Of a stretch of 64,000 nt of DNA, positions 1 to 64,000 are shown one piece after another; the first letter of the stretch is position 1, and every line of letters begins with the position of its first letter. The notes beneath the pieces are model-generated. The model saw only the letters and a program-made list of their open reading frames with translations. It was not told where the DNA came from and did no database searches. The stretch comes from an uncultured Verrucomicrobia subdivision 3 bacterium (GTDB lineage Bacteria; Verrucomicrobiota; Verrucomicrobiia; Limisphaerales; UBA11358), in the NCBI GenBank assembly GCA_903865745.1, contig CAIPKV010000053.1, positions 1 to 64,000 of the forward strand, written 5' to 3'. A program made the position numbers and the translations under genes.

Positions 1-829
1 AAAAACGGGAAAGCGCCAGCGGGGACATCGCAGCGCAATGTCCCTACCAATGTTCCGTTCGTCCACCCCAAACTGCCATTGGGTCTTTGCAGACAGCCAC
101 CATGGCGCCACGGCCACCAATTGGGACATTGCTGGGGAGCGCGCCCGTCCCGGTAGCCGTTTCCGCCGTCGCACCAAATTGGTTTCTTGCACACCTCATC
201 CCGCGTCTTGGCATCTTAGCACCTTGGCGTTAAATTTCCGGCTTCAACTGTCTCTTTTTGCTCATCTGCCCTCTGGAAAGGGTCAAAAGTCGTGCTTTTT
301 GACGTTTTTGCCCGCTCCGATGCCATTTAAGCCTCGTGTCATGCCCCAAACGAAGCGACGAATGCGACAACCGAAGAGACGTTTGTCGCATCCGAAGGGC
401 CGAATGTCACACTCGAAGGGCCGTTTGCGACAACCGAAGAGACAAATGCCTCACTCGAGAGGCCGAATGCCTCACTCGAGAGGCCGAATGCGACACTCGA
501 AGAGACGAATGCGACACTCGAAGGGCCGTTTGCCTCACTCGAAGGGCCGAATGCCACACTTGAGAGGCCGTTTGCGACAATCGAAGCGACGTTTGTCTCA
601 ACCGTCGCGACTAAAATAGCCCCAATCGGGCCGATTCGGCTTCCCTCGTTCAGGCCTTGGCGCGCTTGGCGGCTGGGCGGTTTATTGACCGAGTCGGGGA
701 ATTCAGAGGTTTTCCTCCAATTTACCCCCGATTTAAAAGTGTCCCAAAAATGAACAAAGTAGTCCCAAGGCGGCATAGTTTACCATCGCCGCTAAGCTAT
801 GATGACATCGTTAGTTTTACATAAAACCT
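1..829. other. Gene-free left end of window
   Basis: No convincing gene is seen before the PEP-CTERM protein at 830. Long frames are open on both strands across 38-776, but they stay open because a 21-bp repeat (a multiple of three) avoids stop codons, and none resembles a known protein. Outside the array at 351-623 the sequence is unremarkable. A gene upstream of base 1 may end just outside the window. Confidence 0.6.
351..623. repeat. 21-bp tandem array A, about 12 units
   Basis: Twelve consecutive 21-bp units begin at 351, 372, 393, 414, 435, 456, 477, 498, 519, 540, 561 and 582, with no indel. A decayed unit lies on each side (330-350 and 603-623). Units start CGAAG or CGAGA, carry GACG or GCCG at positions 7-10 (with one variant), and have either AAT or TTT at positions 11-13. 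The variants are reshuffled from unit to unit rather than drifting along the array. Some units contain a GAGGC/GCCTC inverted repeat. All units are contiguous, so there are no CRISPR spacers. Confidence 0.93.
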
Positions 830-1144
830 ATGAAGAATCTCAAAACCAATTTTGCCCTGGCCCTCGTGGCGGGCAGCTTGTTGACCGCTGTAACCTCCCA
901 CGCCTCGCTGGATTGTGGCAACAACAGCACGCCGGATTACTCCTGCTACACGGTGAATGACTGCCAGACGGGCGGCACGCCGAATACGAGCTGCAACCCC
1001 ACGCCGGATTGCAACCCGACGCCCAATCCGCACAATATCACCTCCGTTCCCGAGCCGTCGACCATCGTCGCCGGTGCCCTGCTGCTCCTGCCTTTCGGCA
1101 TCAGCACGGTGCGCATCCTCCGCAAGAGCAAACAGGAAGCGTAA
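830..1144 (+). CDS. Small Cys-rich PEP-CTERM protein
   Basis: A 104-residue exported protein. Residues 1-26 form a signal peptide (MKNLKTNF, then a hydrophobic stretch ending SHA). Residues 27-70 are rich in Cys, Pro, Thr and Asn, with six cysteines in recurring forms such as SCNPTPDCNPTPNP. The C terminus is a typical PEP-CTERM sorting signal: VPEPST, a hydrophobic helix, then the basic tail RILRKSKQEA. Proteins of this class are cleaved and anchored by an exosortase at the outer surface or in exopolysaccharide. No exosortase gene lies in the window. The mature part is only about 45 residues, so it may be a structural or metal-binding surface peptide. A strong terminator follows directly. 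Confidence 0.88.
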   Translation: MKNLKTNFALALVAGSLLTAVTSHASLDCGNNSTPDYSCYTVNDCQTGGTPNTSCNPTPDCNPTPNPHNITSVPEPSTIVAGALLLLPFGISTVRILRKSKQEA

Positions 1145-1164
1145 GCGAGTCTCTTTCAAACGAA

Positions 1165-1195
1165 CGGCCGCCTGATTTCAGGCGGCCGTTTTTTT
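1165..1195 (+). terminator. Rho-independent terminator of PEP-CTERM gene
   Basis: A perfect 10-bp stem CGGCCGCCTG / CAGGCGGCCG with an ATTT loop is followed by seven T. It lies 20 bp past the stop codon of the PEP-CTERM gene. Confidence 0.92.
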
Positions 1196-1220
1196 GTGTT
1201 CAATTGCTTCCGCTAGTTCA

Positions 1221-1260
1221 TCAAAAACAAAAAGTCCGGGAACGTGACGTTCCCGGACTT
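1221..1260 (-). terminator. Rho-independent terminator of fusA
   Basis: The stem AAGTCCGGGAACG / CGTTCCCGGACTT (1232-1260) is read on the minus strand into a T-rich tract (complement of 1221-1234). It closes the fusA transcript 20 bp after its stop codon. Confidence 0.9.
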
Positions 1261-1280
1261 GGTAAGTTTCAGTTTTAAGA

Positions 1281-3497
1281 CTAGGTGCGCGCGGCCGGCT
1301 TCTTGGCGGCGGCATCCAGAATCGTGGTCAATACGCTATTCGGCACCTGCGCGAAGGTCAACGGCTCCATGGAGTAGGAGGCGCGGCCTTTGGACAGCGA
1401 GCGGATGGCGGTGGCGTAACCGAACATTTCGGCCAGCGGCACCTGCGCGTTGAGGACGGTCTGACCGTTCTTCGCTTCGATGCTCACAATCGTGCCGCGA
1501 CGGCGGTTGATGTCGCCCAGGAGGTCGCCCTGATATTCGTCCGGCGTGGTACATTCCACCTTCATCAACGGTTCGAGCAGGATCGGACCGGCCTTCTTGA
1601 AGGCGTCTTTCAACGCGAAGATGCCGGCCATGCGGAACGCGAGTTCGTTCGAATCAACTTCATGGAAGCTGCCGTCCACGACCTCGACCTTGATATCAAT
1701 GACCTGGTAGCCGGCATAAACGCCGCCTTTGATGGCTTCTTCGATGCCGTCAATGACCTTGGGAATGAATTCCTTGGGGATCGCGCCGCCGACGATTTCG
1801 TCCACGACTTCGACGCCCTTGCCCTTTTCATTCGGATAAACCTTGATGCAGGCGTGGCCGTATTGACCTTTACCACCGGATTGGCGGATGAATTTGCCTT
1901 CGCCTTCCGCATCCTTCGTGATGGTCTCGCGATACGCAATCTGCGGCGCACCGGTGTTGGCCTCGACCTTGAACTCGCGTTTGAGGCGGTCCACGATGAT
2001 TTCCAAGTGCAACTCGCCCATGCCGGCGATGATGAGCTGGCCGGTCTCTTCGTTGGTGAAGCAGCGGAAGGTCGGATCTTCTTCGGCGAGGCGCTGCAAG
2101 CCCTCGGACAACTTGTCGCGGTCGGCCTTGGTCTTGGGCTCGACGGCCATGCTGATGACGGGCTCGGGGAAGGTCGGCGGTTCGAGCGTCACGTCGAATT
2201 CTTCATTGCACAGCGTGTCACCGGTGGTGATGTTGCGCAGACCGACGAGCGCGGCGATGTCGCCGGCGTAAACTTCGTTGATGTCCTTGCGCTCGCTGCC
2301 TTGAATCACCATGAGGCGGGAAACGCGTTCGCGTTTGCGCGTGCGGGGATTGTAGATGGTGTCACCTTTCTTGAGGTGGCCGGAGTAAACGCGGAAGAAC
2401 ACCAGCTTGCCCGCGTAGGGATCGGTCCAGAGTTTGAACGCGAGCGAGCAGAATTTCTCGTGATCGTTCGTCGGCACTTTGACCACGACGTCCGTGCCAA
2501 GCTCATGACCTTCCGCACCCGGAATGTCAATCGGGCTGGGCAGATAATCGATGACGGCGTCCACGAGGACTTGGACGGCTTTCTTCTTGAACGCGGAACC
2601 GCAGAGCACGGGCACGAGTTCAATCTTGCAGGTCAGGCGGCGGATGGCGGCCTTGAGCACGACGGGCGTGATGGGCTTCTCTTCCAAAACGAGTTCGGCA
2701 ATGGAGTCGTCCTTGTTGGAGACGGCATCAATCAATTCCGCGAGGGCGGCTTCAGCGCGCTCTTTGTCTTCCGGCGCGATTTCACGGATCTCGTAATTGA
2801 GACCTTCGTTCGCTTCGCCCGGACCCCAATAAATCGTCTTCTGGTTGACGACGTCAATGACGCCCTCGAAACCGCCGACGACGGGCTTGCCTTCGGACTC
2901 GACCGGGCCCTGGCCCAGCGGCAGGAAGACGGGGAACGCATACGCTTTAAGCTTGGTGCGCATGTCGTTGAGGGCGTTTTCAAAGTTCGCGCCCATGCGG
3001 TCCATCTTGTTGACGAATGCGATGCGGGGGACGTTGTACTTGGTTGCTTGGCGCCAGACGGTTTCGGACTGGGGCTGCACGCCGGCGACGCCGCAGAACA
3101 CGGCGACCGCGCCGTCGAGCACACGCATGGAGCGTTCGACTTCGGCGGTGAAATCCACGTGACCGGGCGTATCAATGATGTTGATGCGGTGCGGAATGTT
3201 GTTGAACGCCTTGTAAACCTTGTCTTCGCCGGCCTTGGCGCATTTCTGCGTCCAGAAGCAGGTAACGGCGGCGGACGTAATCGTGATACCACGTTCCTTC
3301 TCCTGCTCCATCCAGTCGGTCACGGTGTTGCCGTCATCGACGTCACCAATCTTGTGGATGAGTCCGGTATAAAACAGAATACGCTCGGTCGTGGTGGTTT
3401 TGCCCGCGTCGATGTGGGCGGCGATGCCGATGTTGCGGGTACGTTCGAGAGTGTATTCGCGATCGGGCGAATTGGGGGATTTAACTTCAGCGCTCAT
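1281..3497 (-). CDS. fusA: Translation elongation factor G
   Basis: Elongation factor G, 738 residues, slightly longer than the usual 690-710. It is the GTPase that drives tRNA-mRNA translocation on the ribosome. The G1 motif AHIDAGKTT is at about residues 27-35, followed by G2 ERGITIT, G3 DTPGHVDFT and G4 NKMD. The C-terminal domains are complete to AKKPAART. It lies downstream of rpsL-rpsG as in str operons, but a terminator precedes it and a good promoter overlaps that terminator, so it appears to be transcribed separately. No tuf gene follows; the next gene is an unrelated PEP-CTERM protein on the other strand. Confidence 0.98.
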   Translation of the reverse strand: MSAEVKSPNSPDREYTLERTRNIGIAAHIDAGKTTTTERILFYTGLIHKIGDVDDGNTVTDWMEQEKERGITITSAAVTCFWTQKCAKAGEDKVYKAFNNIPHRINIIDTPGHVDFTAEVERSMRVLDGAVAVFCGVAGVQPQSETVWRQATKYNVPRIAFVNKMDRMGANFENALNDMRTKLKAYAFPVFLPLGQGPVESEGKPVVGGFEGVIDVVNQKTIYWGPGEANEGLNYEIREIAPEDKERAEAALAELIDAVSNKDDSIAELVLEEKPITPVVLKAAIRRLTCKIELVPVLCGSAFKKKAVQVLVDAVIDYLPSPIDIPGAEGHELGTDVVVKVPTNDHEKFCSLAFKLWTDPYAGKLVFFRVYSGHLKKGDTIYNPRTRKRERVSRLMVIQGSERKDINEVYAGDIAALVGLRNITTGDTLCNEEFDVTLEPPTFPEPVISMAVEPKTKADRDKLSEGLQRLAEEDPTFRCFTNEETGQLIIAGMGELHLEIIVDRLKREFKVEANTGAPQIAYRETITKDAEGEGKFIRQSGGKGQYGHACIKVYPNEKGKGVEVVDEIVGGAIPKEFIPKVIDGIEEAIKGGVYAGYQVIDIKVEVVDGSFHEVDSNELAFRMAGIFALKDAFKKAGPILLEPLMKVECTTPDEYQGDLLGDINRRRGTIVSIEAKNGQTVLNAQVPLAEMFGYATAIRSLSKGRASYSMEPLTFAQVPNSVLTTILDAAAKKPAART

Positions 3498-3521
3498 ATT
3501 ACTATTGGTTTCAAAACTTTG

Positions 3522-3549
3522 ATTATATCACAAACTGGTCTGGGAACAA
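3522..3549 (-). promoter_or_regulatory. Promoter of fusA
   Basis: Read on the minus strand: -35 TTGTTC (3544-3549), a 16-bp spacer, and a perfect -10 TATAAT (3522-3527) preceded by TGA, which makes an extended -10. The predicted transcript starts about 18 nt before the fusA ATG. The -35 overlaps the first bases of the T tract of the rpsG terminator. Confidence 0.75.
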
Positions 3550-3579
3550 AAAACGCCCCGGCGATTTCCGTCGGGGCGT
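3548..3579 (-). terminator. Terminator between rpsG and fusA
   Basis: On the minus strand the stem CGCCCCGAC / GCCGGGGCG (with one mismatch and a short loop, 3554-3579) runs straight into six T. It splits the str cluster into rpsL-rpsG and fusA. Confidence 0.87.
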
Positions 3580-3593
3580 GTTGAAAACACTTA

Positions 3594-4067
3594 CTAGAAA
3601 CGGAAATGCGCGAAGGCTTTATTAGCCTGCGCCATCTTATGAACTTCGTCCCGCTTGCGGATGGCGTTCCCCTGGCCGGCGAAGGCTTCGAGGATTTCCG
3701 TGGCGAGCGCAGCCTTCATCGGCACGCCTTTCTTGGCGTCCGCGAAGTCAACGATCCAGCGGAGGGCGAGCGCATTCTGGCGTTCGGCCGGAATTTCCAG
3801 CGGCACCTGATACGTGGCCCCGCCGACGCGGCGGGCCTTGGTTTCGATGCGGGGCTTGGCGTTATCCACCGCGCGCTGCAAGATTTCGATCGGGCTGGTG
3901 TCCGGGTTCTTGGCGGAGATGGTGTCGAACGCGCCGTAAACGATGCGTTGCGCCGTGCCTTTTTTGCCGGAGAACATGACGGTGTTCACGAGGCGGCTGA
4001 CCAGCGTGTTGTTGTATTTGCCGTCCTTGGCCAGGGGCCGTTTGGTTGCTTGACGTCTGCGAGACAT
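3594..4067 (-). CDS. rpsG: 30S ribosomal protein S7
   Basis: S7, 157 residues, a normal length (bacterial S7 is 155-179). It is the primary assembly protein of the 30S head and contacts tRNA at the E site. The family core is plain: the start MSRRRQATKR, the segment TLVSRLVNTVMFSGKK, the block RVGGATYQVP and the C-terminal AFAHFRF. It lies 18 bp after rpsL on the same strand. In other bacteria S7 represses the str operon by binding the rpsL-rpsG gap; the gap here is too short for the E. coli-type site. Confidence 0.97.
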   Translation of the reverse strand: MSRRRQATKRPLAKDGKYNNTLVSRLVNTVMFSGKKGTAQRIVYGAFDTISAKNPDTSPIEILQRAVDNAKPRIETKARRVGGATYQVPLEIPAERQNALALRWIVDFADAKKGVPMKAALATEILEAFAGQGNAIRKRDEVHKMAQANKAFAHFRF

Positions 4068-4085
4068 AATAAATCAGGTAAAATG

Positions 4086-4481
4086 TTACTTGGCCGGCGC
4101 GGCTTTCGCGGCCTTCGGTTTCTTGACGCCGTATTTGGAACGGCTCACGCGGCGTTTTTCAACCCCGGCGGCGTCCAACGTTCCGCGCACGATGTGATAA
4201 CGCACACCGGGCAAATCTTTCACACGGCCACCGCGCACGAGCACGATGCTATGTTCCTGCAAATTGTGGCCCTCGTCCGGAATGTAGGCGATGATTTCGT
4301 AGCCATTGGTCAAACGAACCTTGGCTACTTTGCGCATCGCGGAGTTCGGCTTCTTCGGCGTGCGGGTCATCACTTGGATGCACACACCACGGCGGAAGGG
4401 GGAGTTTTCCAAGGCAGGTGACTTGGACTTATACTTTACTTTTGTGCGGCCCTTGCGGACCAGTTGATTAATTGTCGGCAT
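4086..4481 (-). CDS. rpsL: 30S ribosomal protein S12
   Basis: S12, 131 residues (family usually 123-137), a decoding-centre protein. It begins [11 protein letters not shown] and carries the two loops that touch the A site: TPKKPNSA (residues 41-48), which holds the lysine altered in streptomycin resistance, and [14 protein letters not shown]. Both loops are wild-type, so no resistance change is seen. The Lys/Ala-rich tail [12 protein letters not shown] is slightly extended. It is the first gene of the rpsL-rpsG transcript and has its own promoter at 4539-4566. Confidence 0.98.
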
Positions 4482-4538
4482 TTGCGTTAAATTCGCGGTA
4501 AAAAAACCGTTCTTCTGTTTTGGAGAAACGGAGCGCGG

Positions 4539-4566
4539 AATATATCAAACGCGTCTACCATGGCAA
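4539..4566 (-). promoter_or_regulatory. Promoter of rpsL-rpsG
   Basis: Read on the minus strand: -35 TTGCCA (4561-4566), a 16-bp spacer, and -10 TATATT (4539-4544) preceded by TTTGA, giving an extended -10. The leader to the rpsL ATG is about 50 nt. It has the same architecture as the promoter before rplB. Confidence 0.7.
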
Positions 4567-4614
4567 CATTATTTTCCAGCTTTTTTGGTTTATCTGCCAC
4601 GCCAGCGGTTTCCG

Positions 4615-5775
4615 TTAGACTTTCTTCCGCCGCCAGCCGGCAATGAACATCCCGTTGCCTTCCAAATCCTGCGGCCAGAGGGTCAACGACGACGCGCCAG
4701 CGACGGTGCGTTCGTTCAGCTTTATGTCCGGAAAAATCAGCGGCTCGAAATCCGGATGGCTGGCGTTGAAGGCTTCCACTACTTCCGTTGACTCGGCGCG
4801 CGTCAAGGTGCAGACGGAGAAAATCAGTTTGCCACCAGGCTTCACACTCAGCGCGACATTCGCGAGCAAGTTCTTTTGAATGGCGGATAACTCACTGACA
4901 TCGTTCGTCGTTGTCGTCCAGCGCGCCTGTGGATTGCGCTGCCACGTGCCGATACCGCTGCACGGCGCATCCACAAGTACGCCGTCGAATTTTGTTTTCG
5001 TCGGCAACTTCTTACCGCCATCCCAGGCGGCGGAACGATAATTGAAAACTTTCGCCCGACCGGCCCGACGCTTGAGTTTAGCCAAACGCCATTCCGCGCG
5101 ATCACTCGCCCACAGCATGCCTTTATTTTGCATCAGGTCGGACAAATGCAACGTCTTGCCACCTTCGCCCGCACACGTGTCCCACCAAGTCTCGCCCGGC
5201 TGCGGATTGCATAACTGCCCCACCATCTGCGACGCGATGTCTTGGATCTCAAATTCGCCCGCGTGAAACTCGGGCGTCTTGAACAAATCTTCTTCGCCGC
5301 GATACAGCAAAGCTTCCGGCAATCGCGGACTGACCTCTGCGCCCAATAACTTTTCTGCCAGTTGGCCAACCGTCTCACGCTTGGCGCGCAGCCAGAGTTT
5401 GGGTTCGCGCTGCAAGGAACAAAGCCATTCGTCGCCAACCGCCATGACCTCTGCCGCCCAGGCGGGCACCGCTTTGGCGCGCAGCTCCGAAAATGGCATA
5501 CTTGATTCATCGCTTTGAAACCGCTGGTTCAGACGCAGCGCCAGCCGCATCTTGGCTTCGACGCCGCGCTCCTCGCGCAGCCAAACGTGCCAGCGATAAT
5601 AAATGAAAACGGTTTTGGCGACTTCCGTGGCGTCGTATGGCGCGAGGTCGCGCAGCGATTTAAGAACTTCGCGCAAGGCGGCATCCGCCGGCTTGTCCTT
5701 GCCGGTCTGGCGGATGACCTCCGCCGCAATCTCATGAACGGGTTGAATCACAGGTCGCAGCATACGCGATGTCAT
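4615..5775 (-). CDS. RNA m5C methyltransferase, RsmB/NOP2-Sun family
   Basis: A 386-residue SAM-dependent RNA cytosine-5 methyltransferase of the NOL1/NOP2/Sun group. The SAM-binding motif WWDTCAGEGGKTLHL is near residue 200. The catalytic motif DAPCSGIGTW is near residue 270, with the PCS cysteine. The second cysteine of the family sits in FSVCTLT near residue 322. The N-terminal 150 residues form a helical region without a clear NusB domain, so RsmB and RsmF-type substrates cannot be told apart; the likely target is rRNA or tRNA. A second ATG lies four codons in. The gene sits alone, divergent from the response regulator. Confidence 0.85.
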   Translation of the reverse strand: MTSRMLRPVIQPVHEIAAEVIRQTGKDKPADAALREVLKSLRDLAPYDATEVAKTVFIYYRWHVWLREERGVEAKMRLALRLNQRFQSDESSMPFSELRAKAVPAWAAEVMAVGDEWLCSLQREPKLWLRAKRETVGQLAEKLLGAEVSPRLPEALLYRGEEDLFKTPEFHAGEFEIQDIASQMVGQLCNPQPGETWWDTCAGEGGKTLHLSDLMQNKGMLWASDRAEWRLAKLKRRAGRAKVFNYRSAAWDGGKKLPTKTKFDGVLVDAPCSGIGTWQRNPQARWTTTTNDVSELSAIQKNLLANVALSVKPGGKLIFSVCTLTRAESTEVVEAFNASHPDFEPLIFPDIKLNERTVAGASSLTLWPQDLEGNGMFIAGWRRKKV

Positions 5776-5929
5776 ATCCAGAATACAACGCGGACATTAT
5801 GGAGAGCGGCTCCAACGACTTAAGTTGGCCTCCCTTAAGCAACTCGTCACTTGCTTGTGTCTTCATTTCGTAACTTGGATTTAACCCGGCCGTCTTTGTG
5901 TTTGGCGCAGAGTAAGTTATTTTGCGAGC

Positions 5930-6310
5930 ATGGTGCCGCGCATATTGATTGTGGATGACGAAGGTGATTTCATCGAGCTGGTGAAGTTCCGCCTCGCCAA
6001 CTTGGGCTGCGAATTTCTGGTAGCGGCCGACGGCGTCCATGCCCTGAGCCAGGCGCGCGAGTTCAAGCCCGACTTGATCCTGCTTGATATCCTGCTGCCG
6101 GATCTCGACGGCCTGTCCGTTTGCGAAATCTTGAAGCGCCAGCCGGTCACCAAGAAAATCCCGATTATCTTCATGAGCGCACTGTCCAGCGACGTCACCA
6201 AACGCTCGGCCGCCATGAACGCCGAAGACTTCTTCACCAAGCCGCTCGACCTGAACCGGCTCGAAAAACGCATCACCGAGCTGCTCCACGCCCCGACGGT
6301 CGCCAACTGA
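5930..6310 (+). CDS. Single-domain response regulator (CheY-like)
   Basis: A stand-alone receiver domain of 126 residues with no output domain. The acidic pair is D9-D10 (ILIVDDEGDF), the phospho-acceptor is D53 (LLDILLPDLDG), the switch Ser is near residue 84 (FMSALSS) and the conserved Lys-Pro is in FFTKPLD. It probably relays phosphate from a histidine kinase encoded elsewhere or acts through protein contact. No kinase is adjacent. It is followed by a hairpin and then acnA on the same strand; a functional link to aconitase is not shown. Confidence 0.9.
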   Translation: MVPRILIVDDEGDFIELVKFRLANLGCEFLVAADGVHALSQAREFKPDLILLDILLPDLDGLSVCEILKRQPVTKKIPIIFMSALSSDVTKRSAAMNAEDFFTKPLDLNRLEKRITELLHAPTVAN

Positions 6311-6328
6311 TTCCCTGCAGATTGCTCC

Positions 6329-6352
6329 GCGCTTCGCTTGACAGCGAAGCGC
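6329..6352 (+). terminator. Hairpin between response regulator and acnA
   Basis: A perfect 10-bp stem GCGCTTCGCT / AGCGAAGCGC with a TGAC loop. The T-rich tract starts only about 11 bases later, so it is a weak terminator or an RNA structure in the acnA leader. Confidence 0.45.
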
Positions 6353-6391
6353 TCAATGTTCATTTTTATCCGGTTGTTTTTAAGGAATTAA

Positions 6392-9100
6392 ATGAGCACC
6401 TCACATAATCTTTTCGGAACCTGGCAATCTTTTGAACTCGGCAACGGGCAGGCGGGTAAATTTTACTCGCTGCCCGCATTGGAAAAAGCCGGCGTCGGCC
6501 CCATCTCCAAACTGCCAGTCTCCATTCGCATCGTCTTGGAATCCGTCCTGCGTAATTGCGACGGCAAAAAAGTTCATGAAGCCAATGTCAAGGAACTGGC
6601 CAATTGGAAAGCCACGGAAACGCGCACAGCGGAAATTCCGTTCGTCGTCGCGCGGATCGTGTTGCAGGATTTTACCGGGGTACCGCTGCTTGTCGACCTA
6701 GCCGCGATGCGCAGTGCCGTGAATAAGCTCGGCAAGAACCCCAAGATCATCGAGCCGCTCGTGCCCGTGGATTTGGTGGTGGACCACTCGGTGCAGGTGG
6801 ATTTCGCCGGCGGTGCGGATTCGATGGCGAAGAATCTGGATTTGGAATTCACCCGCAACCGCGAGCGCTACCAATTTCTAAAATGGGGCATGCAAGCGTT
6901 TGACACCTTCAAGGTCGTGCCACCGGGCATCGGTATTGTTCATCAGGTGAACTTGGAATATCTCGCCAAGGGCGTTTTGAATGCCGGAGAAGTTTATTAT
7001 CCCGATACGCTCGTCGGCACGGACTCGCATACCACGATGATTAACGGCCTCGGCATTGTTGGCTGGGGCGTCGGCGGCATCGAAGCGGAAGCGGGCATGC
7101 TCGGCCAGCCGGTTTATTTCCTCACGCCGGATGTTGTCGGCGTTCACCTAACCGGTGCCATCCGGGAAGGCGTCACCGCCACGGATGTGGCACTCACCGT
7201 CACGCAAATTCTTCGCAAGGCCAAGGTCGTCGGCAAATTCGTGGAATTCTTCGGCCCCGGCGCGGCGGCGTTACCGCTCGTGGATCGCGCGACCATTGCC
7301 AACATGGCTCCCGAATACGGTGCCACAATGGGTTTCTTCCCGATTGACGCTGAATGTACCAATTATCTCCGCGCCACCGGTCGGAGTGAGGAAGCCGTCA
7401 AGACCTACGAAAATTATTACAAGGCGCAAGGCTTGTGGGGTATTCCGAACAAAGGTGACGTTGTCTATTCGCAGGAAATTGAACTCGACCTCGGCTCGGT
7501 ATTGCCCAGTGTCGCCGGCCCAAAACGGCCGCAGGATCGTATTGAGTTGCCGAAGCTGAAAAACGAATTCACCACCGCCTTCTCCAAACCGGTCACCGAA
7601 AATGGGTTTGGCATGAAGGCCGAAGAACTCGGCAAGACGAAGGCGGACGTGGTTCTGACCGGGGGCAAATCCACCATTGGCCATGGCTCGGTTTTGATTG
7701 CGGCCATCACGAGTTGCACGAACACCAGCAATCCTAGCGTCATGCTCGCCGCGGGTTTGCTCGCGAAGAAAGCGGTGGAAAAGGGTCTGACCGTGAATAC
7801 CTCAGTTAAGGCATCGCTCGCACCGGGATCACGCGTGGTCACCGATTATTTGGATAAGACCGGCCTCCAGCCCTATCTCGATAAACTCGGTTTCAACCTC
7901 GTCGGATATGGTTGCACCACTTGCATCGGTAATTCCGGTCCGCTCGCGGCACCAATTGAGGAAGCTATTGTAAAAAATAATCTCGTTGCCGCCGCAGTTC
8001 TTTCGGGCAACCGCAACTTCGAAGCGCGCGTGCACCAGAACATCAAGGCGAACTTCCTCATGTCGCCGCCGCTCGTCGTCGCCTTCGCGCTCGCAGGCCG
8101 CGTGGACATTGACCTCGCCAATGACGCGCTCGGTACCGGCAAAGATGGCAAGCCGGTTCATCTGCGCGACATCTGGCCGAGCCTTAAAGAAGTGCGCGAC
8201 CTCATGCAGGCGGCATTGCAACCCGATGTATTCCGCCGACTATATAAGGATTTTGCCGCTCAGAATCCGAAGTGGAACGACATCTCTTCAAGCACCGGCA
8301 ATGTTTATGAGTGGGATCGCAAGTCAACCTACATACAGGAGCCGCCGTTTTTTGAGAATTTCTCCCTCACCCCGGGCAGCATTAAGCCTATCAACGGCGC
8401 CTGCGCGCTCGGTATTTTTGGCGACAGCGTGACGACCGATCACATCTCGCCCGCCGGCTCGTTCAAGAAGACGACGCCAGCAGGAAAATACTTGAGCGAA
8501 AACGGCGTTACCCCGGAAGACTTTAATAGTTACGGCTCACGCCGCGGCAACGATCGCGTGATGACTCGCGGCACGTTCGCCAATGTCCGCATCAAGAACC
8601 TCATGGTATCTGGCGTGGAAGGTGGCGTGACGAAATTGCAGCCGTCCGGGGAACAAGTCAGCATTTACGACGCCTCGATGAAATATCAGGCGGACAAAGT
8701 CCCACTCATAATCATTGCCGGCCAAGAATACGGCACCGGTTCGTCGCGCGACTGGGCGGCTAAAGGTACGAATCTCCTCGGCGTCAAGGCCGTAGTGGCG
8801 CAGAGCTTCGAACGTATTCATCGTAGTAATCTCGTTGGTATGGGCGTGCTCCCACTGCAATTCAAGGAAGGCACCACCGCACAGAGTCTGAAGCTTGACG
8901 GCACTGAAATTTACGACATTGTCGGCCTGGACGCGAACATCAAGCCGCAGCAGGACCTAACGCTGAAGATTACTCGCAAAGACGGAACCGTGGAAAATGT
9001 AGCCGTCCGCTGCCGGATTGATACGCCGATCGAAATTGATTACTACCAGCACGGTGGCATTTTGCCCTATGTGTTGCGGCAGTTAGTCGCAAAAGCTTAA
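6392..9100 (+). CDS. acnA: Aconitate hydratase A
   Basis: A 902-residue aconitase of the AcnA/IRP1 type that interconverts citrate and isocitrate in the TCA cycle. The three 4Fe-4S cysteines are visible: one in [11 protein letters not shown] and two in [14 protein letters not shown]. The C-terminal swivel domain is complete, including [16 protein letters not shown]. Length matches the family (about 890-900). The ATG follows TTAAGGAATTAA, a reasonable ribosome site. It stands alone, with a terminator shared with the convergent rplQ downstream. Confidence 0.97.
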
Positions 9101-9151
9101 GGGTTCCATACCGTCGATTTAATTCCAGCCGCGCGTTCGCGTCGATAAAAT

Positions 9152-9180
9152 AAAAAAAGCCCGCTCTTACGAGCGGGCTT
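9152..9180 (-). terminator. Terminator between rplQ and acnA
   Basis: The stem AAGCCCGCTC / GAGCGGGCTT with a TTAC loop. On the minus strand it runs into seven T, closing the long ribosomal operon after rplQ. On the plus strand the trailing sequence (TGTGTTTTC) is weaker but could serve acnA. Confidence 0.88.
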
Positions 9181-9197
9181 TGTGTTTTCAATCGAAA

Positions 9198-9620
9198 TTA
9201 CTTATTCGCTTCGGGCTTAACCTCGGCGGCGGAAGCGGCTTCAGCCGGAGCCGGCGTCGGAGCGATCGTGTCCACCCATTCCAAGATTGCGCTTTGCGAG
9301 GCATCACCGTTGCGCTGGCCGAGCTTGATGATGCGGGTGTAACCACTGCGGCGATCTTTGAACGCCGGGGCGATTTCCGTGAACAGCGTCTTGGCGGCTT
9401 TTTCCTGGTGCAGGCGGGCGACGGCGAGTCGGCGATGGGCAATAGTGCCCTTCTTCCCCAGCGTAACCATCTTTTCAGCAACCGAACGGGCTGCCTTGGC
9501 CTTGGCCAAGGACGTCGTTACGCGCTTGTGTTCAATTAAGCTGCAAACGAGGTTGGCGAGCATCGCGTTGCGATGTTCCGAGGTGCGGCCCAATTTGGCC
9601 GTGCGCTTCAAATGTCTCAT
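9198..9620 (-). CDS. rplQ: 50S ribosomal protein L17
   Basis: L17, 140 residues (E. coli 127). It opens MRHLKRTAKLGRTSEHRNAML and has the family segment NLVCSLIEHKRVTTSLAKAKAARSV split across the first third. A short Pro/Ala/Glu-rich tail (APTPAPAEAAS) is extra. It is the last gene of the alpha part of the cluster, 9 bp after rpoA, and ends at the shared terminator. Confidence 0.96.
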   Translation of the reverse strand: MRHLKRTAKLGRTSEHRNAMLANLVCSLIEHKRVTTSLAKAKAARSVAEKMVTLGKKGTIAHRRLAVARLHQEKAAKTLFTEIAPAFKDRRSGYTRIIKLGQRNGDASQSAILEWVDTIAPTPAPAEAASAAEVKPEANK

Positions 9621-9629
9621 GGCAAATCC

Positions 9630-10646
9630 TTATTCCGTTTTAGCGGCTTCTTCCTTCGGCGCCTCGACAAGGCCCGGCTCAAAATTCATGCCGAGCGAGA
9701 GGTTGAGGGAAACCAGCTTGTCTTTGATTTCGTTGAGCGACTTCTTGCCGAAGTTGCGATACTTGAGCATCTCCTGCTCAGTCTTCAGAGCGAGCTGACC
9801 AACGGTGGTTATGTTCGCATTGTTCAGGCAGTTCGCGGCGCGGACGCTCAGCTCGATCTCATTGACACTCATGTTCAACAATTTCTTGAGCTTGGACTTC
9901 TCGTCATCCTGCTTGTCGGCCGCTTCTTCAAATTCCACCGCGTTCTTGTCGTAGCCAACGAACACGTCCAGATGATGCGCCAGAATCGCGGAGGCTTGGG
10001 TCAGCGCATCATCGGGAGTGATACGTCCGTCCGTCCAAATTTCAAGAACCAGACGGTCATAATCCGTGCGGTTACCAACGCGCGCAGCCTCAACCGCATA
10101 ACGCACGCGGGTCACCGGAGAGAAAATCGAGTCAATCGCCACGATGCCGATGGCTTGGCCGGGTTTTTTGTTTTCGTCGCTCGGGCAGAAGCCACGGCCA
10201 ACCTTGACCGTCAACTCCATTTCAAACTTTTTCTTCTTGTCCAGCGTGCAGATGTGCTGCGTCGGATTGACGAGTTCAATATTCTGGTTGGTCTGGATGT
10301 CGGCGGCGGTGACGTTGCCCTCCTTGTTGACCGAGAGCAAGAGCGTCTGCTCATCGCGGGTGTGGGCTTTGAATTTGACCTTCTTCAGGTTCAAGACAAT
10401 ATCCGTCACGTCTTCGGCGACGCCTTCGATCACGGCAAATTCGTGCTGGGCACCGTCCACCTTTACGGAAGTGATGGCCGCACCTTCAAGTGAGGACAAC
10501 AACACACGACGAAGCGAGTTACCTACCGTATGGCCATAACCGGTTTCAAACGGGTCGGCAACAAACTTGGCGTAGGTTTCGGTGGCAGAAGCTTCGTCCT
10601 TCTGCAACCGCTTCGGCATTTCAAAACGTCCTAAACGAACTGGCAT
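9630..10646 (-). CDS. rpoA: RNA polymerase subunit alpha
   Basis: RNA polymerase alpha, 338 residues. The N-terminal domain (about 1-235) holds the dimerisation motif GYGHTVGNSLRRVLLSSLEGAA. The C-terminal domain, which contacts UP elements and activators, starts near residue 260 and includes LSVRAANCLNNANI and KYRNFGKKSLNEIKDKL. It lies after rpsD with an unusually long 89-bp gap containing a hairpin, and before rplQ, the standard alpha-operon order. Confidence 0.98.
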   Translation of the reverse strand: MPVRLGRFEMPKRLQKDEASATETYAKFVADPFETGYGHTVGNSLRRVLLSSLEGAAITSVKVDGAQHEFAVIEGVAEDVTDIVLNLKKVKFKAHTRDEQTLLLSVNKEGNVTAADIQTNQNIELVNPTQHICTLDKKKKFEMELTVKVGRGFCPSDENKKPGQAIGIVAIDSIFSPVTRVRYAVEAARVGNRTDYDRLVLEIWTDGRITPDDALTQASAILAHHLDVFVGYDKNAVEFEEAADKQDDEKSKLKKLLNMSVNEIELSVRAANCLNNANITTVGQLALKTEQEMLKYRNFGKKSLNEIKDKLVSLNLSLGMNFEPGLVEAPKEEAAKTE

Positions 10647-10671
10647 ATTTTCCTTTTGACAATTTTAATCT

Positions 10672-10709
10672 GGCAGTTCCAGGTAATTTTATTCCCTACC
10701 GGAACCGCC
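10672..10709 (-). other. Stem-loop in the rpsD-rpoA gap
   Basis: An imperfect 12-bp stem pairs GGC-GTTCC-GGTA with TACC-GGAAC-GCC across an AT-rich loop, with single unpaired bases. It lies in the longest gap of the ribosomal cluster. No T run follows on the minus strand, so it is more likely an RNA-processing or translational-control structure than a terminator. S4 (encoded just upstream) controls alpha operons in other bacteria, but at a different site. Confidence 0.5.
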
Positions 10710-10735
10710 CGTGTAATTGTCTTAATTGTTAATGG

Positions 10736-11344
10736 TTAGCGGGAATAAAATTCTACTACAGCCTGCTCGTTGGCAATCGGCTGAATCTCGTCGCGGGTTG
10801 GAATGCGCATGACGGTACCTTTGAAGCCTTCTTTGTCTAAAGATAACCAATCCGGTACTGCCCGACTGGCGGATACTTCCAAATTCTTCGTCGCGAGTTG
10901 CCGGGAAACGTTGTGGTTCTTGACCAAAATCACATCATTTACCTTAAGGGCGAAGGATGCAATGGCCGCCTTGCGACCGTTGACGGTGATATGGCCATGA
11001 TTGACCATCTGGCGGGCTGCAGCGCGGGTGTTGCCAAAACCGAGGTGGAACACAACGTTGTCCAACCGGGTTTCCAAAATCTGCAACATCGTCTCGCCGG
11101 TGATACCACGGCGGTTTTTCGCCTTTTCATAGACACCGCGAAATTGCTTCTCCATCAGTCCGTAGTAATAACGGAGCTTCTGCTTTTCATTAAGCCCTTC
11201 GCCGTATTCGGTGGTTTTGCGGCGCGACTTTGGGCCATGGACGCCCGGACCATAGTTGCGGCGTTCAAGATATTTCGTCGGGCCGAAAATCGGAATACCG
11301 AAACGGCGGCTAATGCGAACACGGGGACCTGTATAACGAGCCAT
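10736..11344 (-). CDS. rpsD: 30S ribosomal protein S4
   Basis: S4, 202 residues, an early 16S rRNA-binding protein of the small-subunit body. It begins MARYTGPRVRISRRFG. The S4 RNA-binding domain is at about residues 92-155 (LETRLDNVVFHLGFG, then ARQMVNHGHITVNG). The N-terminal zinc cysteines of some S4 proteins are absent, so this is the C-minus type. It lies between rpsK and rpoA. Confidence 0.97.
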   Translation of the reverse strand: MARYTGPRVRISRRFGIPIFGPTKYLERRNYGPGVHGPKSRRKTTEYGEGLNEKQKLRYYYGLMEKQFRGVYEKAKNRRGITGETMLQILETRLDNVVFHLGFGNTRAAARQMVNHGHITVNGRKAAIASFALKVNDVILVKNHNVSRQLATKNLEVSASRAVPDWLSLDKEGFKGTVMRIPTRDEIQPIANEQAVVEFYSR

Positions 11345-11348
11345 AAAA

Positions 11349-11366
11349 ATTTACGATTTACAATTT
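11349..11366 (-). repeat. Short dispersed AT-rich word in rpsK-rpsD gap
   Basis: The 18-bp word ATTTACGATTTACAATTT (plus-strand view) matches 41519-41536 at 16 of 18 positions. Both copies lie in short gaps inside minus-strand operons and in the same orientation. Confidence 0.4.
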
Positions 11367-11381
11367 GTGGTTGAAGATTTT

Positions 11382-11963
11382 TTACACGCGGCGTTTCTTG
11401 CGGGGACGGCAACCATTGTGCGGAACCGGCGTCACGTCTTTGATGGTAGAAATTTCCAACCCGATAGCCTGAAGCGCGCGAATTGCGGATTCACGACCGG
11501 AGCCGGGACCCTTAACGCGAATTTCCACTTCCTTCATGCCGTGTGCCATCGCCTGACGGGCGGCGTCTTGCGCAACCATCTGCGCGGCATAGGCCGAACT
11601 TTTGCGCGAACCCTTAAAGCCGACACGGCCAGCAGCAGACCAACCGATGAGATTGCCCTGCATGTCGGTAATGGTAACCTGGGTGTTATTGAAAGTGGCC
11701 AAAATGTTAGCAATTCCGGAAACAATGTTCTTCGCATGCTTAGCCTTAACTACTTTCTTCGCGTTTGGATCCTCACCAAGCAAGTCAGCGGCCGTCGGAA
11801 CGGCTATCACTGCTGGTTCGGCTGGCGCAGCGGAGGCTTCGGCAACGGGCGTGGCTTTTTTCTTAACCGGTTTCGCTTCCGGCGCGGTGGCGTCGGCAGC
11901 GGCAACAGGCTTCACTTCTTTTTCCTTCTTTGGCGCGGCTGGTTTTTTCTTTTCTTCGGACAT
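11382..11963 (-). CDS. rpsK: 30S ribosomal protein S11 with long N-terminal extension
   Basis: S11, part of the 30S platform near the mRNA exit. The conserved protein starts around residue 75 ([28 protein letters not shown]) and ends [13 protein letters not shown]. It is preceded by about 65 residues rich in Lys, Ala, Pro and Glu ([19 protein letters not shown] onward), giving 193 residues against the usual 125-130. The extension is in frame, starts 15 bp after rpsM and uses the first ATG. No ATG lies near the conserved start, so it is probably translated. Confidence 0.95.
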
Positions 11964-11978
11964 ATCGAGATTTAGTTA

Positions 11979-12374
11979 TTAGTGAATACCAGCTTTGGCT
12001 GTAGGATTACGTTGCACACCGACCGTCTTGCGCGGACCTTTGCGTGTGCGGGCGTTGGTCTGCGTGCGCTGGCCACGCACGGGCAAACTGCGCATGTGGC
12101 GGATACCCCGGTAGCACTTGATACCCTGCAGACGCTTGAGGTTCATGCCGAGTTCACGGCGCAAATCACCTTCGATGACATACTTGCCTTCTTGGATCGC
12201 GTGAACAATCTGGGACAGCTGGGCCTCGGTTAAATCCTTTGCACGAATGGAAGGGTCAATGTTAGCGCGCTCAAGCACTGCTTTCGCATTGACCGGTCCG
12301 ATGCCATAAATATAACGAAGCGCAATGTCAATGCGCTTGCCGGGCGGAATTTCTACACCAATGATACGTGCCAT
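11979..12374 (-). CDS. rpsM: 30S ribosomal protein S13
   Basis: S13, 131 residues (E. coli 118), a 30S head protein bridging to the large subunit and contacting P-site tRNA. Family features are [22 protein letters not shown] split over the first 22 residues, the helix-two-turn-helix middle, and the basic tail [20 protein letters not shown] short extra tail ([12 protein letters not shown]) extends it. It begins 10 bp after rpmJ. Confidence 0.97.
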
Positions 12375-12384
12375 AAATTTTTAA

Positions 12385-12498
12385 TTAACCTTGACGTTGC
12401 TTGTGGCGTTTGTTCGTGCAGATGACGCGGATAACGCCACGACGCTTCACGATTTTGCAGTGCTCACACAATTTTTTGACCGACGCTCTGACTTTCAT
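12385..12498 (-). CDS. rpmJ: 50S ribosomal protein L36
   Basis: A 37-residue protein translated here by hand: [20 protein letters not shown], then [17 protein letters not shown]. It keeps the zinc ribbon ligands (CEHC, a third Cys and the His of KRH), so it is the zinc-binding C-plus type. It sits in the normal place between infA and rpsM, with the infA stop 3 bp upstream. Confidence 0.97.
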
Positions 12499-12500
12499 GC

Positions 12501-12722
12501 TTAAATTATTTTTGTTTCAACTATTATCTGCCCCACGCTCAAGTCGTAAGGCGTCAACTGTAATTTCACCATGTCACCGACTTTCAAGCCGGTAAAATTC
12601 TCCTCATCCCGCCGGCTCGCAAACGCTGTCAAGCGGTGACCATTATGCAACTCTGCGCAAAACGTGCCGTTCGGCAAAGCCACTATCACACGGGCGTCAA
12701 CGCAGAAGGCATCTTTGCCCAT
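12501..12722 (-). CDS. infA: Translation initiation factor IF-1
   Basis: IF-1, 73 residues, an S1-type OB fold that binds the ribosomal A site during initiation. The core [18 protein letters not shown] and the C-terminal [12 protein letters not shown] align without gaps to E. coli IF-1 (VLETLPNTMFRVELENGH, LTPYDLSKGRIV). The sequence is otherwise divergent. To keep the full N terminus, translation must start at 12722, so the gene overlaps the 3' end of map by 37 bp. Confidence 0.93.
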
Positions 12723-13468
12723 GTCAAAATCTCCGGCTCACCGTCCGTTACTAAAATGCTATGCTCAAAATGGGCGGATAGTGAACCATCTTGCGTAACC
12801 ACTGTCCAGCCGTCTTTCAGTATTTTTACGTCAGCACAGCCAATATTCACCATCGGCTCAATTGCAATTGTCATACCCGGCTTCAACTTCGGCGAAGACT
12901 TTTTGCCCTCATCAAAATTTGGCACCTGCGGTTCCTCATGCATCGTACGGCCGACCCCGTGGCCGACAAATTCACGAACCACGCTAAAACCGTTTTGCTC
13001 GACATACCGCTGAACCGCCAGCGAAATATCCAATACACGGTTACCCGGTCGCGCCTGGGCGATACCCAGGTAGAGCGACTGTTCCGTCACGTCGAGCAAC
13101 CTTTGCGCTGCGACGCCACAGCCTCCAACCGCCACCGTCCGCGCCGTGTCACCGATAAAACCTTTATGTAGTACGCCGACATCGATGCTGACGATGTCAC
13201 CAAATTTTAATTCACGCTCGGACGCGATGCCGTGAACGACCTCGTCGTTCACAGACAGACAGGTATGGCACGGAAACTTCCGATACCCGAGAAACGCGCT
13301 TTTGCCGTCGTAACTCTTTATTCGCTCTGCCGCAAAATTATCAATTTGCCGCGTCGTCAAACCCGGCTTGATGAACGCAGCTATTTCATCCAAAACTTTT
13401 CCGGCCACCCAGCCCGCCGGACGCATCAACTTTAAATCGTCCTCTGACTTAAGCTTTATACCCGCCAC
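12686..13468 (-). CDS. map: Methionine aminopeptidase type I
   Basis: A 260-residue enzyme that removes the initiator Met from nascent proteins. The five metal ligands of the family are visible: Asp in IVSIDVGV, Asp in IGDTARTV, His in GHGVGRTMHEEP, Glu in IAIEPMVN and Glu in HFEHSILV. It lacks an N-terminal zinc extension, as expected for type Ia. It follows secY by 6 bp; adk, often found between secY and map, is absent. Its 3' end overlaps infA. Confidence 0.97.
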   Translation of the reverse strand: MAGIKLKSEDDLKLMRPAGWVAGKVLDEIAAFIKPGLTTRQIDNFAAERIKSYDGKSAFLGYRKFPCHTCLSVNDEVVHGIASERELKFGDIVSIDVGVLHKGFIGDTARTVAVGGCGVAAQRLLDVTEQSLYLGIAQARPGNRVLDISLAVQRYVEQNGFSVVREFVGHGVGRTMHEEPQVPNFDEGKKSSPKLKPGMTIAIEPMVNIGCADVKILKDGWTVVTQDGSLSAHFEHSILVTDGEPEILTWAKMPSALTPV

Positions 13469-13474
13469 AACACT

Positions 13475-14866
13475 TTAGAAACGCCCACGGATCTTGCCTT
13501 TTTTGAGGAACCCGTCGTAATGACGCATCATCAAGTGCGATTCAACCTGCCGCATGGTGTCGAGCAAAACGCCGACCGCAATCAAAATGCTGGTACCTCC
13601 AAAAAACTGCGCCACATCCGGAGGAATCGCCAGCTTTCGTCCAAGAATGATTGGAATCGTAGCTATTACCGTCAGGAAAATTGCTCCAGCCAATGTGATT
13701 CGGCTCATGGCATGATGTAAATAGTCGCTAGTCCCCTGCCCCGGACGCACCCCAGGAATATATCCGCCATTCTTCTTCAAATCATCGGCAATCTGGATTT
13801 CGTTGAACTGCGTCGCCACCCAGAAATACGAGAAGAACAAAATCATGCCCGAATAAATTACCAAATATAACCAAGATCCATAATTCAGCGTTTGCGCCAA
13901 GCTACGGAATGAATCGGCGATGAACGGCGTCTTGCTAAAAGTATTGGCAAACCACGAACATACTGGCTGCGGGAACATCAGTATGGACTGCGCAAAAATA
14001 ATGGGCATGACGCCCGCATAATTTACACGCAATGGCATGAAGGACGTTCCTCCGGCATACATCTTACGACCAACCGCACGCTGGGCATATTGCACTGGAA
14101 TTTTCCGCTGCGCTTGCGTAATGGCAATGACACCACCTACAACGATTACAAGAAGAATTACGAGTAATAAACCAGTACCGAAAATATGGTAATTGGCTTC
14201 CATACCTCCTGCCGGAAAAAACATATCAATTGCGGCCCGAACCGCCCGGGGCAACCGTGCCAGAATACCGATGGTAATAACTAGCGATACGCCGTTACCA
14301 ATACCACGTTCGGTGATTTGCTCGCCAAGCCACATCAAGAGCATCGTGCCCGCCGTCATAATAGTCACAGCCACCAAGTAATAGGCAAAAGTATTGTCAA
14401 TCAGCACCAAACGGTCACCTAGACCTGGAAACTGACGTTCAGGATGCAGCCAACTGGTCGCAAAATAAATCCCCTGACCTAGGCAGAGCAGCACGGTAAG
14501 ATAACGACCATATTTTATAATTTGTGTGCGGCCACCCTCTTCGCGCGCTAGTTTGCTTAACTGAGGAACAACCGCCGTCAGCAGCTGAATAATAATGGTC
14601 GCGCTGATGTAAGGCATGATGCCCAACGAGCCAATGGCACAGTGTTCAAAGGCCCCCCCAGCGAACGTGTTATACATCCCCAACAGCCCACCATCACCTC
14701 CCTTGGTTGAGAAAAAATGCGAGAGCGCTTCACCATTCAAACCAGGAATCCGAATTACCGCCAAGAGACGACAAACCGCCAGCAGTCCAAGCGTAAACCA
14801 AATTCGGGATTTCAGTTCCGGAATCTTGAAACAATTGCTGAGGGTGCTGGCGATGGAGCGGAACAT
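13475..14866 (-). CDS. secY: Preprotein translocase subunit SecY
   Basis: The SecY channel subunit, 463 residues, with ten hydrophobic segments. Family signatures include the plug region near GLNGEALSHFF, GIMPYISATIIIQLL in TM2 and RGIGNGVSLVI in TM4. It is the membrane pore for Sec-dependent export, used here by the many secreted enzymes in the window. It follows rplO by 12 bp, the normal spc order. Confidence 0.98.
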   Translation of the reverse strand: MFRSIASTLSNCFKIPELKSRIWFTLGLLAVCRLLAVIRIPGLNGEALSHFFSTKGGDGGLLGMYNTFAGGAFEHCAIGSLGIMPYISATIIIQLLTAVVPQLSKLAREEGGRTQIIKYGRYLTVLLCLGQGIYFATSWLHPERQFPGLGDRLVLIDNTFAYYLVAVTIMTAGTMLLMWLGEQITERGIGNGVSLVITIGILARLPRAVRAAIDMFFPAGGMEANYHIFGTGLLLVILLVIVVGGVIAITQAQRKIPVQYAQRAVGRKMYAGGTSFMPLRVNYAGVMPIIFAQSILMFPQPVCSWFANTFSKTPFIADSFRSLAQTLNYGSWLYLVIYSGMILFFSYFWVATQFNEIQIADDLKKNGGYIPGVRPGQGTSDYLHHAMSRITLAGAIFLTVIATIPIILGRKLAIPPDVAQFFGGTSILIAVGVLLDTMRQVESHLMMRHYDGFLKKGKIRGRF

Positions 14867-14878
14867 TCTTCTGCCCGG

Positions 14879-15352
14879 TTATTTCTTGGCCGGAGTCGGA
14901 GATTTTTTGGCAATAATTTCAACCGAACCACCCTTGGCCTCGATCTTTGTTTTCGCCGATGCACTAATAGCACTTACAATCACAGCCAATTTTTTAGTGA
15001 GTTCACCCGTCCCAAGAATCTTAACGCCAAGCACTGGGCCGTTAGCTAAGCCGACTGAACGCAAAGCCGTTTCATCAACTCGAGCACCATCTTCGAACTG
15101 GTTCAAGTCGCCTACATTCACCGGACTATACTCCGTAGTAAAGCGCGCGTTATTGAAACCACGCTTAGGAATGCGACGAATTAGTGGCATCTGACCGCCT
15201 TCGAAACCGATGCGAATTGAGCTGCCGGAACGCGCGGTTTGACCTTTGCCACCACGACCGGCCGTTTTGCCATGGCCGCTAGATTCACCCTGGCCGAGCC
15301 GCTTGGTGCGATGTTTCGCGCCGGGACGAGGTTTGAGATTGTGCAAACGCAT
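14879..15352 (-). CDS. rplO: 50S ribosomal protein L15
   Basis: L15, 157 residues. The N-terminal Gly-rich rRNA-binding tail is typical (RLGQGESSGHGKTAGRGGKG), followed by the GFEGGQMPLIRRIPKRGF block. The C-terminal part is poorly conserved and Lys-rich. It follows rpsE by only 10 bp, so rpmD (L30), often encoded between these two, is missing here. Confidence 0.96.
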   Translation of the reverse strand: MRLHNLKPRPGAKHRTKRLGQGESSGHGKTAGRGGKGQTARSGSSIRIGFEGGQMPLIRRIPKRGFNNARFTTEYSPVNVGDLNQFEDGARVDETALRSVGLANGPVLGVKILGTGELTKKLAVIVSAISASAKTKIEAKGGSVEIIAKKSPTPAKK

Positions 15353-15362
15353 AAAAAAAATA

Positions 15363-16049
15363 TCAGACAGCCGACGCTTGAGGAGCCTTCGGTACGGCTA
15401 CTTTTTTGATTTCTAAGCCGCGCGAAGTATAAATCTGTTCGCGAGTACGAAGGCTTAACAAACCGTTTAACGTGGCTTTGACCACGTTTGCAGCATTTTT
15501 TGAACCGAGTGATTTCGTTAAAATGTCCTTAATGCCGGCAGATTCCAAAACGGACCGAACTGTTTTACCAGCAATAATGCCAGTTCCGGGGGAAGCTGGA
15601 CGCAGTAAAATTTTGGCACCGCCGTAGCAGGAATAAACCTCATGCGGAATCGTTACATCATTTAACGAGACCGACTGCATCTTATTGCGGGCTAGTTCGC
15701 CGCCACGCTTGATCGCGTCAGCAACTTCGGCCGCTTTGCCAAGCGCCATGCCGACCTTTCCCTTTTTGTCGCCGACAACAACCAAGGCACTGAACTTAAA
15801 GCGGCGTCCACCTTTTACAACTTTTGAGGAGCGGTTAATGAAAACCACTTTCTCAACCATCTCTTCGCCACCCTTGGCAAAGGCGTTTTCGCCAACATCT
15901 GAACGACGGCCACGGCCACCGCCACCGCCACGGCCACCTTGGCCACCACGCCCGCCAAATCCTCCGCGCCCGCCGCGCGATTCAGACTGCGGTTTCGTCG
16001 CTTCAGGAGCGGCGGCAGGAACTTCTGGAATGATTTCGTTTTCAGCCAC
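15363..16049 (-). CDS. rpsE: 30S ribosomal protein S5 with Gly/Arg-rich N terminus
   Basis: S5, 228 residues against 160-170 in most bacteria. The conserved part begins near residue 62 (VEKVVFINRSSKVVKGGRRF) and includes the fidelity-related centre and PASPGTGIIAG. The added N terminus has an acidic start (MAENEIIPEVP) and then a dense RGG-like tract (RGGRGGFGGRGG onward) ending RGRRSDVGENAF. Such RGG tracts commonly bind RNA, which is inference here. Confidence 0.96.
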   Translation of the reverse strand: MAENEIIPEVPAAAPEATKPQSESRGGRGGFGGRGGQGGRGGGGGRGRRSDVGENAFAKGGEEMVEKVVFINRSSKVVKGGRRFKFSALVVVGDKKGKVGMALGKAAEVADAIKRGGELARNKMQSVSLNDVTIPHEVYSCYGGAKILLRPASPGTGIIAGKTVRSVLESAGIKDILTKSLGSKNAANVVKATLNGLLSLRTREQIYTSRGLEIKKVAVPKAPQASAV

Positions 16050-16069
16050 AATGATTCTCCAATTCAGGT

Positions 16070-16429
16070 TTAAAATTTTAATCCGGCTTCGCGTGCGGCA
16101 TCAGCCAATGCTTTGATCTTGCCGTGATAGCGCGTACCACCACGATCAAACACCACTGCTGAAATACCTTTGTCAATTGCCGCCTTGGCCGCAATGGCAC
16201 CGACTTTTTTGGCGCCATCCACATTGGCGGAACAGACTTTTGCCTCGCCTTTACCTACCGTCGAGGTCGCCGCCAGCGTCTTGCCAGTAACATCATCGAT
16301 AAACTGAACGTGAATATTTTCGTTCGTGAAGCGAACACTCATGCGCGGGCGTTCGTACGTGCCGCTGACCCGTTTGCGTATGCGCCAATGACGCAATTGC
16401 TTCAACTTTAATTTTTTTTCGGTTCTCAT
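16070..16429 (-). CDS. rplR: 50S ribosomal protein L18
   Basis: L18, 119 residues, which binds 5S rRNA in the central protuberance. Family blocks are present: RHWRIRKRVSGTYERPRMSV, the segment KTLAATSTV, and the C terminus DRGGTRYHGKIKALADAARE. It lies between rplF and rpsE. The gap before it (16430-16467) contains a CACGG/CCGTG hairpin also found between rplE and rplX. Confidence 0.96.
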   Translation of the reverse strand: MRTEKKLKLKQLRHWRIRKRVSGTYERPRMSVRFTNENIHVQFIDDVTGKTLAATSTVGKGEAKVCSANVDGAKKVGAIAAKAAIDKGISAVVFDRGGTRYHGKIKALADAAREAGLKF

Positions 16430-16440
16430 CTCAGTGGGTC

Positions 16441-16456
16441 CACGGTTTTGGCCGTG
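16441..16456 (-). other. Small hairpin between rplF and rplR
   Basis: The plus-strand sequence CACGG, loop TTTTGG, CCGTG is followed by AA. An almost identical element (loop ATATGG) lies at 18300-18315 between rplE and rplX. No T run follows. Confidence 0.45.
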
Positions 16457-16467
16457 AACTAAAATTG

Positions 16468-17004
16468 TTATTGGACAGTTTTGCCTTCCTTACGTACGAC
16501 ATGTTCGCCAGCGTAACGTACACCCTTGCCCTTGTAGGGTTCCGGCGGATAATAGGCGCGGATTTCAGAGGCAACTTTGCCAACTATCATCTTGTCCGGG
16601 CCTTCAATCGTAAGCTTGGTATTTTCCTCGACCGTGACCTTGATTTGATCGGGAATATTGTAATTAATTGGATGCGAATAACCTAGGGACAGGTTCACCA
16701 CCTTGCCTGTTACGGCAGCTTTGAAACCTACGCCCTGAATTTCAAGCTTCTTAACGAAGCCTTCAGCAACACCCTTAATCATGTTGTTGACAAGCGCGCG
16801 GCTCAAGCCATGCAGCGCCTTCGCCTGAGCGTCTTCTCCAGCACGGCTTACGACAATCTTGTCACCTTCAACCTTCAGGCTGGTGCGCTGGGGTAATTCC
16901 CATGCCAGTTTGCCTTTCGGCCCTTCGACAGAAACTTTTTGACCTTTTACATCCACCTTGACCTTGGCGGGAATGGCAATCGGCTGTTTTCCAATACGAG
17001 ACAT
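16468..17004 (-). CDS. rplF: 50S ribosomal protein L6
   Basis: L6, 178 residues, two tandem RNA-binding folds at the base of the L7/L12 stalk. It begins MSRIGKQPIAIPAKVKVDVK and contains the L6 signature PEPYKGKGVRYAGE near the C terminus. Length and motifs are standard. It follows rpsH by 6 bp. Confidence 0.97.
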   Translation of the reverse strand: MSRIGKQPIAIPAKVKVDVKGQKVSVEGPKGKLAWELPQRTSLKVEGDKIVVSRAGEDAQAKALHGLSRALVNNMIKGVAEGFVKKLEIQGVGFKAAVTGKVVNLSLGYSHPINYNIPDQIKVTVEENTKLTIEGPDKMIVGKVASEIRAYYPPEPYKGKGVRYAGEHVVRKEGKTVQ

Positions 17005-17010
17005 AAAAAA

Positions 17011-17397
17011 TTACCAGATGTAGCAGAGAAGTTCTCCGCCGAGGTTTTTCTTGCGCGCTTGCTGGTCGGTCAACAGACCTTCCGAGGTTGAAACGATCGC
17101 CACCCCAAGACCGCCGCGCACACGGGGTATTTCCGTCGCGCCAACATAACGACGCAAACCGGGCTTACTGACACGCTTGAGTCCTTCAATGACACTCTTC
17201 TTGCCGTTAAACTTCAGGCCGATAGAGATAGTCTTCTTGACATCGCCTTCAACCGAAACATCGGCTACGTAGCCCTGCTGCTTGAGCAGCTTAGCCACAC
17301 TTTCCTTGATACGCGAATGCGGCAATTTAACCACAGGTAATTGCGCCGCACCGGCGTTACGGATGCGTGTCAACATGTCAGAAATCGGATCGCTCAT
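17011..17397 (-). CDS. rpsH: 30S ribosomal protein S8
   Basis: S8, 128 residues, a primary 16S-binding protein of the body. The start is placed at the ATG of MSDPISDMLTRIRNAG, which matches the family N terminus; a frame open 14 codons further upstream (MCWSRN...) is not conserved. The C-terminal signature VSTSEGLLTDQQARKKNLGG is clear. The 75-bp gap to rpsN is longer than most in the cluster. In E. coli, S8 represses the spc operon by binding the rplE mRNA. Confidence 0.96.
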   Translation of the reverse strand: MSDPISDMLTRIRNAGAAQLPVVKLPHSRIKESVAKLLKQQGYVADVSVEGDVKKTISIGLKFNGKKSVIEGLKRVSKPGLRRYVGATEIPRVRGGLGVAIVSTSEGLLTDQQARKKNLGGELLCYIW

Positions 17398-17472
17398 ATT
17401 TACTTTTAAATTTCGTTCTGCGTTTCGGCTCCAGCACAATTGCTAAACCGACAGCCAGAACGGATAAATTTT

Positions 17473-17742
17473 TTACCAACTGGCCTTTGTGACCCCAGGA
17501 ATCAAGCCATTCAACGCCGCCTCACGGAACGTCAAACGCGACACCCCGAACTTGCGCCAATAACCGCGACGGCGGCCACTGAACGCACAGCGGTTAACCA
17601 CACGCGTCGGGCTGGCATCACGCGGTAGTTTCGCCAAACCGGCGTAGTCGCGCTTGGCCTTTAGTTCTGCGCGAATCGGAGCATACTTCTTCACCGTTTC
17701 TTTTTTGCGGTTATTCCGCTCAATCCAGGATTTCTTGGCCAT
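17473..17742 (-). CDS. rpsN: 30S ribosomal protein S14 (zinc-free type)
   Basis: S14, 89 residues, the long form without the zinc-binding CxxC pairs. The signature [20 protein letters not shown] and C terminus [10 protein letters not shown] are standard. It sits 6 bp after rplE in the usual spc position. Confidence 0.96.
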
Positions 17743-17748
17743 AACAAA

Positions 17749-18291
17749 TTATTTTTCTGCGAACGGAAAACCCATCAACTTCAACAAATCGTGGGCTAAT
17801 TCATTTTTTCCAGCGGTGGTCACAATAGTGATGTCCATACCCTGCTGGCGCTTGATTTTTTCCAGTTCAATTTCCGGGAAAATGGTCTGATCCGGCACAC
17901 CAAACGTGTAGTTGCCCCGACCATCAAACTTGCGCGGCGACAAACCACGGAAATCACGAATACGAGGCAAAGCCGTGGCGACAAGACGGTCGTAAAATTC
18001 ATACATCGCATCACCGCGAAGCGTTACGCGGCAGCCAATGGCCTGGTTTTTTCGGAGCTTGAAATTAGCAACGTCTTTTTTTGACCGGCTGATAATCGGC
18101 TTGCGACCGGTTAACTGCGTTAAATCTTTCGAAGCATCTTCCAAGGCGCCTTTTTCAAGCGAGGCATTGATACCCATGTTGACGACAATCTTCACGAACT
18201 TCGGAATCTGGTGAATGTTCGCAAAATTGTGCTTAGCCTTGAGGGCCGGCACCACTTCTTCGTTATATTTTTTGTAAAGTCGAGATTTCAT
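17749..18291 (-). CDS. rplE: 50S ribosomal protein L5
   Basis: L5, 180 residues, which binds 5S rRNA and contacts P-site tRNA. The signature ITGRKPIISRSKKDVANFKL-like block (LTGRKPIISRSKKD) and the GRGNYTFGVPDQTIFPEI segment are complete. It lies after rplX with a 32-bp gap that carries a small hairpin. Confidence 0.97.
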   Translation of the reverse strand: MKSRLYKKYNEEVVPALKAKHNFANIHQIPKFVKIVVNMGINASLEKGALEDASKDLTQLTGRKPIISRSKKDVANFKLRKNQAIGCRVTLRGDAMYEFYDRLVATALPRIRDFRGLSPRKFDGRGNYTFGVPDQTIFPEIELEKIKRQQGMDITIVTTAGKNELAHDLLKLMGFPFAEK

Positions 18292-18298
18292 TTTAAAC

Positions 18299-18316
18299 TC
18301 ACGGATATGGCCGTGA
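18299..18316 (-). other. Small hairpin between rplE and rplX
   Basis: TCACGG, loop ATATGG, CCGTGA. It is the twin of the hairpin at 16441-16456; both contain GGCCGTGAA on the plus strand and both lie in gaps of the spc region. Confidence 0.45.
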
Positions 18317-18323
18317 AAATTAT

Positions 18324-18563
18324 TTACGCGGCGACCGCCTCAGCTTTTTTCACATTCGAGATGTGAATCGATCCTTCGCGATCCAGAATCGCTCCGTTGG
18401 GGTTCTGCTGGCTCTTCTTGACGTGCTTCTTAACCATCTGTAAACCTTCGACTATCACCCGCTGCTTCTCGGTCAGCACATGAATAATCTTGCCGCTCTT
18501 ACCTTTTTCTTTGCCGGCGATAACAGTTACCTGATCGCCTTTTTTGACGTGAAATTTTGACAT
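18324..18563 (-). CDS. rplX: 50S ribosomal protein L24
   Basis: L24, 79 residues from the ATG of [20 protein letters not shown], a KOW-domain assembly protein. The KOW motif [17 protein letters not shown] is at the N terminus. A TTG three codons upstream (18572) overlaps the rplN stop and has GGAGG five bases before it, so an 82-residue form coupled to rplN is possible. The ATG fits the family N terminus better. Confidence 0.94.
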
Positions 18564-18568
18564 AACCT

Positions 18569-18934
18569 TCAAATAACCTCCGGAGCAAGTGAAATAATCT
18601 TCATAAACTTCTTTTCCCGAAGTTCGCGGGCGACTGGACCAAAAATACGAGTCCCTTTAGGATTCAGTTCTTTGTCAATGATGACACAGGCATTGCTGTC
18701 GAAACGCAGCACCGAACCATCGGCGCGTGCAATAATATGGCGCGTGCGAACAACCACGGCGTCGTGAACTTCGCCTTTTTTCACCGAGCCATCGGGTGCC
18801 GCTTCTTTGATATGGACCTTGATGACGTCACCAATGCCGGCATACGTCTGATTGCGACCGAGCACACCAATGTTCCAAGCCACTTTGGCACCGGTGTTAT
18901 CTGCCACATCTAAACTGGATCGAACTTGCAACAT
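18569..18934 (-). CDS. rplN: 50S ribosomal protein L14
   Basis: L14, 121 residues (usual 120-123), at the subunit interface. It begins [20 protein letters not shown] and carries the L14 signature region around [19 protein letters not shown]. The end IISLAPEVI is standard. The stop lies just before rplX, suggesting translational coupling. Confidence 0.97.
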
Positions 18935-18944
18935 AAAATTATAA

Positions 18945-19244
18945 TCAGGCTGCGACTGCGGTTAAAGCCTCGCCGCGCTCCACAACTTCCACAAGCGTCC
19001 AGCGCTTCAACTTTGACAGCGGGCGGGATTCCTCAATGCGAACGGTGTCGCCCGGCTTCGCCTGCGCCTTTTCATCGTGCGCGTAAAACTTCTTGTAAGA
19101 GGTAACGATTTTCTTAAATTTGGGGTGTGGAAAACGGCGTTCCACTCGCACCACAATCGTCTTAGTCATCTTGTTCGAGACAACCTCCCCGACACGCTGC
19201 TTGCGTTTGCCGGTTGACGCCATAATATTCGTTGATTCAGCCAT
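18945..19244 (-). CDS. rpsQ: 30S ribosomal protein S17
   Basis: S17, 99 residues, an OB-fold 16S-binding protein. The core [19 protein letters not shown] and the signature [19 protein letters not shown] are clear. The N terminus has an extra segment ([15 protein letters not shown]); the Met at residue 8 would give 92 residues, closer to the family, so the start is uncertain. Confidence 0.95.
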
Positions 19245-19250
19245 ACAAAA

Positions 19251-19469
19251 TTATTTCGCCGCCGGTTTCGACGCCTGGTTCCGCAATGCCGACATACGGG
19301 TTTCGACGCGTGCAATGTCCTTGCGCAGCGTGCGCAGGCGTGCGGGTTTTTCCAACTGCGCACTCGCCTGTTGCAGGCGCAAGTTGAAGATTTCGTGACG
19401 GAGATCGCGGCCGAGTGCCGCCAACTCCACCAGCGTGGCATCTTTGATTTTGGAATCGGAAAACTTCAT
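19251..19469 (-). CDS. rpmC: 50S ribosomal protein L29
   Basis: L29, 72 residues, two helices at the polypeptide exit. Family features are the N-terminal LVELAALGRDLRHEIFNLRL and the basic segment ARLRTLRKDIARVETRM. A short Ala/Lys tail is added. It lies between rplP and rpsQ, 6 bp from each. Confidence 0.94.
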   Translation of the reverse strand: MKFSDSKIKDATLVELAALGRDLRHEIFNLRLQQASAQLEKPARLRTLRKDIARVETRMSALRNQASKPAAK

Positions 19470-19475
19470 AAACTC

Positions 19476-19898
19476 TCAGCTTGCGTGGTGATGGCGCGAA
19501 ATAAACTTGGTTTTGATGGGCAATTTTGTCGCAGCCAAGCGCATGGATTCACGAGCTTCGGCTTCCGTAATGCCATCGACTTCAAACAAAACATTCGCAG
19601 GACGGATGACCGCCACCCAGCCTTCAAGCGGTGCTTTGCCCTTACCCATTCGGGTTTCTAGGGGCTTCTTCGTGTAAGACTTCTGCGGGAACACCCGAAT
19701 CCACATCTTGCCTTTACGCTTCATGTGGCGAGTAATCGCTACGCGGCAGGCTTCCAGCTGCTTGCCGTCCATCCAGCAACGTTCGAGCGCCATCAAACCA
19801 AATTCGCCGAACGCTACGGTATTACCCGTCAGCGCCAGCCCCGTGCGACTACCACGGTGCATCTTGCGAAACTTTACTTTTGCCGGTTGCATTGCCAT
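19476..19898 (-). CDS. rplP: 50S ribosomal protein L16
   Basis: L16, 140 residues, which shapes the A-site side of the peptidyl transferase centre. The family N terminus is KVRKMHRG-like (KVKFRKMHRGSRTG), with the signature RVFPQKSYTKKPLETRMGKGK split over the middle. Four or five residues precede the usual start (MAMQPAKVKF). Standard position after rpsC. Confidence 0.97.
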   Translation of the reverse strand: MAMQPAKVKFRKMHRGSRTGLALTGNTVAFGEFGLMALERCWMDGKQLEACRVAITRHMKRKGKMWIRVFPQKSYTKKPLETRMGKGKAPLEGWVAVIRPANVLFEVDGITEAEARESMRLAATKLPIKTKFISRHHHAS

Positions 19899-19919
19899 AA
19901 CAAAAATTCTTCTAAAATA

Positions 19920-20588
19920 TTATCCCACCACCGGCGCGGCCGGTTTAACTTCTTTCTTCTGCGGCTTATTCTCACCCTTGCAAATCCAGCACTTGATGCC
20001 GAGCTTGCCATAAACCGTCTTCGCTTCCGCGAAACCATAGTCAATATTTGCACGGAGCGTGTGCAGCGGCACCCGGCCCCAGTGATACATTTCTACGCGA
20101 GCCAGTTCAGCGCCACCGAGTCGGCCACCGGCGCGAATCTTGATGCCCTCAGCACCGAAATCTTTCGCAGTCTGCAAAGCCTTCTTCATCGCGCGGCGAA
20201 AAGATACGCGGCGTTCAAGTTGCAACGCGATGTTTTCAGCGCACAACTGCGCATCAAGTTCGGGCTGCTTTACTTCGACGATGTCTACGTAAACTTCCTT
20301 ACCAGTCTTCTTGCTCAGCTCTTCCTTTAGCTTGTCAATTTCCGAACCTTTGCGGCCGATAACGACACCGGGACGGGCGGTCAAAATTGTCACTCGGCAA
20401 CGATTGGTCGCACGTTCAATTAAAATCTTCGGTACCGAGGCACCTTCGAGCTTCTTCTTCAGCAGGTCGCGAATTAAACGGTCTTCGGTTAACAGCTTAC
20501 TGAATTCTTTCTTGTCGGCATACCACTTGGAGCGCCAGTCTTTGTTGACTGCGACACGTAAGCCGATTGGATTGGTCTTTTGGCCCAT
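19920..20588 (-). CDS. rpsC: 30S ribosomal protein S3
   Basis: S3, 222 residues, part of the mRNA entry helicase. It starts [20 protein letters not shown]. The KH domain includes [17 protein letters not shown], and the C-terminal domain includes [16 protein letters not shown]. Length is normal. It lies between rplV and rplP. Confidence 0.97.
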
Positions 20589-20591
20589 ATA

Positions 20592-20924
20592 TTATTCGTC
20601 GGACAAAGTGATTTTGATATGGCAACGGCGTTTCAAGATCGGACCAGCCGAACCGCGTGCCTTCGGTTGAAAACGTTTGATGGTCGTCGCCGTACCCGCA
20701 ACCGCTTCCTTGATGCGCAAACTTTCGGGACGGAGTTTGTTGTTGTTTTCCGCATTGGCGATGGCCGAATGCAGCGTCTTGGCGACAAAGCGCGCGCCCT
20801 TGCGCGGCACGACGGCCAGAATCTGCTCGGCCTCCAATGCACGCAGACCCTGTATCTGCCGCACGACTTCGCGCATCTTTTGCGCGGACATCGGGATATT
20901 TTTGGTGATGGCGAAAACTTCCAT
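20592..20924 (-). CDS. rplV: 50S ribosomal protein L22
   Basis: L22, 110 residues, which lines the exit tunnel. It contains ITKNIPMSAQKMREVVRQIQ-type N-terminal helices and the C-terminal signature KRFQPKARGSAGPILKRRCHIKI in two parts. The tunnel-hairpin region is intact. It lies 5 bp after rpsS. Confidence 0.95.
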   Translation of the reverse strand: MEVFAITKNIPMSAQKMREVVRQIQGLRALEAEQILAVVPRKGARFVAKTLHSAIANAENNNKLRPESLRIKEAVAGTATTIKRFQPKARGSAGPILKRRCHIKITLSDE

Positions 20925-20929
20925 AAAAA

Positions 20930-21211
20930 CTATTTGGCTTCCGCCTTTGCGGTGTGGGCGCCGTGCTTCTTGAACGTGCGGGTCAGGGAGAATTCTCCGA
21001 GCTTGTGACCAACCATGTTTTCTGTAATGAAAACCGGGTTAAAAACCTTGCCGTTGTGAACCGTGAACGTCAGACCGACAAATTCCGGCGTAATCGTCGA
21101 GCGACGTGACCAGGTCTTGATTGGCGTCTTCTGATTAGCCGCCTTAGCCTTTTGGATTTTTTCCAAAAGATGACCTTCTACAAACGGGCCTTTTTTAATC
21201 GAACGTCCCAT
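20930..21211 (-). CDS. rpsS: 30S ribosomal protein S19
   Basis: S19, 93 residues, a head protein. It begins [19 protein letters not shown] and includes the family signature [20 protein letters not shown]. It lies 3 bp after rplB. Confidence 0.97.
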
Positions 21212-21214
21212 AAA

Positions 21215-22069
21215 TTATTTGTTTTTCATCGGCAAACCATTGCGCTGAACAATGATGAGGCGATTGGAAGTTTTGTATTTCGCACGGGTCTTGCCACCCT
21301 TGGCAACCTTGCCCCACGGCGACATCAATTGCTGCCAGCCACCACCACCCTTTGATTTACCCTGACCGCCACCGTTTGGATGGTCAACCGGGTTACGCGC
21401 CATACCGCGCGTGATGCCGCGATGACCGCGATGACGAGTGCGCCCCGCCTTGCCGAGAATAATATTTTCGTGCTCGGTGTTACCAACCTGACCGATGGTC
21501 GCGTAGCACTCTTCGTTGATTTTGCGGATTTCGCCTGAAGGCAAACGAATCTGTGCGTAGCCTTGGTCGCGCGACATCAAGGTCGCTGCGCCGCCCGCCG
21601 AACGAACCATCTGACCGCCACGACCGGGCTGAAGCTCCAAATTGTGAATTGCCGTACTGACCGGAATCGCCTTGAGCGGCAGAGAATTGCCAACTTCCGG
21701 CGGCGCCGTCGGGCCGCTGGAGATGATGCGACCAACCGTCACGCCAACCGGCGCAATAATATAACGCTTCTCGCCGTCCTTGTATTCCAGGAGCGCGAGG
21801 CGGGCAGAACGCAACGGATCATACTCAATCGCCGCTACTGTCGCTTCCACGCCGTGCTTATTGCGCTTGAAATCCACGATGCGGATTTTCTGTTTGTGAC
21901 CACCACCGATGCCGCGTGCAGTGACGCGCCCATAATGGTTACGTCCGCCCGTCTTCTTGCGGATTTCCACAAGCGACTTCTCCGGCTTCGTCTTGGTAAT
22001 GTCACTGAAGTCCGCGATTGTTATATATCGCGTGGACGGCGTCAGTGGTCTAAATGTTTTAACGGGCAT
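21215..22069 (-). CDS. rplB: 50S ribosomal protein L2
   Basis: L2, 284 residues, near the peptidyl transferase centre. The start is the ATG of MPVKTFRPLTPSTRYIT; a TTG eight codons upstream is not conserved. The catalytic-region signature MARNPVDHPNGGGQGKSKGG is intact, including the essential His. It is the first gene of the cluster here: rpsJ, rplC, rplD and rplW, which precede it in most bacteria, are not upstream. It has its own promoter and a leader of about 120 nt. Confidence 0.97.
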   Translation of the reverse strand: MPVKTFRPLTPSTRYITIADFSDITKTKPEKSLVEIRKKTGGRNHYGRVTARGIGGGHKQKIRIVDFKRNKHGVEATVAAIEYDPLRSARLALLEYKDGEKRYIIAPVGVTVGRIISSGPTAPPEVGNSLPLKAIPVSTAIHNLELQPGRGGQMVRSAGGAATLMSRDQGYAQIRLPSGEIRKINEECYATIGQVGNTEHENIILGKAGRTRHRGHRGITRGMARNPVDHPNGGGQGKSKGGGGWQQLMSPWGKVAKGGKTRAKYKTSNRLIIVQRNGLPMKNK

Positions 22070-22377
22070 AATAACTAAAGTTTTTTTCAGCAACTTTTTG
22101 AAGTCAGCGAGCCATCAATCCTGTCCCTGCTGGGAATCAGTTATCGGTTCACAAACAATGCTGTCCTACCATCCTTACGGGCGGCGAGGAGTGGTGAAAA
22201 TATCAAATGTAAGTTTCATTGCAATACTTTTTTAAACTTTTTTTCAGTGTGCTAAAAAATTCACTTCGACCCCCACCATTCTTGACTCTTTGAAATGTTT
22301 ACTCGAGCTCACGAATACAAGGTTTTTTCAAACCGCTCTTTCATTGCCCGCCGCGCGCATTCAGATAAATTGTCGGC
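22070..22377. other. Divergent promoter region between rplB and cobA/hemD
   Basis: A 308-bp gap, AT-rich near 22200-22320. It holds a good minus-strand promoter for the ribosomal cluster (22197-22224). On the plus strand a TTGACT at 22282-22287 could be a -35 for the CobA/HemD gene, but no matching -10 stands out. No tRNA or small ORF is seen. Confidence 0.6.
22197..22224 (-). promoter_or_regulatory. Promoter of the rplB-rplQ cluster
   Basis: Read on the minus strand: -35 TTGCAA (22219-22224), a 16-bp spacer, and -10 TATTTT (22197-22202) preceded by TTTGA, an extended -10. It matches the rpsL promoter in spacer length, the TG just after the -35, and the TTTGATATWTT core. Confidence 0.65.
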
Positions 22378-23901
22378 GTGAAATCCAAAGGCACAGTTTA
22401 TTTAGTAGGCGCAGGACCTGGCGATGCCGGCCTGCTGACGTTGCGCGGTGCGGAATTGCTCCGGCTCGCTGAAGTGGTCGTTAGCGACGTGCTGGTAAAT
22501 CCTGAACTACTCCGACTCGCGCCCGCATCTGCCGAAATTATTACGCGCGGCAACCACAAACGCGACGGCGGCCTTTCGCAGGAACAACTCACTGAACTCA
22601 TGCTCGCCCGTGCCCACGAGGGTAAAATCGTCGTGCGCCTCAAGGGTGGCGACCCTTTCATCTTTGGTCGTGGTGGTGAAGAAGCGGAAAAACTGGCCGC
22701 AGAAAAAATTCCGTTCGAGGTTGTGCCCGGCGTTTCATCCATCGTGGCGGCGGCGAATTACGCGGGCATTCCGCTCACACACCGCGAACATTGCTCCAGC
22801 TTCACGGTCTTCACTGGTCACAGCGATTCAGCGGATGCGTCCACCGCACTACGCTACGAGCAGATTGCCAAGATCCCCGGCACCAAGGTTGTATTGATGG
22901 GCATGGATAATCTTGCCGACTGGACAAAGTCGCTTATCGCCCACGGCATGGCCGGCGAGACGCCCGTTGCCGTCGTCCATCGCGGCACCACTGGCCGACA
23001 GAAATCCGTCGCTGGCACGTTGGCGACGATTGCGAAGCTGGCAGAGAAGGAAGAACTTTCGCCGCCAGCCATCATTATTGTTGGCGACGTGGTGAAGCTG
23101 CGCGGAAAACTTAACTGGTTCGAATCCAAGCCGCTCTTTGGCCAGCGCATCGTAGTCACGCGGCGCTCGGAACAGGCCAGCTCGTTTGCGCACCGGCTCG
23201 CGAAACTTGGCGCGGATGTTTTGGAAGTACCCACCATCAAACTCACGCATCCGACCGAGCGCGACGCCATCATTGACTGCTTGTTGGAATTAAATTCCTA
23301 CGACTGGTTCATTTTCACCAGCGCGAACGGCGTGACGGCGTTCTTCGACATGTTCTTCAAACGCTTTCAGGACTTGCGCGAGATCGGTGGCGCACGCATC
23401 GCGGCGGTCGGTCCGGCCACAGCCGCGAAATTGCGGGAGCTGCATTTGCAGGTGGACGTGCAGCCGGAAGAGTTCACCGCCAAGAAAATCGCCGAGGCGT
23501 TCATGAAATACCAGAACATCGAAAACGTAAAGATGTGCCTGCTGCGCGCCGAGGTCGCGAATAAAGATTTGCCGGACGCGCTCCAGGAAATGGGCGCCAT
23601 CGTCGATGACATCGCCATTTACAAAACCGTAGCCGAGACCGAAGACCGCACCGGTGCCGGCACACGCCTGCTTGCAGAAGGCGCGGACTGGGTGACCTTC
23701 ACGAGCACTTCAACGGTAGAACATTTTCACGCGCGGTTCGATTTGCCGAAGCTGCTGAAACAATTTCCGCAGCTAAAGCTTGCATCCATTGGCCCGGAAA
23801 CGACTAAGGCCATTACCGCGCTCGGTCTCAAGCCAACGCTTGAAGCTAAGGAGCACACTACCGACGGTTTGATCGCAGCATTGCTCAAGGCAACCAAATA
23901 A
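22378..23901 (+). CDS. Fused uroporphyrinogen-III methyltransferase / synthase
   Basis: A 507-residue fusion. Residues 1-240 are a SUMT (CobA-type) methyltransferase that makes precorrin-2: YLVGAGPGDAGLLTLRGAE at the N terminus, VRLKGGDPFIFGRGGEE near 85-100 and the GVSSIVAAANYAGIPLTHR block. Residues 250-507 are HemD, uroporphyrinogen-III synthase, starting FGQRIVVTRRSEQASSFA. Together they form and methylate the type III ring for siroheme or cobalamin; HemD alone serves haem. The start is the GTG of (M)KSKGTVYLVG. No other tetrapyrrole gene is adjacent. Confidence 0.93.
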   Translation: MKSKGTVYLVGAGPGDAGLLTLRGAELLRLAEVVVSDVLVNPELLRLAPASAEIITRGNHKRDGGLSQEQLTELMLARAHEGKIVVRLKGGDPFIFGRGGEEAEKLAAEKIPFEVVPGVSSIVAAANYAGIPLTHREHCSSFTVFTGHSDSADASTALRYEQIAKIPGTKVVLMGMDNLADWTKSLIAHGMAGETPVAVVHRGTTGRQKSVAGTLATIAKLAEKEELSPPAIIIVGDVVKLRGKLNWFESKPLFGQRIVVTRRSEQASSFAHRLAKLGADVLEVPTIKLTHPTERDAIIDCLLELNSYDWFIFTSANGVTAFFDMFFKRFQDLREIGGARIAAVGPATAAKLRELHLQVDVQPEEFTAKKIAEAFMKYQNIENVKMCLLRAEVANKDLPDALQEMGAIVDDIAIYKTVAETEDRTGAGTRLLAEGADWVTFTSTSTVEHFHARFDLPKLLKQFPQLKLASIGPETTKAITALGLKPTLEAKEHTTDGLIAALLKATK

Positions 23902-23902
23902 A

Positions 23903-23943
23903 AAACTGCCGGACGAAATTATTTTCATCCGGCAGTTTCTTTT
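23903..23943. terminator. Bidirectional terminator
   Basis: The stem AAACTGCCGGA(C/T)GAAA-like / CATCCGGCAGTTT is flanked by an A run on the left and T-rich sequence on the right. It serves the CobA/HemD gene (plus) and ppnP (minus). Confidence 0.85.
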
Positions 23944-23957
23944 AATTGTTTTTAGCT

Positions 23958-24236
23958 TCAGCGTTTGTAGTAGCAGAGATAGGCGACGTCGCCGGCGGCT
24001 TCCACCTCGAACTTCACGCCCTTGGGGACAATGAAGAATTTGCCCGGACCGTAGCTCGCCCAGTCGCCGCCGGGCAGTTTGGCCTTCAGTGTGCCGGCCA
24101 CGATGTGCATGTGTTCCACGCAATCGGTGCCGAAGCTGTAGTTGCCGGGTTCAATGACGCCCACGGTGGCCGGACCGTCGGTGGTGCCGATGGCGAGGCT
24201 CTGGACTTTGCCTTCAAAATAAGAATTATGTTTCAT
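23958..24236 (-). CDS. ppnP: Pyrimidine/purine nucleoside phosphorylase
   Basis: A 92-residue small cupin of the PpnP (YaiE, DUF1255) family, which splits several nucleosides to base and ribose-1-phosphate. It aligns along its whole length with E. coli YaiE: NSYFEGKVQSLAI, PATVGVIEPGNYSFGT, the centre MHIVAGTLKAKLPG and the end DVAYLCYYKR. It is a single gene between two plus-strand genes. Family assignment is strong; the substrate range is by analogy. Confidence 0.9.
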   Translation of the reverse strand: MKHNSYFEGKVQSLAIGTTDGPATVGVIEPGNYSFGTDCVEHMHIVAGTLKAKLPGGDWASYGPGKFFIVPKGVKFEVEAAGDVAYLCYYKR

Positions 24237-24299
24237 GCGCGCGTTTTAATGCCTTTTTTTGCGGCAATAATCAATTCAAACCGCGCGCCGTCTCGCTGA

Positions 24300-26720
<2,421 letters not shown>

Positions 26721-27175
26721 CCGACTATAACGTCGGCAGGCCGTTGGCGTCGGACAGGCGCAGAAGGCTGTGGTCAAAAAGAGACAGTTGGAGTGCGATT
26801 TGGTTCAAAAAAGGCGTTTTTTCCATAAGTCGTTCAGCCGGAGCCTACACTGGAGTCGCTTTTTCAAAAAGCGGGTCCGCCTTTTGAAAAAGCGGGTCAG
26901 CTTATCGTAAAGGCGGGTCAGCTTTTCCAATAAGCTGGTCATCCTTTCCCGAAAGCGGGTCCGCCTACGCCAAAGGCGGCGTCGCCTTTGGACAAAGCAG
27001 GTCAGCTTTTTTGAAAAGCGAGTCAGCCTTTCCCGAAGGCGGGTCGAGAGTGGGCTACGGCGGGGTCGCCGGCGGCAAAAGCGGGTCAGCTTTTTTCAAA
27101 GGCGGGGTCGCTTTTCCCGACGGCGAGCCCGCTTTTTACAAAAGATGGTACGCCTATGGCGACGGCGAACCGATT
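26721..27175. other. Convergent gap filled by array B
   Basis: A 455-bp gap between the 3' ends of ligA and the isomerase-like gene. Apart from array B (26850-27170), it has an imperfect CCGAC/GTCGG inverted repeat just after the ligA stop. No gene is supported; open frames here follow the repeat. Confidence 0.65.
26850..27170. repeat. 21-bp tandem array B, about 15 units
   Basis: Units share AAAGCGGGTCAGC with a T-rich half. The GTC landmark recurs at 26855, 26875, 26896, 26917, 26938, 26959, 26981, 27001, 27022, 27043, 27065, 27085 and 27107, with decayed copies near 27127 and 27148. Steps are 20, 21 or 22, but 14 steps total 293 bp, a mean of 20.9, so the register is kept. Many units contain GCTTTT...AAAAGC inverted repeats. 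The array abuts the stop codon of the isomerase-like gene at 27176. Confidence 0.9.
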
Positions 27176-28210
27176 TTATTTCTTCTTGGAGAAGGCCGCA
27201 TCGAAGGCGGCGGCGTTCGGCGCGAAGTCCAGCTTGCGCACGAAGGCGCAACTCTCGGTCGCACCGTGAACGCGATCCATCCGGCCATCCTCCCATTCCA
27301 CGGAGAGCGGGCCGCGATAGCCGGCGTCGTTTAGCGCGACAATGATGTCCTCAAATTCTATATCGCCGTGGCCAAGGGAACGGAAATCCCAGAAGCGCCG
27401 CGCGTCCGTGAAGTCGGTGTGCCCGCCGAAAACGCCGACCGTGCCGTTGCCATGACCCCACCAGACGTCTTTCATGTGCGCATGGAAGATGCGGTCGGAA
27501 AATTCGCGGATGAATTTGACGTAGTTCACGCCCTGATAGCCGAGATGCGAGGGATCGTAGTTGAAACCGAAGCGCGGATGCCGGTTCACCGCCGCCAAAG
27601 CGCGATGCGCGGTGGCAATGTCGAAGGCAATCTCAGTGGGATGCACTTCGAGCGCGAAGTTGACGTTCTCTTTTTCGAACACGTCGAGGATGGGCAGCCA
27701 GCGTTTGGCGAAATCGGCATAACCTTTGTTCCAATAATCCTGGCTGGTCGGCGGGAAACCATAAATCGAATGCCAGATGGAGGAGCCGGTAAAGCCATTC
27801 ACGACGGCGGCTTCACCTTTCTTCGCACCGGGCTGGGCGTTGAAGAATTTGCGCGCGGCGCGGGCGGTGGCCTTCATTTTTTCGGCGGCGCGCTGGCGGA
27901 CACCTTCCGGTTTGCCATCGCCCCAGACATCGGCGGGCAGGATGGCCTGATGCCGTTCGTCAATCAGATCGCACACGGCCTGGCCCACGAGGTGCGCGGA
28001 GATGGCAAAACATTTGAGGCCATGCTTGGCGAGCAGCGCCCACTTCTTTTTTACGTAATCGGGTTCGGCCAGCGCGCGATCCACTTCGAAGTGGTCGCCC
28101 CAGCAGGCGAGTTCCACGCCGTCGTAGCCCATTTTTTTGACGAGCGGCAGGAGTTCGGCGAGGGAAAGGTCGGCCCATTGGCCGGTAAAGAGAGTGACGG
28201 GTCGTGGCAT
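27176..28210 (-). CDS. Sugar phosphate isomerase/epimerase-like TIM barrel
   Basis: A 344-residue protein of the xylose isomerase-like TIM-barrel family (AP endonuclease 2 superfamily), which generally acts on sugars or sugar acids with a divalent metal. Visible blocks: [18 protein letters not shown] at the N terminus, [12 protein letters not shown] in the middle, [18 protein letters not shown] with a likely metal His, and [13 protein letters not shown] near the end, with a likely metal Glu. The start is placed at the ATG of [10 protein letters not shown]; an ATG eight codons upstream is possible. Substrate unknown. Such genes often accompany Gfo/Idh/MocA oxidoreductases, one of which is nearby on the other strand. 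Confidence 0.82.
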
Positions 28211-28318
28211 AAGTAAATGAGTGTGTCCGGTCATCTTGCCAAGATGCGCCGTTAGGTCAAGCGCGCCGAAAAGATAATTGCGTCCGACTGAACTGAGATA
28301 TTCCTACTCGGGTATTGC

Positions 28319-28333
28319 AAAAAAAAAAAAAAA
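28319..28333 (+). repeat. A15 homopolymer
   Basis: Fifteen consecutive A in the gap between the isomerase-like gene and the DoxX-like gene, the longest homopolymer noticed in the window. It lies 48 bp upstream of the DoxX-like start, where a promoter would be expected. Confidence 0.9.
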
Positions 28334-28381
28334 TGGCAACCTTTTGACGCAAACTTACGTCTGCCTGAACAACATTGAATC

Positions 28382-28924
28382 ATGAGCGACACGAACGAAG
28401 ACAAATCCAAACAAAGCCCGTGCTGCGGCAACTGCGACCTCACCCTAGCCTTCCTAGTACTGCGCGGCTGGCTGGCCATCCGCGCCATTCTGACGGGCAT
28501 CGAGAAATTCGGCGCGTACAAGAGCGTCCAGAAGCCGCTGTTGGACGCCACCGGCCAACCGGACGCGAGCGGCGCGATGGTGGACGTGAAGGTGAAGTTT
28601 TATTCGCTCGCAAATTATTCCGGCGTCCCGACCGCGCTGAAGGGCAAGTTCTGCAACGAGGCGCTGCTGCCCCCGTTCGCATTGAACTTGTTTGACCATC
28701 TGCTCGGGCCGGCGCTCATCGCGACGGGCGTTATGCTTTTGATCGGCCTCGGCACGCGCGTCTCGCTGTTTGTGCAAGGTTTGATTTACATGGCGCTCAC
28801 GGTCGGACTGATTTTAATCCATCAGGACGACGGCGTTTCCTGGCTCGGCATCCACATCGCGCTCGTGGCGTTCGCGCTGGCGCTGGCGAAACACAACAAG
28901 CTCGCGCTCCTCAAAAAATGGTAA
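28382..28924 (+). CDS. DoxX-like integral membrane protein
   Basis: A 180-residue membrane protein resembling the DoxX family. There are four hydrophobic segments: about 22-40 (LAFLVLRGWLAIRAILTGI), 107-125 (LGPALIATGVMLLIGLG), 128-146 (SLFVQGLIYMALTVGLIL) and 153-172. Between the first two lies a soluble loop of about 60 residues with KFYSLANYSGVP. The N terminus has CCGNC, possibly a metal or disulfide site. DoxX proteins are linked to respiratory or sulfur redox chemistry, but the function here is unknown. Its stop overlaps the start of the next gene (ATGGTAA), so the two are probably coupled. Confidence 0.7.
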   Translation: MSDTNEDKSKQSPCCGNCDLTLAFLVLRGWLAIRAILTGIEKFGAYKSVQKPLLDATGQPDASGAMVDVKVKFYSLANYSGVPTALKGKFCNEALLPPFALNLFDHLLGPALIATGVMLLIGLGTRVSLFVQGLIYMALTVGLILIHQDDGVSWLGIHIALVAFALALAKHNKLALLKKW

Positions 28925-30258
28925 CCACCCCCCTCACCCGCCGCGAATTCATCGGCACCACGGCAGCCGCCGGTGCAGGGATTCTCTTATCCTCGTGCAG
29001 CCCGGACTCCGGCTCGAAGTCCGCCGCGAACAAGGCTTCGTCGCTCAACAAAATCAACATGGCCTTGATCGGCTGTGGCGCCGAGGGACAGGTGCTGCTG
29101 GATTCCTTGCAAGTCATCGATGGTATCCGCATCGCCGCCGTCGTGGACATCTGGCCTTACAATTTGAAGAGCAACGTTCGCCGCCTCAAGGACAACGGCT
29201 TCGACGTGAACGGCTACGAAAACTACGAGGACTTGCTGGCGAACGAAAAAGATTTGCAGGCGGTCATCGTGGCAACACCCGATTTCTGGCATGCGCCCAT
29301 CACCAACGCCTGCTTGAAGGCCGGCCTCCACGTCTATTGCGAGAAGATGATGAGCAACACCATCGAAGGCGCGCGCTCGATGGTGCAGACCATGCGGGAG
29401 ACGGGCAAGCTTTTGCAGATCGGCCACCAGCGCCGGAGCAATCCGCGCTATATGTTTGCGCTAAACAAGCTCGTGCGCGACGCGAAGATTTGCGGCCGGC
29501 TGACGGCGGCGCACGCTCAATGGAACCGCGCCAAAACCGATGACCTCGGCTGGCCGAAACATTCTGACATCAAGCCCGACGTACTGGCAAAGTACGGTTT
29601 CAAGGATATGCACCAGTTCCGCAACTGGCGCTGGTTCAAAGGCCTTGGCGGCGGCCCGCTTTCCGATTTGGGCGCGCATCAAATTGACATCTTCAACTGG
29701 TGGTTCGGCATGACGCCGCGTGCCGTGCTGGCCAGCGGTGGCATTGATTACTACAAGAACCACGAGTGGTATGATAACGCCATGGTGATTTACGAATACC
29801 CGTTGCCCGACGGCGTGGCGCGCGCGTTTTATCAGGTGCAGACTACGACGAGCGCGGGCGGCGGCTATTTTGAGATGTTCATGGGTGACGAAGGCACCAT
29901 CAAGATGTCGGAGAATCCCAGCATTACAAAACTTTACCGTGAAGATCGCGCGCAAGTCTGGGATGCGTTGGTTGAAAAAAATTATTTGAGCGCGAGCGCC
30001 ACCGCCGCCCCCAGCGACGCGGAAAAAGTGGACGTGCGTGAGACCGCGCCGCTGCTGCAATATGATATTCCAGTCAGCTTCAGTAAAAAGATTCACCAGC
30101 CGCACTTGGAGAACTTCTTCAACGCCATCCGGGGCACGGCCAAGTTGAACTGCCCCGCCGACGAAGCCTTTGCCAGCGAATACGTCATCCACAAGGCGAA
30201 CGACGCCATTGACGCACAAAAAACGCTGGCGATTTCAGCCGAAGAAGTCAAGGCTTGA
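28918..30258 (+). CDS. Gfo/Idh/MocA oxidoreductase with Tat-type signal
   Basis: A 446-residue NAD(P)-dependent oxidoreductase. The N terminus has a twin-arginine signal (TRREFIGTTAAAGAGI) followed by LLSSC, a possible lipobox with Cys27, so it is probably exported folded. The Rossmann motif is MALIGCGAEGQVLLDSL near residues 44-60. The catalytic EKMM-type motif (HVYCEKMMSNTIEGA) corresponds to the EKP of the family. The C-terminal domain holds the GGGPLSDLGAHQIDIFNWW block. Such secreted forms are numerous in Planctomycetes and Verrucomicrobia and act on sugars or sugar acids. Substrate unknown. Confidence 0.88.
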   Translation: MVTTPLTRREFIGTTAAAGAGILLSSCSPDSGSKSAANKASSLNKINMALIGCGAEGQVLLDSLQVIDGIRIAAVVDIWPYNLKSNVRRLKDNGFDVNGYENYEDLLANEKDLQAVIVATPDFWHAPITNACLKAGLHVYCEKMMSNTIEGARSMVQTMRETGKLLQIGHQRRSNPRYMFALNKLVRDAKICGRLTAAHAQWNRAKTDDLGWPKHSDIKPDVLAKYGFKDMHQFRNWRWFKGLGGGPLSDLGAHQIDIFNWWFGMTPRAVLASGGIDYYKNHEWYDNAMVIYEYPLPDGVARAFYQVQTTTSAGGGYFEMFMGDEGTIKMSENPSITKLYREDRAQVWDALVEKNYLSASATAAPSDAEKVDVRETAPLLQYDIPVSFSKKIHQPHLENFFNAIRGTAKLNCPADEAFASEYVIHKANDAIDAQKTLAISAEEVKA

Positions 30259-30273
30259 GCCATTGATTAAACT

Positions 30274-30912
30274 ATGAACAAATTCCTCACCCACGCTGTC
30301 AGTCTCGTCTTGCTCTCCGCCAGCGTCGCGTTCGCTCAGGACAAAATCCCGCTCGTCACCAAGCTGCCCGACCCGCTCTTTGTCGGCACCCCCGTGCCGT
30401 TCACCATTCCCAATCTGGAACCCGAGACTAAGAAGTGGCCCGAGTTTATGGTGCCCGCCGGCACGGTGAATCTCGCCATCAGCAACAAGGTCACCGCCAG
30501 CGACAGCGACCCGGTGGTGGGCACGCTCGACCTCGTGACCGACGGCGACAAGGCAGGCGACGAAGGCTCGTGGGTCGAACTCGGCCAGGGCAAACAGTGG
30601 GTGCAGATTGACCTGACGAAGGAGGCGGACATCTCCGCCATCGTGGTCTGGCATTATCATTCGCAAGCCCGCGTTTACCGCGACGTGGTGGTGCAGGTTT
30701 CCGACGACCCGACGTTCGCCACGGGGGTGACGACCATCTATGACAATTCTACCAACGGCAAGGACCGGCCGTATGTTGAAACTTACTTCGGCAAGCTGAT
30801 GGATGCTAAAGGTGTCAAGGGCCGTTACGTCCGCCTCTACAGCAACGGCAATACGACGAATAAGATGAACCACTACATCGAGGTGGAAGTTTGGGGCAAG
30901 CCGGCCGCGTAA
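30274..30912 (+). CDS. Secreted discoidin-like (F5/8 type C-like) protein
   Basis: A 212-residue exported protein with signal peptide 1-21 (ending VAFAQ). Residues about 75-205 look like a galactose-binding/F5-8C fold: the pattern DLVTDGDKAGDEGSWVELG, then WVQIDLTKEADISAIVVWH and the final GRYVRLYSNGN...HYIEVEVWG. It probably binds carbohydrate or cell-surface polymer in the periplasm. It follows the oxidoreductase by 15 bp, so it is likely co-transcribed. No catalytic site is evident. Confidence 0.75.
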   Translation: MNKFLTHAVSLVLLSASVAFAQDKIPLVTKLPDPLFVGTPVPFTIPNLEPETKKWPEFMVPAGTVNLAISNKVTASDSDPVVGTLDLVTDGDKAGDEGSWVELGQGKQWVQIDLTKEADISAIVVWHYHSQARVYRDVVVQVSDDPTFATGVTTIYDNSTNGKDRPYVETYFGKLMDAKGVKGRYVRLYSNGNTTNKMNHYIEVEVWGKPAA

Positions 30913-30930
30913 GAAAATGAAGCAGGCAGA

Positions 30931-32430
30931 ATGCAGAAGGCAGAAACAAAGCCGGCACCGTCGGTGAATCGGTTTTTTCATTCGTCCTTCGTCATTCATT
31001 ATTCTGCCTTCGTTCTCATCGCCCTGCTGGCGCTTGCCATTCGTCTGCCGCAACTCGGCGTCCGGCCGATGCACACGGATGAATCCGTCAACGCCTTCAT
31101 CACCGGCAAGCTGCTCACGGGTGACGCCTATCATTACGACCCAAAAGATCGCCACGGCCCGGCCCTCGTCGAACTCACGCTGCCGCTGGTCCGACTCGAA
31201 GGCTCGAAGAATCTATCCGACCTGACTGAAGCCCAACTGCGCCTCGTTCCCGTCCTCATCGGCAGCGCGACCATGCTACTGTTTGGCGCGGCGGTCGAAC
31301 TGTTCGGCTTCATTCCATGTCTTGTCGCGGCGCTGCTGTTCGCCTTCGCTCCCATTTCCGTTTATTACAGCCGCTATTTCATCCATGAAACGTTATTTGT
31401 CGGCGCGACGCTGGGTTTAATTGTGTCCGGTGGACGGGCCGTCTTAAGAAGTTCGCTTTTGTTCGCGGCACTCGCTGGGTTGTGCGCGGCAGTGATGCTC
31501 GCATGTAAGGAAACTGCCGGACTCCATTTCTTCGCGCTCGGACTGGCGGCGGTTATTGGCTGGCGATTGCACGCAGCGAAGAAAATACCAGTTATTAGTG
31601 TCTGGCTCACCGGCGCCATCGCGTTTTTAGTCGGGGGAATCTTGCTGTTCACTTGGGGCGGGCAAAACTGGTCCGCGCTCGCCGACTTGTTCCGCGCCAT
31701 CCCTCACCTCGCCGCCCGCGCGGGTGGCGAGGGCCACGAGAAGCCCTTCGCCTATTATATATTCCTCCTGAACGGCGGCGGTTCCGGCGCGGCCATCTGC
31801 ATTCTCGCGCTACTGGGATTCTATCGCACGACTTATTCCTTCGCCCGCCTGACCCTGGCGACCTACGCGATATTGATTGGCGTGATCTACTCCGCCATTC
31901 CCTATAAAACTCCGTGGCTCGCGCTGAACTTGTGGCTGCCCATCGCCTTGCTGGCCGGCTTCGCCAGCGAACGGCTTTGGTTCGCCAGCACCAAACCTTC
32001 CGTGCGCGCAGCCCTCTTGCTTGGCACCGGGGTACTTGGCTTGCTCATCGCGCACGACACTAGGCAGCGCGTCTTCGAGCAGCCGGCGGATGAGCGCAAT
32101 CCCTACGCCTACGCCCACACCTCGGAAGATTTACTGGGCTTGCCGGTGCGATTGAACGAGCTGGCGCGGCAAAACCATCTCGCCAATCCCCGCATCGCCG
32201 TCGTCGCGGCGGATGCGTGGCCGTTGCCGTGGTATCTGCGGAAGTTTTCCAGCGTCGCCTATTGGCAGCCAACGCAGACGGCAGGCGCGGCGGATTTCTA
32301 CATCACCACGACGGATGTTTCCGGCGAACTTGCGCAACGCCTGAAGAACTTCCGACCAGATTACTACGGCGCGCGACCGAATGTGCTGCTGATCTTGTGG
32401 TCGCCGCCCGAAACCCATCTCAGCCCATGA
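30931..32430 (+). CDS. TIGR03663-like polytopic membrane protein (GT-C type)
   Basis: A 499-residue membrane protein with about ten hydrophobic segments. The first loop has PMHTDESVNAF, the acidic motif of GT-C/PMT-like glycosyltransferases, and DRHGPALVELTLP, typical of the TIGR03663 (Agl23-like) group. Likely role: transfer of a lipid-linked sugar outside the membrane, by family analogy. The first 27 codons (30931-31011) coincide with a simple-sequence element that contains an inverted GAAGGCAGAA / TTCTGCCTTC pair, so the true start may lie later. Its stop overlaps the apbE start (ATGA). Confidence 0.75.
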   Translation: MQKAETKPAPSVNRFFHSSFVIHYSAFVLIALLALAIRLPQLGVRPMHTDESVNAFITGKLLTGDAYHYDPKDRHGPALVELTLPLVRLEGSKNLSDLTEAQLRLVPVLIGSATMLLFGAAVELFGFIPCLVAALLFAFAPISVYYSRYFIHETLFVGATLGLIVSGGRAVLRSSLLFAALAGLCAAVMLACKETAGLHFFALGLAAVIGWRLHAAKKIPVISVWLTGAIAFLVGGILLFTWGGQNWSALADLFRAIPHLAARAGGEGHEKPFAYYIFLLNGGGSGAAICILALLGFYRTTYSFARLTLATYAILIGVIYSAIPYKTPWLALNLWLPIALLAGFASERLWFASTKPSVRAALLLGTGVLGLLIAHDTRQRVFEQPADERNPYAYAHTSEDLLGLPVRLNELARQNHLANPRIAVVAADAWPLPWYLRKFSSVAYWQPTQTAGAADFYITTTDVSGELAQRLKNFRPDYYGARPNVLLILWSPPETHLSP

Positions 32431-33263
32431 GCGAGTCCGGCATCCATGTCTTTAATCACAACGCGATGGCCACGCAGTTTCAGGTGCGCATCGCGGGCGA
32501 GGACAAAACCTACGCCGGGCAGACCGCGCAGGCCGCGTTTGCGTTAACCGACGAGCTTGAGCAGCGCCTCAGCCGCTTCCGCGCGAACAGCGAGATCAGC
32601 CAGATTGCGCAAATGGTTCCCGGCGAGAAGCTACGCCTCAGCGAGCCTGTCTTCGCGTGTCTGCGGCTGGCCCAGCGGATGGAGTTTGCCACGCGCGGCG
32701 CGTTCTCGGTGACGGCCGCCGCGCTCAAGCATCAGCCGACCAAGCCGCTGTGGGCGCTTGTGGAGAAGGAGTTTTCCATCCGGTGCGACAGCGGGCGACT
32801 CGAGTTCGATCTCGGCGCGATTGGCAAAGGCTTTACGCTCGACCGCATGGCCGGGATATTGCGCGAATGGAGTTGTCCCGCGTTTTTGCTGGTCGCGGGT
32901 GGTAGCAGCATTCTCGCGGGCGACGCCTCGGCGGGCACGGCGGGTTGGGATTGCGGTTTGGGTGATAACAATTCCCCGCGCCGGCATCGGCTGGCGAACG
33001 GCTCCTTGAGCGGCTCCGGCCTCGCGGTCAAGGGCGCACACATCTTCGATCCGCGCACGGGCCTGGCGAGTTCCCGGCGCAACCGCGCGTGGACGTTCAC
33101 GACTTCCGCCGCCGAATCCGACGCGCTCTCGACCGCGTGCATGATTCTGGACGAAACCGAAATCCTCGACGTGTTGAAACGCAACGCCGACTGGCTGGTC
33201 TTCCTTAACGAGAAAGACGAATGGCGGCAACTGGGTTCACGCCCAGCGCCGCCCCTCGTTTAA
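32427..33263 (+). CDS. apbE: FAD:protein FMN transferase
   Basis: A 278-residue ApbE-family flavin transferase, which attaches FMN covalently to Thr/Ser of partner proteins such as Nqr/Rnf subunits. Family motifs: HNAMATQFQV at the N terminus, DLGAIGKGFTLDRMAGIL (Mg/FAD site), GGSSILAG, HIFDPRTG and SDALSTACM. No signal peptide or lipobox is seen, unlike many ApbE proteins. The start ATG overlaps the stop of the previous gene (ATGA), indicating coupling. No flavoprotein target is in the window. Confidence 0.88.
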   Translation: MSESGIHVFNHNAMATQFQVRIAGEDKTYAGQTAQAAFALTDELEQRLSRFRANSEISQIAQMVPGEKLRLSEPVFACLRLAQRMEFATRGAFSVTAAALKHQPTKPLWALVEKEFSIRCDSGRLEFDLGAIGKGFTLDRMAGILREWSCPAFLLVAGGSSILAGDASAGTAGWDCGLGDNNSPRRHRLANGSLSGSGLAVKGAHIFDPRTGLASSRRNRAWTFTTSAAESDALSTACMILDETEILDVLKRNADWLVFLNEKDEWRQLGSRPAPPLV

Positions 33264-33280
33264 AGTTTAGTTGTCAGTTA

Positions 33281-34837
33281 CTACTCCGACTTCGCCGCGA
33301 GCTGCACCGCCTTATACCCGCCACGCGATTTGAAGTAGCCGATCAACGCGAGATAACACACGAAGGTGAACAGCGGGAACATTGCCATCTTGCCCAACGC
33401 ACTAAACTTGCCGGCGGTCGTTGCCGCTTGCAGATCGGCTTGCGACTTCGCATCCGTCACCAGGGCGCTCTTCGTGGGGTCAATGGCCTGATACGCACCC
33501 AGCAGATAGTTCTGTTGCATCGTCACCGTTTGATAGAGCGCGGGATTCGTCACCTGCAATTGCTGCGTGGTGGATGATTCCTGCATGTAACCGAGGAACG
33601 GCGCGCCCAATATACCCACCGCCAGCATCCCGATACCGCCCATCGCGTTCAAGGTCAGGGCGCCGCCGCGCGGACATTGCTCGGAAGTCAGACCGAGAAT
33701 CGTCGGCCAGAAGAAGGTGATGCCCACGCCAAACAATGTCGCCGCCGCGAAAATGGTGCCGGTGCCGGCGTGCGCCGTGTGTGAGAGCGCAAGGATGCCC
33801 AAGCCGGCCAAGGCTGAACACGTCGCGAGCAGGCCGACGGGCGAGAACTTATGCGCGAGCGGTCCGGCGCAGAAGCGCAACACCAGCATGATGGCCGAGG
33901 TATAGACGAGCACCCACGCGGAATTATAGCCGGCGGCCTTCATCGGGTCTTCCATGAGCGCGGTGATCCAGCCATTCGTGCCCAATTCCGTCGTGGCTTG
34001 CGGCATCATGATGATGATGAGAAAGGCGAGGATGAACCGCCCAAAGGATTTCGTGATGACCGCGAACGTCAGCACCACCACGCCCGTCAAAATCCAACTG
34101 ACATTCTGCGACCAGCCGAACACTTGCCCGAGTTGCGCGAACACCAGACCGAAGCCCACGAGCGCGCCGAACGCCCCGAGTTCCTTGAGCATGGCGAGGT
34201 AGCTGATGCCAGCCTGCTCGCGTTCGCTCTTCGGAAATTGTTTGCTGATGAGAATGATGAAGAACGTGAAGGCCGGAATCAGAATCAAGCCGAGGTTGAT
34301 GCGCCAATCCGCATTGTTCGCCAAGGCGATGGTACAGAGGCCGCCCATCACCAACCCCGCCGGCCAGCCCGCGTGCAGGCGGTTCAGCCATTTCACTTTG
34401 TCCGTGTTGAACATCGTGGACACGATGGGATTGGCATACGCCTCCACCGTGCCGTTGCCGAGGCCGAGGATGATGCTGCCCCAGTAGAGCAATTGGTATC
34501 CGTGCTTCTGCCCGGCCACCAGCGCGTCGCCCGTCACACCGTGAATGCAACTGTAAGCGGCAATCGCCATGCCGGTATAGGCAAGATAGCTGACGAAGGA
34601 ATAAATCATCGCGACCTTGTAGCCGATGCGATCGATGAACAGGCTAAACAGGATGATGCTCACGCCGAACGACCAGATGCCCGCGCCCTGGAGTTCGCCA
34701 ACTACGACGTTGTCCAGGCCGAAGTCGGCCTTGAACTGGCCGCCGCACAGGATCATGCGGCTGATGAAGGCGTAGCTGGTGGTGATGAGGGCAATGAAGC
34801 AGCCCCAGAACAGGATTTTATCGTGCTTATTATTCAT
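33281..34837 (-). CDS. MFS transporter, probable sugar permease
   Basis: A 518-residue major facilitator protein with about 12 membrane segments. It starts MNNKHDKILFWGCFIALITT; the loop after TM2 has SLFIDRIGYKVAM, an MFS loop-2/3-like motif, and GSIILGLGNGTVEAYANPI recalls fucose/sugar permeases. A periplasmic loop of about 70 residues lies before the last segment (ESSTTQQLQVTNPALYQTV). Substrate is not determinable; sugars are most likely from the neighbours. It is divergent from cardiolipin synthase, with array C between. Confidence 0.82.
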   Translation of the reverse strand: MNNKHDKILFWGCFIALITTSYAFISRMILCGGQFKADFGLDNVVVGELQGAGIWSFGVSIILFSLFIDRIGYKVAMIYSFVSYLAYTGMAIAAYSCIHGVTGDALVAGQKHGYQLLYWGSIILGLGNGTVEAYANPIVSTMFNTDKVKWLNRLHAGWPAGLVMGGLCTIALANNADWRINLGLILIPAFTFFIILISKQFPKSEREQAGISYLAMLKELGAFGALVGFGLVFAQLGQVFGWSQNVSWILTGVVVLTFAVITKSFGRFILAFLIIIMMPQATTELGTNGWITALMEDPMKAAGYNSAWVLVYTSAIMLVLRFCAGPLAHKFSPVGLLATCSALAGLGILALSHTAHAGTGTIFAAATLFGVGITFFWPTILGLTSEQCPRGGALTLNAMGGIGMLAVGILGAPFLGYMQESSTTQQLQVTNPALYQTVTMQQNYLLGAYQAIDPTKSALVTDAKSQADLQAATTAGKFSALGKMAMFPLFTFVCYLALIGYFKSRGGYKAVQLAAKSE

Positions 34838-34945
34838 GGGAGAATTGGAAGGTCAAATGCTCGCAACGTCAGGTACAGAGTCAACGCCAAAAGTAGTCTT
34901 TGCCGACGGCCACGGTCTCCAGCAAAAACAGAATAACGACCATCA

Positions 34946-35197
34946 GGGACCTGACGAGGTCGAGCAGTCATTACTAAACCTCGGGGAATGACCTCCAGAC
35001 GCCAGACAGCGGCTTTGCGACGTCGAAAACTCAGCGGTGGAGGTCAGGAAATGACAGGGCGACTTCGAGCTGTGAATGTTCGAGGTAGAAGCCTGAATTC
35101 TCGACGGCGGCGTGTGACCCGTCGACGTCTAACAATGACTATTCGATGTCGAGGAATGACTTCTCGACGTCGAGAAGTCATTTCATAGATGCTCAAT
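34946..35197. repeat. 21-bp tandem array C, about 12 units
   Basis: Units begin at 34946, 34967, 34988, 35009, 35030, 35051, 35072, 35093, 35114, 35135, 35156 and 35177, with no indel. The consensus is RTGAC, three variable bases, TCGACGTCGAG and two bases, so each unit has a palindromic TCGACGTCGA core. Left-hand units are more degenerate than right-hand ones. The right end forms the 28-bp perfect palindrome at 35155-35182. Confidence 0.92.
35155..35182. promoter_or_regulatory. 28-bp perfect palindrome
   Basis: Arm AATGACTTCTCGAC (35155-35168) is followed without spacer by its exact reverse complement (35169-35182). It could be a protein-binding site or form a cruciform or hairpin. No T run follows, so it is not a standard terminator. 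Confidence 0.9.
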
Positions 35198-35429
35198 TTT
35201 AGGTGGAAAAGTTACTTGATGAAGGTTTTAGCCTTAAAAAACGGCCAACTGTCACTATTTGAACACCTGAAAGTGGCGGGCGGGTGGAATGGCGCTGTTC
35301 GCCTCGGAGACAAGCAAGCTAGGACGGCATTATCGCATTATAAAATCGTAACAATGCCATTTTTCTCCCAGCCTGAGTTGAACCGCTGTCATTGCTTTCG
35401 GGCGATTGAGAACCTACATTCACGCGGTC

Positions 35430-36899
35430 ATGAATTGGTTGGATGAACTCGCGCGCTTCTGGCCGCATCTCGCGGCGGGCTTTGATTTTATTGCCGCCGT
35501 GCTCGCGTCCGTGCATGCGCTGCTGAACAAACGCGATTCCCGCGCCGCCACCCTCTGGCTGGGCATCATCTGGCTGCTGCCCGCACTCGGGGCCGGACTG
35601 TATCTGGTGTTCGGCGTGAACCGGATTCGGCGCCGCGCCATCAAGCTAGCGGTCCACAAATCGTTTACCCGTGAGGTGCCGGAAAATCTCGGTGAACCGG
35701 AGCATGACGGCGCGGAACATTTGAAACATCTCGCGCACGTCGTCGGCCGCGTCACCGGCCAGCTGCTGACCACCGGTAACGGCCTCGAACCGCTGGTGAA
35801 CGGCGACGCGGCCTTTCCGGCGATGCTCGCCGCGATTGATGCCGCCGAGAAATCCGTCGCGCTCGTCTCTTATATCTTTGATAACGATAAGTCCGGGCGA
35901 CAGTTCGTGGCCGCGCTGGCCCGCGCGCATGAACGTGGCGTGGCGGTGCGCGTCTTGGTGGATGGTGCTGGCACGCGTTATTCGTGGCCGCCCATCACGT
36001 TTGTTTTGCGCCAAGCGAAAGTGCCTTTTGCCAAATTTCTGCCCGCTTCCATCCTCACGCCGTGGCGCGTGGCCACGATCAATTTGCGGAATCATCGCAA
36101 GGCGCTCATCGTGGACGGCACGCTGGCCTTCACGGGCGGCATGAATATCCGCCATGGCAATGTGCTGCAGGATGCGCCGAAAAGTCCGGTGCAAGATCTG
36201 CATTTCCGCGTGACGGGGCCGGTCGTGATGGCGCTGCAAGAGGCGTTCGTAAATGATTGGATGTTTACGACGGGGGAAATCCTCGATGGCGAAAACTGGT
36301 TTCCCACTTCGGAGACGCGCTTCGTTAAAGCCGGATTGCAAACGGCGGGCGAGGTCATTGCGCGTGTGATTCCGGACGGACCGGATGCGGATTTCGAGAA
36401 CGCGCGCTGGACGCTGCTCGCCGCGCTGGCGGAGGCGCAAACGTCAGTAAAAATTGTTACGCCCTATTTCCTGCCGGACCATGCGCTCATCGCGGCGCTC
36501 AATCTCGCGGCGCTGCGCGGGGTGCGCGTGGATATTATTTTACCGGCCAAGAGCAATTTGCCGTATATGCATTGGGCGTCGCGCGCGCTCTGGTGGCAGG
36601 TGCTCCAGCGCGGCTGCCATATCTGGCTCACGCCGCCGCCGTTCGACCATTCCAAGCTGATGACGGTGGACGGCCATTGGGTGCTGCTCGGTTCAGCGAA
36701 CTGGGACGCGCGCAGTCTGCGGCTGAACTTCGAGCTCAATGTGGAGTGCTATAATCGCGCGTTCGCGCAGGCGATGGAACGGTTGATTGCGAAAAAACTG
36801 GCCGACGCGCATGAGGTTGACCTGACGGAAGTGGACGCGCGGTCGATGTTGGAAAAGCTGCGCGATGCGTTTGCGCGCCTGTTCTCGCCTTTCCTTTAA
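35430..36899 (+). CDS. cls: Cardiolipin synthase (phospholipase D family)
   Basis: A 489-residue membrane-bound phosphatidyltransferase that joins two phosphatidylglycerols. There are two N-terminal hydrophobic segments (FDFIAAVLASVHALL and LGIIWLLPALGAGLYLVFG). Two HKD motifs follow: NHRKALIVDG with TGGMNIR downstream, and FDHSKLMTVDG with SANWDARS. The start is the ATG of MNWLDELARF; a TTG eight codons upstream is possible but less likely. It converges on nuoA. Confidence 0.92.
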   Translation: MNWLDELARFWPHLAAGFDFIAAVLASVHALLNKRDSRAATLWLGIIWLLPALGAGLYLVFGVNRIRRRAIKLAVHKSFTREVPENLGEPEHDGAEHLKHLAHVVGRVTGQLLTTGNGLEPLVNGDAAFPAMLAAIDAAEKSVALVSYIFDNDKSGRQFVAALARAHERGVAVRVLVDGAGTRYSWPPITFVLRQAKVPFAKFLPASILTPWRVATINLRNHRKALIVDGTLAFTGGMNIRHGNVLQDAPKSPVQDLHFRVTGPVVMALQEAFVNDWMFTTGEILDGENWFPTSETRFVKAGLQTAGEVIARVIPDGPDADFENARWTLLAALAEAQTSVKIVTPYFLPDHALIAALNLAALRGVRVDIILPAKSNLPYMHWASRALWWQVLQRGCHIWLTPPPFDHSKLMTVDGHWVLLGSANWDARSLRLNFELNVECYNRAFAQAMERLIAKKLADAHEVDLTEVDARSMLEKLRDAFARLFSPFL

Positions 36900-36927
36900 G
36901 CAACCCCGGAGGCAACCGGCCTGCGGT

Positions 36928-37329
36928 TCATTCCCGCCAGTCGAACGCTTTTTTCTTCACGGCATAGATGTAGCCCGCGAAGAGAATGGCCATGAAGGAA
37001 AGCATCGAGCCAAGAATCAAATTGCGCGTGGCATGTTCGGCCAGCATATCGCGATAAACCACCGCCCACGGGTACATGAACACCAATTCGATATCGAACA
37101 GGATGAACAACATCGCGACGAGATAAAATTTGACGGAGAAGCGCCCGCCCGCCTCGCTAATGGGGTTCACGCCGCATTCGTAAGCGCCATCCTTGGCCTT
37201 GTTTGACTTGGCATATTTGCCGAGCAGCACGGAGAGCAGCAGCGTTCCGCCCGCGAAGCCGATGCCGGCCGCGAGGAGAAACAGGACCGGGATATATTGC
37301 GCGAGCTGGGAAGATTGCAAATTTTCCAT
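36928..37329 (-). CDS. nuoA: NADH-quinone oxidoreductase subunit A
   Basis: NuoA, 133 residues, a three-helix membrane subunit of complex I near the quinone site. The family core is plain: KAKDGAYECGVNPISEAGGRFSVKFYLVAMLFILFDIE, with the loop Cys and the Asp/Glu pair. Elsewhere nuoA normally heads nuoB-N, but here the only gene downstream is cardiolipin synthase on the other strand, so this copy is an orphan. It follows the DJ-1/PfpI gene by 51 bp on the same strand. Confidence 0.95.
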   Translation of the reverse strand: MENLQSSQLAQYIPVLFLLAAGIGFAGGTLLLSVLLGKYAKSNKAKDGAYECGVNPISEAGGRFSVKFYLVAMLFILFDIELVFMYPWAVVYRDMLAEHATRNLILGSMLSFMAILFAGYIYAVKKKAFDWRE

Positions 37330-37380
37330 GGCGGAAAGTTTAAGAACAACGGCGGAAATTTCAATAAGGAAAGCGAACGA

Positions 37381-37902
37381 TCATTTCACCTGCGCGTCCA
37401 GAAACTTCACCATTGCCAGACCAAACGGCGCGCAGTCCTTCGGCGTGCGGCTGGAGATGAGATTACCATCCACGACGACCGGCTCGTTCACCCAGATGCC
37501 GCCGGCGTTTTCCAGGTCGTCCTTGATACCGAGCGAACCGGTTACGCGCTTGCCCTTGAGGATTTTGGCGGAAATCGGAATCCACCCGCCATGACAGATG
37601 AAGGCGACGAGCTTGCCCTGCTCGAAGAATTCGCGCGTGAGGGAGAGGACCTTCGCATCGCGCCGCAATTTGTCGGGCATGAAACCGCCGGGCACAAGCA
37701 GCCCGCAGAAGTCCTGGCTGCGCGCATCCTTGAGCAGTAAATCCGACGTGGCGGGATAGCCATGCTTGCCGGCGTAGGTCTTGAGCTCGGGCGCGGCGCA
37801 TTTCAGCGCGTAGCCCGCCTCCTCCAGGCGTAGTTTGGGATACCAGAGTTCGAGGTCTTCGTAAACATCGTCGAGGAAGGCGAGCACAGTCAGGTTTTGC
37901 AT
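37381..37902 (-). CDS. DJ-1/PfpI family protein
   Basis: A 173-residue cytoplasmic protein of the DJ-1/PfpI superfamily. The nucleophile elbow is AFICHGGW (Cys103-His104), and an acidic residue near 18 (EDLELWYP) could be the partner Glu. The segment GLLVPGGFMPDKLRRD matches PfpI-type proteases and glyoxalases. It probably acts in protein or glyoxal damage repair. A co-transcription with nuoA is possible but unproved. Confidence 0.88.
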   Translation of the reverse strand: MQNLTVLAFLDDVYEDLELWYPKLRLEEAGYALKCAAPELKTYAGKHGYPATSDLLLKDARSQDFCGLLVPGGFMPDKLRRDAKVLSLTREFFEQGKLVAFICHGGWIPISAKILKGKRVTGSLGIKDDLENAGGIWVNEPVVVDGNLISSRTPKDCAPFGLAMVKFLDAQVK

Positions 37903-38104
37903 GGCGCAAGTTATTCTCGAAACTCATCAATAAGGAAAGCAAGAATTGAGGAAAAGACTGGGAAAGGTTGATTCCTGACTGCTGGCTTGCCTTATACAAC
38001 GGTGGGCTTGGTTTGTGCGGAATGACCAGCGCGGCCAAGTAATCCGTCAAAGGCGGCGCGCGATTTCTGTTTGCCTTGGGTGAAATCAGTTGTAGTTTTT
38101 CAAC

Positions 38105-38332
38105 ATGAGCGTCACCGCCATTCAAGAGGAAATTCTCAGTCTGCCCGCCACGGAGCGCGCCCGGCTGCTGGACTTGCTCTGGGGTTCTTTTGCCAAGCCG
38201 GAACAACAAGCGCGGGAAGTTGCGTGGGCGGCGGAAGCCGAACAGCGCATTGACGCCTTCGACGCCGGCAAACTGACGGCGCGGGACGCCACGGAAGTAT
38301 TTTCTGATTTGAAAAAGGGACTGCCGAAGTGA
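38105..38332 (+). CDS. Addiction-module antitoxin (Unstab_antitox type)
   Basis: A 75-residue antitoxin like those of the PF09720 group (putative addiction module component). It has the typical start SVTAIQEEILSLPATERARLLDLLWGSF in two parts, then an acidic WAAEAEQRIDAFDAGKL. Its last codons overlap the toxin start (GTGA), the classic toxin-antitoxin arrangement. It is expected to neutralise the next gene product and probably to repress the pair. Confidence 0.88.
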   Translation: MSVTAIQEEILSLPATERARLLDLLWGSFAKPEQQAREVAWAAEAEQRIDAFDAGKLTARDATEVFSDLKKGLPK

Positions 38333-38619
38333 GGGTGCGGTTCACTGCGACTGCGGAAGCGGAACTCAAGGCAGCGATGGAATATTATGAGTCGGCACAG
38401 GCTGGTCTGGGTGCAGATTTTCTGGCGGAAGTGGAGACCACCGCCAACCTCATCAAATCATTTCCTCTGGCCTGGTCACCGCTGTCAAAACGGACGCGCC
38501 GTTGTCGCACGCACCGGTTTCCTTACGGCCTGTTCTATCAAATCCGGAGCGATGAAATCTTGATCATTGCGGTGATGGACTTGCGTCGCGACCCGAGGCG
38601 TTGGGAAGAATACTTGTAG
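38329..38619 (+). CDS. RelE/ParE family toxin
   Basis: A 96-residue RelE/ParE-fold toxin. It opens VRFTATAEAELKAAMEYYES, followed by GLGADFLAEVETTANLIKSFP, typical of the ParE branch, and ends IIAVMDLRRDPRRWEEYL with the conserved strand and Arg residues. The target (ribosome-bound mRNA or gyrase) cannot be told from sequence. It starts with GTG inside the antitoxin stop. Confidence 0.88.
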   Translation: MRVRFTATAEAELKAAMEYYESAQAGLGADFLAEVETTANLIKSFPLAWSPLSKRTRRCRTHRFPYGLFYQIRSDEILIIAVMDLRRDPRRWEEYL

Positions 38620-38640
38620 TTGAAGCGGCGGCTTCCAAAT

Positions 38641-38660
38641 ATAATTCATCATAATTCATC
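38641..38660. repeat. Two tandem 10-bp copies before helicase gene
   Basis: ATAATTCATC occurs twice in direct tandem, ending 3 bp before the helicase ATG. There is no clear Shine-Dalgarno sequence. It could be an operator half-site pair or chance AT-rich sequence. Confidence 0.4.
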
Positions 38661-38663
38661 GCC

Positions 38664-40727
38664 ATGTCGCACGAATACGTCTTGAAACCGTTTGCGCCGG
38701 AGATCCGGCTCAACATCGACTATCCGCGCGAACTCAACGAACAGCAGCTCGCCGCCGTCACTGCCCTGCCCGGTCCAGCCCTCGTCATCGCGGGCGCCGG
38801 CTCCGGCAAGACCCGCACGCTGACGTATCGCGTTGCCTATCTCATCGAGCAAGGTATTCCGGCAGATCGGATTCTACTGCTCACCTTCACCAACAAAGCC
38901 GCCGGCGAAATGATGCGGCGCGTCACGGATTTGCTGGGGCACGAATTGCGCGCGCTGTGGGGCGGCACGTTCCACAGCATAGGCGCGCGCATCTTGCGCT
39001 TGCACGCGGACACGCTCGGTTATCAAAAAGATTTCACTATTCTCGACCGTGATGACGCCAAGGATTTGATCAAGACAGGCATGGCGGATGCGAAGTTTGA
39101 CAAGAAGGATAAACACTTTCCCAAGCCGGATGTACTGAACGAAATCTTTTCGCTCGCGGCCAACACGCATCAGACGGTGGAAGAACTGGTGGATGGGCGC
39201 TTTAGCTATTTCGCCCAATTCGCCGCCGAGATTGCTGACCAGCAGAAGCGCTACCACGCCCGCAAACGCGCAACCAACGGCATGGACTTCGACGATCTGC
39301 TTGCGCTCTGGCTGAAGCTGATGCAGGAACACGCGGACATCCGCGAACATTATCAGCGGCGCTTTCAATTCATTCTCGTGGACGAGTATCAAGACACGAA
39401 TAAGCTGCAGGGCGACCTGATTGATATGCTCGCCGCGCGCCATAAGAACGTCATGGTCGTGGGCGACGATGCGCAGAGCATCTACGCATGGCGCGGCGCG
39501 AACTTCGCAAACATCCTCGACTTCCCGAAGCGTTATCCCGGTGCGAAGGTTTTCAAGATCGAAACGAATTACCGTAGCACCCCCGAAATCCTGAACGTCG
39601 CCAACGCCGCCATCGCTGCGAACGTGAATCAGTTTGCCAAGGAGCTCACGCCCGCGCGCAAGTCCAGCGTGAAACCCGCACTCGTGCAATGCCACGACGC
39701 GGGCCAGCAGGCGGCCTTCATCGCCCAGCGCGCGCTGGAACTGCGCGAGGAAGGCGTGAGCTTGAACAATATCGCGGTGCTGTATCGCTCGCATTTTCAC
39801 GCGCTGGAATTGCAGTTGGAATTAACGCGGCAACAGATTCCGTTCTCGATCACCAGCGGTCTACGCTTCTTCGAACAGGCGCACATTAAGGACGCGACGG
39901 CGTATCTGAAATTCGTCGCCAACCCGAAAGATGAGGTTTCCTTCAAGCGGCTGGTGCAGTTGATTCCGGGCATCGGCGGCAAAGGGGCGGAAAAACTATT
40001 TTACAGTTTTACGACGAATCGCGCGATGCCGGATACGAGTGACCGGATGCTGGATAAAAACCCAGCCATGACCGCGACCACTGCCGAGCAACCAGCAACC
40101 AGCAACCAACAGTTAGCAACTGCGCTCCAAGCCTGCACCCGCGCCGTGCCGAAGAAAGCCGCCGTGCCTTGGGCGCAATTTGTCGCGACCATCTCGCAAC
40201 TTGAAGCCGACAGCACGCGCCGCAACGCTGCCAAGATGCTGCGCCTCGTCATGGACGCGGGCTACGACGATTATCTCAAGGAGACTTACGATAACTACGA
40301 GCGGCGGTTGGACGAGATTCAGCAGCTAGCGGAGTTCGCGTATCAATTCGGCAGCGTGGAGGAGTTTCTCACGCAACTCGCCTTGCTCACCAATGTCGAA
40401 GCCGAGGACGATCCCGCGGATGATAGCGAGAAAATCAAGCTCTCGACCATCCATCAGGCGAAGGGTCTGGAGTTCGAAGTCGTGTTCGTCATCATGCTCT
40501 GCGACGGGCTGTTTCCCTCCGGCCGCTCGACGGAATCCAATGATGGCGAAGAGGAGGAGCGCCGGTTGTTCTATGTCAGCATCACGCGCGCGAAAAACGA
40601 GCTATACCTTTGCTATCCGCTGATGCGCGGCGGTTTTGGCGCTTCCGGCGTGGACAGTTATCAATCGCCGTCACGCTTTCTGGCCGAGATTCCCAAGACG
40701 TTGCTGAACGAGTGGAACCTGCGCTGA
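38664..40727 (+). CDS. UvrD/PcrA-type ATP-dependent DNA helicase
   Basis: A 687-residue superfamily 1A 3'-5' helicase. Walker A is AGAGSGKTRTLTYR near residues 42-55; motif II is VDEYQDTNKLQGDL; motif III GDDAQSIYAWRGA; motif V STIHQAKGLEFEVVFV; motif VI RRLFYVSITRAKNELYL. An insertion at about 452-490 is rich in Thr, Gln and Ala (TTAEQPATSNQQLATAL) and is encoded by short AACCAGC repeats. The C terminus is shorter than in UvrD or PcrA. Role: repair or replication restart. Confidence 0.93.
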   Translation: MSHEYVLKPFAPEIRLNIDYPRELNEQQLAAVTALPGPALVIAGAGSGKTRTLTYRVAYLIEQGIPADRILLLTFTNKAAGEMMRRVTDLLGHELRALWGGTFHSIGARILRLHADTLGYQKDFTILDRDDAKDLIKTGMADAKFDKKDKHFPKPDVLNEIFSLAANTHQTVEELVDGRFSYFAQFAAEIADQQKRYHARKRATNGMDFDDLLALWLKLMQEHADIREHYQRRFQFILVDEYQDTNKLQGDLIDMLAARHKNVMVVGDDAQSIYAWRGANFANILDFPKRYPGAKVFKIETNYRSTPEILNVANAAIAANVNQFAKELTPARKSSVKPALVQCHDAGQQAAFIAQRALELREEGVSLNNIAVLYRSHFHALELQLELTRQQIPFSITSGLRFFEQAHIKDATAYLKFVANPKDEVSFKRLVQLIPGIGGKGAEKLFYSFTTNRAMPDTSDRMLDKNPAMTATTAEQPATSNQQLATALQACTRAVPKKAAVPWAQFVATISQLEADSTRRNAAKMLRLVMDAGYDDYLKETYDNYERRLDEIQQLAEFAYQFGSVEEFLTQLALLTNVEAEDDPADDSEKIKLSTIHQAKGLEFEVVFVIMLCDGLFPSGRSTESNDGEEEERRLFYVSITRAKNELYLCYPLMRGGFGASGVDSYQSPSRFLAEIPKTLLNEWNLR

Positions 40728-40736
40728 TTATTTGAA

Positions 40737-41504
40737 TTACTTGCAGATGCCGCGTTCGCTGGCGCGGATGAATTGGACGAGGTGCTTCACTTCCGGCAGC
40801 GGCGGCAGTTCCGCTTCAACCTTGGCCAAGGCATTGGCGGTGGATAACTCTTCGCGAAAGATGATTTTATAGGCGTTGCGCAGGGCAGTTTGCGCTTCAT
40901 CTGAAAAGCCAGCTCGCTCCAGATTAATCTTATTGATGGCGCGCGCCACGGCAGGATTGCCTTCAACAATCGTGTAGGGCGCCACGTCCTGTGGGATACG
41001 CGAACAGCCACCCGTCATGCAGCGCGTGCCAATGCGGCAAAACTGGTGCACCGCCGTGTAACCGCCGAGCGTCGCATGATCTTCCACCACAACATGGCCA
41101 GCCAAGCCGACGAAACCGGACATGATGATGTGATTGCCCAGCTGACAATCGTGCGCGATGTGGACGTAAGTGAGCAGCAAGTTGTGCGAGCCGACGACGG
41201 TGGTGTCGCCATCCTTCGTCGCCGAATGGATGGTGACGCCTTCGCGGAAAACATTGTCATCGCCGATGCGCAGGTGCGTAATGCCGCCGGCGTATTTCAA
41301 GTCCTGGGTTTTCTTCCCAATGGTGGCGAATGGAAAGATTTCATTGCGCGCACCGAGCACGGTGTGGCCATCCACGACGACGTGCGAATGCAGCTTACAA
41401 TTCTCGCCAAGGGTGACGTGTTCGCCGATGAGGCAGTAAGGTCCGATGTCGCAACTCGAAGCAACGCTTGCCTTGGGATGAATAACAGCCGTGGGATGTA
41501 TCAT
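40737..41504 (-). CDS. lpxA: UDP-GlcNAc O-acyltransferase (first lipid A step)
   Basis: LpxA, 255 residues (E. coli 262), which transfers a 3-hydroxyacyl chain to UDP-GlcNAc. The left-handed beta-helix hexapeptides run from the start (MIHPTAVIHPKASVASSCDI) to about residue 185. The catalytic His lies in HDCQLGNHIIMS-type sequence (VHIAHDCQLGNH). A helical C-terminal domain follows. It is downstream of lpxC-fabZ on the same strand, 60 bp away, so the two form a lipid A operon. Confidence 0.95.
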   Translation of the reverse strand: MIHPTAVIHPKASVASSCDIGPYCLIGEHVTLGENCKLHSHVVVDGHTVLGARNEIFPFATIGKKTQDLKYAGGITHLRIGDDNVFREGVTIHSATKDGDTTVVGSHNLLLTYVHIAHDCQLGNHIIMSGFVGLAGHVVVEDHATLGGYTAVHQFCRIGTRCMTGGCSRIPQDVAPYTIVEGNPAVARAINKINLERAGFSDEAQTALRNAYKIIFREELSTANALAKVEAELPPLPEVKHLVQFIRASERGICK

Positions 41505-41517
41505 GGTATGTCTTGCC

Positions 41518-41536
41518 GATTTACGATTGACGATTT
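41518..41536 (-). repeat. Short dispersed AT-rich word in the lpxC/fabZ-lpxA gap
   Basis: GATTTACGATTGACGATTT (plus-strand view) is a 7-8 bp internal direct repeat and nearly matches the word at 11349-11366. It lies in the 60-bp gap between lpxC-fabZ and lpxA. Confidence 0.4.
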
Positions 41537-41564
41537 AAGCGTCCCTTTTGAAATCGCAAATGGG

Positions 41565-42896
41565 TCACGCATCGCGGAGCATGAACGTCACGTTGGCTTC
41601 GCTCACGATGTCGCCATCCACCTTGCAGACGCCCTTGGCCTTGCCAATCTTGCCGCGAATCTTCGTCAGCTCAACTTCGATGACCAGCACGTCACCGGGC
41701 AACACCGGCTTGCGCCACTTCACTTCTTCCGCCGCCATGAAATACGCCAATTGATTCGCCGCCTCGATGCGCATGAGCAGCAGGATTCCCGCGACCTGCG
41801 CCATCGCCTCAAGCTGCAACACACCCGGCATGATGGGATGATTCGGGAAATGACCCCGAAAATAATCCTCGCCCATCGTTACATTCTTCACGCCGACGAT
41901 GAGGTTGCCTTCAATCTTCAAAATCCGGTCCACCAGCAAAAATGGCGGGCGATGCGGCAGCATCTTCATGATCGCCTCAATGTCCATCGCGCCCTCAGCG
42001 GACGGCAATGGGGCGGGCGCATCCTTTGGTGGAGGCGGCGAAAACGTCTGCGCGGCGCGAATAGGCTTGTTGATCTGCTCAACTATCTTCTTCACCAGTT
42101 CGACGTTGCCCGCGTGGCCGGGGCGCACCGCGATGACGTGGCCGCGGATGGATTTGCCGAGCAACGACAGGTCGCCCACGATATCCAGCATCTTGTGCCG
42201 CACAAACTCCTCGGGATAGCGCAGCGGCTCCGTCGTCAGCACCGCGTCATCGCGAATGACAATGGCATTCTCCAGCGAGCCGCCCTTGATGAGGCCGTTT
42301 TTAAACAGAAATTCAATCTCCTCGTAAAAGCAAAACGTCCGCGCGTGCGCCAGTTCCTTCTCCCACGTCTTCGGGGTTACTTCCGTAGAATAAAACTGCG
42401 TGAACCGCCCCTGCTTGTCCGCGCTCGTACAGGTGACCTTGAAATGCTCGTCGGGAAACAGCGTCATCGTCGTTTCACCGTGACGCACTTCGATTGGCTC
42501 CGTCGGCGTATAGAACTCCTTCTTCTCCGCGAGCGGCACGATGCCGGCGGCCAGAATGATTTTGCAGAACTCGCGTGAGCTGCCATCCGCGATGGGCGGC
42601 TCGTTGGCGTCCAGTTCCACGATGGCGTTATCAATGCCATAGCCGGCGAGCGCCGCGAGGACGTGCTCAACCGTGTGGACTTTGACATTACCCTTGGCGA
42701 GCGTGGTCGAGCGGTTCGTTTCCGAAACGTTTTCCACGCGCGCCTCGATCTCCGGCTTGCCGTCGAGATCCACGCGACGGAAACGCACGCCGCTATTGGC
42801 GGGTGCCGGGAGAATCGTCATATTGACGCGGTTACCGCTATGCAGGCCGATGCCGGAAAAACTGGCGGGACGATTGAGAGTCTGCTGATTGAGCAC
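41565..42896 (-). CDS. Fused LpxC deacetylase / FabZ dehydratase
   Basis: A 443-residue bifunctional protein. Residues 1-280 are LpxC, the zinc deacetylase that commits UDP-acyl-GlcNAc to lipid A: QQTLNRPASFSGIGLHSG, the zinc motif HTVEHVLAALAGYGIDN and the second His region GHVIAVRPGHAGN. After a Pro-rich linker (FSPPPPKDAPAPLP) comes FabZ, the 3-hydroxyacyl-ACP dehydratase: LPHRPPFLLVDRIL and GHFPNHPIMPGVLQLEAMAQ with catalytic His and Glu. The same fusion is known in Bacteroidetes and some PVC bacteria. It links lipid A and fatty acid synthesis. Confidence 0.95.
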   Translation of the reverse strand: MLNQQTLNRPASFSGIGLHSGNRVNMTILPAPANSGVRFRRVDLDGKPEIEARVENVSETNRSTTLAKGNVKVHTVEHVLAALAGYGIDNAIVELDANEPPIADGSSREFCKIILAAGIVPLAEKKEFYTPTEPIEVRHGETTMTLFPDEHFKVTCTSADKQGRFTQFYSTEVTPKTWEKELAHARTFCFYEEIEFLFKNGLIKGGSLENAIVIRDDAVLTTEPLRYPEEFVRHKMLDIVGDLSLLGKSIRGHVIAVRPGHAGNVELVKKIVEQINKPIRAAQTFSPPPPKDAPAPLPSAEGAMDIEAIMKMLPHRPPFLLVDRILKIEGNLIVGVKNVTMGEDYFRGHFPNHPIMPGVLQLEAMAQVAGILLLMRIEAANQLAYFMAAEEVKWRKPVLPGDVLVIEVELTKIRGKIGKAKGVCKVDGDIVSEANVTFMLRDA

Positions 42897-42967
42897 GCCA
42901 GATTGAACAAAACAGCGGGCGAATTGGCAAGAATGGTTTGCGCCCGACGGCGCCAGCGGACGGTGCT

Positions 42968-43240
42968 TCAGGCCGCTTTCCGCACCCGCTCCTTTTTGTC
43001 TTCCAGTTCCGACTGAAGCTTCCGACGCTCGTTGACAAGCTGTTCCCGCAGCGCTTCCTGCTTATCATAATCCCCGGCGATCCGGGCAATCTCCCCATTG
43101 AGCGCGATTTCCCGTTCGGCAATTTTGGCAGCGTAGCGGGAATCGAGTTCCGCCAGCTCCGCTTTCTGTTTGGCGGTGAGTTTGGTGGCTGGTGCAGTCT
43201 TATTCAGACGCTCCATCGCGAGTTCGTAGGCGGATTTCAT
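42968..43240 (-). CDS. Small coiled-coil protein, function unknown
   Basis: A 90-residue, highly charged, almost wholly helical protein. Residues 22-88 have heptad spacing and alternate Glu/Lys/Arg (LTAKQKAELAELDSRYAAKI onward), so a coiled coil is likely. No signal peptide, no Cys. It lies 71 bp upstream of lpxC-fabZ on the same strand and may be in the same transcript. Not recognised as a known family. Confidence 0.6.
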   Translation of the reverse strand: MKSAYELAMERLNKTAPATKLTAKQKAELAELDSRYAAKIAEREIALNGEIARIAGDYDKQEALREQLVNERRKLQSELEDKKERVRKAA

Positions 43241-43384
43241 GATTCAAATATATTTAAAAACGGATTAACCAGTTGCCACCATCTTTACCTGCGGGCAAAG
43301 ACGTCGCGACTCGGGTGCATTTAAATGATATGACATTTTAACCGGTTGTAGCAAAAAAATAATGCCAGGCCCGCTGCCCGCCGC

Positions 43385-43765
43385 CTAAAAATCGAAGGAA
43401 TACGTGACGTCGTATTCGAACTGCGACAGCGCCGTGTAGAGCGAGTAGCTCGTGGGCGCGAAGACATTCAACGGCTCCGGCCCCTTGCCGGCATATTTGA
43501 TGGTAGAATTCTTCCAGAAACTCCAACCGGATTTCTTTGGCTTAGGCAATTCCAACGGCCGCAGCTTGCTCGGCTCGATGGGAGGCAACTGTTTCAGCAC
43601 ATTGGGCGCGGCTGGTGGCACATTGGTTTGAACCACGACGTAACCCGCCGATTCCATCAGGGTATGGATGGGGTGCGGCATCTGGTTCGTATCGGCCAAA
43701 TCATAGGCTAGGCCCGGGCACGTCACCAGCAGCGCCAGCAGGATAAACCTCCAAAACCGTGTCAT
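43385..43765 (-). CDS. Small secreted protein, function unknown
   Basis: A 126-residue protein with a clear signal peptide (MTRFWRFILLALLVTCPGLA, cleaved near residue 20). The mature part is Pro-rich in the middle (LKQLPPIEPSKLRPLELPKP) and ends with aromatic-rich strands (YSLYTALSQFEYDVTYSFDF). The Phe at the very end and alternating aromatics recall outer-membrane-associated proteins, but it is too short for a barrel. Not recognised. Confidence 0.6.
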   Translation of the reverse strand: MTRFWRFILLALLVTCPGLAYDLADTNQMPHPIHTLMESAGYVVVQTNVPPAAPNVLKQLPPIEPSKLRPLELPKPKKSGWSFWKNSTIKYAGKGPEPLNVFAPTSYSLYTALSQFEYDVTYSFDF

Positions 43766-43865
43766 GGCACATCATTAGCAGGTTTTTCAGCCCATGCAGC
43801 CTAAAAACTCCGTGTACCCACAACTGGTGACAGGCGGAATTATCTGGTTCGGGTATAGTAAAGCC

Positions 43866-43948
43866 AGTGGGACGTGGTAGATGTAGTAGTTTACTTGTGT
43901 TGTTGTTTTTGCGAAGAAGCCCGGAGTAGTGTCCGGGCTTCTTTTTTT
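43866..43948 (+). ncRNA. Candidate small RNA with intrinsic terminator
   Basis: A -10-like TATAGT (43854-43859, preceded by GGG) is followed about 55 bp later by a strong hairpin GAAGCCCGGA / TCCGGGCTTC and seven T (43916-43948). No plus-strand gene lies upstream: the previous gene points the other way. A transcript of about 80 nt is therefore predicted. It contains a GTG frame with a Cys cluster (LCCCFCEEARSS), so a small peptide is an alternative. The -35 is not obvious. Confidence 0.45.
43916..43948 (+). terminator. Plus-strand terminator without an upstream gene
   Basis: The stem GAAGCCCGGA(G)/TCCGGGCTTC with a short loop is followed by seven T. It has no gene to terminate in this orientation, which is what points to a small RNA. 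Confidence 0.85.
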
Positions 43949-44096
43949 ATCCCCAACGTCTGGCCCAACCCGCAAACTTCTATACGCCAGCACCCCGGCG
44001 TCGGTCGCTATCACCAAGGCTGCGCCCAAGCAGAACACTGTGATAGGCATCACCATCAACCCAACCGTCGCCCCCGTCACTGACCTCCCAAGCGCC

Positions 44097-44453
44097 GACC
44101 GCCGGTCATTGCTTGGCGTCAGCCAGCCATCGGCTACCGTCAGCCAGTCATTCGCCGTCGTCAGCCAGTCATTCGCCGTCGTCAGCCAGTCATTCGCCGT
44201 CGTCAGCCAGTCATTCGCCGTCGTCAGCCAGTCATTCGCCGTCGTCAGCCAGCCATTCGCCGTCGCTAGCCAGCCATTCGCCGTCGTCAACCAGCTATTC
44301 GCCGTCGTCAACCAGCTATTCGCCGTCGTCAACCAGCTATTCGCCGTCGTCAGCCAGCCGTTCGCCGTCGTCAGCCAGCCGTTCTCCGTCGTCAGCCAGT
44401 TGTTCGCCGTCGCCAGCCAATGACTGGCGGTCGACCGCCAATTCACCGTCCAC
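44097..44453. repeat. 21-bp tandem array D, about 17 units
   Basis: Units begin every 21 bp from 44097 to 44433 without an indel. The best units read GTCAGCCAGTCATTCGCCGT plus C. Five copies at 44139-44243 are identical, three at 44286-44348 share a CAACCAGCTATT variant, and two at 44349-44390 share CAGCCAGCCGTT. Both edges decay (44097, 44412, 44433). The grouping of identical neighbours shows local duplication. Confidence 0.95.
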
Positions 44454-44819
44454 AAGCCCTGAAACCTCCGATAACCCACCCAAGCGAAGCTAGTTATGCC
44501 AAACTCCGGCTATATCAACCGCACCAACGTCGGTCTGACCGCTCCAAAACCCAAACCCTCACCTGGCCTACGGCCAGCCGTACCCCGGGCTGGCTGCTTG
44601 GGTGTTCACTCGGGCAAAGGACTTGAACGGCAAGGGAGGCGCAACCACCGGTTTCCTGCCTTCCTACATTCCTTATTAAAACAGTTCCGGCCCCAGCCCC
44701 TCCCGCTCGCGGATTCGACGGATTTCGTGGTTCCCAGTACGGCGTACCCCATTGACCGAATCCTAACGATTTTTCTGGCTCACTTGAGGGCGTCAGGCAT
44801 GATTTTGACCCCTTTGCAT

Positions 44820-47800
44820 ATGCTGAAATTGAATCTGCGCTCGTTACTTTTGCTCGCCGCCCTGCTGGCCACCGCTCGGCCGGCCGTTGCCGCTACCAAT
44901 GATTATTCCGGCCCGCTCTGGGCGTTTGAGGACCCGGCCAAGATTCTGGCCGCCGCCGCGGACATTACGACGGATCAATATCCGGACTCGGACTCGGCCA
45001 CGGTCGAACAACGCATGGTGCGCCAATATCAACCGGATGGCACCGCGGAGGCACAGGACGAAACTTTTCTCAAAGTGCTCACCGAAAAAGGCCGGCGCGA
45101 TAACCGGACGCTGACCCTCGGCTTCACGTTCCCCTATTCGACGGTGGATGTGGTCAAGCTGGAGGTGATCAAACCGGATGGCACCGTGACGCCGGTGGAT
45201 GTGGCGGCCAATTCCAAGGAGACCATTGATGACAGCCAGATGGACATGAACATCTATGACCCGAACAACAAGCTGTTGCAGGTCAATTTGCCCAAGGTCG
45301 AGATTGGCGAGGTCATTCATTCCATCATCCGCACCACCACCGTGCGCGCGTATATTCAGGATCAATACTCGGAGCTGAACCTGTTTGAAGGCAGCGGTTA
45401 CACCCGCCACATTTCTTACGAGGTGCATGCGCCGGCGGAGCGCCCGCTGAAATGTATCCAGTTGCGGGATGGCATTCCCGGCACGGTGACGTACGCGGCG
45501 GAGACGAACGCGACGGGCGGGGTGACGCATCATTGGGAGGTGAACAACGTGCCGCGCATGTTCGATGAACCGTCCATGCCGCCCTACGAAAATGTGCTGC
45601 AACGGCTGCTGGTCAGCACCCTGCCCGACTGGCCGGCGGTCTCGCAATGGTATTGGAACCTGAGCAAAGCCCATCTGGAGGCCACCTCGCCCGAGCTTAA
45701 GAATGAAGTTGCCAAGCTCACGCTCGGCATCACGAACGATTTGGATAAAATCCACGCCATCTTTTACTACGTCTCCGGCAACATCCGTTACATGGGTTTG
45801 ACGCCGGAAAAGGATCGTCCGGGCTTTGAGCCGCATGACGTGAAGCTGACGTTCGAAAAGAACTATGGGGTTTGCCGCGACAAGGCGGCGCTGCTGGTGG
45901 CGATGCTGCGCGCGGCGGGCTTGAACGCTTATCCGGTGTTGATCAATGTCGGCGGCAAGCTGGACCCGGAAGTGCCGAGCCCGGATTTCAATCACGCCAT
46001 TGCCTGTGTCGAATCGTCCCCGGGCAATTATACCCTGATGGATCCGACGGATGAAAACACGCGCGACCTGCTACCGGCGCATGATTGCAACCGCAGCTAT
46101 CTGGTCTGCCGCCCGGAAGGCGAACAGCTTCTGGTCAGCCCTGTGCAGTCGGCGGATAGACATTTGATGCAGATTAAAACCACGGGTGAACTCGGCGCGG
46201 ACGGTCGCTTGCTGGCGAATTCGGAATTGTGGTTCGCGGGCGTCAATGACGATGCCTACCGCAACGCTTTCGTGAAAATGAAGCCGGACGATATCCAGCG
46301 CTTCTTCGAAAACCGGCTCAAGCTGTCCGTGCCGGGCGCCAAGCTGATTTCGCTCAAGCTGACGCCGGAAAACCTATTGGACAAGTCGGAGCCGGTACAT
46401 GCCGCGCTCGAATTTTCCGCCGAGGGCCTGACGGCGGATGGCCAAGGCAAAGCCATCGTAACCGTCCCCTGGATTGGCAGTGGCTTTGGCGTGGTTAATT
46501 TCATCCTGCGCGACACTGGTCTGGAGAAACGGAAGTATCCTTTGCAAATCAGCGCGACGTGTGGCTTGCAGGAGGAAGTCGAGCTTAAGTTAAGCGACGG
46601 CTTTGGTGGCGCGGTTTCGCTGCCGGAATGTCCGCCGGTGGCAAATGAATGTTTAAGCCTGCAAAAGACTTTTACCTGCACGAACCAGACGCTGGTGTGT
46701 GCGCGGGAATTGAAGTTGAAGACCTTGGAATTTTCGCCTGCACAATATTTGCAGCTCAAGCAAACGCTGAAGGAAATGCAATATGACAGTCGCAAATCGC
46801 CCATCCTGGCACTGGCGAATCCGCCTGCGGTCGCGGCGGCTGACACCACGGCGGCGGTAGGCAACCCGGTGGTCAATTCGGATGCGCTGATTTTGGAGGC
46901 CACCAAGTCGCTGACCGTGAGTGCTGCGCACACGGCGGTTTACCGGGTGGAATACGCGAAACGAATTTTGAGTTACAACGGCAAGAAACGGGAGGCGGAG
47001 CTGAAGATCGAATACAATCCGGCGTGTCAGGACGCCAAGCTGATCCACGCCGTCACCATCTCGCCGGCCGGTCAGCGCGAGGAAATTTCTGCGGGTGAAA
47101 TGAACGTGATGGATGCCGGCTGGAACGGCTCCGCCAAACGTTATACCGGCGGGAAAATCCTCGTGGCCAACCTGCCGGACGTGACCATCGGTTCCGTGAT
47201 TCAGGTGGAATTTGAAATCAGCAACAAGGCCAGCCAGCCGTTCCTGGCGGGCTTTGAATCGTTCCAATTGCCCGATGAACTCGCGCATAAATCCTTTACT
47301 TTGACCGCGCCAAACAAAGTTAAAGTGCAACGCTTGATCAGTGGTCCCACCAACAGCCTCAACGCCGATGACGCGGTGGCCGCTGGCAAACATGTTTACC
47401 GGTGGCAGGTGGACAATGTGCCGGCGCTGCCCGCCGAAAACCTGTTGCCGCCGGATTGGACGTACGGCGCCGGGGTCGGTTATTTCATCGGGGACGCCAA
47501 AGATTATTATCGCAAACTTAATCAGGCGCTGCTCGACCGGGCAAAACAACACACGCAGGCGGCGGTGCTAGGCCGACAACTGACGGCCAAGGCAGCGAAC
47601 CAGTTGGACGCCCTCAAGGCGATACGCGACTTCGTGGCCAAATCCATCCGGCTGGCCGGACCTTCATTCACCGAACTGCCGTTAAGCGAACTTTCTGATG
47701 CGGACACCACGCTGGCCGACGGCTACGGCCATCTGGCTGATCGCGCGATTTTGTTTCATGCGCTGCTAAAGGCCGCCGGCTTCAAACCGGAGTTCGTGCT

Positions 47801-48653
47801 GGCGTCAGACTTGCCGCCGCTCACCGGCATCGCGGGCGTCGTCAAAACCTTTCCGCTGCCGCAAGAATTCCAGTATCCGCTGGTGCGGGTCGTTGTGGCT
47901 GGCCAGACGTATTACCTGAATGACACGGACCAATACTCGGAGTTGGGTGCCACCGCGCATGACGGCCGATTGGGCCTGGTGCTCGCCAGCAGAGACTATA
48001 CGGAGATTCACGCCGCCAAGGATTGCGGCAATGCCACGAAGACGTTTTATACCTTGTCCGTGACTGACCGCGGCCAGACGCGCGTGGGTGTGACGCGGTA
48101 TTATTACGGGGACGGTTATGGCACGAAGAATCATTACTTCTCCGAATTGCCGCCGGAAGAGCGCCGCCGTTATTTCCAGGAAACCGTTTCGCAGGTAGCC
48201 CAAGGCGCCCGGCCCGTCGGCGACCTCACGACGAAATTCGACACTTATCCCGGCCTCGAATCGTACACGGTGGACGTGGATAATTACGCCGTTGTTGACG
48301 GAAATTATTTGTACTTCGACCTGCCCTTCACCGCCTCGCTGTTCCCGGTGGGCGAAGATCATCGCGTGCTGCCGCTGTATCTTTCCGAAGGCACCCAGGA
48401 CACCATCCGTGCGGAAATCAATCTGCCGGCGGACTATCAGAAGATTGTGATTGCTCCCGCCACGAGGGAACTGACCACGCCCGGTGGCACCGCCAAAATC
48501 ACGTCAACCGCAACAGCGGATCAATGTGTGATTACCGAACAGCTCACCACCACGCCCGCCATCATCAATCCAGCAGACTACCCCGCGCTGTTGCAGGTGG
48601 AGTCGGCTTTGCACCGCAAATCAGCCAAGGTGTTTTTGCTGGAAAAAGAATAA
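44820..48653 (+). CDS. Exported double DUF3857/transglutaminase-like protein
   Basis: A 1277-residue exported protein. The start is the ATG of MLKLNLRSLLLLAALLATA, which gives a good signal peptide; the 108 codons open upstream lack coding character. It has two copies of DUF3857 plus a transglutaminase-like domain. In the first, the triad is complete: Cys352 in YGVCRDKAALL, His in DFNHAIACVE and Asp in MDPTDE. In the second, the matching Cys is Leu972 (YGHLADRAILF) and the His is Tyr (EFQYPLVRV), so it is probably inactive. Proteins of this type occur widely in Bacteroidetes and PVC; their substrate is unknown. Confidence 0.88.
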   Translation: MLKLNLRSLLLLAALLATARPAVAATNDYSGPLWAFEDPAKILAAAADITTDQYPDSDSATVEQRMVRQYQPDGTAEAQDETFLKVLTEKGRRDNRTLTLGFTFPYSTVDVVKLEVIKPDGTVTPVDVAANSKETIDDSQMDMNIYDPNNKLLQVNLPKVEIGEVIHSIIRTTTVRAYIQDQYSELNLFEGSGYTRHISYEVHAPAERPLKCIQLRDGIPGTVTYAAETNATGGVTHHWEVNNVPRMFDEPSMPPYENVLQRLLVSTLPDWPAVSQWYWNLSKAHLEATSPELKNEVAKLTLGITNDLDKIHAIFYYVSGNIRYMGLTPEKDRPGFEPHDVKLTFEKNYGVCRDKAALLVAMLRAAGLNAYPVLINVGGKLDPEVPSPDFNHAIACVESSPGNYTLMDPTDENTRDLLPAHDCNRSYLVCRPEGEQLLVSPVQSADRHLMQIKTTGELGADGRLLANSELWFAGVNDDAYRNAFVKMKPDDIQRFFENRLKLSVPGAKLISLKLTPENLLDKSEPVHAALEFSAEGLTADGQGKAIVTVPWIGSGFGVVNFILRDTGLEKRKYPLQISATCGLQEEVELKLSDGFGGAVSLPECPPVANECLSLQKTFTCTNQTLVCARELKLKTLEFSPAQYLQLKQTLKEMQYDSRKSPILALANPPAVAAADTTAAVGNPVVNSDALILEATKSLTVSAAHTAVYRVEYAKRILSYNGKKREAELKIEYNPACQDAKLIHAVTISPAGQREEISAGEMNVMDAGWNGSAKRYTGGKILVANLPDVTIGSVIQVEFEISNKASQPFLAGFESFQLPDELAHKSFTLTAPNKVKVQRLISGPTNSLNADDAVAAGKHVYRWQVDNVPALPAENLLPPDWTYGAGVGYFIGDAKDYYRKLNQALLDRAKQHTQAAVLGRQLTAKAANQLDALKAIRDFVAKSIRLAGPSFTELPLSELSDADTTLADGYGHLADRAILFHALLKAAGFKPEFVLASDLPPLTGIAGVVKTFPLPQEFQYPLVRVVVAGQTYYLNDTDQYSELGATAHDGRLGLVLASRDYTEIHAAKDCGNATKTFYTLSVTDRGQTRVGVTRYYYGDGYGTKNHYFSELPPEERRRYFQETVSQVAQGARPVGDLTTKFDTYPGLESYTVDVDNYAVVDGNYLYFDLPFTASLFPVGEDHRVLPLYLSEGTQDTIRAEINLPADYQKIVIAPATRELTTPGGTAKITSTATADQCVITEQLTTTPAIINPADYPALLQVESALHRKSAKVFLLEKE

Positions 48654-48728
48654 AGCTGGCGGATAGCCCGGTTATTCAACAGCGGTCAAGCAACTCGTAT
48701 TGAACTCGAAGTTTTTACAATAGCACCT

Positions 48729-49226
48729 GTGCTAAAGCCCCTGCCCCATCCCGACAATAAGCACCTCGAAGCGGCTGAAGGCTGGCTGGGATTGGGGAAT
48801 TGGCGGGAAGCGAATGAGGAATTAGAGCAAATTGCGCCGCGACTTCGGGGGCATCCTTTCGTTCTGGAAGTACGCTATCAGATATTTGCCGCGGCGAAAC
48901 AGTGGGCGGCCGCGGTGGAAGTTGCCCGGACGTTGTGTGAGCTGCTGCCGGATAATTCCTTGGGCTTCATCAATTACGCCTACAGCCTCCACGAATTGAA
49001 GCGAACCAAGGAAGCGTATAGCGTCTTGATCCCTATTGTTGACAAGTTTTCTGAACCAACCATCCGCTACAACCTCGCCTGCTATTCGTGTCAGCTAGGA
49101 AATTTGAAAGAAGCGATGCAGTGGCTACAGCAGGTGATGGATCTGACTGACAAAAAAGACATCCAACTGATGGCCTTGGAAGATCCGGACTTGGAACCTT
49201 TGTGGACGAAAATCAGTGAGATTTGA
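48729..49226 (+). CDS. TPR-like protein
   Basis: A 165-residue protein starting with GTG. It consists of helix pairs resembling tetratricopeptide repeats: AEGWLGLGNWREANEELEQI, then VLEVRYQIFAAAKQWAAAVE, GFINYAYSLHELKRTKEAYS and YNLACYSCQLGNLKEAMQWL. The last unit has the typical TPR-end phrase EDPDLEPLW found in many bacterial TPR proteins. It is cytoplasmic (no signal). Partner unknown. It stands 75 bp after the DUF3857 gene. Confidence 0.78.
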   Translation: MLKPLPHPDNKHLEAAEGWLGLGNWREANEELEQIAPRLRGHPFVLEVRYQIFAAAKQWAAAVEVARTLCELLPDNSLGFINYAYSLHELKRTKEAYSVLIPIVDKFSEPTIRYNLACYSCQLGNLKEAMQWLQQVMDLTDKKDIQLMALEDPDLEPLWTKISEI

Positions 49227-49268
49227 TAGCGCTTGGAAGTCCAGCCCAGCACGCATCCGGCCTCTACG

Positions 49269-50573
49269 TCAATCGCCTTTGTGGGCCAGCGGGTCAGCAT
49301 CCGTACCCCAAAGGTTTTTCACCATTTCGCGCTGCGGCACAAACGGACATTTTGCCTTCGGATTTTTGTGCGTACCGTCCAACTGGCGCAGGGCCAGTTG
49401 CGCGCCAGTCATTAAGGCTGGATTTTCGGGACGAGAGAATTTGGCGTTTAACTTGTTGGCCGCCTCGTCCAAAGCACCCCAACGTTCGGCATGCGTCGTG
49501 CCCCAAAGCGTCGGCTGGGTGTCCAAACGCGAGAGGTTCCAAAAACTGATGCGGATTTGGCGCACGGGTTTGACGGCTCCGGCCATCACCTCGCGAAATA
49601 TTCCTTCCAGCGCGGCATTGATGACGGAATTCTGAAATTGGGGATGTTGAAAGCGGTGGCTGCCGCCGACTTCGGTAAAATCTTTGAACCGGATGGTCAG
49701 GCTCATTTCACGCGCCTGTAACTGCTCGCGGCGCAGCTGGCCGACCAGCCGCGTGGTCTCGCTCAGGGCAAAAGTCAACGCGGCCTCGTAATCCGGCTCA
49801 TCGTATGGCAGCGTGGTATTACTCGAAATGCTGGCGCGATCCTTGACTTCGAGCAGCAGCGGTTCATTCCATTGACCATTGGCAAAAAGCCAGAGCTGCT
49901 GGCCCCAAATCCCGAAGCGCTGTTTTAGCAACATGGACGGCAATTCCGCCACGTCACCAAAGGTTCGGGCACCAAAAGCGGCTAGCGCATTCTCGCGATT
50001 TTTAGCGATACCCGAAAGCTCGCGGACGGGGCGATCTTTCAAAAACTCTTTCTCTTGTCCGACGGGGATTTCACAGAAGCCCGGCTTGGCGGCATCGGTC
50101 GCTAATTTTGCCAGCCGCGATGAATTGGCGAGTCCACCAGAAACCGGCAGACCGGTTTCTTTATGGATACGTTCGCCAATGGCTTTGATATAGTCGGCTG
50201 GCGCAGTGTGACGCCAGACCACGTCATCCATGGTCGTGAAATCCAAGAAACCTTCATCAATGGAAATCGGCACCAGCGTAGGTGAGTATTGTTCCAGAAT
50301 CCGAAACATCCTCTGCGAGAGCCGACGGTACTCGTCATATTGCGGCCGGCATAACACGCCGTTATAGCATAAGCGCTTGGCCTCAAAGCACGCCATGCCA
50401 GTCTTGACGCCGAATTTCTTGGCCAACCGGTTGGCGGCAATCACAATGCCATCGCCCCGCCGCCCGCCGCCGACCCACACCGGCCGCCCCTGCAATTTAG
50501 GGTTCATCGCCACTTCGCAACTGGCAAAGAAGCTGTCGGCGTCTACATGCAAAATGCGGTTATTACGACTCAT
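49269..50573 (-). CDS. Y-family DNA polymerase (DinB-like)
   Basis: A 434-residue translesion polymerase. The catalytic carboxylates are in ILHVDADSFFASCE (Asp11) and ISIDEGFLD. A little-finger domain follows, with NTTLPYDEPDYEAAL and the family end-motif NLSRLDTQPTLWG. It is longer than E. coli Pol IV (351), with an extra C-terminal tail ending KCPFVPQREMVKNLWGTD. It may be Pol IV or a relative of ImuB, but no imuA or dnaE2 is adjacent and the active site is intact. A 7-bp inverted repeat lies 66 bp upstream and could be a damage-response operator. Confidence 0.9.
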   Translation of the reverse strand: MSRNNRILHVDADSFFASCEVAMNPKLQGRPVWVGGGRRGDGIVIAANRLAKKFGVKTGMACFEAKRLCYNGVLCRPQYDEYRRLSQRMFRILEQYSPTLVPISIDEGFLDFTTMDDVVWRHTAPADYIKAIGERIHKETGLPVSGGLANSSRLAKLATDAAKPGFCEIPVGQEKEFLKDRPVRELSGIAKNRENALAAFGARTFGDVAELPSMLLKQRFGIWGQQLWLFANGQWNEPLLLEVKDRASISSNTTLPYDEPDYEAALTFALSETTRLVGQLRREQLQAREMSLTIRFKDFTEVGGSHRFQHPQFQNSVINAALEGIFREVMAGAVKPVRQIRISFWNLSRLDTQPTLWGTTHAERWGALDEAANKLNAKFSRPENPALMTGAQLALRQLDGTHKNPKAKCPFVPQREMVKNLWGTDADPLAHKGD

Positions 50574-50638
50574 CGCGAAGGTTAATCTAGCGCGCGGGAG
50601 ACAACCGCCAAGTAACTAAAATAAATATATTTCCAGGG

Positions 50639-50657
50639 TAGGACAGTATTTGTCCTA
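50639..50657. promoter_or_regulatory. Inverted repeat upstream of the Y-family polymerase
   Basis: TAGGACA, spacer GTATT, TGTCCTA: 7-bp arms, perfect. It lies in the divergent gap between the polymerase gene (start 50573) and grpE (start 50757). No T run follows in either direction. It is a candidate operator. Confidence 0.5.
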
Positions 50658-50756
50658 GCCACTATTTGGAAATCCCAGCCTTAACGACAGGTTGAACATT
50701 TCAAATCACGTTGCCCGTTGCCCGTCTGCCAGACCTCTGCTATGGTGTGTGTCTAA

Positions 50757-51335
50757 ATGTTTGGACGTAATAAGCCTATGAGTAAGACCGAAGCCAATTC
50801 ATCACAACCTGAAACCAACGACGCTGGGTCAGCCCCATTGCCGCCGCTAACGCCGGAACAAATTGAAGAACTTAAGACGCGCGCCGCGAAGGCCGATGAA
50901 AATTGGGAGCGCTTGCTGCGCACGACTGCGGACTTTGATAACTTTAAAAAGCGCGCTGCGCGTGAAAAGATTGAGGCCGCCCAATACGCCAGCTTTGCCA
51001 TGCTCCAAAAAGTTTTGCCGGTCCTCGACAACTTCGAGATGGCGCTCGCCGCCGCCCAGAACGCACAGGGCGACAAACTCGCGGGATTGCAATCAGGCGT
51101 CCAGATGATCCAGCAACAATTAAAAAATGTTCTAGTCGAAACCGGGTTGGAAGAAATTGACGCCAGCGGCCAGCCTTTCGACCCGAATTTTCACGAGGCG
51201 GTTTCTGAACAGGAATCCACCGAGATTCCTGAAGGCAAGGTGCTTCAGCAATTGCGCAAGGGCTACAAGTTCAAGGATCGCCTGCTGCGTCCGGCGACGG
51301 TAATCGTCGCCAAATCGCCGGCGGTGGCAGCCTGA
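50757..51335 (+). CDS. grpE: Nucleotide exchange factor GrpE
   Basis: GrpE, 192 residues, which releases ADP from DnaK. A charged N-terminal coiled coil (LTPEQIEELKTRAAKADENWERLL region) leads to the signature TADFDNFKKRAAREK and the C-terminal beta wing (GQPFDPNFHEAVS, KGYKFKDRLLRPATVIVAKS). A second Met seven codons in (MSKTEA) is an alternative start. No CIRCE-like element is seen upstream. It forms an operon with dnaJ and rsmE; dnaK is not here. Confidence 0.96.
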   Translation: MFGRNKPMSKTEANSSQPETNDAGSAPLPPLTPEQIEELKTRAAKADENWERLLRTTADFDNFKKRAAREKIEAAQYASFAMLQKVLPVLDNFEMALAAAQNAQGDKLAGLQSGVQMIQQQLKNVLVETGLEEIDASGQPFDPNFHEAVSEQESTEIPEGKVLQQLRKGYKFKDRLLRPATVIVAKSPAVAA

Positions 51336-51380
51336 TTGGTGGCACTGCGTAAATCGTAACCCTGCATTCGTCAATTCTCC

Positions 51381-52520
51381 ATGGCCAAACGTGACTACTA
51401 CGAAACCCTCGGCGTTCCGCGCAACGCCAACGACGAGGAAATCAAGAAAGCTTACCGCAAGTTGGCGGTGAAATATCACCCAGACAAAAACCCGGGTGAC
51501 AAACAGGCGGAGGAGAATTTCAAGGAGCTCGGCCACGCCTACGAGATTTTAAGCGATCCGCAGAAGCGCGCCGCCTACGACCAATACGGCCACGATGCCT
51601 TCGATCCTCGTGCGCGCGCCCGTGGCGGCGGTGCTGGCGGCGGCTTCCACGATCCGTTTGATATTTTCCGCGATGTCTTCGGCGGCGCGGCGGGCGGCAG
51701 TATCTTTGAAAACCTTTTCGGTGGTGGCCAGGATCCCAATGGCCCGCAACGCGGTGATGATTTGCGTTATGACTTGCAAATTACACTTGAAGAGGCGGCT
51801 CTCGGTTGCGAGAAGGAGATTTCCGTCACCAAGCCCGACCAATGTGAACGCTGCCAAGGTGCCGGCGCGGAGCCCGGCTCGAAGACGCGCACCTGCGCCA
51901 CCTGCGCCGGTCGCGGTCAGGTACTCACCTCACGCGGGATTTTCAGCATTGCGCAAACCTGCCCACACTGCAAAGGCGCGGGTCGGATTTTAGAAAGGCC
52001 CTGCCGGACATGTGATGGCAGCGGGAAGCACGAGCGCACTACAAAAATTAAATTGCGCATTCCAGCCGGTGTCGAGTCGAACAATCGCCTGCGCTCTTCT
52101 GGCAACGGCGAGGCTGGCGAGCGCGGCGGCCTAGCGGGCGACCTCTACGTTTTCCTACAGGTCAAGCCGCATGAGATTTTTCAGCGCGAAGGCGATGATT
52201 TGTTGTGCGAAGTGCCAGTGAGCTTCATTCAAGCAACACTCGGGGCGGAGATTGAGGTGCCGACGCTGCAAGGCAAAGCGACGGTGAAAATCCCCGCTGG
52301 CACACAGCCCGGCACTTTGCTAAGGCTCAAGGGTCGTGGGGTAAAAAGTCTTCAGAGCAATGGTCAGGGCGATTTACACGTCCGCGTCCAAGTCGAAGTA
52401 CCAACACATCTGAACTCCGAACAGAAGAACAAGCTTCAGGAATTCGCTGCGCTCTGCGACGGTAAGGAAATGCCACTTTCACAAGGCTTCTTTGAGAAGG
52501 CTAAGAAGTTCTTTAATTAA
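51381..52520 (+). CDS. dnaJ: Chaperone DnaJ
   Basis: DnaJ, 379 residues, a type I J-protein that stimulates DnaK. The J domain has [19 protein letters not shown] with the HPD motif near 32-34. A Gly/Phe-rich linker ([15 protein letters not shown]) follows, then four zinc repeats [24 protein letters not shown] and CRTCDGSG, and the substrate-binding C-terminal domains. The 46-bp gap after grpE contains the dispersed word GTAAATCGTAA. Confidence 0.97.
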
Positions 52521-52523
52521 ACC

Positions 52524-53270
52524 ATGCATCGGTTTTACCTTCCGCCCTCAGGCTGCCGTGACAATTTACTACGGCTGGACGGGCGCGAGGCGCATCACGC
52601 CTTGCATGTTCTCCGCATCCAGCGCGGCGAACGCGTGACTGTCCTTGACGGCGCGGGCACGGAATTTGTTTGTGACGTCCAAAGCACCGCGAAAAACTCC
52701 CTCGTGCTGGCGGTAAAGGAAAAAAAATTCACGCCCGCCCCTCCTTGCCTATTCACGCTGCTAGTTGCGGTTCCAAAGGGCAAGCTTATCGAGGGAATTA
52801 TCCAGAAGGCCGTCGAACTGGGTGCGCACCGCATCGTGCCGCTGCTCACCGAGCGCGTGGTGACGCAGCTTGACGGCGACGGCGCAGAAGCCAAGCGCGA
52901 AAAGTGGCAGACCGTCGCCATTGAGGCCATCAAGCAATGCGGTGCACGGTGGCTGCCGAAGGTCGAGGCACCGCAAACCATCGCGGAGTTTCTGGCGCAT
53001 GGGGAGAAAATTGAACTATCCCTCATCGGCTCACTGCAAACGGAACGCCGGCATCCGCGTGAATGGCTTTTGGGATTTCGAAAGCAGCACGGGCGGCTGC
53101 CGCACAGCGCTGCTGTATGGATTGGGCCGGAAGGCGATTTCACCTTGGCAGAACTGCAGGCCATCGAAGCGGCAGGGGCAAAGCCAGTCACACTCGGACG
53201 ACTCACGCTGCGCGTGGAGACAGCGGCGATATACTGCCTGTCGTTTTTGAACTACGAAATCCAGTCCTGA
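52524..53270 (+). CDS. rsmE: 16S rRNA m3U1498 methyltransferase
   Basis: RsmE, 248 residues, which methylates U1498 of 16S rRNA. It has the N-terminal PUA-like part (MHRFYLPPSGCRDNLLRLDG, EAHHALHVLRIQRGE) and the C-terminal SPOUT knot (IGPEGDFTLAEL, then LGRLTLRVETAAI). Three bp separate it from dnaJ, so it is co-transcribed; the dnaJ-rsmE pairing is common in bacteria. Confidence 0.95.
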   Translation: MHRFYLPPSGCRDNLLRLDGREAHHALHVLRIQRGERVTVLDGAGTEFVCDVQSTAKNSLVLAVKEKKFTPAPPCLFTLLVAVPKGKLIEGIIQKAVELGAHRIVPLLTERVVTQLDGDGAEAKREKWQTVAIEAIKQCGARWLPKVEAPQTIAEFLAHGEKIELSLIGSLQTERRHPREWLLGFRKQHGRLPHSAAVWIGPEGDFTLAELQAIEAAGAKPVTLGRLTLRVETAAIYCLSFLNYEIQS

Positions 53271-53286
53271 CCGGCTCGCAGGTTGT

Positions 53287-55668
53287 TTAATTCCCAACCG
53301 TCACCTGCAACGGCTGATCGCGGCGCTCGGCAAAGCGTTTGACATAAGCTTCCCACTGCTCTGCGTTCGTGAAGTCGCCACTGCGATCCCAGCACGCGCC
53401 AAAATAATACGTCAGCGGCTGGCCGACCTCGGCCTTAGTGATTGCAAGCAGGTTGCGGATGGGCGGATAGCCTTCATGCGTCGGCTGCGGGACGTTGGCG
53501 TGGAGTTTGGCATCGGGCAGATTCGGATTGTCGTTCGTAAATTCCTGCACGGTGCCTTTGGCCAGGATGATGGCGTCGCCGATGACGCCTTTCGGTTTAT
53601 CTTCTGGCTGCCAGTAGGCCAGCCAGCCAGCGTCCTGATTGTGCGTGATGGACTGCTCGCGGTTGGTCGGGCAGGCGCGCTCGGCCAAACCGACGGCGAC
53701 GGTGAGCGGCGACTTATCATCGCTCGCAAACGTGCTTTGTGCCTTGGTGAAATAGGAATCAGCATCAATGCTATAACGTTTCGTCTCAGAAACCATCCGG
53801 CCGTTGCCGGCGTCCCACGCGTCGTAGGTCAGCTCAAATTCCGAGCGCACCGGGCCGGTGGTGATGAGCTTCCAGTTGTGATAATTGCTGGAGACGTGCA
53901 GCTTCGTCCCGTCCCAGATGCCGAGGCCGCCGTCGCCCCGGCTGTTGCCCACGCGGTAATCGTCCATGAACGCGCCGTTGTCCTCGTGATAATGTTTCGT
54001 GGCATACATCGTGTCCACGATGAGGCGGTGATCTTTTTTGATCCAGACATCCGGGCCGCTGCTGATGGTGTGTTCCGCCGGTATGAGCGCGAGGCCGTAG
54101 GCGCGGTGCGCGATGCGGTCGCTTTCCCACGCGAAATCGTCATAGCGTTCCGGCACAAAGCGCGCGAACGTCTTCACGATGGGCGGCGGCACGGCGGGCA
54201 AAAGTCTCGCGTCCAAAACATAAAATGTCCGTGTCTCGCCGGGCGCGAGGTCAACTTGGAAAAGCAATTTGTCCGGCGTTGGATTCGTTCCTGAAGCATA
54301 GACCTGCGAATCTAGAACACGGGAAGAAAGACCATCTACCACAGCCAATCCAAAATGTTGAAAATAAACCATAACAAGCTCCGAATCACGCATGGATAAG
54401 AATTCCATCACAATTTTTCTTGGATCAACTTCTACTGTTTCGGACTCCCGATGAATTGAAGATGGATTTGTAATTTTCACAGCAATTTTGGCCTTTGAAA
54501 AAACATCCGAATCTCCAACTGAAATACTAATCCCTTTTTCCAATACCGCCATCCGATACACCTCGCTGCCCGCGAGTAGGAAGACGCCACCGCCATAGGG
54601 GGACGTAGCATCCGCCGAAAAAACCACCGGCCGGTCGCCCGCTGGCTGGACATGAGTAAGCCGGCCGTCGGCATTCACGCACCCGACTAGGGCCGGCCAT
54701 GCCTTGTGGACGGCGGGTTCAAACTTCGCGCGGTCGAGCAGCCCCTGGTTCACGCCCCACGCCAGGCCGTAGGTGAACAATGCCGAGCCACTGGCCTCCG
54801 GCGTTTCATAATCCAACGGGTCAAGCAGGCTCGCGCGCCACAGCCCGTCTGGCTGCTGGAGCGACACGACCTTGTTTGCCATGTCCTTAAACAATTGCTC
54901 GAATCGCGGACGGCTGGGATCATTCATCGGCAGGTATTGCAGCGCACGAACGATGCCGGCCAGCACCCAACCGTTGCCTCGGCTCCAGAAAATCTTCTGC
55001 CCGTTTGCCTCAGTCTTCTTGAAGAACGAGCTATCTCGGAAATACAGATGCTGATTCTGGTCGTACAGATAATCCGTCGTGCGCCAGAAGTTTGTCACCG
55101 CAAAATCCCGGTAGCACACGTCACCCGTCGCGGCATAAAGCCGCAACCACGTCGGCGGTCCCATGAATAAAGCATCACACCAAGACCAGAGTTCCTGGCC
55201 ATGCCCGCGTTGTAAGAAATCAAGACTCGGCGTTGCTGATGGATGAGCCAGAATCCAATCGAAACGCTCGCGCATTGGAGCAATCATGCGGTTTTCGCAA
55301 TAAAGGAAATAAAGCTCCGTCCAAGTTTGGCCGATGCACTGATCATCGGCATGATACTTTCTGCCGCCGAATACCGGCAACTCCCAGCTATTCGTCTCAC
55401 CCTTGGCGAACATGGCGTTGCGGTATTTCGCGTCGCCGGAGATGCCGGCCAGAGCCATCATGCCTGCATCGCCAACGGCCTGAACCCAGCCGGTCAAGCG
55501 GTTCGTCGCCGGGTTTGCCAACTGCCAGTCGCCGACCCGTTGCATGACCGACAACACAGCGGCTGGCTTGATATCCGTAGGGGAATTATCAGCTAGTGCA
55601 AATAATGGTGCGAGGGACAAAAGCAAAATGGTCACCAAACTCAGTCTACTAAAAATAATTTTATACAT
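53287..55668 (-). CDS. GH105 unsaturated rhamnogalacturonyl hydrolase fused to DUF4861
   Basis: A 793-residue secreted protein with a signal peptide (MYKIIFSRLSLVTILLLSLA). Residues about 35-375 are a GH105/GH88 (alpha/alpha)6 barrel: WSWCDALFMGPPTWLRLYA with the likely catalytic Asp, SRGNGWVLAGIVRALQYL and SGSALFTYGLAWGVNQG. It should remove unsaturated galacturonyl ends left by rhamnogalacturonan lyases. Residues about 510-785 resemble DUF4861 (WIKKDHRLIVDTMYATKHYH, GGLGIWDGTKLHV). Codons about 376-459 between the two are clearly A+T-richer than the rest, marking the domain junction. Confidence 0.85.
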   Translation of the reverse strand: MYKIIFSRLSLVTILLLSLAPLFALADNSPTDIKPAAVLSVMQRVGDWQLANPATNRLTGWVQAVGDAGMMALAGISGDAKYRNAMFAKGETNSWELPVFGGRKYHADDQCIGQTWTELYFLYCENRMIAPMRERFDWILAHPSATPSLDFLQRGHGQELWSWCDALFMGPPTWLRLYAATGDVCYRDFAVTNFWRTTDYLYDQNQHLYFRDSSFFKKTEANGQKIFWSRGNGWVLAGIVRALQYLPMNDPSRPRFEQLFKDMANKVVSLQQPDGLWRASLLDPLDYETPEASGSALFTYGLAWGVNQGLLDRAKFEPAVHKAWPALVGCVNADGRLTHVQPAGDRPVVFSADATSPYGGGVFLLAGSEVYRMAVLEKGISISVGDSDVFSKAKIAVKITNPSSIHRESETVEVDPRKIVMEFLSMRDSELVMVYFQHFGLAVVDGLSSRVLDSQVYASGTNPTPDKLLFQVDLAPGETRTFYVLDARLLPAVPPPIVKTFARFVPERYDDFAWESDRIAHRAYGLALIPAEHTISSGPDVWIKKDHRLIVDTMYATKHYHEDNGAFMDDYRVGNSRGDGGLGIWDGTKLHVSSNYHNWKLITTGPVRSEFELTYDAWDAGNGRMVSETKRYSIDADSYFTKAQSTFASDDKSPLTVAVGLAERACPTNREQSITHNQDAGWLAYWQPEDKPKGVIGDAIILAKGTVQEFTNDNPNLPDAKLHANVPQPTHEGYPPIRNLLAITKAEVGQPLTYYFGACWDRSGDFTNAEQWEAYVKRFAERRDQPLQVTVGN

Positions 55669-55816
55669 AAAGTTGGAAAGAATTAACAGGGGAATATAAA
55701 AAAATTAAAAGTATCTTAAAGTTGATTGTGAGCAAGCAAAACTAAATTTCACGCTTTAACACAAGCGGTGAAACCGAAACTGTCACTCCAGAGCCCTAAA
55801 CAATAAAAACTTTAAA

Positions 55817-55830
55817 TTTAATCGATTAAA
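55817..55830. promoter_or_regulatory. LacI-like operator palindrome
   Basis: TTTAATCGATTAAA, a perfect even palindrome with a central CG, the typical form of LacI-family operators. It lies near the middle of the divergent gap between two pectin-locus genes. The regulator is not in the window. Confidence 0.55.
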
Positions 55831-55895
55831 CTTTCTGAACACTATCAGCAATGGTTAATAATTTTATTTAAAATGCATTTCTATGTCATAAAAAA

Positions 55896-55915
55896 TATAT
55901 CAGGCTATATCAGGC
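55896..55915. repeat. Two tandem TATATCAGGC copies
   Basis: Two perfect 10-bp direct repeats, followed by a partial third (TGATCAGAGG). The 10-bp step puts the copies on one face of the helix. It lies about 110 bp before the GTG of the PKD gene, so an activator or repressor site is plausible. Confidence 0.55.
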
Positions 55916-56025
55916 TGATCAGAGGCGTGTATTGTCAACCCGATCGCCGACTATAACCATTATTGGCGACCCCGGATTTTAACTCCGGCATTGACTTGAA
56001 CCCGCATTCATGGGGGAATCCTTGG

Positions 56026-57129
56026 GTGAACCGATTCTTCTACCGCATTGCTGCGCTGACCTGGCTGGGTGCCCTCCTTTGGCATACCCAAACGGCCGGC
56101 GCCCTGGATCGCACTAATGAGGTGTTCAAGGTATTCCAGTTTCCGGCCGATAAAATCCCGTGCATTGATGGCGATACCAATGATTGGAACATTGTGCCCG
56201 AAAGTTACGTCATCGGTTCGGACCAACTCGTAGAAGATTTTGGCCGGCACAAATTATCCGACGCCTCGACGCCCCAGGTGCACGTCCGCGTGGGCTGGGT
56301 GAAGGGTTTGAACCGCCTCTACTTCCTCTACGAAGCCGATGATGACTACTGGGATTTCTCCGAACCCGGCCTCCACAATGACACGTTCGAGCTGGTGGTG
56401 GATGGCGATTTATCCGGTGGTCCGCTGATTGAAAAATATCTCCCCGCGAGCGCGGTCATCGGCAAGTGGGAAACGTATCTCACCTTGCAAGGCACGCAGG
56501 CGCAGAACTACCACATCTTCACGCCGGCCGAGGGTAAGGATTGGTGCATGGTCTGGGGTCCGGCGCAATGGCTCAAGGCCCTGCCCTACGCCAACGCCGC
56601 GCAGAAATATGATTTTCGCCCCGGTCAGCCCGGCCATTATGTCTTGGAATTCTGGATTACGCCCTTCGATTACGCCGGTGCGGAAGGCCCGCAACGCGCG
56701 GTGGAATCAGTGCTAAAGGAAAACAAACTCATCGGCCTGTCGTGGGCCATCATTGACTATGACGATGTACATTCGGGTGACACGAACAACGGCTTCTGGA
56801 ATCTTTCGCGTCACCACACCATGTATGGTCAGGCCGACCAATTGTGCGCCTTCAAGCTGATGCCGCTGGAGCCGCAATTCGTCAAACCGATTGAAGCGCA
56901 GTGGTCGTTTCAGGTCGTGGACATGGACCGCCGGCTGGTGGCGTTCAAGGATTTGTCCACGGGCAACATTAACTCGTGGCACTGGGATTTCGGCGATGGT
57001 GAAACTTCCACGGAACAAAACCCCAGCCACACTTATAAGGACGCCGGACATTATGTGGTCGTGCTGAATGTGACTGGTCCGGCGGGCCAGTCCCGGCGCG
57101 CGAAGGTCTGGGACGTGGTGGTGAAATAA
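56026..57129 (+). CDS. Secreted protein with C-terminal PKD domain
   Basis: A 367-residue exported protein. The start is set at GTG (VNRFFYRIAALTWLGALLW), which has GGGGGA eight bases upstream and gives a signal peptide; an open TTG 21 codons earlier is less likely. Residues about 25-290 look like a carbohydrate-binding CBM9-like fold (CIDGDTNDWNIVPESYVI, VRVGWVKGLNRLYFLYEADD). The last 55 residues are a PKD domain (WHWDFGDGETSTEQNPSHTY). It probably binds or positions pectin outside the cell. It is 6 bp from the GH28 gene, hence same operon. Confidence 0.75.
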   Translation: MNRFFYRIAALTWLGALLWHTQTAGALDRTNEVFKVFQFPADKIPCIDGDTNDWNIVPESYVIGSDQLVEDFGRHKLSDASTPQVHVRVGWVKGLNRLYFLYEADDDYWDFSEPGLHNDTFELVVDGDLSGGPLIEKYLPASAVIGKWETYLTLQGTQAQNYHIFTPAEGKDWCMVWGPAQWLKALPYANAAQKYDFRPGQPGHYVLEFWITPFDYAGAEGPQRAVESVLKENKLIGLSWAIIDYDDVHSGDTNNGFWNLSRHHTMYGQADQLCAFKLMPLEPQFVKPIEAQWSFQVVDMDRRLVAFKDLSTGNINSWHWDFGDGETSTEQNPSHTYKDAGHYVVVLNVTGPAGQSRRAKVWDVVVK

Positions 57130-57135
57130 ATTGCA

Positions 57136-58503
57136 ATGAACACCAAGCTGTTCCTAACCGGCGCGTTGCTCGGTGCCCTGTCATTGCTGACACTGCCGGT
57201 GGCGGCCAAGACTTTCAACGTGCTCGATTTCGGGGCGCAAGGTGACGGCGCGACGTTGGACACGGCGGCGATTCAGCACACCATTGATGCGGCCGCAGCG
57301 GCGGGTGGTGGCAAGGTTTTGGTTCCACGCGGCAAAACGTTTCTCGTGGCCACGCTGGTCTTGAAGGATGGCATTGATTTCCACCTCGACGGCAAACTAC
57401 TCATCAGCACGAACCAAGGCGACTACGTTGGTGACGGCGTCATCATGGCCAGCAATGCGGCGAACCTGACCATCTCTGGCAGCGGCAGCATTGCGGGTCG
57501 GTCGCTGTCGTTCATGACCGGCTACGATGCGACGAATGAATGGTGGTTGTTCCAAGACTGGCGACCCAAAATGTTCGTGCTGACTGGTTGTACGAATCTC
57601 ATTGTTCGCGACGTGACCTTTGGTGACGCGCCGTACTGGGGTTTGCATATGCTCGGGTGCGACCATGTCCTCGTGGATAATGTGACGGTTAATAATCGCC
57701 TCGATGTGCCGAACGACGATGGCATTGACCCTGACCATTGCCGCCATGTGGAAATCCGCAACTGCCACATCACCGGCGGCGACGACGCCATTGTCATCAA
57801 GTCCACCCGGCAGACGAATGACTTCGGCGACTGCGCGGATATCCGCGTCTACGATTGCGTTCTGCGCACCCAGGATGCCGGCCTAAAGATTGGCACGGAG
57901 ACGGTCGGGCGCATCCGCGATATTGTGTTCGAACATTGCCGGATACTTTCCGGCAGTCGCGGCCTGTGCATCCAGTTGCGCGACGAAGGCAGCATTTCCA
58001 ATGTGATTTTCCGCGATATTAAATTTACGTCGCGCTACTTCAGTAATCCGTGGTGGGGCCATGGCGAGGCGATTTCGTTCACGGCCATTCCGCGCAACGC
58101 CGCCACCACGCTGGGTACCTTGCAGGATGTCCTCGTCGAGAATGTTTCCGGCGAGGCCGAGAACAGCATCCGCGTCAATGGCAGCGCGACGAGCCGCATC
58201 GCAGGGGTACGTTTCAAAAATATCGCCATCAAGTTTGTGCGCCCCACCAAATATCCCGGCGGCGTCTATGACAACCGGCCGACCAAGGTGCTGTCGCCCA
58301 TCGAGCCGCATGCCACGGCAGGGTTCAACTTAAGATTTGCGGATGACATAACCTTGGACAACTGCACCGTGACCTGGGGAAAAAATCTACCGGACTATTT
58401 TAGCAACGCCGTTGAAGCCGAAGACACGCACAACCTGCGGCTGACCGGTTTTCAAGGCACGGCAGCGCATCCACAGCGCGATGAGGCAATCTGGATTCAC
58501 TGA
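57136..58503 (+). CDS. GH28 family polygalacturonase-like enzyme
   Basis: A 455-residue secreted right-handed beta-helix enzyme with signal peptide 1-24 (ending VAAK). It starts FNVLDFGAQGDGATLDTAAI, the GH28 N-terminal block. The catalytic Asp motifs are VPNDDGIDPDHC and TGGDDAIVIKS. The usual Gly-His-Gly is replaced by GSRGLCIQ, seen in GH28 subgroups acting on rhamnogalacturonan or from the chain end. It cleaves galacturonic acid linkages in pectin. Operon with the PKD and GH106 genes. Confidence 0.88.
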   Translation: MNTKLFLTGALLGALSLLTLPVAAKTFNVLDFGAQGDGATLDTAAIQHTIDAAAAAGGGKVLVPRGKTFLVATLVLKDGIDFHLDGKLLISTNQGDYVGDGVIMASNAANLTISGSGSIAGRSLSFMTGYDATNEWWLFQDWRPKMFVLTGCTNLIVRDVTFGDAPYWGLHMLGCDHVLVDNVTVNNRLDVPNDDGIDPDHCRHVEIRNCHITGGDDAIVIKSTRQTNDFGDCADIRVYDCVLRTQDAGLKIGTETVGRIRDIVFEHCRILSGSRGLCIQLRDEGSISNVIFRDIKFTSRYFSNPWWGHGEAISFTAIPRNAATTLGTLQDVLVENVSGEAENSIRVNGSATSRIAGVRFKNIAIKFVRPTKYPGGVYDNRPTKVLSPIEPHATAGFNLRFADDITLDNCTVTWGKNLPDYFSNAVEAEDTHNLRLTGFQGTAAHPQRDEAIWIH

Positions 58504-58515
58504 TTTTATTTACCC

Positions 58516-61266
58516 ATGAACCATTGTAATAATATTTTGGAAGCGGCTTTGGGCAGAACGAAGACCTTACTTCCCCTGCTCTGCCTGTTCGCCATCGGCC
58601 TGACTTCCGGCATAGCCGCGCCCACTGATGATCCGCTGGCGTGGCCGCCCATCACCGCGCAAACCAAGCCGTGGGCGTTCAATTGGTGGATGGGCAGCGC
58701 CGTGGACAAAACGAATCTGACCAAGGAATTGCAGCGTTATCACGACGCCGGGCTGGGCGGTATCCATATCATCCCGATTTATGGCGCCAAGGGTTTTGAA
58801 GACAAATATCTCAATTATCTTTCGCCCGAATGGATGGACATGATGGGCTGGGCGGTCAGCGAGGCGCACCGGCTTGGCATGGGCGTGGACATGACCACTG
58901 GCACCGGCTGGTGTTTCGGCGGGCCGCAGGTCACGGATGAAGATGCGAACGCCAGCGTCATCGTGAAGACTTACACTCTGGCCGCGGGCGAGCAGTTGAA
59001 ACAGAAGTTTAAACGCACGACCATCCAGGCGCTCGTGGCCTTTGGTCCGGATGGCAAAGCCATCGAACTCACGGATGCCATTTCGACCAATGGTGAGGTG
59101 GCCTTCTCGCCGCCGAGCGGCACTTGGAAGGTCTATGCCATCGCGCAAAAGCCTTCCGGCCAGAAGGTCAAACGGCCTGCGCCCGGTGGCGAAGGCTGGA
59201 TGCTCAACCTGATTTATCCGCCCGCGATGGATGATTTTCTAAAACCGTTCACCACCGCCTTTGCCAATTACCACGGCCCCAAACCGCGCGCCCAGTTTGT
59301 TGATTCTTACGAATACCGGTCTGACTGGTCGCCGAACTTTTTTGCCGAGTTTGAAAAGCGACGCGGTTACCGGCTACAAGCCGAGCTGCCCGCGCTCTTC
59401 GGCACGAATGACGATGACCACGCCGCGCGTGTGAAGTGCGACTATCGCCAGACGGTCTCCGAAATCATGGCGGAAGAATCCATGCCCGCCTGGACCAAAT
59501 GGGCGCACGATGAAGGCTTCATCACGCGTTATCAGGCCCACGGTTCGCCGGGCAATTTATTGGATCTCTACGCCACGTCCGACATTCCCGAAACGGAGAT
59601 GTTCCACACCGACCGGAACAAGCTCATTTCTAAATTCGCGTCATCCGCCGCCCATGTCACCGGCAAACCGCTCGTCAGTTCCGAGACCGGCACCTGGTTG
59701 GCGGAACATTTCACCGAACAATTGGCCGACGTGAAATATCTTTTCGACGACATGTTTCTCTCCGGCATCAACCATATGTTTTATCATGGCTGCTGCTACT
59801 CCCCGGATGAGGCGGGCTGGCCCGGCTGGCACTTTTATGCATCCACGGAAATGAACCCGCGCAATTCCATCTGGCATGACGCGGATGCCTTGAACGCCTA
59901 CGCGGCCCGGGTGCAATCTATTTTACAATCCGGCCAGCCGGACAACGACATCCTGCTCTACTGGCCGATTGCGGATTACTGGATGCAGCCCGGCGACAAA
60001 CTGCTGCCGCAATTCACCGTCAGCGCACGCGACTGGTTCACCGACCAGCCCATCGGCCGGACGGCCAAGGAGCTATGGGATAAAGGTTATGCCTTTGACT
60101 ACGTTTCTGACGCACAGTTGAAGACAGCAAAAGTCGTGGATGGTAAAATCCAAATGCCCGGTGGTAACTACAAAGTCATCGTCGTGCCGGAATGCAAATA
60201 CATCTCGTTGGAAACTTTCAAACAACTGCTCGCGCTGGCGGAGAATGGCGCCACGGTCATTTTTGCGCAGCAATTACCAACGGATACTTCAGGTGAAAAC
60301 AATCTGGAAAAGCAAAGGAACGAATTCAAGCAAATGTTAGTTCAAACACCGGTTGATGTGGACGGCGCCGATATTTCGATAGACAAACTTGGGAATGGAA
60401 AAGCTCTGATTGGGGAACTGGGAATTGCGTTGTCTTCAGCGAAAGTTTCACGCGAGACAATGGTGGACTCAAACCTTTCGTTTGTCCGTCGTTCGTTCGA
60501 TGGCGGCTGGAATTACTTCATCGCCAACCGCACCGGAACCAATTTTGACGGCTGGGTTGCGCTTAACCGTCCCGGCAAATCGTTTGTCCTTCTCAATCCT
60601 ATGACCGGCGCAACCGGCGTAGCGGCGACTCGGCAGAGCGCCACCAATCAAACTGAAGTTCATTTGCAACTCGCCGCCGGTGAATCGGTAATTCTCCGCG
60701 CTTTTGAAAATGGACTTGTAGAAGACCATTTGCTGGCTCGCTGGAATTATTTTCAAACCAACGGCCAGCCGGTTGAAATCGGCAGTCAATGGAATGTTGA
60801 ATTCATTGAAGGCGGGCCAACGCTGCCGGCCGATTTCCAAACCGCCAAGCTCGCCTCGTGGACAACCTTCCCCGATACCAACTGTCAGGCCTTTGCCGGC
60901 ACCGCCAAATATGAGACCACCTTTACGGCACCGGACGCGACGGGCAAAAGTTATTTCCTCGATTTGGGCGACGTGCACCAGAGTGCGCGGGTGCGCGTCA
61001 ATGGTGAGGATTACGGCACACTCATCACGCCGCCGTTTCGCGTGGTGGTGGATAACTTGAAACCCACGGGCAACACGCTGGAAGTGGAGGTCACCAGCGT
61101 CTGCGCCAATCGCATCCGCGACCTCGACCGGCGCGGGGTGCCGTGGAAAACTTTCCACGATATCAACATTGTGGACATCAACTACAAGCCGTTCAACGCC
61201 GCCAACTGGCCGCTTACCGACTGCGGTCTGCTTGGTCCGGTGACCTTGACCCCGGTGAGCCGCTGA
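58516..61266 (+). CDS. GH106-type alpha-L-rhamnosidase
   Basis: A 916-residue secreted protein (signal peptide ending near GIAA, residue 36). It has the N-terminal GH106 phrase WAFNWWMGSAVDKTNLTKEL, followed by GLGGIHIIPIYGAKGFEDKY and MGVDMTTGTGWCFGGPQV, then the catalytic-domain blocks FVDSYEYRSDWSPNFF and SSETGTWLAEHFTEQL with acidic residues. The C-terminal part is beta-sandwich (DLGDVHQSARVRVNGEDYG). It should release rhamnose from rhamnogalacturonan I or II side chains. Codons about 591-671 are A+T-richer than the rest. Confidence 0.86.
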   Translation: MNHCNNILEAALGRTKTLLPLLCLFAIGLTSGIAAPTDDPLAWPPITAQTKPWAFNWWMGSAVDKTNLTKELQRYHDAGLGGIHIIPIYGAKGFEDKYLNYLSPEWMDMMGWAVSEAHRLGMGVDMTTGTGWCFGGPQVTDEDANASVIVKTYTLAAGEQLKQKFKRTTIQALVAFGPDGKAIELTDAISTNGEVAFSPPSGTWKVYAIAQKPSGQKVKRPAPGGEGWMLNLIYPPAMDDFLKPFTTAFANYHGPKPRAQFVDSYEYRSDWSPNFFAEFEKRRGYRLQAELPALFGTNDDDHAARVKCDYRQTVSEIMAEESMPAWTKWAHDEGFITRYQAHGSPGNLLDLYATSDIPETEMFHTDRNKLISKFASSAAHVTGKPLVSSETGTWLAEHFTEQLADVKYLFDDMFLSGINHMFYHGCCYSPDEAGWPGWHFYASTEMNPRNSIWHDADALNAYAARVQSILQSGQPDNDILLYWPIADYWMQPGDKLLPQFTVSARDWFTDQPIGRTAKELWDKGYAFDYVSDAQLKTAKVVDGKIQMPGGNYKVIVVPECKYISLETFKQLLALAENGATVIFAQQLPTDTSGENNLEKQRNEFKQMLVQTPVDVDGADISIDKLGNGKALIGELGIALSSAKVSRETMVDSNLSFVRRSFDGGWNYFIANRTGTNFDGWVALNRPGKSFVLLNPMTGATGVAATRQSATNQTEVHLQLAAGESVILRAFENGLVEDHLLARWNYFQTNGQPVEIGSQWNVEFIEGGPTLPADFQTAKLASWTTFPDTNCQAFAGTAKYETTFTAPDATGKSYFLDLGDVHQSARVRVNGEDYGTLITPPFRVVVDNLKPTGNTLEVEVTSVCANRIRDLDRRGVPWKTFHDINIVDINYKPFNAANWPLTDCGLLGPVTLTPVSR

Positions 61267-61275
61267 AGGCGGGTG

Positions 61276-62661
61276 CTATTTCTTGAGGCTTTTCCAATCC
61301 ACGCCCGGACGATAAACCATCACGGACGATTCGTTGATGACGACTTGGAAGTTCTTTAGCAGGTTGAGAATTTCCGAACCTGCCAGAATCGTCGGGCCAT
61401 AGCCATGCGCGGCCAGCGGACTGGTTGGCCGATGATAATAAAACGCCGGGTCAAAACCCATACCGGTGCCAACGCAGGTGCCTTCGACTTGTCCCTGAGC
61501 CGTAATCTTGGTGCTCAAGGCATTCCAACCTTGAATCGCCGCCGGGCCATACGCGGCCGGATCCAGCCAGCCTTGATTGATACCATGCGCCAGACCGTAA
61601 GTGAACATGGCCGTAGCCGAGGTTTCGGGATAGGAATCGTTGCGGTCCAGCAACTGGTGCCAGAAGCCACTGCCATTCTGGTAGCGCACGATGCCCCGCA
61701 TGTGGGCACGGAAAATTTCCAGCACCTCGGCCCGATTCGGATCGGAGGCGGGCAACACATCAAGCAGTTCGCACAGGGCCAGAACCGCCCAGCCATTGGC
61801 GCGTCCCCAAAAAAAGGCGGGATGATCGGCCATGCCCTCGACCCAGCCGTGGCGGTACAAGCCAGCTTCCTTCACAAACATCCGGCTCGAAAACTGCCGC
61901 ACCTGGCGGGTGGCATCGTCAAAATACTTTTGGTCACCAGTCAAGGCGCCCATCTGCGCAAGCGCCGGGATGCTCATGTACATATCGTCGAGCCAGAGGG
62001 AATTGGGGTGCGGCCGGTTGCGGGCCAGCGTGCCATCGGCCAGGCGATATTCCTGGTTCGCAATAAAGGTGGCAAAGCCATCGATCATCGGGCGCAGCGA
62101 TGGGTTGTCCACCAGCCGGGAAACCTTGATGAGACCGGCGCACATGGAACCGCAATCGTCCAGCACCTGCGGATGGAACACACGCCGGTAGGGGTTGGCG
62201 GCTTGAAAGCCGTCCACCCACATTTTCTGGTAGCGGGGATACAGGTCGGCCAGAAAATTAATCCGGTCGGTGGCATACGCGGCGTATTTGGGATCGCCGG
62301 TGACGCGGCTGGCCGACAACATGGCGCCATAGACGATGCCCCATTCGTAGCTGACCAGCCGGAACGCTCCGGGTTCGAATACGGCGTTCGTACCGGCCTG
62401 GCTCAGGTCAGTGATGACGGCCTTGGTATTCTTATCCATCAACCGGGTGGGCGTGCAGCTATTGACGTATAAATAAATACGGTCCAGCGCCGCCACCACC
62501 TTCTCGGGCTTGGGCGGTCCGTAAGGCACGGGGTAGTCCGGGGTCGTTAGAAACAGCGGCGGATTGCTGTCGTTGGTTCCCGGCGTTTGGGCCGAAGCAG
62601 TCACTGCCAACCACGTGGTGGCAAGCAAGAGTGGGAATACAAATCGACGGGATAGTTTCAT
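61276..62661 (-). CDS. Second GH105/GH88-type unsaturated glucuronyl hydrolase
   Basis: A 461-residue secreted enzyme from the ATG of MKLSRRFVFPLLLATTWLAV (signal peptide to about 25); a longer in-frame start upstream is not conserved. The (alpha/alpha)6 barrel has HPQVLDDCGSMCAGLIKV, LWLDDMYMSIPALAQMG with likely catalytic Asp, WGRANGWAVLALCELLDVL and SATAMFTYGLAHGINQGWL. It resembles the first GH105 but lacks DUF4861, so the two may act on different unsaturated ends. It converges on the GH106 gene with 9 bp between. Confidence 0.85.
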   Translation of the reverse strand: MKLSRRFVFPLLLATTWLAVTASAQTPGTNDSNPPLFLTTPDYPVPYGPPKPEKVVAALDRIYLYVNSCTPTRLMDKNTKAVITDLSQAGTNAVFEPGAFRLVSYEWGIVYGAMLSASRVTGDPKYAAYATDRINFLADLYPRYQKMWVDGFQAANPYRRVFHPQVLDDCGSMCAGLIKVSRLVDNPSLRPMIDGFATFIANQEYRLADGTLARNRPHPNSLWLDDMYMSIPALAQMGALTGDQKYFDDATRQVRQFSSRMFVKEAGLYRHGWVEGMADHPAFFWGRANGWAVLALCELLDVLPASDPNRAEVLEIFRAHMRGIVRYQNGSGFWHQLLDRNDSYPETSATAMFTYGLAHGINQGWLDPAAYGPAAIQGWNALSTKITAQGQVEGTCVGTGMGFDPAFYYHRPTSPLAAHGYGPTILAGSEILNLLKNFQVVINESSVMVYRPGVDWKSLKK

Positions 62662-62994
62662 TTTAGAAATATATTTATTCCGTTTGCGGCCAGCCAGAAT
62701 ATTAAATTCAGGCGGACATTCCATAGGCACCTCCAGTGGACTGATTTTTTACTGAAATGGCTATCTGGCGCGCCGACGTAGGTAACTTCCCAAACGCAGA
62801 CCGAGATTTAAATTGCGTTGGCCACAAACCTTCCGGTGAAGAAATATTTTCACGACCTTCGACCAGACTTGTTTTCAAGAAGGTTTTTCTATATTTATCT
62901 GAAACTTTCTCCGCGTTTGGCCGTCTGCCGATAGACACCGCCTACGATTTTTGAACCGGAACAAGTTTAATTAGTTTTAACTGACACTAAACAT
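62662..62994. other. Divergent gap between second GH105 and GH29 genes
   Basis: A 333-bp AT-rich region that should hold both promoters. A 5-bp GTGAA/TTCAC inverted repeat (near 62838-62855) and an ACCTTC/GAAGGT pair are seen, but no copy of the 55817 palindrome. No gene is supported. Confidence 0.5.
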
Positions 62995-64000
62995 ATGAAA
63001 ACAAAATCGCTCCTCCTCACCGCCGCTTTGGCACTGGCCGCAATTGCGCCCGCTGCCACCGCACAAACCAACCGGACCGACAAGGTCGAAACCAAAGAAC
63101 AGCGCGACGCCCGCATGGCGTGGTGGCGCGAGGCCAAGTTCGGCATGTTCATCCACTGGGGCGTGTATTCTGTGCCCGCTGGTTTTTATCATGACAAGCC
63201 CGTGCCCGGCATCGGCGAGTGGATCATGAACCGCGGCAAGATTCCCATGGCGGAATATCAGGCGTTCGCCAAACAGTTCAACCCGGTTAAGTTCGACGCC
63301 GATGCGTGGGTCAAGACCGCCAGCGACGCCGGCATGAAATACATTGTCATAACCTCGAAACATCATGACGGATTTGCGATGTTCGAAACGCAAGCCAGTC
63401 CGTGGAACATCGTGCAGGCGACGCCTTATGGCAAAGACCCGCTGAAAGACCTGGCCGCCGCGTGCCGGAAATATGGTATCAAGCTGGGCTTCTATTATTC
63501 GCAGGCGCAGGACTGGAACAACGGCGGGGCGGCTGCCGGCGGCAAGTGGGATCCGGCGCAGAAGCATGACATGGACGATTACATCGACAAAATTGCCGTG
63601 CCGCAGGTTAAGGAAATCCTCTCCAACTATGGCGAGTTTCCCGCCGTGCTCTGGTGGGACACGCCGCACGACATGAACTATGCGCGCGCCAAAAAACTTT
63701 ATGATGCTGTGCAGCAGTTGCGCCCCGACATCATCATGAACAACCGGCTCGGTGGCGGTTTCAAGGGCGACACGGAGACGCCGGAACAAAAGATTCCCGC
63801 GAAAGGTTTTCCGGGTCGCGACTGGGAAACCTGCATGACGCTCAATAATACCTGGGGCTTCAAACGCGACGACAACAATTGGAAATCCACCGCGACCCTC
63901 ATCCACAATCTTTGTGACATCGCCAGCAAGGGCGGTAATTATCTGCTCAACGTGGGGCCGACGAGCGAGGGGTTGATTCCCGCGCCGAGCATTGAACGGC
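62995..64000 (+). CDS. GH29 alpha-L-fucosidase (3' end outside window)
   Basis: The first 335 codons of a secreted GH29 alpha-L-fucosidase; the stop lies beyond the window. Signal peptide to about residue 23 (MKTKSLLLTAALALAAIAPA). Family blocks: WWREAKFGMFIHWGVYSVP, YIVITSKHHDGFAMFET, GFYYSQAQDWNNGG and FPAVLWWDTPHDM with the likely nucleophile Asp, then NVGPTSEGLIP. It would remove fucose, a component of rhamnogalacturonan II and xyloglucan side chains, consistent with its neighbours. Confidence 0.93.
   Translation, partial: MKTKSLLLTAALALAAIAPAATAQTNRTDKVETKEQRDARMAWWREAKFGMFIHWGVYSVPAGFYHDKPVPGIGEWIMNRGKIPMAEYQAFAKQFNPVKFDADAWVKTASDAGMKYIVITSKHHDGFAMFETQASPWNIVQATPYGKDPLKDLAAACRKYGIKLGFYYSQAQDWNNGGAAAGGKWDPAQKHDMDDYIDKIAVPQVKEILSNYGEFPAVLWWDTPHDMNYARAKKLYDAVQQLRPDIIMNNRLGGGFKGDTETPEQKIPAKGFPGRDWETCMTLNNTWGFKRDDNNWKSTATLIHNLCDIASKGGNYLLNVGPTSEGLIPAPSIER

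Follow-up and report, generated by a model that had tools for sequence, protein, structure and literature searches.

Palindromic or tandemly repeated DNA between bacterial genes is known from several systems, among them the REP/BIME elements with their RAYT transposases, minisatellites, CRISPR arrays, and the partition centromeres and iterons (parC-type), in which tandem sites in phase with the helix serve a dimeric protein. A distance of 21 bp corresponds to two helical turns of DNA. In case of inverted repeats, template switching homogenises the arms and inverts the spacers (PMC8604942), and a further paper ascribes quasipalindrome mutations in E. coli to template switching (PMC7202029). Here we describe a perfect 28-bp palindrome in a tandem array of 21-bp units, array C, within a 64-kb window (the whole stretch of DNA that was analysed). 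We infer, with a probability of about 0.6, that this palindrome is the product of a template switch in a fast-evolving, period-locked palindromic minisatellite.

The palindrome and its locus

The palindrome consists of AATGACTTCTCGAC followed directly by GTCGAGAAGTCATT and is exact over all 28 bp, as the original prediction had stated. It is the longest of the window, the second-longest being a 16-bp palindrome at the end of array D. Random DNA of the same composition would contain 0.0003 perfect palindromes of at least 28 bp per 64 kb, or 0.016 per genome, and a chance origin in such DNA is thus very unlikely. Array C sits between two divergent genes, and it has a stop codon in every frame, which argues against a coding repeat. 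The relevant features are the following:

34914 to 35186, forward strand: array C, about 13 degenerate 21-bp units, consensus GTCGAG.AATGACT.CTCGAC, dyad z 4.7, clearest from 34958
34959 to 34979, forward strand: first clear unit of array C, core inverted, arm equal to the palindrome arm with one mismatch
35148 to 35168, forward strand: last forward unit of array C, GTCGAGGAATGACTTCTCGAC, left half of the palindrome
35169 to 35189, forward strand: terminal unit of array C, GTCGAGAAGTCATTTCATAGA, core inverted (GTCATT for AATGAC), right half of the palindrome
35155 to 35182, no strand assigned: perfect 28-bp palindrome, its centre between 35168 and 35169 being the boundary of the last two units when these are written as in the consensus
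35174 to 35216, forward strand: right flank of array C (AAGTCATTTC..AGATGCTCAATTT..GTGGAAA), common to the end of another array at G000:C13:43948-43990
33281 to 34837, reverse strand: MFS transporter gene, neighbour of array C
35406 to 36899, forward strand: cardiolipin synthase-like phospholipase D (PLD) gene, neighbour of array C
289 to 645, no strand assigned: array A, 21-bp units, weak dyad (p 0.04)
26811 to 27167, no strand assigned: array B, 21-bp units, dyad z 4.4, between convergent genes
44105 to 44440, no strand assigned: array D, near-identical 21-bp units, with the 16-bp palindrome at 44425-44440

The palindrome had been described as a unit that meets an inverted half-unit, and this is indeed what the register shows, with the centre on a unit junction and an inverted core in the unit that follows. 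Searching the genome with the 14-bp arm, as had been suggested, returned the exact sequence only here; a copy that differs by one mismatch lies at 34959-34972 (minus strand, within the same array), and another at one further site of the genome. The first and the last clear unit of array C are both inverted, which we count in favor of template switching. Among the sampled arrays, array D is the nearest relative of array C (profile similarity 0.48 vs a 99.9% null of 0.437). No Rfam family matched in the 64-kb window. Directly after array D follows a gene with transglutaminase and DUF3857 domains (44496-48653), and this region resembles the regions that follow arrays in contigs C73 and C28.

In 15 genomes of this genus, the sequence up to 1.5 kb upstream of the PLD ortholog contained neither an array nor the 28-bp palindrome, and tblastn with the MFS protein detected no MFS gene within 1.5 kb upstream of PLD in related genomes, so that synteny is not kept. 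Among named sources, the PLD gene has its closest relatives in MAGs labelled Verrucomicrobia subdivision 3 / Limisphaerales. The right flank of array C is shared with an array on contig C13 (L143; 86% over 43 bp, E 8e-8), the last unit of which likewise is AAGTCATTTC; the preceding unit differs, only part of one arm is kept, and no long palindrome is present at that array end. As the C13 end has AAGTCATTTC without the palindrome, a comparison of the two sequences suggests that the terminal core was probably inverted before the palindrome arose, and that the perfection of the palindrome is private to array C.

21-bp arrays in the genome and the genus

Our sample comprised the window and other stretches, in total 1.456 Mb or 40% of one Limisphaerales-type MAG. 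In this sample, 64 self-similar regions were detected at a lag of 21 bp, as compared to none at 19, 20 and 23 bp and four at 22 bp. This extrapolates to roughly 150 arrays per genome, a rough figure, as some of the sampled stretches were picked because they contained arrays. Individual arrays consist of 6-24 head-to-tail units at exactly 21 bp. Genes were called by a simple hexamer score, and 61 of 67 lag-21 regions (score at least 0.55) lie outside the predicted genes; array D had been flagged only for an antisense frame and was restored, giving 62 analysed arrays, with the near-identical contig-end arrays L189 and L198 (1-147) entered as two. Detection relied on ungapped self-similarity, and arrays with indels are therefore under-counted. 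The thresholds (0.5-0.57, 8-9 of 21 matches) and the number of covariation pairs were chosen while viewing the data. Genes flanking the arrays are in tandem, divergent or convergent orientation in 29, 11 and 9 cases, compared to 132, 51 and 43 in wide intergenic gaps, and with no orientation bias a promoter or terminator role was rejected.

Further species of the genus have such arrays too (L273, L274, L280, L116, L140), apparently at a lower density, but 200 kb of sequence taken from three genomes in other families of the order showed none. A spaced AATGAC pattern in the order was considered and discarded, as the matches in other families often are 7-bp GAATGAC repeats; arrays of this 7-bp unit, which differ in period from the 21-bp arrays, are numerous in some genomes of the order (L054, L056, L057, L060, L071). 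We found no description of 21-bp arrays of this kind in the open-access literature searched, which covers part of the literature. Contigs C1, C3, C16 and C18 start, and C2 and C16 end, in or near a 21-bp array, which suggests that the arrays break the assembly. Arrays often have next to them a dispersed element, TTCGCGTATTTCGCGTATTTCGCGGTAA, with a length of about 30 bp (L083:5653-5688 and the flanks of L094, L145, L157 and L160), and a related pattern has 13 copies in the 1.456 Mb.

Dyad symmetry, growth and turnover of the arrays

When the 21-column base profile of each array was compared with column permutations, 45 of the 62 arrays had dyad-symmetric units at the 0.05 level and 41 at the 0.01 level, which bears out the earlier idea that palindromy matters in these arrays. 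The best-paired positions lie 5-9 from an odd centre, at which the sequence is loose and R.S.Y weakly preferred, and in an average unit only about half of the base pairs form. Between loci, unit sequences are mostly unrelated: 45 of 1891 array pairs exceed the 99.9% null (1.9 expected), and these related pairs form nine families, besides singletons, with unit families dispersed to unlinked loci.

As in tandem-repeat minisatellites, the units stand head to tail, and neighbouring units are more similar to each other, with the greatest similarity at a distance of two units, while unit quality drops from 0.70 to 0.49 at both array ends. Neighbour similarity and decay at both ends are expected for duplication-driven arrays. 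The original prediction had proposed that degeneracy rises with distance from the palindrome, which is correct for array C (rho 0.64, p 0.02) and incorrect for arrays generally, since these degrade at both ends. The palindrome as a seed for leftward spread is likewise not borne out: only 6 of 58 arrays are polar at p<0.05, and polar growth was thus rejected as a general rule. The loci L079:9750-10800 and L090:12350-13400 are paralogous, with both flanks about 90% identical, and yet their arrays are unrelated (similarity 0.37, 95% null 0.39); the L090 array instead groups with the L198 array at another locus (0.50 vs a 99.9% null of 0.437). L147 and L193, a recent paralogous pair, have 96% identical flanks and arrays of one family that differ in unit composition. 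These differences between paired loci, together with the neighbour similarity and the decayed ends, indicate that the arrays behave as duplication-driven minisatellites whose content is replaceable in place. An intergenic segment that contains an array occurs at five loci (L147:235-395, L157, L160, L193, L148), with flanks up to 96% identical, and from this pattern it looks like a mobile or duplicated segment.

Long palindromes, inverted cores and folding

Shuffling of letters within columns retains the consensus and the symmetry of an array and destroys the linkage within units. Against this control, perfect palindromes of at least 16 bp were found in 11 of the 62 arrays (2.3 expected) and of at least 22 bp in four (0.12 expected), namely in array C (28 bp), L220 (24 bp), L156 (22 bp) and L191 (22 bp); part of the excess may come from the linkage inside units that the shuffle removes. 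Palindromes of at least 14 bp lie in the dyad register in 12 of 13 cases. The original prediction had made its fate depend on whether the palindrome recurs in other arrays or is conserved at its locus, and here the outcome is split: the palindrome is absent from this locus elsewhere, yet long in-register palindromes do exist in other arrays. Unit cores that match the reverse complement of their own consensus were found 14 times, as compared to one for the reverse and none for the complement control. The excess of perfect palindromes and the inverted cores are statistical signatures of template switching between inverted repeats.

Covariation of the arms within units was tested in two versions and is weak overall, the Stouffer values being 2.2 and 2.9 for 7 pairs, and about 0 and 1.4 for 10 pairs. 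Arm correction therefore must be rare, and weak covariation fits rare correction events better than a constant selection on every hairpin; a unit-by-unit hairpin selection was rejected on these grounds. A hairpin formed by the whole array was rejected as well, as anti-diagonal complementarity reached p<0.05 in only 6 of 45 arrays. Real arrays fold better than column-shuffled ones (Stouffer -14), a value that has to be discounted because the shuffle destroys linkage inside units, and a smaller advantage persists when the order of the units is permuted instead (Stouffer about -4, 14 permutations each), which leaves room for selection on structure.

Origin of the palindrome and role of the arrays

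We propose that array C belongs to a set of intergenic minisatellites, roughly 150 in number, with a unit locked at exactly 21 bp and usually dyad-symmetric, in which local duplication would homogenise the units within an array, while polymerase template switching between inverted repeats would occasionally perfect the complementarity of arms and invert unit cores. The 28-bp palindrome, which sits where the last forward unit adjoins the inverted terminal unit, would then represent one of these events or what is left of it. Period and symmetry may be maintained because units two turns apart are occupied by a DNA-binding protein that is dimeric or polymerises, or by an enzyme that reads hairpins.

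What alternatives exist for this origin? A dyad-symmetric array such as array C makes palindromes much likelier than random DNA does, and a chance combination of variants could thus occasionally yield a long perfect one. We disfavor this and regard it as quite improbable, because 28 bp was reached with a mean number of only 0.02 over column-shuffled versions of all 62 arrays, and because palindromes of 16-24 bp are in excess likewise. It is still less probable that the palindrome was selected as the site from which a dimeric regulator controls the MFS and PLD genes, or that it is a defined array end. Its perfect symmetry and its position between two divergent genes would suit a regulator, and a half-site symmetry without strong covariation within units is what protein half-sites give. 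Against a private operator of the neighbouring genes, the palindrome is missing upstream of the PLD orthologs, and the arrays track the background of gene orientations without preferring divergent promoters. As for the earlier proposal of a recombination end, and the suggested check for palindromes at the ends of other arrays, array ends are not special: only 3 of the 11 palindromes of at least 16 bp lie within one unit of an array end (1.5 expected, p 0.18), and the C13 array with the homologous end has no such palindrome.

The units might also be hairpins that are read single-stranded and spread by a REP-type (Y1/HUH) transposase, in which case the stems could vary freely as long as they pair, and this would explain why units are unrelated but palindromic. 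The stem-like symmetry in unrelated sequences, the dispersal of unit families to unlinked loci, the weak shared R.S.Y core and two Y1_Tnp genes in the genome (PF01797, E 2.9e-27 and 5.1e-21), one of them about 1 kb from an array, all speak for such a mechanism. On the other side, there is no array within the locus of the second gene, a GTAG or CGTC tag beside the stem is not apparent (judged by eye, the unit consensuses have no common tetranucleotide tag), only about half of the pairs form in an average unit, and a text search of the paper on tagged REPs (PMC3733652) gave no match for 21 bp. We therefore consider this reading unlikely. The palindrome thus is one extreme product of a wider array pattern, not a conserved operator and not a general array end, and template switching remains our preferred explanation of its origin.

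The fixed period of 21 bp does not follow from template switching. A spacing of exactly two helical turns, together with the dyad symmetry, points to a DNA-binding protein, either dimeric or polymerising, that reads one face of the helix. This is our leading guess for the role of the arrays, albeit a tentative judgement and less likely than not; dimer binding is possible for the arrays as a class, although a single sequence-specific protein would hardly fit units of unrelated sequence. As main alternative, a hairpin or transposase role appears to us somewhat unlikely, and what these two judgements leave belongs to a replication-driven minisatellite without function. It is also possible, if rather doubtful, that the genus keeps many arrays with conserved period and symmetry and free sequence, that structure or helical phasing is read instead of sequence, and that other loci can provide the content with which an array is rewritten in place. 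A single palindrome alone would be a curiosity. Many arrays of the same geometry with mostly unrelated letters, in contrast, are a natural experiment that separates what is selected or imposed (period and symmetry) from sequence, and template switching in bacteria may have left a rich natural record in them. The source of the two-turn period, be it a protein, a hairpin-reading enzyme or replication itself, thereby becomes directly testable.

Comparison with known systems

Like REP/BIME elements with RAYT transposases, the arrays are intergenic, palindromic and dispersed, with several sequence families per genome and with Y1_Tnp genes present; they differ by their 6-24 head-to-tail units at exactly 21 bp, by mostly locus-specific sequences and by the lack of a visible GTAG/CGTC tag. 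With CRISPR arrays they share partly palindromic repeats arrayed between genes, but they have no unique spacers, and the units abut at the 21-bp period. Partition centromeres and iterons occupy one locus, whereas here about 150 loci carry mostly unrelated sequences. Perfected inverted-repeat arms and inverted spacers are also seen in the quasipalindrome template-switch mutations of E. coli and yeast, which are isolated hotspots, while the events proposed here would lie inside tandem arrays genome-wide and are deduced from statistical signatures. Bacterial minisatellites and other intergenic tandem repeats resemble the arrays in local duplication, a homogenised centre and decayed ends; the arrays are set apart from these by a single period for all loci, nearly all of them at exactly 21 bp, and by units with dyad symmetry.
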